A stretch of 34,349 nt of DNA from a virus: IMG/VR virus record IMGVR_UViG_3300022072_000064, positions 1 to 34,349 of that record. One strand, written 5' to 3'. Below, one piece after another: positions 1 through 34,349 of this stretch. Each line of letters opens with the position of its first letter. Position 1 is the first letter of the stretch. Made by a program: the position numbers and the translations under genes. A model generated the notes under the pieces. The model did not search any database, was not told the DNA's origin, and was given only the letters and a program-made list of their open reading frames with translations.

Positions 1-1079
1 TAGATTTAGGAACAGGAGCAGCATACAACCCAGAGGATGCATTACGTATGTATTTTCAAACAGGTTCTGTTATTGGTAGGAGTTATACGCAGGATGGAGA
101 GTATAATCAAGGTAAAGTTCCTATTAAAGAATTACAATCAAGCTCAGGTGCAAGTAAAACACAGATGCTTATTGCTAATTATAATCATTACTTAGGAATG
201 ATTAGACAGGTAACAGGTTTAAATGAGGCTAGAGATGCTTCTAATCCTGATCCTAATTCTTTAGTTGGCTTGCAAAAACTAGCAGCATTAAATTCAAATG
301 TGGCTACAAGACATATACTTGATGGCTCTTTATATCTTTATAGAAGTTTATCTGAAGCCATAACTTATAGGGTTGCAGATATTTTACAATATGCTGATTT
401 TAAAGATGATTTTGCTAATGCTATTGGTAAATATAATGTCAGTATACTTGATGACATAAAAGACTTATACATTTATGACTTTGGAATATTTATTGAAATA
501 GCTCCTGACGAAGAACAGAAGGCTCAGTTAGAGTCTAACATACAAATGGCATTATCTAAAGGTGATATAAACTTAGAGGATGCAATTGATATTAGGGAGA
601 TTAGAAATATTAAACTTGCTAATCAATTACTTAAAGTAAAACGTAAAGCTTTACAAGAGCAACAACAACAACAAGCTATGCAGCAGCAAGCTATGCAGAC
701 TCAACAAGCTCTTAAGTCTCAGGAAATGAGTCAGCAACTTGTAATGCAACAACAACAGGCTGAGGTGCAGGGTAAAATGCAGTTAAAGCAAGCTGAAATA
801 GCGTTTGAAATTGAAAAGCAAAATAATGAAGCTGTATTAAAAAGTAAGTTAATGCAGGAAGAGTTTAATTACAACTTGAAGTTACGAGGCTTAGATGAGG
901 AAGCATTGTCTCAAAGAGAAACTCAAAGAGAGGGAGCTAAGGCAGATAGAATATCTCAGGCAAACACAGAACAATCAAGATTAATCAATCAAAGAAAAAA
1001 TAATTTACCTCCTCAAAGGTTTGAATCTAATGAAGATAGTCTTGATGGATTTGACCTTTCAGAGTTTAACCCAAGGTAG
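1..1079 (+). CDS. portal protein, C-terminal part (5' truncated by window edge)
   Basis: The reading frame is open from base 3 through the first internal ATG at 48 to the stop at 1077-1079, so the true start lies outside the window. The portal forms the dodecameric head-tail vertex through which DNA is packaged and ejected. The segment around GMIRQVTGLNEARDA, KLAALNSNVATRHILDGSLY and YDFGIFIEIAPDEEQK matches, from memory, the conserved core of crAss-like portals. It is followed by a long helical, glutamine-rich stretch (about residues 205-310 counted from the ATG at 48) with several QQQ runs and coiled-coil character, then a short acidic end. Position immediately upstream of a scaffold-like gene and the capsid gene agrees with a portal. 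The family call is recollection plus gene order; the Q-rich C-terminus is seen directly. Confidence 0.85.
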   Translation, partial: DLGTGAAYNPEDALRMYFQTGSVIGRSYTQDGEYNQGKVPIKELQSSSGASKTQMLIANYNHYLGMIRQVTGLNEARDASNPDPNSLVGLQKLAALNSNVATRHILDGSLYLYRSLSEAITYRVADILQYADFKDDFANAIGKYNVSILDDIKDLYIYDFGIFIEIAPDEEQKAQLESNIQMALSKGDINLEDAIDIREIRNIKLANQLLKVKRKALQEQQQQQAMQQQAMQTQQALKSQEMSQQLVMQQQQAEVQGKMQLKQAEIAFEIEKQNNEAVLKSKLMQEEFNYNLKLRGLDEEALSQRETQREGAKADRISQANTEQSRLINQRKNNLPPQRFESNEDSLDGFDLSEFNPR

Positions 1080-1106
1080 GGCTTAAAAACAATATTATTT
1101 TTTACT

Positions 1107-1114
1107 TATATTTG
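1107..1114 (+). promoter_or_regulatory. candidate host-type -7 promoter element (TATATTTG)
   Basis: TATATTTG fits the Bacteroidetes housekeeping sigma -7 consensus TAnnTTTG. It lies 20 bases before the scaffold-like gene start, in the only sizeable gap after the portal, and a T-run precedes it. I see no clear TTG -33 element at the usual spacing. The same octamer recurs upstream of the gene starting at 4658. A promoter here would allow scaffold and capsid to be transcribed separately from the portal. Confidence 0.45.
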
Positions 1115-1134
1115 TAACAATCAAATTTAATCAT

Positions 1135-2205
1135 ATGGAATTCAAAGTAAAAGAGGTAACATTAGGAGAAGAGAAGTCGGTTCAAGAGGTAGAACAACAA
1201 CTTTTAGACAATCATGAAGAAAGTTTAAAAGCTGAAGAGCCAAAAGCTGAAGAGCCAAAAGTTGAAGAGCCTGCTGAATTAAACGAGAAAGACGTTCTTT
1301 CATATATTGGAAAAAGATATAATAAAGACATTAGTTCATTTGATGAGTTAATGAGTCAGCGAGAAACTCAGGAAGAATTACCTGAAGATGTCGCTGCTTA
1401 CTTTAAATATAAAAAAGATACAGGTAGAGGTATTAATGATTTTGTAGAATTACAAAAAAACTTTGATGACCTTAATCCTGATTCTTTACTTAAAGATTAT
1501 TTATTCGCTACTGAAAATGGTCTTGATAAAGAGGATATTGAAACCTTAATGGAGGACTATTCTTTTGATGAAGATTTAGATGATGAGGGTGATATAAAAA
1601 AAATTAAGTTAAAGAAGAAAAAAGCTATTGCTAAAGCCAAAGATTATTTCAAAGGAATGCAAGAGAAGTACAAGCAACCACTTGAGTCAAGTGGAACGCA
1701 AACTTCAAATGTATCTAACGAAGAAATGGATGGTTATAAGCAGTATATTGCAGATGCAAAGTCCTATGAAGAAGAGACTACGAGAAAAAAAGAGTTTTAT
1801 GACTCTAAAACGTTAGAAGTATTTACACCTGAATTCAAAGGTTTTGAATTTAATATGGGTGAAGAGACAATAACATTTTCTCCATCTAGTTTAGATGAAT
1901 TAAAAAAGAGTGCATTAAATCCAGGTGGTTGGGCAACCAAATACTTAGATGATGATGGTCTTTTAAAAGACTCTAAAGGTTTTCATAGAAGTGTAGCAAT
2001 TGCACAGAATCCTGAAAAGTTTGCTAAGTTCTTTTATGAGCAAGGTAAATCTAATGCCACAGAGGATGTAATGCGTAAGACAAAAAATATAAATATGTCA
2101 GAACGCAAAACACCTGAAGTGAGTACCAAGGGAGGAACACAGTTTAAGGCTTTAAGCACAGATAGTGGTAGAGGTCTTAAGATTAAAAGTATTAAAAGAA
2201 AATAA
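1135..2205 (+). CDS. acidic scaffold-like protein between portal and capsid genes
   Basis: A 356-aa, highly charged protein. It begins with an acidic segment holding three tandem pentapeptides of the KAEEP type (about residues 33-47), followed by helical Glu/Asp-rich sequence, a lysine cluster near residues 157-167, and a basic C-terminus (last residues KIKSIKRK). It has no membrane segment and no enzyme motif I recognise. Lying between portal and major capsid genes with an acidic, helical, low-complexity composition is typical of phage scaffolding or head-assembly proteins, and a basic C-terminal tail that binds the shell is common in scaffolds. The role is therefore inferred from position and composition, not from a recognised domain. 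ATG at 1135 is the first start after the TATATTTG element at 1107-1114. Confidence 0.6.
   Translation: MEFKVKEVTLGEEKSVQEVEQQLLDNHEESLKAEEPKAEEPKVEEPAELNEKDVLSYIGKRYNKDISSFDELMSQRETQEELPEDVAAYFKYKKDTGRGINDFVELQKNFDDLNPDSLLKDYLFATENGLDKEDIETLMEDYSFDEDLDDEGDIKKIKLKKKKAIAKAKDYFKGMQEKYKQPLESSGTQTSNVSNEEMDGYKQYIADAKSYEEETTRKKEFYDSKTLEVFTPEFKGFEFNMGEETITFSPSSLDELKKSALNPGGWATKYLDDDGLLKDSKGFHRSVAIAQNPEKFAKFFYEQGKSNATEDVMRKTKNINMSERKTPEVSTKGGTQFKALSTDSGRGLKIKSIKRK
1231..1275 (+). repeat. 15-bp tandem repeat (three copies) inside scaffold-like gene
   Basis: Two identical 15-base units (GCTGAAGAGCCAAAA) and one diverged unit encode AEEPK-type pentapeptides. Because the unit is a multiple of three, copy-number change would keep the frame. 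It forms an acidic linker near the N-terminus of the protein. Confidence 0.85.
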
Positions 2206-2229
2206 TTAATTTAAAAAAACAATAAAATT

Positions 2230-3690
2230 ATGGCAGGATCAGTTCAAGCCGCACCAGGTTTTGATTTGCAACCAAGTTCGCATCAAACACCTTTGGCATC
2301 AAATTACATTACAGATTTCAACTTTTTAAATCAGTATTTACCAGACACATACGAAAAAGAATTCGAGCGTTATGGTAACAGAACAATTTCTTCATTCATT
2401 AGAATGGTAGGAGCAGAAATGCCTTCTAACTCAGACCTTATTAAATGGGCAGAGCAAGGAAGATTACATACAAAATATGTAGATTGTGGTACTGCAGTAT
2501 TAGGTGCACCAGATGGAGAAGCAATTTTTCAAATTAATGACACACTTAATCCTGCAGGTTCAACTGTGCAACCAGGTTCTGGTGCAACAGTTCAGATTGC
2601 AATTAGAGTTGGTCAAACAGTAGTTGTTGTAAACAACGATGGTTCAGGAGAATATAAAGCTATTGTTATAGCAGTAGACCTTGCTAACAACCAATTTACT
2701 GTTGCATTTTATGATGCTGCAGGTTATCCAGGTGGTACAGGGTTAGGAAATGCTGATGCAAGTATCTTTATTTATGGTTCTGAATTTAGAAAAGGAACAA
2801 ACGGAATGCAAGGTTCTTTAGAGTCTGATGATTTCATTTTTGAAAACAGTCCAATTATCATCAAAGATAAGTATGCAGTATCAGGTTCTGATATGGCTCA
2901 AATCGGATGGGTTTCAGTAACTACTGAAAACGGAGCTAACGGATACCTTTGGTATTTGAAGTCTGAGCATGAAACTCGTTTACGTTACGATGACTATTTA
3001 GAGACTTCAATGATTGAAGCAGTTCCTGCAGAAGCAGGTTCTGGTGCTGCAACTCAAAACACTTCTGACCAAGTAGGTAACAAAGGTTCTGAAGGTGTAT
3101 TTTATGTAGTACAAAATAGAGGTAATGTATGGTCTGGTGGAAATCCTGATGCATTAGCTGATTTTGATGCAATTATCTCTCGTTTAGATAAGCAAGGTTC
3201 TATCGAAGAAAATGTAATTTTCAACAACAGAGACTTTGGATTTGACATTGACGATATGTTAGCTGCTCAAAATTCTTATGGTGCAGGTGGAACTTCTTAT
3301 GGTCTTTTTGACAATGATGAAGAGATGGCTTTAAACTTAGGATTTACAGGATTCCGTAGAGGTTACGATTTTTACAAGTCTGATTGGAAATACTTAAACG
3401 ACCCAACTATGCGTGGTGGTGTTGATGGTACAGGTAGTATTAATGGTTTGTTAGTTCCTGCAGGTTCTACAACTGTTTACGACCAAGTTCTTGGTAAAAA
3501 CGCTAAGAGACCATTCTTACACGTTAGGTATAGAGCTTCAGAAACTGAAGACAGACGTTACAAAACGTGGATTACAGGTTCAGCAGGTGGTGCAAAAACA
3601 TCTGATTTGGATGCAATGGAAGTAAACTTCTTGAGTGAAAGAGCAGTATGTACTTTAGGTGCAAACAACTTCTTCATCTTCCAAGATTAA
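2230..3690 (+). CDS. major capsid protein, crAss-like
   Basis: A 486-aa protein that builds the icosahedral shell (HK97-like fold expected for tailed phages). The C-terminal half carries the stretches I associate with crAss-like capsids: GYDFYKSDWKYLNDPTMRGG, LLVPAGSTTVYDQ, RPFLHVRYRASETEDR and a terminal DLDAMEVNFLSERAVC. A glycine-rich, beta-strand-rich segment at about residues 85-185 looks like an inserted surface domain. Codon choice seems somewhat richer in C-ending codons (AAC, TTC) than neighbouring genes, as expected for a very highly expressed protein. It is followed within 20 bases by a strong hairpin with a T-run, consistent with high abundance of a capsid transcript. Family assignment is from memory and gene order. 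Confidence 0.9.
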   Translation: MAGSVQAAPGFDLQPSSHQTPLASNYITDFNFLNQYLPDTYEKEFERYGNRTISSFIRMVGAEMPSNSDLIKWAEQGRLHTKYVDCGTAVLGAPDGEAIFQINDTLNPAGSTVQPGSGATVQIAIRVGQTVVVVNNDGSGEYKAIVIAVDLANNQFTVAFYDAAGYPGGTGLGNADASIFIYGSEFRKGTNGMQGSLESDDFIFENSPIIIKDKYAVSGSDMAQIGWVSVTTENGANGYLWYLKSEHETRLRYDDYLETSMIEAVPAEAGSGAATQNTSDQVGNKGSEGVFYVVQNRGNVWSGGNPDALADFDAIISRLDKQGSIEENVIFNNRDFGFDIDDMLAAQNSYGAGGTSYGLFDNDEEMALNLGFTGFRRGYDFYKSDWKYLNDPTMRGGVDGTGSINGLLVPAGSTTVYDQVLGKNAKRPFLHVRYRASETEDRRYKTWITGSAGGAKTSDLDAMEVNFLSERAVCTLGANNFFIFQD

Positions 3691-3707
3691 GAATACCAAT
3701 TAAAACT

Positions 3708-3739
3708 AAAGGGAGTCTCTTCAAAGAGACTCCTTTTTT
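3708..3739 (+). terminator. intrinsic terminator after the capsid gene
   Basis: Arms GGAGTCTCT (3712-3720) and AGAGACTCC (3725-3733) form a perfect 9-bp stem with loop TCAA, followed by six T residues (3734-3739). No promoter-like octamer follows before the next gene at 3764, so it probably terminates only part of the transcripts, lowering expression of downstream genes relative to capsid. The stem sequence is reused at 26541-26564. Confidence 0.85.
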
Positions 3740-3763
3740 ATAAATTAAATTAAATCATATCAA

Positions 3764-4513
3764 ATGAAAACTACAGTACAAAGAGTAGACAAGGTCTACA
3801 AGTTAACAAGGAATGCAGCACCTTTATCTTTTATGCTTGCAACAAAACACACTAGACGTTTCCCATTACTACATTTTGACGAGGAAACAGAAACAAATCG
3901 TGAACTTCGATATGCTAAAAATCAAAAATCACCATTTGTAGACGAACAAGATGGCAACGCAATTATAGAGCCTGTTATTTTTGAAGATGGATTCTTAAGA
4001 GTTCCAAAGTCAAATCAGATTTTACAAAAGTTTTTACACGTTCATCCACATAACGGAGTTAAGTTTAAAGAACTTGATAAAGCAAAAGATGCACAAAAAA
4101 TTATTGAAACTATTAATATTGAGCTTGATGCAATGATTGAGGCACGTTCTTTATCGTTGTTGCAATTGGAAACCTTAACAAGAGTTTTATTTTCTAAAGA
4201 CCCATCAAGAATTAGTACAGACGAAATGAAAAGGGATATTTTAGTTTATGCTAAAAGAGAACCTGTTGAATTTATGAATGCAATAAATGACCCTGTATTA
4301 AAACTGAATTCAACTGTTCATAAGCTTTTTGAGGAAGGCTTAATAAAATACAGAAACAAAAACAAAGAGGTTTGGTATAATACATCAACTAATAAAACAA
4401 GGATTTGCACAATTCCATTTGGCGAAGATCCTTTGTATATATTATCTTCATTCTTTCAATCTGATGATGGAATAGAAGCTTTAAAGTTTTTAGAAAATTT
4501 ATTGGAAAATTAA
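3764..4513 (+). CDS. conserved virion-module protein downstream of capsid, function unknown
   Basis: A 249-aa soluble protein with no signal peptide or membrane segment. The N-terminal half is mixed (TKHTRRFPLLHFDEETETNR, VKFKELDKAK). The middle (about residues 105-190) is helical and reads like a winged-helix or helix bundle: LLQLETLTRVLFSK, STDEMKRDILVYAKREPVEF, VHKLFEEGLIKYRNKNKEVW. It ends with a hydrophobic helix ILSSFFQSDDGIEALKFLENLL. Position directly after the capsid gene in a crAss-like gene order suggests a minor head or head-tail joining component, but I do not recognise a characterised domain. It sits between two hairpin terminators (3708-3739 and 4595-4629) and has no promoter octamer of its own, so it likely depends on readthrough from the capsid transcript. 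Confidence 0.75.
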   Translation: MKTTVQRVDKVYKLTRNAAPLSFMLATKHTRRFPLLHFDEETETNRELRYAKNQKSPFVDEQDGNAIIEPVIFEDGFLRVPKSNQILQKFLHVHPHNGVKFKELDKAKDAQKIIETINIELDAMIEARSLSLLQLETLTRVLFSKDPSRISTDEMKRDILVYAKREPVEFMNAINDPVLKLNSTVHKLFEEGLIKYRNKNKEVWYNTSTNKTRICTIPFGEDPLYILSSFFQSDDGIEALKFLENLLEN

Positions 4514-4594
4514 ATTAATTTATTATCTTAGTTAATAATATTAATGTCTTCATCGGCTTTTTATTATTTAGTAGGTTAAGTGTAATAGCTGGGT

Positions 4595-4629
4595 AAAGGG
4601 GTCTTAGAAATAAGTCCTCTTTTTTTTTT
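4595..4629 (+). terminator. intrinsic terminator with T10 tract
   Basis: Arms GGGGTCTTA (4598-4606) and TAAGTCCTC (4611-4619) pair with one mismatch and one G-T wobble around loop GAAA, extended by AAA/TTT at the base. Ten T residues follow (4620-4629). It lies in the 144-base gap after the post-capsid gene and is followed at once by a promoter-like octamer, so it marks a transcription-unit boundary. Confidence 0.85.
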
Positions 4630-4632
4630 AAC

Positions 4633-4640
4633 TATATTTG
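4633..4640 (+). promoter_or_regulatory. candidate host-type -7 promoter element (TATATTTG)
   Basis: TATATTTG, identical to the octamer at 1107-1114, sits directly after the T10 terminator and 17 bases before the connector gene start at 4658. The arrangement terminator then promoter then gene supports a new transcript starting about 4645. No -33 TTG is visible, since the upstream position is taken by the terminator T-run. Confidence 0.55.
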
Positions 4641-4657
4641 TGTAAATAATAGTTGTA

Positions 4658-5380
4658 ATGATAAACGATATTAGAAACACAGTTTTAGCGGTGTTAAATA
4701 AAAATAACTATGGATATATTTCTCCACAAGATTTTAATTTATATGCTCAACAAGCTCAAATGGATTTGTTTGAAGACTACTTCTATGCTTATAATTATCA
4801 GATAAATAAAGAAAACCAAAGAACATCAGGTACAGGTTATGCTGACCTTAAAAAAGGTTATGTAGAGGTTATTGATTTTTTTTCAGTAACATCACCATTA
4901 ACTCAAAATGGTACTTCTAATGATAGCTTTTTTTTACCATCTCTTTCTACAACAGGGTCTGATTATTATTTAATAAATAAAATATTTATAGGCGGTACAG
5001 AATTAGAAAGGATTGAACAAAGTAAAATTTTACTATTAAATAGTTCTCCTTTAACTGCTCCATCCACAATGTTTCCTGCGTATACTACACAGGGTGATAT
5101 TGCAACTGTATATCCTTTAGCAGTAGCACTACCAACAGTAAACTGTCAATACATACGTTATCCTAATCCACCAAAGTGGACTTATGTAGATTTAGGCACA
5201 AGTAGTGAGCCTGTATTTGATCAAACGCAGCCAGACTACCAAGATTTTGAATTGTTTCCAGACGATGCCACAGACTTAACAATGAAAATTTTGCAGTACG
5301 CAGGAGTTTCAATAAGAGAGTCAGAGGTTGTTCAATATGCAGGAGCTACAGAGGCTGCTGAAACTAATAGCGAGAAATAG
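4658..5380 (+). CDS. head-tail connector / ring protein candidate, crAss-like
   Basis: A 240-aa protein. Residues 1-60 are helical and begin MINDIRNTVLAVLNKNNYGY with SPQDFNLYAQQAQMDLFEDY, which resembles the N-terminal helix bundle of podovirus adaptor proteins that dock on the portal. The remainder is beta-rich with aromatic and Asn/Thr-rich loops, and the end (DDATDLTMKILQYAGVSIRE) is again helical. It precedes a second connector-like gene by two bases, and the pair lies directly upstream of the large tail stabilization gene, the usual place for head-tail adaptor/ring proteins in crAss-like phages. The role is inferred from gene order and overall layout. Confidence 0.7.
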   Translation: MINDIRNTVLAVLNKNNYGYISPQDFNLYAQQAQMDLFEDYFYAYNYQINKENQRTSGTGYADLKKGYVEVIDFFSVTSPLTQNGTSNDSFFLPSLSTTGSDYYLINKIFIGGTELERIEQSKILLLNSSPLTAPSTMFPAYTTQGDIATVYPLAVALPTVNCQYIRYPNPPKWTYVDLGTSSEPVFDQTQPDYQDFELFPDDATDLTMKILQYAGVSIRESEVVQYAGATEAAETNSEK

Positions 5381-5382
5381 AT

Positions 5383-6306
5383 ATGTCATATATTAGCCAA
5401 TACGAATATTATGAAAACGGAGGTGATACTCCTGAAAATGCTAATTGGGGGTCATACCAATATGTTTCATTAAAAGATATAGTTGTAAACTATCAGTTAA
5501 TGTATGCAGGAAATCACTCATTGGTAAACAATGAAGAAAGATATAAGATATTATTTCATGCTAAAAGAGCAATACAAGAGTTAAACTACGATGCTTTTAA
5601 AGAGGTGAAAGTTTTACAACTTACTGTATCAGAAGAACTTAGGTTTATATTTCCTTCTGATTATGTAAATTGGGTTAGAATATCTTACTATCAAGATGGT
5701 GTTATAAGACCAATGGTAGAAAACATTCAAGTTAATTCTTCTAAGGCTTACTTGCAAGCTAATGATTCTAGAATATTATTTGACCAAGATGGTAAGGCTT
5801 TACAACCTGAATACTCACCTTTGGATTTTGATAGAATTACAGGTCAAAAACCTAGTATATATTTAAACACTTTAAGCCCATACAATGGGTTATTGGGTTA
5901 TGAGTATGAAGGACTTTGGTATTTTAATTTTGAAATAGGAGCACGATATGGTCTTAACACAGAAACTGCAAATTCTAATCCTACATTTAGGATTGATAAA
6001 AAAGCAGGTGTGATAAACTTTGATTCTACTATGGCAAATAATAGTTGTATTTTAGAATACATATCTGATGGTATGGAGAATGGTGATGATAGTCAAGTAA
6101 CTGTAAATAAGTTATTTGAAGATTATGTGTATGCATACATTAGTTATCAAATATTAAATTCTAAGTTAGGTGTTCAAGAGTATGTTGTAAATAGAGCTAG
6201 AAAAGCTAAATCAGCACTTCTAAGAAACGCAAAAATAAGATTAAGCAATATACATCCAGGAAGATTATTAATGAATCTGAGAGGTAAAGATAAGTGGATA
6301 AAGTAA
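5383..6306 (+). CDS. tail-tube / ring protein candidate, crAss-like
   Basis: A 307-aa protein. The segment VSLKDIVVNYQLMYAGNHSL, ERYKILFHAKRAIQELNYDA and LRFIFPSDYVNWVRISYY (about residues 28-108) matches, from memory, a highly conserved crAss-like structural protein of the head-tail connector or tubular tail group (compared in the literature to P22 gp4 / T7 gp11-type adaptors). The C-terminal part is beta-strand then helix (KLFEDYVYAYISYQILNSKL) and ends strongly basic (GRLLMNLRGKDKWIK). It is two bases downstream of the first connector gene and one base upstream of the stabilization gene, so the three are almost certainly one operon. Confidence 0.8.
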   Translation: MSYISQYEYYENGGDTPENANWGSYQYVSLKDIVVNYQLMYAGNHSLVNNEERYKILFHAKRAIQELNYDAFKEVKVLQLTVSEELRFIFPSDYVNWVRISYYQDGVIRPMVENIQVNSSKAYLQANDSRILFDQDGKALQPEYSPLDFDRITGQKPSIYLNTLSPYNGLLGYEYEGLWYFNFEIGARYGLNTETANSNPTFRIDKKAGVINFDSTMANNSCILEYISDGMENGDDSQVTVNKLFEDYVYAYISYQILNSKLGVQEYVVNRARKAKSALLRNAKIRLSNIHPGRLLMNLRGKDKWIK

Positions 6307-6307
6307 T

Positions 6308-9300
6308 ATGGCTACATTTCAAAGAAACTTTATAGCAGGTAAAATGAATAAGTCCGTTGATGAACGATTAGTTCCAAACGGACAATATATTGACGCAGTA
6401 AATGTTAGGTTGGGGTCTTCAGAATCTACTGAAATAGGAGCAGTAGAAAACTCTAAAGGGAATACAAAGTTAACCTCTATTTCTTATAAAGGTGAATCTT
6501 TAAGTAACAATGCAAAATGTATTGGAGCTTATGAAGATGGAGCAAATGAAACAATATATTGGTTTATTCATGACTCAACTTTTGGGATTATAAGTCCAAC
6601 TGGAAAGTTAGATTTAATTGTTTCTTTTAATACAGTCACTCAAACTTTAATATATCATGTTATAAGTGTTTCTAAGGGAGGTCTTTCGCCTACTGAAACT
6701 GTATTAAATTTTAATGAAAAATATCTTATTACAGGAGTAAATTTTATTGATGGATTATTATTTTGGACAGATTATTATAATGCACCAAGATTTATAAACA
6801 TAAATCGTAATTACTCTAATCCAAGTGGCACACCATTAGTTGATGGTAATAGCAATGCAGGTTTATTAGAAGAGTCATTATTAGTTATAAAAAAACCACC
6901 ATATAGTTCTCCATCTATTCAACTAACTACAACAAGCGGGGGTGATGAAAATTATTTAGAAGAAAGATTTATTTCTTTTGCTTATAGGTACGAGTATCAA
7001 GATGACCAGTATTCAGCTACTTCACAATTTTCAGATGCAGCATTTAACACAAATCCTTTTGAATTTAGTTCAGAGTCGTACCTTAATGAAGGAGTAACAA
7101 ACAGATTTAATACTGCTATCATAACATATAACTCAGGTGGTCCTTTAGTTACTGCAATAGATTTATTATTTAAAGATAGTAGTGGTACTGTAATTAAAGT
7201 TATAGAAAAATTAAAAAAATCAGATTTAGGTCTTGCTGACAATACAGATTATACTTTTACATTTAGAAACAGTAAAATATTTACTATACTTCCAGAGGCT
7301 GAATTATTAAGACTTTACGATAATGTTCCATTATTAGCTAAAGCTCAAACATTAATGGGCAATAGAATTATGTATGGTAACTATATTGAAAACTACAATC
7401 TTGTAGATGTTGATAATTCACCTGTAAGACTAGAGTTTCAAACTGAACTAATCTCTGAAGAAATAGGATTTGAGTCAGTAGAAGATACCACAGACGAAGG
7501 AAGTTATTCTTTTGGTTCTATAGTAGATATTGTTGATGCTCAACTTTTAATTAACTTAGATGGTTTTAATTTAGTTGCAGGAGCACTTATAGGTATTGAT
7601 GCAAGTTTTGTTCACAGTTCTTTTTCAGGTGCTTCTAATCCTACAGAAACAACTACTCAAACTACAGTTCTATGGAGTTACGTGTTACCTCAAGACTTTA
7701 ATAGTGTTTATGAATTAGCAATAAGTGCTGACTTTCAAGATAAAGTTGGAACAACATCAAACATAAAACCTGTTTACGATTCAGACCCTCTTGAAGAAAC
7801 ATCATGTCAAGGAAATACGTTTACTGATTTAGTTAATTGTAACACACCCAATATTTTAGATGCCTCTCAACCAACGAGTTGGACAAAATATGAAAGTGGA
7901 ATATCTGCTGCTAATCAGCCTATTGAGATTATTACATCTCCTGGCTCATCAAGCATAGGTTTTCAAATTGTTGCTATGCGACGAGTTGATGATGTTATTA
8001 CTCCAACTCAAAGTTCTTATGAATACTTTAATTGGAATTTTGCTGAAGTTAGTTTCCAAACAATAAGTGATACTAAAAGTTTACATAGTAATCGAGACTA
8101 TGAGATAGGTATTATTTATATGGATGAATTTAATAGGTCTTCTACTGCTTTAGTTAGCACTAATAATAGTGAACACGTACCATGTGGTTTTTCTGAATTA
8201 AAAAATTATATGCGAGTTTCTATTCCTACTCAGCAAAGACCTCCGTATTGGGCAACAAAATATAAGTTTGCTATAAAACCTAGTCAAGACACGTATGAGA
8301 CTATTTATACAAATATATTTTTTACAGACCCTACTACAAATGAAACATATTTTTTATTAGAAGGTGAAAATCAAAGAAAAGTAGAATCAGGTGATAGATA
8401 TATTGTAAAGCTAGATACTCTAGGTCCTTTGCTTAGGTGTGCATACGCAACAGTATTAGATAAAGAAGCTAAAGAGGCAGACTTTCTAGACCCTGCTCCT
8501 CAAAATTCTGAAGGGGAAGATATTCTTATTCCTGCAGGAACTTATATGAAAATAAAGGCTCAGGATTTTTCTGTTGCTCTTGGGGATAACCCTTTTATAT
8601 TACCAGGGAGACAATCAGATACTGAAAAAAAAGAGCGTTACCCTGTATTAGCGTATAAAGGTTTTGGTGAAGAAACTTCTCCTAATAATTTTACTAATTT
8701 AGATATTCCTGCAGGGAGTAGAATTAATATAAATTTTGAATTTAGCAGAAGAGGTCCTGAAAAAGGAGACAATAGATGTGAGCGTAGAAAATATAATCTA
8801 GAAAGTACATTAACTGCATCTCAGGATTATGATGATATTATTGATTGGTGGAATGGAGATAATGTTCAGAATATTTTAAATACAGGAACACAAGAAGTAG
8901 GTGGCACAGGATGTGATGTAGAAAACGAATACATATCAACTCTTGCGACTTCACCTTCTAATAATTATGGTATTACACCAGAACTATGTACTAATTTTTA
9001 CAAATGGTTTAAAGACCCTTCTACTCAAGAAATTCGTTTTATTGTTTCAGGGACTCGAGCTTGTGGAACAACTAAAAAAAGAAGGTCAACTGTTATAGTT
9101 ACTTTTGAAATTTTTAGGGCAGAAAGCACAATTGTTTTTGAAACTGAACCTGTTGATGCTCAACCTGATGTATGGTTTGAAGGGTCGGAAAATTTTGATA
9201 TTGTAAAAGAAGGATGTTTATTTAACTTAAGTGTTAATGCAGCAGAGCCAAACCCAATTGCTTTTGAGTATACTTTACAAGGTATTCAAGAACAGATAGT

Positions 9301-11008
9301 TCTTGACCCAGATGAATCTATACAAAACGTAAATGGAGATTGTGGTTCAATGGTTGTTTCGGCATCTACACCACCTAGTAATCCTTCAAATGTAATAATA
9401 AGCTCTACGTCTGTAGAAAATGTTCATTTAGGGAATATACAGTCTCAAACATTAACTCAACCTGCAATTATAGACACATCATTTTTTAATTGTTTTTCTT
9501 TTGGTAACGGAGTTGAAAGTTATAAAATTAGAGATTCTTTAGTTGGAAGACCACTACTATTAGGAAACAGAGTAACGACTACTTCTGCAGAAGATTATAG
9601 GCAGGCTAATCGTTTTGCTGATATTACTTATAGTGGTATATACAATGATGAAAGTAATGTCAATAAACTAAATGAGTTTAATTTAGGTTTAATAAACTTT
9701 AAAAGAACTGAAGAATCGTTTGGACCAATACAAAAATTATTTGCAAGAAGTACTGATGTGTTGGTTTTACAAGAAGACAAAATATCTTATGTTTTGGCAG
9801 GTAAAAATTTATTATCTGACTCTGCAGTAGGAGGTTCTATAACGTCTGTTCCTGAAGTATTAGGAACGCAAATAGCTAGACTAGAAGAGTTTGGAATAAG
9901 TTTTAATCCTGAAAGCTTTGCAGTATACGGATATGATAAATATTTTTCTGATCAAAAACGTGGAGTTTTAATTCAACTAAGAGGTAGTGCTTATTCTAAT
10001 GAGCAGTTAACTGTAATTTCAGAAGCAGGTATGCGTTCTTGGTTTAGAGATAGATTTATAGAATCCCCAAACACTCAAAAACTTGGAGGGTATGACCCAT
10101 ACATGGATGAATATGTTTTTTCAGGAAACAATGAATCTTTACCTAGCGAAATTAAATGTGTTGATTGTGGTGTAGACCAAACTTTTCAATTTAATAATAG
10201 CGACAATCTTCCTAACCTTAAATCTTTATGTTTTAATGTTGGAGATTTAGTTGGTGAGGTAACTATAAGTGTTGAAAATAATTTTATTGAGGCAAATCCT
10301 TTTACTATAGAAATTTTATATAATGGAATTGGTTCATTTAATTCTGTGGTTCAAGGTTCTAATACTTTTACGTTTGACAAAAATTCTGTTTTAACAGATA
10401 CTGTAGAAATAACATTTCTTGCAAACTCAGGGACAGTAATCTCAAATTTAGAAGTAGATGTTTCGTGTCCTAACGCTAATCAAATAGAGATAATTCAAGT
10501 ATGTGTATCTGATAATGTAGATGCAGGTCAGTTTATACATAACAATTATAGGTGGATTGATGGAGGTTTTGTTTCTCCTTTACATCAAAGCCAGGTGGAA
10601 TTAAAATCACTTACGTTTTCTCCTATTGTTTCTCAATATAGTTCTGTATTAGGATTTCAAGGAGCAGGCGTTATTCCTGCAGATGGAGCAAATGTTTCGA
10701 TAATATCCGAAAAAATCGCACCTACAGATGACTTTGTATTTTCTAATCCACCAATGAACTTTAGATTTTTAAGAAGCAGTACGTTATATGCTAATACAAA
10801 TGTTGCTATTCAGAATTTAATAAATGCGTCTACAACATTAGTGGTTGATGACTCTAATTCACCATCTACATATTTATCACAATTTACTATGCCTTCAGGT
10901 TCGGATGGTGATTACTTGTATTTAATATATGATTATAGAGAACCTGTACTTGCTGAGTTATGTTATTCGGATATTGATAATTTAGACTCTTGTTGTGGTT
11001 GCGAATAA
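6308..11008 (+). CDS. large tail stabilization / tail hub protein, crAss-like
   Basis: A 1566-aa protein. The N-terminus carries FIAGKMNKSVDERLVPNGQY followed by IDAVNVRLG and EIGAVENSKGN (residues 9-52), a signature I associate with P22 gp10 / T7 gp12-like tail tubular or stabilization proteins and the equivalent crAss-like protein. The rest is overwhelmingly beta-rich with Asn/Thr/Ser loops, as expected of a beta-propeller plus appended receptor-facing domains. There is no signal peptide or transmembrane segment. The C-terminal third is cysteine-containing (IKCVDCGVD near residue 1282) and the last 15 residues hold four cysteines (CYSDIDNLDSCCGCE). Such proteins close the tail knob and gate DNA. 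Length is large but in the range of crAss-like homologues, as far as I recall. Confidence 0.82.
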   Translation: MATFQRNFIAGKMNKSVDERLVPNGQYIDAVNVRLGSSESTEIGAVENSKGNTKLTSISYKGESLSNNAKCIGAYEDGANETIYWFIHDSTFGIISPTGKLDLIVSFNTVTQTLIYHVISVSKGGLSPTETVLNFNEKYLITGVNFIDGLLFWTDYYNAPRFININRNYSNPSGTPLVDGNSNAGLLEESLLVIKKPPYSSPSIQLTTTSGGDENYLEERFISFAYRYEYQDDQYSATSQFSDAAFNTNPFEFSSESYLNEGVTNRFNTAIITYNSGGPLVTAIDLLFKDSSGTVIKVIEKLKKSDLGLADNTDYTFTFRNSKIFTILPEAELLRLYDNVPLLAKAQTLMGNRIMYGNYIENYNLVDVDNSPVRLEFQTELISEEIGFESVEDTTDEGSYSFGSIVDIVDAQLLINLDGFNLVAGALIGIDASFVHSSFSGASNPTETTTQTTVLWSYVLPQDFNSVYELAISADFQDKVGTTSNIKPVYDSDPLEETSCQGNTFTDLVNCNTPNILDASQPTSWTKYESGISAANQPIEIITSPGSSSIGFQIVAMRRVDDVITPTQSSYEYFNWNFAEVSFQTISDTKSLHSNRDYEIGIIYMDEFNRSSTALVSTNNSEHVPCGFSELKNYMRVSIPTQQRPPYWATKYKFAIKPSQDTYETIYTNIFFTDPTTNETYFLLEGENQRKVESGDRYIVKLDTLGPLLRCAYATVLDKEAKEADFLDPAPQNSEGEDILIPAGTYMKIKAQDFSVALGDNPFILPGRQSDTEKKERYPVLAYKGFGEETSPNNFTNLDIPAGSRININFEFSRRGPEKGDNRCERRKYNLESTLTASQDYDDIIDWWNGDNVQNILNTGTQEVGGTGCDVENEYISTLATSPSNNYGITPELCTNFYKWFKDPSTQEIRFIVSGTRACGTTKKRRSTVIVTFEIFRAESTIVFETEPVDAQPDVWFEGSENFDIVKEGCLFNLSVNAAEPNPIAFEYTLQGIQEQIVLDPDESIQNVNGDCGSMVVSASTPPSNPSNVIISSTSVENVHLGNIQSQTLTQPAIIDTSFFNCFSFGNGVESYKIRDSLVGRPLLLGNRVTTTSAEDYRQANRFADITYSGIYNDESNVNKLNEFNLGLINFKRTEESFGPIQKLFARSTDVLVLQEDKISYVLAGKNLLSDSAVGGSITSVPEVLGTQIARLEEFGISFNPESFAVYGYDKYFSDQKRGVLIQLRGSAYSNEQLTVISEAGMRSWFRDRFIESPNTQKLGGYDPYMDEYVFSGNNESLPSEIKCVDCGVDQTFQFNNSDNLPNLKSLCFNVGDLVGEVTISVENNFIEANPFTIEILYNGIGSFNSVVQGSNTFTFDKNSVLTDTVEITFLANSGTVISNLEVDVSCPNANQIEIIQVCVSDNVDAGQFIHNNYRWIDGGFVSPLHQSQVELKSLTFSPIVSQYSSVLGFQGAGVIPADGANVSIISEKIAPTDDFVFSNPPMNFRFLRSSTLYANTNVAIQNLINASTTLVVDDSNSPSTYLSQFTMPSGSDGDYLYLIYDYREPVLAELCYSDIDNLDSCCGCE

Positions 11009-11020
11009 AAATAAATAATT

Positions 11021-11176
11021 ATGAAATATATAAACAATTGGAAATCAAATGCTAAAAAATGGGATATAATTGAAATTTTATTTAGATTAGGTAAAATAAC
11101 TTTTATTAGATATTCTTATAGCATTAGTAAAAATAAATTTATATTCACTTTATTAAATTTTAGTGTAAAAAATTAA
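11021..11176 (+). CDS. 51-aa basic hypothetical protein between tail genes
   Basis: ATG at 11021 opens a 51-codon frame to TAA at 11174-11176, one base before the next gene start, and fills the entire gap after the stabilization gene. The product is basic and aromatic (MKYINNWKSNAKKWDIIEIL then FRLGKITFIRYSYSISKNKF), with a moderately hydrophobic C-terminal half but no clear transmembrane helix. Tight fit between neighbours supports a real gene; very AT-rich composition and short length leave room for chance. No family recognised. Confidence 0.45.
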   Translation: MKYINNWKSNAKKWDIIEILFRLGKITFIRYSYSISKNKFIFTLLNFSVKN

Positions 11177-11177
11177 C

Positions 11178-12614
11178 ATGGCTACATCAGGAAATTATTA
11201 TTTAAACGGACCAACTTTAGCATCAGCTACTAAAATCTTTACAGATTCTGACTTAACAATTTGTGCTACTGATGGATGGTATTCTGATGGTGAAATTTCT
11301 AGAGAACAAAAATCTTGTTCTTTATTACCTCCTCAGATATGCGATAGTTGTTTAGTAGGGTGTGATGAGAATATAAATGCAGGAGGAAATTCAGGTATTT
11401 ATAAATTATCTTTTTCTACAGGAGGAGCAATAGGTGCTTTAATAGTTTATTTTAACCCACAAGGTATACCTGATGGTGTAAGGGCTATATATGACTCTGT
11501 TGTATATAATAAGGTAACAAGTATTACATATGGTTCTTTAAAATCTAATAATTCTTCAAACTTTACTTTTCTTGGAAGTACAGGTGCTGATTGTGGTATA
11601 GGTAGTACATTAGATGGTGGTGGTTATACAAATCAAGATATATTTATTTATGACATAGCAACTTCTTCATTTCCAACCATACCTAATGCTACAGATGGTG
11701 TTGTTACGGGAACAAGTGGAGATGTTCAACTTACTGCAAGTGGACCAGGGTTTTGCACATTAGTTGTTCCTGTATTAAGTATTTCAGAAATCACAGTATT
11801 ATTAGAGGTTTTTGGTCCATGTAGTGGTACTGCTTGGAATTTAAATCTTAATTGTCCTATTGAACTTAGTGGTGTATTAACATCAAATATTGGAGGTGAT
11901 TGTGATACAACATTGTTTCCAAATACTTATTATAATGTGCCAAACCTTGGAGGAACTTTAGGTGATCCTGCTATACATGAATTTTTTACACAAGATAGTT
12001 CAGGAGCAAGTTTAGTTCCTGCAGGTGATTATACCATTAACCTTACTTCTGCAAAAAAAATAATTACTGTTGACTCAAATGGAGTAATAGTTTCTATTTC
12101 AACGTGTGCATTTGTACCTTCACCTTATTTCTTAACTGACTCTGCAGTTACAGTAGTAGATGCGTGTAATCTCACAACTTATCCTAATCAAGTATATGCT
12201 CAAGATGACGAGTTTTTACTTAATGATTTTATTTTTACTAATGAACAGTTAACTACTGCTTTTGTAGGTGATGGTGGATATTATAAATTAAATAAAGATG
12301 GAGGTACTATTTTAGAAATAGATAGTAATGGTCAAATTTTATCTGTTTCAACGTGTCCATTTGTACCTTCACCTTATCAAATATCAAACGATACGGGTAC
12401 AGTAGTAAGTGCGTGTGATATCACAGATTTCCCTATTACAGTATATGCTCAGGATGATGAGTTTTTAGTTGGTGATTTTCTTTTTACTAATGTACAGTTA
12501 ACTAATGCTTATGTAGGTAATGGTACTTTTTCTAAAAAACAAATAGGAGATGTTGTTTTACAAATAGATGGTAATGGTCAAATTATATACCTTGAATATT
12601 GTAACCCTATATAA
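11178..12614 (+). CDS. repeat-bearing tail / receptor-binding protein candidate
   Basis: A 478-aa beta-rich protein. The N-terminal part (about residues 8-130: GPTLASATKIFTDSDLTICA, DGWYSDGEISREQKSCSLLP, CDSCLVGCDENINAGG, VYFNPQGIPDGVRAIYDSVV) resembles a module I recall from tail proteins of Bacteroidetes phages. The C-terminal third carries tandem units of about 83 residues, each ending in a pattern of the type I.ID.NG.I.S.STC, with VYAQDDEFL..DF.FTN.QLT as the most conserved core; a more diverged third unit seems to lie at about residues 230-308. Tandem beta modules with conserved Cys are typical of phage adhesion proteins or extended tail fibres. Host-recognition function is inferred from position after the tail hub and from the repeats. 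Confidence 0.6.
   Translation: MATSGNYYLNGPTLASATKIFTDSDLTICATDGWYSDGEISREQKSCSLLPPQICDSCLVGCDENINAGGNSGIYKLSFSTGGAIGALIVYFNPQGIPDGVRAIYDSVVYNKVTSITYGSLKSNNSSNFTFLGSTGADCGIGSTLDGGGYTNQDIFIYDIATSSFPTIPNATDGVVTGTSGDVQLTASGPGFCTLVVPVLSISEITVLLEVFGPCSGTAWNLNLNCPIELSGVLTSNIGGDCDTTLFPNTYYNVPNLGGTLGDPAIHEFFTQDSSGASLVPAGDYTINLTSAKKIITVDSNGVIVSISTCAFVPSPYFLTDSAVTVVDACNLTTYPNQVYAQDDEFLLNDFIFTNEQLTTAFVGDGGYYKLNKDGGTILEIDSNGQILSVSTCPFVPSPYQISNDTGTVVSACDITDFPITVYAQDDEFLVGDFLFTNVQLTNAYVGNGTFSKKQIGDVVLQIDGNGQIIYLEYCNPI
12099..12614 (+). repeat. tandem ~83-aa (249-bp) repeat units in tail protein
   Basis: The 30-base segments at 12099-12128 and 12348-12377 differ at a single base and are exactly 249 bases apart. 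Units cover roughly residues 308-390 and 391-478 of the protein. The high nucleotide identity at unit starts indicates a recent in-frame duplication or recombination. Confidence 0.85.
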
Positions 12615-12622
12615 TAAGTAAT

Positions 12623-13450
12623 ATGGAAAATTATACGTTAACATATGATGATGGAGTAAAAGGTTTTCCATCTTTTTATACTTACTATCCTGATTGGATG
12701 ATAGGTATGAACAATTATTTTTATACTTTTAAAGAAGGCGAACTTTATAGGCATAATACTAATGAAACGAGAAACAACTATTATGGTGCAGACTATGCGT
12801 CTATAATGACATCTGTATTTAATGATGAGCCTTTAACAAATAAAATATTTAAAACCTTAGCTTTAGAGTCAGATGATTCTTGGGACACAAGAGTTAATAG
12901 TGATCAACAGTTGGGTAACTTTATTGGTGCGGATGATTATATTATAAAAGAAGGTGGTTATTTTGGTTATCTTAGAGCTGCAAACTCTAACCCTGCTAGT
13001 TCTGCACAGTACCCTTTAAGGTCAGCTAATGGCATTGGTAGCAACGTGAGTGTTGATGTTACTAATCCTGCAGCCGTTCAAATTAATTTTAGTACAACAC
13101 CATTTGTAAATATAGGAACTATCTTAAGTATTGGAGATTTAATATACACAAAGGTTGGTACTTCAGTAACGCTAATTGGCGAGGTGACAAATCGAGTTGA
13201 AGACATTAAAAATGGAGACAACTATTTAGTAGTAGATACCACTATAACTAATCCACCAAATGACCCGTTAGGTATTCCTATTGGAAACTTACCTCCAACT
13301 TCACCTGTATATTATTTCTTTATTAAGAATGGTACTGCTGAGTCTCATGGTATACTAGGTCACTATGCAGTATTTACATTAACCAATAATAACACAAGTG
13401 CAATTGAGTTGTTTGCGGTTGAGTCGGAAGTAATGAAATCATTTCCTTAA
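12623..13450 (+). CDS. conserved structural protein, crAss-like tail region
   Basis: A 275-aa protein that opens with YTLTYDDGVKGFPSFYTYYP, DWMIGMNNYFYTFKEGELYR and HNTNETRNNYYG (residues 4-55), a pattern I recall from a conserved structural protein of crAss-like and related Bacteroidetes phages. The centre is a beta-rich domain (about 145-235) with INFSTTPFVNIGTILSIGDL, and the end LTNNNTSAIELFAVESEVMK lies in the characteristic C-terminal strand plus helix. No signal peptide, transmembrane segment or enzyme motif. Eight bases separate it from the repeat-bearing tail gene, so they are co-transcribed. A tail-associated role is inferred from position. Confidence 0.7.
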   Translation: MENYTLTYDDGVKGFPSFYTYYPDWMIGMNNYFYTFKEGELYRHNTNETRNNYYGADYASIMTSVFNDEPLTNKIFKTLALESDDSWDTRVNSDQQLGNFIGADDYIIKEGGYFGYLRAANSNPASSAQYPLRSANGIGSNVSVDVTNPAAVQINFSTTPFVNIGTILSIGDLIYTKVGTSVTLIGEVTNRVEDIKNGDNYLVVDTTITNPPNDPLGIPIGNLPPTSPVYYFFIKNGTAESHGILGHYAVFTLTNNNTSAIELFAVESEVMKSFP

Positions 13451-13456
13451 AATTAG

Positions 13457-13464
13457 TATCTTTG
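13457..13464 (+). promoter_or_regulatory. candidate -7 promoter element (TATCTTTG) before the cupin gene
   Basis: TATCTTTG fits TAnnTTTG and ends six bases before the ATG at 13471. A transcript from it would start at or within a few bases of the start codon, i.e. be leaderless or nearly so. No -33 TTG at the expected spacing is visible, so the match could be chance in AT-rich DNA. Confidence 0.3.
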
Positions 13465-13470
13465 ATGTAA

Positions 13471-13935
13471 ATGAATAATGAGTTATCAGTTAATTTTATA
13501 AAGAAACTAGAGGTATTACAAAATGTAATTATTGAAAGCAATAATGAAAATACATTTGGTGATGGTAAAAATCTAGTTAATAATGAAGAGTTTCCAATAA
13601 CAAACAATTTTTCTGATGGATTATATATGCGTCAGATGAAAATGAAGGCAGGTAGTATAGTCATAAGTGCCATACACCATACCAATCATTTTTGGTTTTT
13701 ATTGTCTGGAAAAGTTATAGTGGAAGCTGACAACGAAACTGTAGAACATATTGCTCCATGTTGGTCTCACTCTTTAAAAGGAACTAAAAGGTTAATTAAA
13801 TGTTTAGAGGATTGTGTTTGGATAAATATAATAGCTAATCCAACAGATACTAAAAACATAAAAGAAATAGAAAAAAGTTTTTTTTCAATAACATTAGAAG
13901 AATACAATAAAAAAGAAAAGTTATGGCAGGATTAG
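13471..13935 (+). CDS. small cupin-fold protein
   Basis: A 154-aa protein whose central segment reads as a single cupin barrel: MKMKAGSIVISAIHHTNHFW, FLLSGKVIVEADNETVEH and IAPCWSHSLKGTKRLIKC (about residues 53-110). The first half-motif has the HHxxH cluster followed by the GKV turn; the second has PCWSHSLKGTKR. Similar short cupins ending in a segment like ANPTDTKNIKEIEKSFF occur in many phages, usually within structural modules, with unknown role; a sugar-binding or metal-dependent function is possible but not shown. The last 13 bases overlap the next gene, indicating translational coupling with the internal virion protein genes. It may be accessory cargo (a moron-like gene) because it interrupts the structural order. 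Confidence 0.7.
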   Translation: MNNELSVNFIKKLEVLQNVIIESNNENTFGDGKNLVNNEEFPITNNFSDGLYMRQMKMKAGSIVISAIHHTNHFWFLLSGKVIVEADNETVEHIAPCWSHSLKGTKRLIKCLEDCVWINIIANPTDTKNIKEIEKSFFSITLEEYNKKEKLWQD

Positions 13936-14948
13936 TAACTGGTATTATTGGTTTAGGGTTAACCGCAGCGTCAACGGGTATGTCTTTTGCAGATGCAGGC
14001 AAACAACGTAAGGCTGAAGACAGAGCAAATCGTGAAGCAGCTAAAGCAATGGCTGCAGCAAGAAAAAAACTCGAGGTTAACTACATAGATGCATTAGCGA
14101 TACAAAAAGAACCTTACGAACTTCAACGTGAGGCTATGTTAGTTGCAGGAGCACAAGCCGTTGAGGCAGCAAGAGAGTCTGAACGTGGTGCTGCAGCAGG
14201 TGTTGGTCGAATACAACTAGCACAACAAAAAGGTCAGGCAGGAATTAGGACAGCAATGGGTCAGGAGATGAGTGCATTGGATAGGGCAGCAGCAGCAGAG
14301 GAGTCAAGACTTCGTGACGTTGGTGTTCAGTTAGATTTAGGTGAAGTTGCAGGAGCACAGATGGCAGCATCAGATGCTAGTCAGGCATCAGCAGCAGCAA
14401 AGAGACAAGGGTTTCAATCGTTAGCATCTTTTGGTGCTCAGGCAGCAGCAATGGCTCCGTTATATACACAGAGTGCAGGGGTAAGAGCGTCTAACAAGGC
14501 TTACAGGGTGGCTAATAGGGAAGGCAGACAAAAATTCATGGAAGGTGCAGGTAAAGGTAAAGGTTTCTTAGGAACAAGTATTAATTCAGGATATAGAGGA
14601 GCATCAGCAGCATTAGGTGGTAGACAAGCAGTTTTAAATCAGTCAACATATGCTCAGCTTATAAATAACAATCCAAATTTTGAAAATCAATTTAATCAAG
14701 CTCAAGGTAAGCAGGGTATTAAATTTGATAAAGAATCATTCTTGGCTAACCCACAAAGTTTTATAAACAGAGGTAGCGTTGAGCAACAGGCTTTATTTAA
14801 TAATGGTTTAACAGGCGATGTACTTTTACCTATAGAAGATGAAGATGATGAGTTTGTTGTTGAAGAAGAAAACAATGTTAATCCTGGTGTTGGAGCTTCT
14901 TATGGTAATTATAAAGTCCCTTCAATGGGATTGAATTTTTGGGAATAA
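13923..14948 (+). CDS. Ala-rich internal/ejection virion protein candidate
   Basis: A 341-aa protein. A glycine-rich hydrophobic N-terminus (MAGLVTGIIGLGLTAASTGM) is followed by a very long alanine/glutamine-rich helical region (about residues 25-180; e.g. KAEDRANREAAKAMAAARKK, GAAAGVGRIQLAQQKGQAGI), then a Gly/Asn-rich region and an acidic patch (EDEDDEFVVEEENN near 303-316). This layout resembles T7 gp14-type and P22 gp7-type internal virion proteins that are ejected and insert into the host envelope. It overlaps the cupin gene by 13 bases and lies upstream of two further large internal-protein candidates, the order seen in many podoviruses. Function is inferred from architecture and order. 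Confidence 0.68.
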   Translation: MAGLVTGIIGLGLTAASTGMSFADAGKQRKAEDRANREAAKAMAAARKKLEVNYIDALAIQKEPYELQREAMLVAGAQAVEAARESERGAAAGVGRIQLAQQKGQAGIRTAMGQEMSALDRAAAAEESRLRDVGVQLDLGEVAGAQMAASDASQASAAAKRQGFQSLASFGAQAAAMAPLYTQSAGVRASNKAYRVANREGRQKFMEGAGKGKGFLGTSINSGYRGASAALGGRQAVLNQSTYAQLINNNPNFENQFNQAQGKQGIKFDKESFLANPQSFINRGSVEQQALFNNGLTGDVLLPIEDEDDEFVVEEENNVNPGVGASYGNYKVPSMGLNFWE

Positions 14949-14961
14949 AATTAAAAAATAA

Positions 14962-16857
14962 ATGGCAACATATTATAAGTACGCAGAAAGGGATGCAAGC
15001 AATCAAGTAAATTGGGCAGAGATTAGCTCTAACATGGTCAACTCTCTTAAAGAGGTTCAGGCTATTAGAGACTCTAAAAGAAAGGCTATAGATGACGCTA
15101 CTGCAGAGCTAGGTGCAACCCTATCTGAAGCTCCTCAAGGAAGTCACAAAGGTTTAAATGAGTTTGCTATGAATTATGCTAACAACGCACAAGAAATGCG
15201 TTTAATGCAAGACAAGCTTTTAAAATCAGGTCAGTTAAAGTTGAAAGATTATAATATTGGTCGTGCTAATTTAACACAGGGTACTACACAACTTTTTAAT
15301 ATAGGAAAAAAATATCAAGCTGAGTATGCATTAAAAATGGATAGGTTTGAAAGTGGTGAGTCTGGACTTCAAGAGCAATGGCAAATGGCAGAGATAGAGG
15401 GGTTTGCAAACTTTTCAAATGTTGATGCTTATATCAATCCTACAAATGGTCAAATAAGTATTGGTAAGTTAACTACTAAAACTATTGATGGCAAGGATGT
15501 TACTACTATGGACAGAAAACCTGGAAGTTTTACAACTATAGACCAATTAAACTTTGCCGTATCAGACCAAGTAAATAAATACAATCTTGATGCATTAGAT
15601 GAAAGAATTGATAAGTGGGCAAAAACTTATTTAACTTCAACAGATGGATACAACTCTCTTGATGATGTTAGGCAAATGCCTGAATACAAAAAAATGAAAG
15701 GAGATTTAATTAAATCTCAAATGGTAGATAATAGACAAGTAGGAAGCATACTTGCTGATTTTGTTGGTGTCGCTTCAAACGGAGAGGCTTTTACATTTAC
15801 AAGAGACCCAAATAAACAAGATGCCAATACTATACTTTTAGAGGCTGACCCTAATCAACCAGGCTCAGGTAGACTTACTCCTAATTTTGATAACAAAACA
15901 GGGAAGGAACAAGAAAAAGTTGTAGAACAATTTTTAGATAAAGAGATTGAAAGACAACTAGGCAAGAAGCAAACTAAAAAAGCTTATCCTAGACCTACTG
16001 CTACAGATAAAAATATAAAGAAAGCAGAAGAACAACAAGGTCGTTCTGTTGAATTATGGAATAAAATGTATGGTGCAACACAAGCTGAAAAGAAAGTTAT
16101 TGTTAACTCTCTTCTATCAGACCCTTATCTCAGAGATACTGTTGGATTAAGAGATATTGATTTTATTGATGATGGTCAAGGCAATATAAGTATGGCGGTT
16201 AAGTATGAAGACTCTACTAAAAATAGAACAGGTGAAAATGCTATACTTATTCAGGAAAATAAGAAGCCTGTATCTCCTGATATATGGTCTATGAGTGGGA
16301 TTGAGATTCATAGTCAAACTGATGAAGCTAAAAGAATGAGAGGTTTAGAAAATGCAAAAACTAATTTAAATTTTAAAACAGGTTCAATTCGAGCAAGAAG
16401 AGATGAAAAGGAAATTGAAAAAGAAGTAGACCCTGTGTTATCTAGAGATGTATTCTTAAAAAACTACAAAGTTAAAGATGATGATGGTGAAGATATAAAA
16501 CTTTCAGAATTTCAAGGAGATGATGTAAAATTTGTAAAATTGTTTTCACCTTTATTTAATGAAATAGGTCTAACTATAGATAAAACAGATTTTTTCTCGA
16601 ATACAGTTCAAATAAAAGGTCCTGACGGAAAGCCACTTGCTAAACTTCCCACAAATGACGACAACTCTGGTAATCTGATTAGTAACTTCCTTAAAGCGTA
16701 TCTTAAAAATGTAGAGAAAGGAGTTCTTAGTGAATTACTAAGTCAAGGTGTAATACCAAAAATAGCTAAAGGTCAAACAAAAAAACAAAATGGTGATGGT
16801 GATGAACCAACTCCAACATTACCGCAACAAACAGGACCTGATTATAGAGGCTTATAA
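14962..16857 (+). CDS. internal/cargo virion protein candidate (631 aa)
   Basis: A 631-aa, mostly helical, charged soluble protein with no signal peptide or membrane segment. The N-terminus YYKYAERDASNQVNWAEISS with following coiled-coil helices (SNMVNSLKEVQAIRDSKRKA; about residues 20-130) resembles podovirus internal proteins. The middle is mixed, and the C-terminus is lysine-rich then Pro/Thr-rich (KGQTKKQNGDGDEPTPTLPQ). No catalytic motif recognised. It lies 13 bases after the Ala-rich candidate and 17 bases before the giant gene, so the three form an operon equivalent to the internal-protein trio of podoviruses, or to crAss-like cargo proteins. Assignment is by context. Confidence 0.62.
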   Translation: MATYYKYAERDASNQVNWAEISSNMVNSLKEVQAIRDSKRKAIDDATAELGATLSEAPQGSHKGLNEFAMNYANNAQEMRLMQDKLLKSGQLKLKDYNIGRANLTQGTTQLFNIGKKYQAEYALKMDRFESGESGLQEQWQMAEIEGFANFSNVDAYINPTNGQISIGKLTTKTIDGKDVTTMDRKPGSFTTIDQLNFAVSDQVNKYNLDALDERIDKWAKTYLTSTDGYNSLDDVRQMPEYKKMKGDLIKSQMVDNRQVGSILADFVGVASNGEAFTFTRDPNKQDANTILLEADPNQPGSGRLTPNFDNKTGKEQEKVVEQFLDKEIERQLGKKQTKKAYPRPTATDKNIKKAEEQQGRSVELWNKMYGATQAEKKVIVNSLLSDPYLRDTVGLRDIDFIDDGQGNISMAVKYEDSTKNRTGENAILIQENKKPVSPDIWSMSGIEIHSQTDEAKRMRGLENAKTNLNFKTGSIRARRDEKEIEKEVDPVLSRDVFLKNYKVKDDDGEDIKLSEFQGDDVKFVKLFSPLFNEIGLTIDKTDFFSNTVQIKGPDGKPLAKLPTNDDNSGNLISNFLKAYLKNVEKGVLSELLSQGVIPKIAKGQTKKQNGDGDEPTPTLPQQTGPDYRGL

Positions 16858-16874
16858 ATATAAATATAAATAAA

Positions 16875-19800
16875 ATGAATCCAGAAGTATTACAAGACTT
16901 ATACGATAGAGCTATATCAAAAGGCTATAGCAAAAGCATAGAAGAATTTACTCAATTAATAAGCTCTAACCAAGAGGTTTTGGATGACAATTTTAATTAT
17001 GTAAAAACCAAAGGATACTCAAAAGATATTTCAGAGTTTTCTAAATTAGTAGGTATTGATTTAAAAAAAAAAGAAGTTACGGATTCAGCATCTTTGGATG
17101 GTGGTGTGGTATCAAAAGAATTTAAAGGATTTGACTCTATTCCTGAACAAAAAGGCAGACCTATTGATGAGCTAGGAATGTATCCTTCTCAGGAGGAAGT
17201 AGACTCCTCTACAAAGTCACAGACAGATATTATGTCTGAAAAAATAACCGCACAAAAGGAACGAGAAGAGAAAAGACTTGCAGGTTTTACAGAAACTGAC
17301 GAGGATGCTTTAGCAAAACTGAAAGAACAAGAAGCTAGAGATAAGATGAATTATCTTCTTAGTCGAGGGGATGATAACGAAAAGCTTATGAAATCCGAAA
17401 ACTTTGTAAATTCTGTTTCAAAAGTAGACGTAGAATTAGCAAACAAAGAACAAGATGAAGTATCTGCACAAATAAATAAAGAGTTTGGTAAATATGGTTT
17501 TGTTGCTAAACCTGTAGGGCAATTTGGAAGGGATGCCGTAGTAGTAAGAACATTAGATGGTAAGGAAAGTAAGGTTTTTGAAGTAGATAATTTTACTGAT
17601 GCAGAAAGTATAGCATCTTCTGAAGAGCTTAGAACATTCATAAAAGACCATGCTAGAAATATTGAAAAACTTAATTCAGAAAAAACTGAAGAAGATTTAA
17701 AAATAGAAGACCAATTAAATAAATCTATTAGAGCGAGACAAATAAGACCTGTCGCTATGGTTAAATCTAATGGCACAGAGTCTACTGTAAAGTTTATGTC
17801 TTATGAAGAGGATGGCAACTACTATGTTGCACCTACATTGTTCCCTAAAGACCCTGATAATCCTACATCTAAACCAAGTGATTGGTATGAATTAAAACCT
17901 AATGAAGCCATATATCTTGCTAAACAAAGAGGTGAAGTATTTAAGTTTAATACAGAAGATGAGGCACAAGATTTTGCAGAAGGTAGTTGGAAAAATGTAA
18001 GTACCGCAGATGTAGAAGCAGACAAGTTTTATGCAGATAGAGGATTAAATTATTCTGCAAGTAGAAAAGCATTTGATGACTATCAAGATGTAAATGATGA
18101 AATAGAATTTATTGAAGACACATTTACTGAAGAGGGCGAAGAGAAGGTGTACAAAGAGTCTCTTACAGATGAAGAAAAAGAAGAGTTTGGAGACCTATAT
18201 GTAAATGGAAAACTAAGGAGTGATGTTGGTGAATACATAAAAGTTTTAGAAAAAAAACGAGATAACCTTTCTAAAATCGTAATGCTTGATGATGATGAAA
18301 AACGAGTAAGAGAAGAGTTTGATGAATACTTAATAGACAGAATTCAAAAAACCGCTTCTGTTGCTGCCGAATCAAATAAAGAATTAAAAGTTGCAGCGTT
18401 TGATTTAGATAGTGATATTAAACAAAATTTTAATGTTGGTTTAAAAGACTTATTAAATTACACTCCAAAATCAGAATATGAATATCTACTAAAAGATAAG
18501 TACACACAAGATTTAGTTGAACTTAGTGCAGCTCAAAAACAAGCAGCAGCAAAGTATGAAGTAGCAAAAACTTTTTATAGCAAGAAGGTTAACAAGTCTC
18601 TTCGAGGAGACTATGTAGATAATTTAGAAGGCTTTAACACTTCAGTAAGTAACGGGTATAAAAGAGGTCAAGCAATGGAGGTTATTCTTGCTATAGCTTT
18701 AGGTATCGAAGACTTAGGTATTCTTAATGCCACAAATAGCAAAGAAAAAAACGCAAAGCTTATATCTAAATACTTAGGTTCACAGTCATCAAATGTTAGT
18801 CGTGTAAGTGCTCGATTTGCTGAGGCAAACACAGGAAAAGAAGTTGCTGATGTAATACTTGATGACCCTCTAGAGTGGATGTTTACATTAGCAGGAGAGT
18901 CTTTGTCTCAAATAGTTCCTTATGGCACAAAGGTTGTCTTAGGAGCAGCAGGAACAGGAACGGCAATCGGAGCAGGAGCAGGATTGGTAGGTGGACCACT
19001 TGCTCCCGTAACATCTACCGCAGGAGCTTTAACAGGTCTGGGTTATGGTATTAGGACAGGTATGGGTGCAACAAGCTTTGCAATGGAATATACCAATGCG
19101 GTATTAGAAGGCTTACAAAAATATGATTTTAATTATCTCGACCCTAAACAAGTTGAAAAAGGATTAGAAGACCAAAGGGTTTGGGATTACGCTAATGATG
19201 TTGGTGCAAAAAGAGGTGCTATTATAGGTACAGTAGATTTTGTAACAGGAGGTGTAGTAGGAAAGCTTTTTAAACCAGGAACAAGATTAGCTTCAAAAGG
19301 TGCAAGAATGTCTGCTTTTGCTGCTGAACGTGCCGTATTTGACCCTGCTGCTGAAGGAGTTGGAGAGTATCTTGCACAGGTAGGTTCAGGTCAGGAAGTA
19401 GACTTTAAGGAAATAATAGCTGAGATGGGTGGTGCATTTGGAAACCAAATATCTAGTGCATCGTTTAATGTAATGATGGACTCTAGGCGAAACACTAACC
19501 TAAAGATTGCTGATGATTTAGCTAATGACTTAGCTACTATGGTTAATGACAAAGCAAGTGACAGTCGTGTTTCAAATTGGGCAAACAATATGCTTAGTCT
19601 TGGTAAAATTAATGAAGACCAAAACCAAAAAATACAGGAGAATGTAGGTATTCGTAGACAGGTAAATGAGTTGTTATCTGTAAGCAAGGTGTCAACTTTA
19701 GCTACGTCTAAAACAAAAAACACAAGATCAAGATTAGCGTTACTAATAGAAGCTAGAAATCAACTTACTAAAACGACTAATACAAAAGAAATATTTAAAA

Positions 19801-22800
19801 ATAAAATTAGGGATATAAATATTGAGATAGCAGAAATTGCTGAGACTAATAAAATTCCTGATACACAAACAATTGATTCTGAAGGTAATATTAAAGGAAC
19901 AGGTGTAGACTTAAGTAGTATACTTGGAAAGACTGAAAGAAAAAAATCTGCTAAATATATGTGGAGTAGCAAGATTGTTACTCGTAGAGAATTTTTAAAT
20001 AAATTAGAAAATTTAAAGAGTCCGAAAATAAAGGGAACTACAAAGGTTGTAGATGACCCTGAGATGGCTCGTAAACTAAACGCAAAACTAGATGCCTTTC
20101 AAGAGCCAAGCACAACGGAGGTGGATGTACCTCAACAAGCCAGAGATGGCAAAGCGATGGGAGTCAGAGACACCGAAGAGCAAGTCGTTGCCAAAGATGA
20201 AGTTCAAACGCAAGAAGCGATAACAATATCACCAAGACTAATTGAAGCAAGTAAAACTGTTGCAGAAACATTTACACCTGAAGCAGTAGTAGAGGATGTG
20301 ATATTTGAAGAAACACAGGAATCTACAGGATTTCAGATTGTTACTAAGCCAGACAATACGTTTGCGGTTATTCAAAACGATGTAGTAATTGAGGATAATA
20401 TTGAAACCAAAGACCTAGCACTTGAGGTGTCAAATGAAACTGCTTTTGAAGTAGAAGCTGATACAGAAGTAGAAGCTGCACCTATTCTTTTAAAGCCATT
20501 AAAGAAACATAAAACTGCACTTGATAATGAAACACTTTCAGAAACTGATAGGAATGGAATTATTGCATATGCTTTAGATAAAAAAATAAAAGGTAAAAAG
20601 TTAACTCCGTTTGAGAATACTATTATAGATACATCTAATCAAGAGACTGTTGCTAATATAAGAATATCTCTTGAAGATATTACAAGTAAGCAAAAAACAA
20701 GACTAGAGTTTGATCAAGATGTTGCAGACCTAGAAGCTTTCATAAATCAAAACAATCCACAGTTTCAACTATCAACAAAAGTCACTTCTGAAGAAAAAAA
20801 GCAAGCTCTTGAAGATGAAGCTATTAGATTAATGCAGGATATGGATGGTCAAGAAATTTCTGAAGATGCAAGTGTGTTTGTTCCAGACTCTAAAGAAAAG
20901 AGACCATCAATCCCTGTATCTTTTACAGAGAACACTAGCCTTTTATCTAAGATAAAGAAGTTTAAATTAAAAGACCTATACGGAAAATCTATTAACTTAT
21001 TAATGGCAGATAAGTTAAAGGTTGAACTTCAAGACCCTAGTAAACCACATAACATTGATACAAATCCATATATAAAAATGGGTGGAAACTTTTTCCCTTT
21101 AATGGAAGGTTTATTTGGCAAGGTTGCATGGGCATCAATTACAGATTCAGCAGCAACTAAAATTATAAAAGGTGCTATGAATGGCGATATATCTGTTGTT
21201 TATAATATGGGTAGTGGAGGAATTGATTCTAATATTGCTATGGCAACAGAGTTAAATAATTTAATTCCAGAAAAAGATAAAGCAGAGGTTTTTAAATTAA
21301 TGCAAGGTCATATATTTAAATCAACAAATGAAAATATAAACAAAAAAGTAAAAAATATTTTTATTAAATCTGATAATTTAATAGAAGCATTTGAAGCACT
21401 TCAAAAAGGTTTTGATGTAAAAGTAAGAGCAGCAGCAATGCAAGAGATTGTTCCTGAAAGCTTAGAGATAGAAGCAGGTACACCTTTAAATAAAAAAATG
21501 AAATCTTTAGGTATTTCATTAGAAGTATTAAGAGAAAACAATACAGAACAGTTTGTTGACAAACTACCTATAGGTTCATTAACAATGGTTGTTGAGGTGA
21601 CAAATAAAGATGGGGTTAAAGTAAGTGAGTTAAAGAAACAGTTAGATAAAAAGCTAAAAAATAAAGAGATAACTAAAAAAGAATACGATAAAGGTTTTCT
21701 AGAAATTATAGCCTCTGCTAAAATGTCTCGAGACCAACAAAAAGAGGAAGGGATGCAGACGCACCCAAATTATCCTGAATACATAAGAGGTAGAGCAATT
21801 GCAGTAATGGAAGAGACTACTCCCTTCTACAATGTAATTAAAAAGTATTCATCTCAAGTAGAAAAGAGACAAGCAGGTATAGAAAAAAAGAAGTCAGGTA
21901 ATGTTAAAAAAGATGCAACACCTGTAGAGCAAAAAATATATGAACAGATTAATAAAGCTAAGACATTAGAGAAGCAAACAAAACTTAGTACAGAAAAAAA
22001 GATTCAGAAGTTTAAAGATATTCATACTATAATTAAAAATCTATTATCTAAAACAGTTCCTAAATTAAAAGGTCAACTTAAAAAAGATACAAGAGCTTTA
22101 TTTAAGGAAATACTTGAGAGTACTAGTTCTGCTAAAATAAAAATATTATTAGCTGAAGCTGAGATTCCTTTTGCTGATATGGTAAAATACACAACTGCTC
22201 AAGCTCTTGCTGCAGCAGGTACATCAGCATCTACAACAGGTACTACTTCTTATACAGTAGAGCAGAATATAAAAGCAAAGTATGACAACTTTGTGTCGTT
22301 ATTAAGCAAGTCATTTCCAAGCGTAGAGATTATTACTAATCAAAGTGAGTTTGACTTTTTATTAGACGAACCAAATGTAGTGGCTCTCACAACAAAGCAA
22401 CAAAGAACAGGTAATAAAATTTATGGTGCAGTATACCAAGGGAAACTGTACTTAAATCCTGCTTCTGCAAATTTTAATACACCTATACATGAGTTTGGTC
22501 ACATATGGAATAACATTGCTAAACAACAGAGACCTGAACTTTATAAAAAAGGATTAGAGCTTATAGAAGCTGATGGAAGTTATGTCTCTGAAATTGAAAA
22601 TAGTCCAGAGTATAAAAGGGTGATAAAGCAAATGAAGAAAGATGGAGCAACTGAACAAGAGATTCGTGAGTTTATCCTTGAGGAAGCATTGGCTACTGCT
22701 ATTGGAGATAAAGGTGAGTCGTTTGCTAATGCATCAATTGCGAGAGATTTTAAAGATTGGTTAAATAAATTATATAGTTATGTGAAATCTTTAGTTGGTT

Positions 22801-25800
22801 TGTCTCAGTATACTGATGAGCAAATACAAGACATAACTTTAGATGAGTTCTTACAAGGAGTAGTTGTAGACCTGCTATCAGGTAATCAGGTATTTAAAGA
22901 TGCTCAAGTCAAAAAATTCTCTAGTCAACTTCAATTGATGACAGGCAGCAACACTCAAAACATACCAATGAATACTATTATATCTATAGGTAGGTCAAAT
23001 GGATGGTCTGATGCAGTTATAAAAGAAGTATTAAAAGGTAAAAAGTTTAAGGCTTCTGATATCAATAAAGCAATGGTTATTAACTTGTCTAACTCAATGT
23101 TTGAAGATGTCATTGTACCTGCTGAGTTTGGAAACATAGAAGGTGGTATGCCTGAAGGTCAAGCATTATTTGATAGGGTTAGAAAAAAACTAAAAGCTTA
23201 TGCTGAACCAACAGTAACACAGAGTACAAAACAAGAAACTCAAAAGGAAATGATTGCGAGAGTGACAATAATTAGGTCTGCGAACCCTTCATTATTTGCA
23301 CTAACGGATGAGGAAATAGCCAAGCGTTATCCAAGAATTGGATTAACTACAACTATTAATACACCACCAAAAACAAATTCTCAGATAAGAGCTAAAGCTT
23401 TAGAGTTGTTAAAAGCAGATTCTGTATTCAAGTCACAACCTGAAATAATTCAGCAACAGTTATTAATAGCTTTAGACAAGACCATAGGGACTCGTGCTAA
23501 TAAATCGGTGTCCGAAGAGATAAATGCTCTTAAACAGAGGATAAAGGACTATGAGAAGGGTATTAAAGATATCCAAGGAGCTAAAATGGTTCTTATGCGT
23601 TATGTCCGAAAGGCTCTACCTAAATCAAATTTATACTCTAATGCTAGTGTAACTAAGATTGCTTCACGTATTGCAAAGGCAACTCCTAACACTTTACTTA
23701 GTGATGTTGAGTATGTGAATAAACAAGTAGACGCTCAAAGAGAAGTAATGAAAAAGTCTGTCATTAAAGAAATGGCAAAGCTTGTATCTGATAAAAGCAA
23801 AAAAAGAATTTCACAATCAAATAAATCTAAAAGTAAAGGCATAGCTGCCGAGGCTCAAGCATTCTTTGAACAATCAAACATTATATTCAAACTTTTAAAA
23901 AAGAATGATGTAAATGGAATGACTAAAATATTAGAAGAGCTTAGTATAAATGAAGGTGTTATTACACAGGCAATAATAAAAGAATTACAGGGAGAAAAAC
24001 TTACTGTTGATGAGCAAAGACTTGTAAACCTTTCTTATGCTTTTGATAATTTTTCAGACCTTGAGAATATGACGCTTGAGGAAACTGTTTCACTCTATAA
24101 TTCGTTTAAAGATTTAAACGCTGAGGGTATTAGAAGGTATAAAACCAGGAGAGCAGCGAGAGCAATGCAAATAGCCAACATGAACAATCAGGCTAAAACT
24201 GAAATTAGTGAAGGTTTTAAAGAGGTTATAGATAAGGATGGTGAACCAAAAAATACAAACCAACTTTCTAGAGATCAAACTCAAATAGCCAAACTTTATG
24301 CTGATAAAAAATATCTACAATGGATAAAAGCATATAAAGACCATTATAGATTTGGGTCATTCGCTGAGTTAATTAGAGGGTTTAAGAATAACCTTAAACA
24401 TCTTGGCACACTAACAAACAAGCTTGATAAAGTAGGTGATTATTTTACAGAGAATGTTTATAAACGACTAAATCGTGCAGACGAAGCTAATTTGAAAGGT
24501 TATTTTAGAACAATGGATAAGCTAGATAACATGGCTAATAGTGTTGATGGAGTGACAAAAGGATTCAGAGATATACGAAATAAAATTTATGAGTCTGGTA
24601 CAATGGATGTAAAAGTAAGAGATACGTTGTCCGATGGAACAATGGGTTCATTTAGCACAAGCACACTTAGTCGAGACCAACTGCTAAGGGTTTATTCTTT
24701 ATATCAAAATGAAAATCAGAAAATAAAGCTTGAAAGACAAGGGTTTAATGATAAAGTAATGCAAGATGTTGCTAAGTTTCTTGGAAAAGATGTTACTGAG
24801 TTTGCTGATAAAATGATTTACTTTTTGAGTAATGAATACTATAATGAAACTAATGATGTATATCGTAATGCCAATGACGTAAATCTTAACTTTGTACAAA
24901 ACTATTTTCCAACACAAACTATTTCAAGCAATACAAATATGTCTTCACTACTTGCTGATGGAGATTTCAATGCAATATTTAATGCTGAAAGCTCTCCTGC
25001 ACTTAAACGTAGGTCAGATAGTAAAGGTGATGTAGTTTTAAAAGTTGATTTTACGGCTACATTAATAGACCATGTTAAAGCAATGGAAAGATATAAAGCG
25101 TATGCAATCCCAACAAAAATGCTTCAAGGTGTTTTTAGCGACCCATATGTTAAATCTCTTTTAGACTCTATGAATCTACAAGGTATAATGAGACAAGCAG
25201 TTAACTACTCTATAAACCCTGACTCTTATCAACAGAATGCTCAGAATTTTAGATGGGTAACAAATCTTCAAAGCAAGTATACATCTTTTGCTTTGGGTTT
25301 AAAAATTATGCAGATACCTAAACAGATGACTTCGTTTGTGAATGCATATGAGAACTATCAATACAGAAAAGAAGGGCAAACTCCTGGTCTTGATATAGTA
25401 ATGTTTATGGTCGATGCTTCTATGTTGTATGCAAATCTATTAGCAGAACTTGCCGTAATAGGAGCAGAAAAAGTTTCAGGGAAACACATAGGTTTAGAAA
25501 GCAGACCATTAACAGAAGCAATGGGTATGTCTGCTTCATTTAGAAAAAGAATTGAACTTGGTGTTCAGGGTGACTTAGTAGGACTTGAAGCAGGGCAACC
25601 TACATTTAAAAACAAAGAAACTAACCAAGCATTATGGGCAAAATTGGGGCGTGGTGGTCGAAAAGTTGCTGCTTCTCCTACTGTGATTGGTGATGTTGCA
25701 GGTGTAATGGGGTACATGATTAATTATAGACGCAACATTAAGAACGGAATGAATAATGCAAAAGCTCTAGAGGAGTTTAATGATTACAATGCTACTCAGC

Positions 25801-26534
25801 AATCAAGGAGAGCTACGGAAAAAATTCCGTTGCAGATGAATGCAAACGTATTTACAAGAAGTTTCTTGATGTTTGGTAGTACATTATTTTTACAAATGAA
25901 CAAAGTTATGTCAACAGGTACTAACATTATGAGAGGAATGAATGATGTTCGTAAAGCGGTAGCTGAGGGAGATATAAAGAAGGCAAAGCAAAATGCAAAA
26001 AATATAAAATCAAAAGATATTCGTGGATTTTATTTAAACCTAGCAGTAGCCAATGTAATGTTTACCGCAGCAGCTAATATATTCAAAATAACAAGTGATG
26101 ATGATGAAGATAGAGAGGTGGCTTTTCAGAGAATGCAAGATGCAATGTTTGGATTAAATCTTGCATATTCAATACCTTTTATTGGAGAAGCGGTAGAGAA
26201 GCAGGTTATAAATCTTAGAGGCGGAAGAAGGGAAGTAGATGCAGGAGTTAACCCTATAAAATCTATATCTAATAGAATAAGCAATGAAATGAAATACGAG
26301 GACTCAAGCTTTGTTTATGCTACCGCTAAAAACTTAGCTGAGATAGGATTAGGTGTTCAGTTTGATCCAATTATAGGGTTAGCTAAAACTTTTACAGGAG
26401 GATTTGATGAGGAAACTATGTATGATATGGTAGGAGCAAGCTATTCTTATAGACGTAAAAAAAATAAATCTAAGAGCGAATCATCAAAAAGTAGTGGTAA
26501 AAGTGGTAAAGGTATTGAAATGACAATGGATTAA
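16875..26534 (+). CDS. giant polyvalent-type virion/ejection protein with HEFGH metallopeptidase motif (3219 aa)
   Basis: The largest gene here. Residues 8-60 contain two related units (AISKGYSKSIEEFTQLI; YVKTKGYSKDISEFSKL). Residues about 675-735 and 778-800 are glycine-rich hydrophobic (GAAGTGTAIGAGAGLVGG; GTVDFVTGGVVGKLF) and could insert into membranes. Around 1400-1480 lies a conserved-looking block (WASITDSAATKIIKGAMNGD, YNMGSGGIDSN). Residues 1872-1876 are HEFGH, with glutamates at 1936-1937 in FILEEALATAIG as likely third ligand: a zincin of the kind found in phage polyvalent proteins. Beyond this are long helical regions, hydrophobic helices near 2838-2866, 3052-3073 and 3094-3105, and a Lys/Ser-rich tail. 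Such proteins are usually packaged and ejected with the DNA. I see no convincing RNA polymerase motif. Role in ejection or early host takeover is inferred. Confidence 0.72.
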   Translation: MNPEVLQDLYDRAISKGYSKSIEEFTQLISSNQEVLDDNFNYVKTKGYSKDISEFSKLVGIDLKKKEVTDSASLDGGVVSKEFKGFDSIPEQKGRPIDELGMYPSQEEVDSSTKSQTDIMSEKITAQKEREEKRLAGFTETDEDALAKLKEQEARDKMNYLLSRGDDNEKLMKSENFVNSVSKVDVELANKEQDEVSAQINKEFGKYGFVAKPVGQFGRDAVVVRTLDGKESKVFEVDNFTDAESIASSEELRTFIKDHARNIEKLNSEKTEEDLKIEDQLNKSIRARQIRPVAMVKSNGTESTVKFMSYEEDGNYYVAPTLFPKDPDNPTSKPSDWYELKPNEAIYLAKQRGEVFKFNTEDEAQDFAEGSWKNVSTADVEADKFYADRGLNYSASRKAFDDYQDVNDEIEFIEDTFTEEGEEKVYKESLTDEEKEEFGDLYVNGKLRSDVGEYIKVLEKKRDNLSKIVMLDDDEKRVREEFDEYLIDRIQKTASVAAESNKELKVAAFDLDSDIKQNFNVGLKDLLNYTPKSEYEYLLKDKYTQDLVELSAAQKQAAAKYEVAKTFYSKKVNKSLRGDYVDNLEGFNTSVSNGYKRGQAMEVILAIALGIEDLGILNATNSKEKNAKLISKYLGSQSSNVSRVSARFAEANTGKEVADVILDDPLEWMFTLAGESLSQIVPYGTKVVLGAAGTGTAIGAGAGLVGGPLAPVTSTAGALTGLGYGIRTGMGATSFAMEYTNAVLEGLQKYDFNYLDPKQVEKGLEDQRVWDYANDVGAKRGAIIGTVDFVTGGVVGKLFKPGTRLASKGARMSAFAAERAVFDPAAEGVGEYLAQVGSGQEVDFKEIIAEMGGAFGNQISSASFNVMMDSRRNTNLKIADDLANDLATMVNDKASDSRVSNWANNMLSLGKINEDQNQKIQENVGIRRQVNELLSVSKVSTLATSKTKNTRSRLALLIEARNQLTKTTNTKEIFKNKIRDINIEIAEIAETNKIPDTQTIDSEGNIKGTGVDLSSILGKTERKKSAKYMWSSKIVTRREFLNKLENLKSPKIKGTTKVVDDPEMARKLNAKLDAFQEPSTTEVDVPQQARDGKAMGVRDTEEQVVAKDEVQTQEAITISPRLIEASKTVAETFTPEAVVEDVIFEETQESTGFQIVTKPDNTFAVIQNDVVIEDNIETKDLALEVSNETAFEVEADTEVEAAPILLKPLKKHKTALDNETLSETDRNGIIAYALDKKIKGKKLTPFENTIIDTSNQETVANIRISLEDITSKQKTRLEFDQDVADLEAFINQNNPQFQLSTKVTSEEKKQALEDEAIRLMQDMDGQEISEDASVFVPDSKEKRPSIPVSFTENTSLLSKIKKFKLKDLYGKSINLLMADKLKVELQDPSKPHNIDTNPYIKMGGNFFPLMEGLFGKVAWASITDSAATKIIKGAMNGDISVVYNMGSGGIDSNIAMATELNNLIPEKDKAEVFKLMQGHIFKSTNENINKKVKNIFIKSDNLIEAFEALQKGFDVKVRAAAMQEIVPESLEIEAGTPLNKKMKSLGISLEVLRENNTEQFVDKLPIGSLTMVVEVTNKDGVKVSELKKQLDKKLKNKEITKKEYDKGFLEIIASAKMSRDQQKEEGMQTHPNYPEYIRGRAIAVMEETTPFYNVIKKYSSQVEKRQAGIEKKKSGNVKKDATPVEQKIYEQINKAKTLEKQTKLSTEKKIQKFKDIHTIIKNLLSKTVPKLKGQLKKDTRALFKEILESTSSAKIKILLAEAEIPFADMVKYTTAQALAAAGTSASTTGTTSYTVEQNIKAKYDNFVSLLSKSFPSVEIITNQSEFDFLLDEPNVVALTTKQQRTGNKIYGAVYQGKLYLNPASANFNTPIHEFGHIWNNIAKQQRPELYKKGLELIEADGSYVSEIENSPEYKRVIKQMKKDGATEQEIREFILEEALATAIGDKGESFANASIARDFKDWLNKLYSYVKSLVGLSQYTDEQIQDITLDEFLQGVVVDLLSGNQVFKDAQVKKFSSQLQLMTGSNTQNIPMNTIISIGRSNGWSDAVIKEVLKGKKFKASDINKAMVINLSNSMFEDVIVPAEFGNIEGGMPEGQALFDRVRKKLKAYAEPTVTQSTKQETQKEMIARVTIIRSANPSLFALTDEEIAKRYPRIGLTTTINTPPKTNSQIRAKALELLKADSVFKSQPEIIQQQLLIALDKTIGTRANKSVSEEINALKQRIKDYEKGIKDIQGAKMVLMRYVRKALPKSNLYSNASVTKIASRIAKATPNTLLSDVEYVNKQVDAQREVMKKSVIKEMAKLVSDKSKKRISQSNKSKSKGIAAEAQAFFEQSNIIFKLLKKNDVNGMTKILEELSINEGVITQAIIKELQGEKLTVDEQRLVNLSYAFDNFSDLENMTLEETVSLYNSFKDLNAEGIRRYKTRRAARAMQIANMNNQAKTEISEGFKEVIDKDGEPKNTNQLSRDQTQIAKLYADKKYLQWIKAYKDHYRFGSFAELIRGFKNNLKHLGTLTNKLDKVGDYFTENVYKRLNRADEANLKGYFRTMDKLDNMANSVDGVTKGFRDIRNKIYESGTMDVKVRDTLSDGTMGSFSTSTLSRDQLLRVYSLYQNENQKIKLERQGFNDKVMQDVAKFLGKDVTEFADKMIYFLSNEYYNETNDVYRNANDVNLNFVQNYFPTQTISSNTNMSSLLADGDFNAIFNAESSPALKRRSDSKGDVVLKVDFTATLIDHVKAMERYKAYAIPTKMLQGVFSDPYVKSLLDSMNLQGIMRQAVNYSINPDSYQQNAQNFRWVTNLQSKYTSFALGLKIMQIPKQMTSFVNAYENYQYRKEGQTPGLDIVMFMVDASMLYANLLAELAVIGAEKVSGKHIGLESRPLTEAMGMSASFRKRIELGVQGDLVGLEAGQPTFKNKETNQALWAKLGRGGRKVAASPTVIGDVAGVMGYMINYRRNIKNGMNNAKALEEFNDYNATQQSRRATEKIPLQMNANVFTRSFLMFGSTLFLQMNKVMSTGTNIMRGMNDVRKAVAEGDIKKAKQNAKNIKSKDIRGFYLNLAVANVMFTAAANIFKITSDDDEDREVAFQRMQDAMFGLNLAYSIPFIGEAVEKQVINLRGGRREVDAGVNPIKSISNRISNEMKYEDSSFVYATAKNLAEIGLGVQFDPIIGLAKTFTGGFDEETMYDMVGASYSYRRKKNKSKSESSKSSGKSGKGIEMTMD

Positions 26535-26540
26535 ATAGAA

Positions 26541-26564
26541 AGGAGTCTCTTTAAAGAGACTCCT
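26541..26564 (-). terminator. perfectly palindromic hairpin between convergent modules
   Basis: Arms AGGAGTCTCT and AGAGACTCCT form a perfect 10-bp stem with loop TTAA. Read on the minus strand it is followed by TTCTATTTAA, a moderately U-rich tail; on the plus strand the tail is ATCAGAGC, which is not. It therefore fits best as terminator of the minus-strand module (and of any short minus RNA), though the hairpin could also stabilise the 3' end of the plus-strand giant transcript. Same stem as the capsid terminator. Confidence 0.75.
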
Positions 26565-26658
26565 ATCAGAGCTATTAATCAGTAACTGTAACCAATTAGA
26601 AAATTACAGAAATTAAAACTGTCTTACAAAAATAAAAGCCAATGAATTGATGTTTTGA
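26541..26658 (-). ncRNA. possible short minus-strand RNA in the convergent intergenic region
   Basis: A TATATTTG octamer on the minus strand (26664-26671) lies downstream of the last minus-strand gene and points into 26541-26658, which ends at the palindromic hairpin. Promoter-like element, about 115 bases, then hairpin with U-rich tail is the layout of a small RNA unit. The only frame inside is a 21-codon one (26596-26661), whose ATG lies too close to the octamer to be a normal mRNA start. Expression is untested; this is inference from two signals. Confidence 0.28.
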
Positions 26659-26663
26659 CATGG

Positions 26664-26671
26664 CAAATATA
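26664..26671 (-). promoter_or_regulatory. minus-strand TATATTTG octamer
   Basis: CAAATATA on the plus strand reads TATATTTG on the minus strand, identical to the octamers at 1107 and 4633. Unlike them, it is not upstream of any sizeable gene; it sits between the last minus-strand gene and the palindromic hairpin. No -33 TTG seen. Confidence 0.35.
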
Positions 26672-26682
26672 CTAAAATTTTT

Positions 26683-26865
26683 CTAAATTTCGTCTTTAAG
26701 ACTACGTTTTATATCATTTAAAGTTAAAATTAACTTGTCAATGTCTAATTCTGCTTTTAAAAACTCCTTATCCACGAGCCCTTCGTATATTTCTCCGCAT
26801 TGACTATTTATAATATCCATCAGATGGTTTATATATTTTACTCTTTGCTCATCTATTGGACTCAT
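26683..26865 (-). CDS. 60-aa hypothetical protein
   Basis: A short, acidic, helical protein (begins MSPIDEQRVKYINHLMDIIN, ends LILTLNDIKRSLKDEI) with heptad-like spacing of Leu/Ile, so a small coiled coil is plausible. It is the last gene of the minus-strand module, five bases after the previous gene, and is followed by the convergent intergenic region. No family recognised. Confidence 0.55.
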   Translation of the reverse strand: MSPIDEQRVKYINHLMDIINSQCGEIYEGLVDKEFLKAELDIDKLILTLNDIKRSLKDEI

Positions 26866-26870
26866 TGTTA

Positions 26871-27134
26871 TTATTTTTCTAATTGATTTCTTAGTAGTTT
26901 TATTTCTTCTTCTTGATCCATAAACATTGCAGTAGATATTTCATACTTCTCTCCCTTAATAAAAAATTGGTCTTTAAGTGCTTTTTTTATTATCTTAATG
27001 CATACATAATACTTGTTATAAATAAGTTCTAACTCTTTCATATCTTTTTTGGGAAGATTTTTATTTTTTAAAGACAACTTTACTTGCTTTATTTCTTTTA
27101 ATCTTTCTTGTAATAACTCAATTGGTTCTGTCAT
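26871..27134 (-). CDS. 87-aa charged helical hypothetical protein
   Basis: A lysine/glutamate-rich protein predicted to be almost wholly helical (LLQERLKEIKQVKLSLKNKN; LELIYNKYYVCIKIIKKALK), ending in EEEIKLLRNQLEK, typical of coiled coils. It overlaps the preceding gene by 17 bases, indicating translational coupling within the replication module. No enzymatic motif or recognised family. Confidence 0.6.
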   Translation of the reverse strand: MTEPIELLQERLKEIKQVKLSLKNKNLPKKDMKELELIYNKYYVCIKIIKKALKDQFFIKGEKYEISTAMFMDQEEEIKLLRNQLEK

Positions 27135-27468
27135 AATTTCTTAATGTTTGTTTTGATGTAACATAATCTAAATAATCGTCAAGCTCTATTTGTTCGATAT
27201 CTATGTATATAGGAATTTTGTTTTCTTGGCATATTAAAATAATAGAAAAGAAAAAAGGAGTATCTGTCTTAACAACACCTCCGAATGTACGGTACTCATC
27301 ATCATTTGGTGTAAATAATTTATAATCTATTTTGTCAAACAATTTTATCATTCCTACCTGAACACTTCCAGGAAGGTAGTTCATGTAATCCATTATAGCG
27401 AAACTAAGATTATATGTGTCAAATCCAAGATTAACTGTCTCCTCTGTAAACTTCTGTTCTAAATCCAT
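27118..27468 (-). CDS. 116-aa hypothetical protein
   Basis: A mixed alpha/beta soluble protein of unknown family. Notable segments are LSFAIMDYMNYLPGSVQVGM, FFFSIILICQENKIPIYIDI and a C-terminal helix LDDYLDYVTSKQTLRN. The hydrophobic FFFSIILI stretch is short and followed by charged residues, so a buried beta strand fits better than a membrane helix. It overlaps the nuclease gene upstream by 38 bases and the next gene by 17, so it is embedded in a tightly packed operon. Function unknown. Confidence 0.6.
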   Translation of the reverse strand: MDLEQKFTEETVNLGFDTYNLSFAIMDYMNYLPGSVQVGMIKLFDKIDYKLFTPNDDEYRTFGGVVKTDTPFFFSIILICQENKIPIYIDIEQIELDDYLDYVTSKQTLRNYDRTN

Positions 27469-27676
27469 GTTTTTCTAATTCTTTTAATCTATATTTCTGT
27501 AACTCTGATAACTTACCACCTTCTTTTTTTATTTCACTAAAGATAATCTTTCCCTTTGGATGAACTGCGATGAGGTCAGGGATACCATTCTTATTGGTTT
27601 TGATTAGCTTAATAACATAGTAGCCTTCAGCTTCTAGCTCCTTAATCCTTTTTCCTTGTATACGTTGTTCTGTCAT
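27431..27676 (-). CDS. VRR-NUC-type PD-(D/E)XK nuclease
   Basis: An 81-aa stand-alone nuclease domain. GIPDLIAV (residues 31-38, with catalytic-type Asp34), SEIKKEGGKLSELQ (47-60, with Glu48-x-Lys50 and Gln60) and the following helix YRLKELEKHGF are the hallmark VRR-NUC pattern. Phage-encoded single-domain VRR-NUC proteins are structure-specific endonucleases acting on branched DNA such as Holliday-junction-like intermediates. Placement with helicase, primase and recombination genes fits a role in resolving replication or recombination intermediates before packaging. All expected active-site residues are present. Confidence 0.85.
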   Translation of the reverse strand: MTEQRIQGKRIKELEAEGYYVIKLIKTNKNGIPDLIAVHPKGKIIFSEIKKEGGKLSELQKYRLKELEKHGFRTEVYRGDS

Positions 27677-27686
27677 CGTAAACTGT

Positions 27687-27758
27687 TTATTTTTTTCTTG
27701 GCTTCCATATAAATATTATACCTAAGCTTATAATTACAAACCAAATTGCTTCTATCAT
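27687..27758 (-). CDS. 23-aa single-span membrane peptide candidate
   Basis: ATG at 27758 opens a 23-codon frame ending in TAA at 27687-27689. The peptide (MIEAIWFVIISLGIIFIW then KPRKK) is an almost ideal single transmembrane helix with acidic N-terminus and positive C-terminus, i.e. N-out/C-in by the positive-inside rule. It fills the gap between the 90-aa gene and the nuclease gene, with A-rich sequence before the ATG as for the other genes here. Possible roles (membrane anchor, holin-like or host-modulating micropeptide) are speculation. Short length means chance cannot be excluded. Confidence 0.45.
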   Translation of the reverse strand: MIEAIWFVIISLGIIFIWKPRKK

Positions 27759-27770
27759 AGTTATATTTTG

Positions 27771-27789
27771 TTTAAAGTTAATAAATCTT
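27771..27789. repeat. 19-bp direct repeat, copy A
   Basis: TTTAAAGTTAATAAATCTT, identical to 28060-28078. The copies flank the 90-aa gene at 27778-28050, with this one spanning its stop codon. Confidence 0.8.
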
Positions 27790-28050
27790 ATAATTTAAAG
27801 ACGAATATAATCCATGAGATAGTCTTTGTATTTTTTTACTTAAAACTAATTTTTTTAATATATCCGACAAAGTTCTTTCTTTTATAAACATAGTCTTAGC
27901 TTTTTCCAAAACCTCCTTCCTTTCAAGTATTCTTTCTTCCTCATTTATCCATTTTACTAACTCTTTTATTCTTACATCGTTGTATGAGTTTTCAAATGAC
28001 CAATCAGAGGTAGCATAAGTTAGTTTGTTGTAATTTTTTTTAATTCCCAT
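27778..28050 (-). CDS. 90-aa winged-helix-like hypothetical protein
   Basis: A basic 90-aa protein. The C-terminal half (FIKERTLSDILKKLVLSKKI then QRLSHGLYSSL, residues about 55-84) resembles the recognition helix and beta wing of a winged-helix domain, with the SHGLY turn as the wing. The N-terminal half is a charged helix (VKWINEEERILERKEVLEKA). DNA binding is a plausible role but inferred only from this pattern. The gene is flanked by two identical 19-base repeats and lies five bases after the SF2 helicase gene. Confidence 0.6.
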   Translation of the reverse strand: MGIKKNYNKLTYATSDWSFENSYNDVRIKELVKWINEEERILERKEVLEKAKTMFIKERTLSDILKKLVLSKKIQRLSHGLYSSLNYKIY

Positions 28051-28055
28051 TGTAT

Positions 28056-29297
28056 TTAATTTAAAGTTAATAAATCTTTTTTAAAGTGTTTAAGTGTGTA
28101 ATCTTTTTTTTGGATTACTGATTTGTATATTTCTTTTTCAATACCATCCTTAGCAAATATCCAAAAAACTTTACTTAGTTTACTTTCTTTTGTAGTCATC
28201 CTATCACGACTCTGCCAATAGCTTGTGGCACTAAAGTCTATGTTGTAATACACTAGATACTCTGCATTTCTTAGGCTTATTCCTTCCCTACCACTAACAA
28301 TCTGTAGTGCTATGGTTTTGTCTGTAGAGTTGAACTCATCTAAATCGGTGCATAGTTGGTCTCCATAAACTTTTTTTAATGCGTTTAACTCTTCCTTAAA
28401 TTTGTAGAATATTCCAATCTTTGAAACACAAAAGTTGTTGTAAATAAAATTAGCCTTGCTCAAGTCTAATATCATAGAGTTTCCACTCTCAAACTTTACA
28501 GTACCACTATACATCTGATGCAACTTCATCATTAGTTTTACTGGTGTATCGGCAAGTATCACATCTTCACTACCTTGAACCACTAAATCTTTTTTTAACT
28601 TAGAGCTAAGTTCATAAATTAATTCACTCATCTCAACCTCTAACACCTCTTCTACAATATCATTCTCAAATCCTGCTTCCTTCTGTGTAAATCTAATCGT
28701 GTATGGATTCATTTTATCTACAATGGTCTCTAATCCTCTAGAGTAATCGTTAATCATCATAGAGTTTATTTTCCTCTGCCTAACATCTACATAGTCTTTT
28801 GCAAACTTATAGAAACTAACATATTCTTTGAATGGATTGTTTGGTATACCATACACCTGATGATACATTTGACCATACGACTCAGGTGTTGGTGTCCCTG
28901 ACATTAAAATAACTTTACTTTTATTCTTTTTGATTAGCACCTTCACATCCTTTGCACGTTTATTGGGCTTAGGTATCGCACCTAAACTGTGTGCTTCATC
29001 AATAACAACTATATCCCACTTTATATTCTGTGGTAGCTTATGCATACTCTCGTAGTTTATGGTAAACAATATAAAAGATGCAGGACACATAAGTTCGTAG
29101 TCACCAACGATTGATGATATTGCTTTCTTTTTAGTAAGAAACAAAACGTGTTCCACACCCATCTTATCTGCAATTCCCAAACTCGTTAACGTTTTTCCTG
29201 TTCTAACTTCCATTGCTAAATAAAGGAATCCATTTTTCTGTAAAACCTCAGTACCTTGACTGATAATGTTTTTTTGATAATCTCTAAATTCAATCAT
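28056..29297 (-). CDS. SF2 DNA helicase (SNF2/DEAH-like)
   Basis: A 413-aa helicase with all core motifs in order: Walker A EVRTGKT (30-36), DEAH box VVIDEAH (97-103), motif III LMSGTPTP (131-138), motif V QIVSGREGISL (332-342) and motif VI SYWQSRDRM (359-367, arginine finger region). The N-terminal FRDYQKN (4-10) is the Q-motif-like segment of SNF2-type helicases. It is short for a SNF2 remodeler and close in size to phage UvsW/replication-fork helicases, so it probably remodels branched DNA, stalled forks or R-loops during phage replication. It starts one base after the stop of the gene upstream, hence co-translated with it. Confidence 0.88.
   Translation of the reverse strand: MIEFRDYQKNIISQGTEVLQKNGFLYLAMEVRTGKTLTSLGIADKMGVEHVLFLTKKKAISSIVGDYELMCPASFILFTINYESMHKLPQNIKWDIVVIDEAHSLGAIPKPNKRAKDVKVLIKKNKSKVILMSGTPTPESYGQMYHQVYGIPNNPFKEYVSFYKFAKDYVDVRQRKINSMMINDYSRGLETIVDKMNPYTIRFTQKEAGFENDIVEEVLEVEMSELIYELSSKLKKDLVVQGSEDVILADTPVKLMMKLHQMYSGTVKFESGNSMILDLSKANFIYNNFCVSKIGIFYKFKEELNALKKVYGDQLCTDLDEFNSTDKTIALQIVSGREGISLRNAEYLVYYNIDFSATSYWQSRDRMTTKESKLSKVFWIFAKDGIEKEIYKSVIQKKDYTLKHFKKDLLTLN
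28060..28078. repeat. 19-bp direct repeat, copy B
   Basis: Identical to 27771-27789, 289 bases away. This copy covers the C-terminal codons of the SF2 helicase, so the shared sequence is read in a different frame from copy A and is not conserved for protein reasons. Confidence 0.8.
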
Positions 29298-29298
29298 A

Positions 29299-29853
29299 TT
29301 ACCAACTAAAAGAAAATACTAATCCTCCATTTTCTTGAAGCAAAGAATTATTTGTTATAATACCTCGCTTATATAATTCTGAATTTCCATAGAATTTATT
29401 TTTCTGATCTTCTCTATAGTCAATCCATAATCTGTAACCAACATACACCTTATTTATAGTGTTAAATCTAGACAACCTTATATTAAATCCTATTACACTC
29501 CCAAACATTGGGTATGTTGCTTTGGTGTTTTTATGCTTCCTAGTGATATAGCCTGCTCTAAAACCACCATAGTATCTTATAACATCGTTATTAAACATAT
29601 TAAAATTTAATCCTAAAGTAGCAACCACATCACTATATCTAACTTCTAATCCATCATAAATTGAAAATGCTGCTGAAGCATATCCCCAATGCATAACTTT
29701 TTCGATTTCATATCCCGTTTGGAATCCTTGGTCTGTAAGTGTTGGGTCAACCCATACATTTAATTGTGTCCAATCTTTATCAATAAACGTTACAACCTGA
29801 GCACTACAAAACGTAGTTAATAACAAGAATACTATTACTGCTTTGTTTTTCAT
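29299..29853 (-). CDS. nested outer-membrane beta-barrel protein (internal start)
   Basis: The internal ATG at 29851-29853 gives a 184-aa protein with n-region KNK, hydrophobic core AVIVFLLLTTF and signal peptidase I site after CSA, leaving an N-terminal Gln as is common in Flavobacteriia. There is no lipobox match (TTFC). The mature part alternates polar and aromatic residues in short strands (LEVRYSDVVATLGLNF, VIRYYGGFRAGYITRK, KVYVGYRLWIDYRED) and ends with GGLVFSFSW, the terminal aromatic expected for BAM insertion. This fits a small OmpW/OmpA-size barrel in the host outer membrane. Purine-rich GAAGAA precedes the ATG. A role in blocking superinfection or altering the surface is inference. 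Confidence 0.65.
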   Translation of the reverse strand: MKNKAVIVFLLLTTFCSAQVVTFIDKDWTQLNVWVDPTLTDQGFQTGYEIEKVMHWGYASAAFSIYDGLEVRYSDVVATLGLNFNMFNNDVIRYYGGFRAGYITRKHKNTKATYPMFGSVIGFNIRLSRFNTINKVYVGYRLWIDYREDQKNKFYGNSELYKRGIITNNSLLQENGGLVFSFSW

Positions 29854-30069
29854 TTCTTCAAAATGTTCTTTTAACAAAAACCTTATGTAATTTCCTGCTA
29901 CTCTTTCATCTATACCTAGCCTATTACCAATAGCTGAATCGCTATTATCTACAAGACCATCTTTATCTCTCCACTCTTCAAGGTATGGACCAAAAAACAT
30001 TTTTCTTATCTCATCTTTTAAGTGATTTGTTAAATAATATCTTGGACCTCTATATATTTTTTCTCTCAT
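29299..30069 (-). CDS. helix-turn-helix-like segment fused in frame to secreted outer-membrane beta-barrel
   Basis: One open frame of 256 codons contains two unlike halves. Residues 1-72 are cytosolic in character, with a helix-turn-helix-like stretch (NSDSAIGNRLGIDERVAGNY then IRFLLKEHFEE). Residue 73 is a methionine that begins a textbook signal peptide (MKNKAVIVFLLLTTFCSA before Gln), followed by a beta-barrel-like sequence ending in the aromatic pattern FSFSW. A signal peptide in mid-protein cannot work as such, so two products are likely: a small DNA-binding-type protein whose stop codon is missing, or an upstream extension, plus an independent outer-membrane protein started at 29853. 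The gene lies three bases from the primase gene. A real 256-aa fusion is possible but less likely. Confidence 0.6.
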   Translation of the reverse strand: MREKIYRGPRYYLTNHLKDEIRKMFFGPYLEEWRDKDGLVDNSDSAIGNRLGIDERVAGNYIRFLLKEHFEEMKNKAVIVFLLLTTFCSAQVVTFIDKDWTQLNVWVDPTLTDQGFQTGYEIEKVMHWGYASAAFSIYDGLEVRYSDVVATLGLNFNMFNNDVIRYYGGFRAGYITRKHKNTKATYPMFGSVIGFNIRLSRFNTINKVYVGYRLWIDYREDQKNKFYGNSELYKRGIITNNSLLQENGGLVFSFSW

Positions 30070-30071
30070 AA

Positions 30072-32489
30072 CTACATTAATTTACCTTGTACCTCTAGTT
30101 CTTCTTTACCTCTAAATCGTATAAACCAACCATCTCTATCTCTATCTACATGAGGAATACATCCAAACTTATAAACGCTATATGCTTCAAGCCACTTATT
30201 AAATTTATTCTTTGTGACAGATATTTTTGATTTACCATCAAACTCTGTATTGGCTAAATTAAATTCAATATACAATACTGACCTATAGTTTTTTCTGTTT
30301 TTACGAAGTAATGGATGCTCAATTTGTCCTTCAACAAGTCCACACCAATCTATAAACTCAGCACTCGTTTCAGCACTAAGGTCTCTTATTCTTTGGTTAA
30401 CAGAGTTTGACCTCATTAATCCATTGTTAAGATATAGTTGTAGGCTTTGAATCATGTAGTTGTCGAACTGACACCACTCAACATCATCCCATTCTCCAAA
30501 CATTAGTTTACCAAACTCTAGTAATGGTGTATGATTCTTATTGTAATGCTGACTCAACTCTACCTCCCATTTTCTTCTAGCAAACGAGTTACCTGTACCC
30601 TTGATTGGGTAGTTTGTAGTTATAGCAATCTTCGGAGACTTACTAAATGGTATCTTTATAGCATCCTTGTTCTTCTTCTCCAGAGTCATACCCTCTGTTA
30701 CCACACTAAACAATCTCTCAAAATCAAAATTCTTCTTAACATCATCAAAAACAAGTATCTGTGTATCTGCTGACACTAACTGATAAGCAAAAGACTTTTC
30801 AAAAGCAAAAGACTTACCATCAATAGTAACAACCTTTTTCATTTGTGCTATGGCATTCATAAATATTCCTTTACCCGTACCACCTTCAGGATTATCTGTT
30901 ATAACCTCATCATTTAAGATAACCGCAGGACAATATGATAGGTTCTTATGAGCGTGAAGTAAAAATCCAATCGTGCTTTCCATTGTTTTAATTCTCTTCT
31001 CCTCTTTTTCTCCACCACATATGTTTTTAATAAATGTTTTATAGGTGCATTTTTCAACATCACATATGTCAAACACTCTATCTATGATATGGTCTTTCCA
31101 AACATACCCACCTAAGTCTACGTAGTCTATTATTTCAATAGATGACTTTGTAATCTTAACTGCACCATTTGAATAATATAGGTATGCGTTGTTTTTAGAG
31201 TCCTCAATGAAGTATATGTCAATAGTTGATAGTAGAGTTAGAAACTCCTCTCTAAATAGCCTTACAGTATCTGCAAAGTAGTTGTATATACTTAAGTCCT
31301 CTAGATTGATAAGGTGGTTAAGAACAAAGTCTTTTATTTCTTTGTCAGTAGTGTGGTCTATTTTGTAGTTTTCTTGTCTAACAAAAACATAATTTTTACT
31401 CCCCTCTGGGCAGTATTTATAGAACCCTTTATCTTCTAAGAATCTTTTAAACTCTACGTGAACCACTTTCACAACACCCTTCTCACTCTTAGTCCAAAAT
31501 AAAAACTTATTATTATCTTCTTCTACTCTGTTTATTACGGCATTAACAGTCTCGCCACCAATTGCCGTTCCTTCAAACTGCTGACGAATTTCTTTTTTTG
31601 AAACACCTCTTCTTAAGCTTTGCTTTATACCACTTATAGCCACATCGTCTTCGTAATACTTCGTTCCAAACTTTTGACGATTAGAATAAGCTGAATCAAT
31701 TGTTCTCTTTATTTCTTTCTGAGTAAAATCTTTACTTGCATACTGATTAAGAATGTATCCTGCAAGAGATGGCTGAACACCATAGTCATTAAATGCCATC
31801 GCTAAGATGTATACATTTTGATTACGCTGACCTTCAGTCATTGGATACTTCTTTGTCCACCACTTTACTAGAATCTCTACAATTTTATTCTCATCTGTGA
31901 TTGGTATAGTTGGTGCATCTGTTGAAGAAAATTCTTTGTACTCCAATTCAGCAACCTTATCCCATAAAGATGAGTTTTCGTTTATGTAAATCAATGGGTC
32001 ATAAGACTCATAACATACTCTGCTCACATTCTTACAAGTCTTATCAAAATATTTTGACTCATAGTAGTTTTCTAGGGCATTGAAATAGTTTAAATGGTTT
32101 TCTAAGTCGGAAGGAATTTTTACTATAACCTTTAGACCATTTCCGCTAGGGGAAACAAATACAGAAAAAGTAAACTTATCCTTAGTTAGCTTTTCCTTCT
32201 GCTCTAGCATTAACTTCTTCTTTTCGTATCCATCGAAGTCTAGGCATATAAATCCACTATGAACTAAAATAGATGAATCTTTTCTATTGGTGAATGTTCC
32301 TGAGAAACATATCGCAGGTAAATTTTTCTTTTGTTCGTTTCTGTTTTTCTTGTCAGTCTCTAATCTAATGCTTCTTACAAGTTCTTTAGACTTTCCATCC
32401 TTGATTCTATTTAGTATTTTATGAATAGATACATAAAAAGGAGTGTCTGTTTCCTTAATGTTTTTAAAGATTGTGATGTTTTTTGTCAT
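30072..32489 (-). CDS. replicative primase-helicase (VirE-N primase, PriCT, SF3/D5-like helicase)
   Basis: An 805-aa multidomain protein. Residues about 20-170 match the VirE N-terminal / primase-like domain: GFICLDFDGY (79-88, acidic metal ligands), SVFVSPSGNGLKVIVKI (109-125) and CYESYDPLIYIN (159-170). Residues 219-268 (EGQRNQNVYILAMAFNDYGV and following) resemble PriCT-1. The C-terminal half is an SF3/D5-type ATPase with Walker A PEGGTGKG (534-541), Walker B ILVFDDV (578-584), motif C KIAITTNY (620-627) and an arginine-rich FARRKW. It would prime and unwind at the phage origin; the iteron-bearing AT-rich region lies immediately upstream of its start codon, an arrangement common for initiator/helicase genes. 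All key ATPase residues are intact. Confidence 0.88.
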   Translation of the reverse strand: MTKNITIFKNIKETDTPFYVSIHKILNRIKDGKSKELVRSIRLETDKKNRNEQKKNLPAICFSGTFTNRKDSSILVHSGFICLDFDGYEKKKLMLEQKEKLTKDKFTFSVFVSPSGNGLKVIVKIPSDLENHLNYFNALENYYESKYFDKTCKNVSRVCYESYDPLIYINENSSLWDKVAELEYKEFSSTDAPTIPITDENKIVEILVKWWTKKYPMTEGQRNQNVYILAMAFNDYGVQPSLAGYILNQYASKDFTQKEIKRTIDSAYSNRQKFGTKYYEDDVAISGIKQSLRRGVSKKEIRQQFEGTAIGGETVNAVINRVEEDNNKFLFWTKSEKGVVKVVHVEFKRFLEDKGFYKYCPEGSKNYVFVRQENYKIDHTTDKEIKDFVLNHLINLEDLSIYNYFADTVRLFREEFLTLLSTIDIYFIEDSKNNAYLYYSNGAVKITKSSIEIIDYVDLGGYVWKDHIIDRVFDICDVEKCTYKTFIKNICGGEKEEKRIKTMESTIGFLLHAHKNLSYCPAVILNDEVITDNPEGGTGKGIFMNAIAQMKKVVTIDGKSFAFEKSFAYQLVSADTQILVFDDVKKNFDFERLFSVVTEGMTLEKKNKDAIKIPFSKSPKIAITTNYPIKGTGNSFARRKWEVELSQHYNKNHTPLLEFGKLMFGEWDDVEWCQFDNYMIQSLQLYLNNGLMRSNSVNQRIRDLSAETSAEFIDWCGLVEGQIEHPLLRKNRKNYRSVLYIEFNLANTEFDGKSKISVTKNKFNKWLEAYSVYKFGCIPHVDRDRDGWFIRFRGKEELEVQGKLM

Positions 32490-32521
32490 TTTGTGTCAAT
32501 TTTGTGACAGTTTTGTGTCAA
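32489..32521. repeat. iteron cluster: three direct 11-bp repeats
   Basis: TTTTGTGTCAA, TTTTGTGACAG and TTTTGTGTCAA start at 32489, 32500 and 32511, exactly 11 bases apart, i.e. about one helical turn, so a protein would bind them on one face. Two further GTGTC/GTGAC cores lie at 32555-32559 and 32565-32569. Confidence 0.85.
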
Positions 32522-32663
32522 TTTCTAACTGTTAATTATCTGATTTATAGCTTGGTGTCTGTTTGTGACAATTTTTTAACCTTATATAGGGAAAAGAAAA
32601 AATATATATAGAGAAAATATATATATAGATATGGCTCTTTTTTTTGTCACACTTGTCACACTT
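32489..32663. other. candidate replication origin / control region
   Basis: The gap between the SSB terminator and the primase start holds direct GTG(T/A)CA iterons (32489-32521, 32554-32571), an AT-rich stretch of 70 bases that is 81% A+T by hand count (32571-32640, with long TA runs), and two opposite-orientation copies TTGTCACAC TTGTCACAC (32644-32661). Iterons flanking an easily melted segment beside a primase-helicase gene is a classical origin layout. The same elements could instead be operators controlling primase transcription; both roles may coexist. No -7 promoter octamer is visible on the minus strand here. Confidence 0.55.
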
Positions 32664-32669
32664 ATTGGT

Positions 32670-32694
32670 AAAAAAAGGGAGACGTTAATCTCCC
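32670..32694 (-). terminator. intrinsic terminator downstream of SSB gene
   Basis: On the minus strand, stem GGGAGA/TCTCCC with a six-base loop is followed by seven T residues (A7 at 32670-32676 on the plus strand). It ends the annealing protein-exonuclease-SSB transcript before the origin candidate, so primase and the downstream genes need either readthrough or a separate promoter. Confidence 0.8.
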
Positions 32695-32696
32695 AA

Positions 32697-32711
32697 TTTA
32701 AGTTATTGTTT
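32697..32711. repeat. 15-bp direct repeat, copy A (flanks SSB gene)
   Basis: TTTAAGTTATTGTTT, identical to 33118-33132. The two copies bracket the SSB gene, 421 bases apart. Confidence 0.75.
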
Positions 32712-32753
32712 CCAATTGTTATTATCTTGATGATATCCTAAAGGATTTATTTT

Positions 32754-33107
32754 TCAGAATGGAAAATCGTCATCTTCATCTTTATCTTCGCCTTGAGCAT
32801 CTGTCTCATTATCAGCTAAAGGCTGATCTGATTTCTCAACCTTCCACGCTTTTAAGTTGGTGTAAAACTTCCCATTAAAATCACTACAGTCTACATTAAA
32901 ATCAACAACAACAAAGTCACCAATGTTATGATGTTCGTTGAATGCTCTAACTTTTTCATCCTTCCAAATTTCAAAAGCAAACGTGCTATTGTATTGGTCT
33001 CCGTTATCTATAACGAATGTCATTTTAGTCCATTGTGTTCCTGACTTTGTAGTTCCGTTTTGAGGTGGTAATACTTTGGTAATCTTACCTGATACTTTTA
33101 ATTCCAT
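32754..33107 (-). CDS. ssb: single-strand DNA-binding protein, DUF3127-like
   Basis: A 117-aa OB-fold-type protein. MELKVSGKITKVLPP, KMTFVIDNGDQYNSTFAFEI and GDFVVVDFNVDCSDFNGKFY then TNLKAWKVEK follow the strand order of the Bacteroidetes DUF3127 family. The C-terminus is a Ser/Asp/Glu-rich linker ending DDDFPF, the acidic tip used by SSBs to recruit replication and repair partners. It sits between the exonuclease gene and the origin candidate, with its own terminator at 32670-32694. It would coat single strands during replication and annealing-based recombination. The symbol is used in the generic sense. Confidence 0.82.
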   Translation of the reverse strand: MELKVSGKITKVLPPQNGTTKSGTQWTKMTFVIDNGDQYNSTFAFEIWKDEKVRAFNEHHNIGDFVVVDFNVDCSDFNGKFYTNLKAWKVEKSDQPLADNETDAQGEDKDEDDDFPF

Positions 33108-33117
33108 TTTATTTTAT

Positions 33118-33132
33118 TTTAAGTTATTGTTT
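33118..33132. repeat. 15-bp direct repeat, copy B (flanks SSB gene)
   Basis: Identical to 32697-32711; this copy forms the A-rich leader between the exonuclease stop and the SSB start. Confidence 0.75.
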
Positions 33133-33133
33133 A

Positions 33134-33871
33134 TTAAAGAAGTTCAATTTTACGATAGTATTGGTTTACATCATCTGTGGCATCCTTTCCAAAAAATTGG
33201 TTGTATACCTTGATAGCCTTCTGAACCTTCTCTGCACCCCTCTCTATGAAGTCTGTAGTGGTTTCAAAGAGTCCTAACTGACCAGTTGTCTTGCAAATGA
33301 CCAAAAATTTTAATGGCTTACCAAATAATGTATGGTATACATATGCCTGACTATCGTAGTTATAAGACCTTGCACTATAAATAAATTTTTCAATATCTCC
33401 CGTAGTCTTGATATCAATAAGGCAGTCATCACAAACGATATCTGCTTTACCCTTCCACATCACACCACCAATCTCGCCAATGTTTGGTACTTCAAACTCA
33501 TTACTATCAGCATAAATCATGTCATAGAAGTCTAGGTTTGAAGTCATAACCTTTGCAAGTTTAGTAATCTCATCATACTCCTTTTGAAGTAAAAGGAATG
33601 GCTCACTTGATTCCTCTAGTATTTCCTTGTACTTTTTAGTATTTCTACTAGATACATCGACTGCGTTCCAATCCTGAACCTTTTCAGGCTCTAAGATTAG
33701 ATGATGAAATAGTCTTCCTTTAGCAAAGTTAACGTTATCCTCCTTCTGTACCCCATATTCTTTTGGGTTAGAAAGTAATGCACCAATATCACTATTCGAT
33801 AGATATTTTTTACCTACCCCTCCGTAATATTCTTTATCGTCTTTTAGTTGTTTTATTATTTTGTCTGACAT
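33134..33871 (-). CDS. PD-(D/E)XK exonuclease (RecE/lambda-exonuclease-like, recombination partner)
   Basis: A 245-aa nuclease. KGRLFHHLILEPE (51-63) supplies the conserved early His/Glu region; WKGKADIV (139-146) contains Asp144; LIDIKTT (151-157) gives the D-x-K signature; QAYVY (175-179) is the conserved Gln/Tyr helix. This is the pattern of phage exonucleases of the DUF3799/ExoVIII-like type that resect double-strand ends 5' to 3'. The start codon overlaps the stop of the annealing-protein gene (TAATG), the classic exonuclease-annealase pair of phage recombination systems. Product would generate 3' single strands for the annealing protein. Confidence 0.85.
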   Translation of the reverse strand: MSDKIIKQLKDDKEYYGGVGKKYLSNSDIGALLSNPKEYGVQKEDNVNFAKGRLFHHLILEPEKVQDWNAVDVSSRNTKKYKEILEESSEPFLLLQKEYDEITKLAKVMTSNLDFYDMIYADSNEFEVPNIGEIGGVMWKGKADIVCDDCLIDIKTTGDIEKFIYSARSYNYDSQAYVYHTLFGKPLKFLVICKTTGQLGLFETTTDFIERGAEKVQKAIKVYNQFFGKDATDDVNQYYRKIELL

Positions 33872-34349
33872 TATTTTAGGCTTTTAGCAATTTCTTTTTT
33901 TACATTGGCATTCATATCGTACTTAGTGACTAAATTTTCACCTATCTTCTTAAGTCCTAATTCTTTGTTAGCTACGACATATCTCAATACCTTATCCCAA
34001 TTGTCATCACCGATTTCTAACTTTATGGTGGTAACCTTCTTTGCTTCAACCTTTTTTGGGGTTGCTTCAACCTTTTTTGGGGTTGCTTTTGAGGTTGTCT
34101 TCATGATTTTTGGAGTAGCTAACTTCTCTGCTACACTCTTGTCATCTTGAGGAATGTCTTCGCCTGCATAGATGTAGTGACCTAATCCAAACATGGCTAA
34201 GTTCTTTACAAGGCATCTCATGATTGTCTTGTTTATATCGAACATCGTAGCACCTTGCACAGTCTTCTTTCCGTACCTTGTTGTGTACTCGTAAGATTCA
34301 AGCCTCATTGCTTTGTTCGCTCCATCCATAACGGGTAACCACATCTCTA
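33871..34349 (-). CDS. DUF1071-type single-strand annealing protein, C-terminal part (5' truncated by window edge)
   Basis: The frame is open to the right edge beyond the methionine at 34344, so the true start is outside. VWLPVMDG-type sequence (here MWLPVMDGANKAM), then GKKTVQGATMFDINKTIMRC and LVKNLAMFGLGHYIYAGEDI is the conserved C-terminal core of DUF1071 (Sak3-group) annealing proteins. After it comes a Lys/Thr/Pro linker with a duplicated ATPKKVE unit, then a small helical domain (DNWDKVLRYVVANKELGLKK and following) resembling DNA-binding or dimerisation tails. It would anneal complementary single strands with the neighbouring exonuclease and SSB in phage recombination and repair. Overlaps the exonuclease start by a TAATG junction. 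Confidence 0.82.
   Translation of the reverse strand, partial: EMWLPVMDGANKAMRLESYEYTTRYGKKTVQGATMFDINKTIMRCLVKNLAMFGLGHYIYAGEDIPQDDKSVAEKLATPKIMKTTSKATPKKVEATPKKVEAKKVTTIKLEIGDDNWDKVLRYVVANKELGLKKIGENLVTKYDMNANVKKEIAKSLK
34043..34084 (-). repeat. 21-bp tandem duplication encoding linker heptapeptide
   Basis: Two identical 21-base units encode ATPKKVE twice in the linker between the annealing core and the C-terminal helical domain. The unit is in frame, so copy-number change would only alter linker length. Confidence 0.85.

Follow-up and report, generated by a model that had tools for sequence, protein, structure and literature searches.

The second half of one open reading frame (ORF) in a phage replication operon belongs, in the best-supported reading of its homologues, to a small protein family of flavobacteria and their phages whose members are exported, probably to the outer membrane. 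The ORF lies in a 34,349-bp virus record, referred to here in its full length as the window. We consider it likely that a small phage-borne beta-barrel gene with its own start at codon 73 (M73) was joined in frame to an upstream helical ORF by a lost stop codon. The initial annotation had described a single frame in which about 72 residues of cytosolic type are followed by a methionine, a signal peptide and a barrel-like sequence with an aromatic pattern at its end, and this layout is indeed present in the ORF (Table 1).

Table 1. Coordinates of the ORF, its parts, its neighbours and related loci (window positions unless a locus or genome is named).
Feature	Position	Strand	Basis or remark
Fused ORF, 256 codons + stop	29299..30069	-	Between primase and helicase genes; start ATG 30067-30069, stop 29299-29301 (reading frame check)
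Start codon M1, upstream	30067..30069	-	2 nt past primase stop codon
First half, 72 codons, predicted three-helix (HTH-like)	29854..30069	-	Coding score, structure model
Internal ATG M73 (CAT on +)	29851..29853	-	Corresponds to the start codon in each of the ten homologues
Signal peptide MKNKAVIVFLLLTTFCSA, probable cleavage before Q91	29800..29853	-	Sequence, homologue alignment, rough rule
Second half, 184 aa, predicted small outer-membrane beta-barrel, C-terminal W	29299..29853	-	Homologues, model, fold search
Upstream neighbour, primase-like replication protein, 805 aa	30072..32489	-	phrog_28855, BT4734-like_N, PriCT_1
Downstream neighbour, SNF2-type helicase, 413 aa	28056..29297	-	1 nt after fused ORF
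Slot signal-peptide proteins, 154-156 aa	L005:4547-5011, L006:7868-8335, L008:7462-7932, L009:5232-5696, L051:7672-8136		Separately encoded
Homologue-bearing genomes, one Flavobacteriaceae genus	G306, G842, G843, G844, G847, G848		Chromosomal

Ten distinct homologues of the second half were found: in six genomes of one Flavobacteriaceae genus (55–58% identity), in one other Flavobacteriaceae genome (45%) and in three phage or prophage copies (26–30%). The alignments span the full length with the bacterial members and most of the length with the phage members. Each of the ten begins where M73 lies in the alignment and has an in-frame stop 1–6 codons upstream of that start; in the window, the nearest such stop lies 77 codons upstream. 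In five of the six genomes of the one genus, a TAA or TAG stop immediately precedes the ATG; the window has GAA there. Homologues encoding one continuous protein were sought and none was found, all ten being stand-alone. Judged by these alignments, the second half is normally a gene of its own that starts at the equivalent of M73.

A search of 399 Flavobacteriaceae genomes with the second half returned homologues at 56, 45 and 31% identity, and within the one genus 6 of 12 genomes carried one. A profile of the second-half homologues led to L133 and L134 in viral contigs; L133 is identical in sequence to the 31% genome match and has a phage-like neighbourhood. When 395 genomes of the class were searched with a second-half profile, nothing was found at E ≤ 1e-4, and because even G051 itself was missed, this result shows only that the family is sparse. 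Plasmids yielded no match, and exact peptide patterns of the second half and of the whole ORF found no close relatives in viral or genome contigs. Three weak 55-residue matches to the second half, in larger ORFs (353–374 aa) of 50 related phage records, were unconvincing, and whole-ORF matches to Oenococcus and Vibrio phages were dismissed (E = 7).

As the bacterial relatives are closer to the second half than the phage members are, the window copy may have come from or through a flavobacterial chromosome, a suggestion drawn from identities and not from a rooted tree. On the chromosomes of the one Flavobacteriaceae genus, the barrel homologue lies between a LytTR regulator gene and a DUF3440/PAPS-reductase gene. 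Both neighbours were seen in L215, L217, L218 and L219/L130, and L214 and L216 were covered partly. In G306 a ParB_N gene comes next (L130:11848–12459), and we take its PAPS-reductase/ParB_N pair to resemble IbrA/IbrB.

The methionine that had been proposed to head a signal peptide does so: codon 73 opens MKNKAVIVFLLLTTFCSAQ, which has the standard signal-peptide layout. A rough signal-peptide rule is passed by M73 alone among the six methionines of the ORF and by 14 of 2670 internal methionines in relatives, these 14 representing essentially one other protein family. The first version of the rule, without Cys at −3, rejected M73 and was widened once the sequence had been seen. More weight therefore rests on the homologues, whose ordinary N-terminal signal peptides, ending in AQ or SQ, align with the same stretch. 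Beyond the signal peptide, alternating aromatic residues are abundant and the terminal residue is W, where relatives have F or W. The second half scores as coding in its own frame (0.25 bits per codon, versus −0.90 and −1.40 in the other frames).

An AlphaFold2 model of the second half built with three sequences was all-beta, with seven strands where an antiparallel OmpX/OmpA-like barrel has eight, and had low confidence (mean pLDDT 45.7). Almost all Foldseek matches of this low-confidence model were outer-membrane barrels, those to small barrels being led by NspA, OmpX, OprF and OmpA, with a best E of 0.03 and none at E ≤ 0.001. No Pfam barrel model (OMP_b-brl, OmpX/OmpA-like) reached its gathering score for the window protein, and some relatives matched at E = 0.002–0.006 only, below the cut-off. 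Combined with the C-terminal aromatic residue and the signal peptide, the fold and Pfam matches point to a small outer-membrane barrel as the likely fold. The barrel proposed by the initial annotation agrees with the homologues, the all-beta model and the terminal W, although the low confidence of the model leaves the fold short of proof.

The first half (codons 1–72) is charged and soluble-looking, and its coding score of 0.40 bits per codon (the two alternative frames score −1.35 and −1.26) was matched by none of 2000 mononucleotide shuffles. A single-sequence AlphaFold2 model placed helices at residues 15–30, 44–51 and 55–70, with a core pLDDT of ~75–84 and a pTM of 0.51. No relatives were found in Pfam, PHROGs, PDB, phage records, viral contigs, the 50 related phages, the 399 Flavobacteriaceae genomes or the slot region of any retrieved locus, and exact peptide patterns found no close relatives in viral or genome contigs. 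Searches for a helix-turn-helix (HTH) family or sequence match found none, and Foldseek gave no fold match at E ≤ 0.001, its weak top matches including DosR, LexA and DeoR domains. The description 'HTH-like' is fair for a three-helix model, but no significant structure or family match accompanies it. The model is consistent with a short helical protein that possibly binds DNA.

The ORF had also been placed in a replication operon, correctly, as it lies between the primase and helicase genes. Further genes of this operon encode an exonuclease, a single-strand binding protein and a Sak annealing protein. Viral contigs of ~60 kb commonly carry relatives of the primase. In genome records the hosts go under a variety of bin names, often those of metagenome bins, and we therefore claim the host only as Bacteroidota, probably flavobacteria-like.

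In the closest phages (L003, L004 and L135), whose helicases are 92–93% and primases 79–82% identical to those of the window, the primase stop and the helicase ATG are 3 nt apart, the ORF is absent and both neighbours are intact. With only 3 nt at the junction of these phages, the whole 771-bp ORF is extra in the window, as a private insertion. The same junction in ~75 other relatives is occupied by acidic proteins of 75–90 aa, by small HTH proteins, by a methyltransferase-like protein or by an N-terminally extended helicase. From these comparisons (loci L003–L082 and L135–L213), the primase-helicase junction is a variable cargo slot in a widespread group of aquatic Bacteroidota phages. Exported cargo in the slot is not unique to the window, because five loci encode separate predicted signal-peptide proteins there (Table 1). 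This family is unrelated in sequence to the window barrel, and its L005 member, the one scanned, had no Pfam match above cut-off. Downstream of the helicase, a 90-aa gene (27778–28050, minus strand) also varies among close relatives, as it is 95% identical in L135 and undetected in L003, L004 and L137 (tblastn, E ≤ 1e-8).

Use of M73 as a start was considered with a position matrix built from the starts of relatives. The M73 context falls in the 30th–32nd percentile of real starts and the 96th of internal ATGs, and its accessibility in the 38th percentile. As M24, M126 and M188 score as well, context alone decides nothing, and it is the homologues that decide. An A at −3 and −6 is reported to help initiation in Flavobacterium johnsoniae (Baez et al., PMC6847099), and M73 has neither. 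The context of the helicase ATG (29297) is very poor, in the 1st percentile of real starts, which suggests that starts in this operon may depend on coupling to the preceding gene. If so, barrel production should change once the stop that precedes M73 is gone.

In this reading the halves would be two independent cargo coding units that happen to share an open frame and were inserted at the primase-helicase junction of a Bacteroidota phage. The barrel would most likely still be made from M73, exported by its signal peptide and lodged in the outer membrane of the host during infection, where it would perhaps alter the cell surface. Ribosomes starting at M1 would continue into the barrel and yield a fusion with a buried signal peptide. 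Of the earlier proposal that a small gene lost its stop and runs into an outer-membrane protein gene, the part on the second half is supported by the ten stand-alone homologues and their stops just upstream; for the first half, of which no relative was found, separateness is deduced from the second half alone. An envelope protein in a replication operon makes superinfection exclusion or surface remodelling, as had been suggested, a reasonable guess.

The lost separator could be a real mutation in the phage or a single-base assembly error, as a single change at the junction is enough to separate the halves. That the fusion is an assembly or sequencing error, with real genes that are separate and probably overlap by a few bases, is possible and clearly less probable than the lost stop in general, of which it is a subset, so the two confidences overlap. 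The source record is a metagenomic contig, the second-half homologues all stand alone, and genes in relatives meet most often in a 4-nt overlap (156/707 junctions), which a one-base difference in length would produce here. However, eight or more further genes that the window shares with L003, L004 or L135 are unbroken in one frame, and the junction is free of long homopolymers. A search of viral contigs found no second copy of the junction between the halves. The intact shared genes near the slot are also a counter-point to the lost-stop explanation as a whole: they speak against an assembly of low overall quality, and the fusion may therefore be real and might be put to use.

A true dual-start gene would use the fusion in this way. 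Initiation at M1 would give a cytosolic HTH-barrel fusion, acting as a regulator or decoy, and initiation at M73 the exported barrel, with the shared frame coupling their amounts. No stop interrupts the frame, codon use marks both halves as coding, both starts are in usable contexts, and the intact neighbours mean that the sequence is probably sound. We nevertheless regard this as unlikely. The barrel and the first half share a frame in none of the ~75 slot relatives and none of the ten barrel homologues, none of which is open upstream. The first half has no homologue or significant DNA-binding match among those found, and the ORF is known from a single copy, in which selection is not measurable. 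The fuller version, in which a functional dual-start gene with a cytosolic DNA-binding fusion and an exported barrel links regulation in the replication operon to an altered host surface, is more doubtful still. A single continuous protein, in which codons 1–72 would be a true N-terminal domain and the hydrophobic segment an uncleaved signal anchor, fits the operon well (2 nt from the primase stop and 1 nt from the helicase ATG) but is very improbable, as the bacterial and phage homologues have no N-terminal extension and this segment aligns with their ordinary N-terminal signal peptides.

ORF35 of Flavobacterium phage MaF61 (PQ858689.1, XYH49338.1, hypothetical protein) is a homologue of the second half that matches it starting at the first methionine of ORF35 and has a signal peptide (26–27% identity, E = 2e-3 in the whole phage collection), but in the deposited annotation it is a stand-alone 167-aa gene that lacks the first half. 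An unrelated 93-aa gene ends 17 nt upstream of it; the neighbouring MaF61 genes were considered as possible paralogues and rejected as unrelated. The chromosomal gene of the G306 type shares its start and the C-terminal SW with the second half, and differs in standing alone, with a stop just before its ATG and with LytTR, PAPS-reductase-like and ParB_N genes adjoining. The window protein is like the NspA, OmpX and OmpA-domain barrels in size, signal peptide, C-terminal aromatic residue and beta strands. Membership is not claimed, as it falls below the Pfam cut-offs and its fold matches, of which NspA is the best among small barrels, are not significant. Lom of phage lambda is a phage-borne small outer-membrane barrel. 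Lambda C/Nu3 is a phage gene with an in-frame second start, and SPP1 reportedly has another. Like the window ORF, such genes have two candidate starts in one frame and a shared C-terminus; unlike it, their long form works and is conserved in relatives, whereas the long form in the window is unique to one contig.

The fusion looks more like two joined cargo genes than a new kind of two-in-one protein, and the joining was probably incidental. It is mainly a warning, as gene callers would start at M1 and so hide the signal peptide. The second half defines a small family of apparently exported, beta-rich proteins spread over Flavobacteriaceae chromosomes, prophages and unrelated phages. The primase-helicase slot, which seems to have taken exported proteins repeatedly, is a place to seek early, surface-acting phage functions in Bacteroidota.
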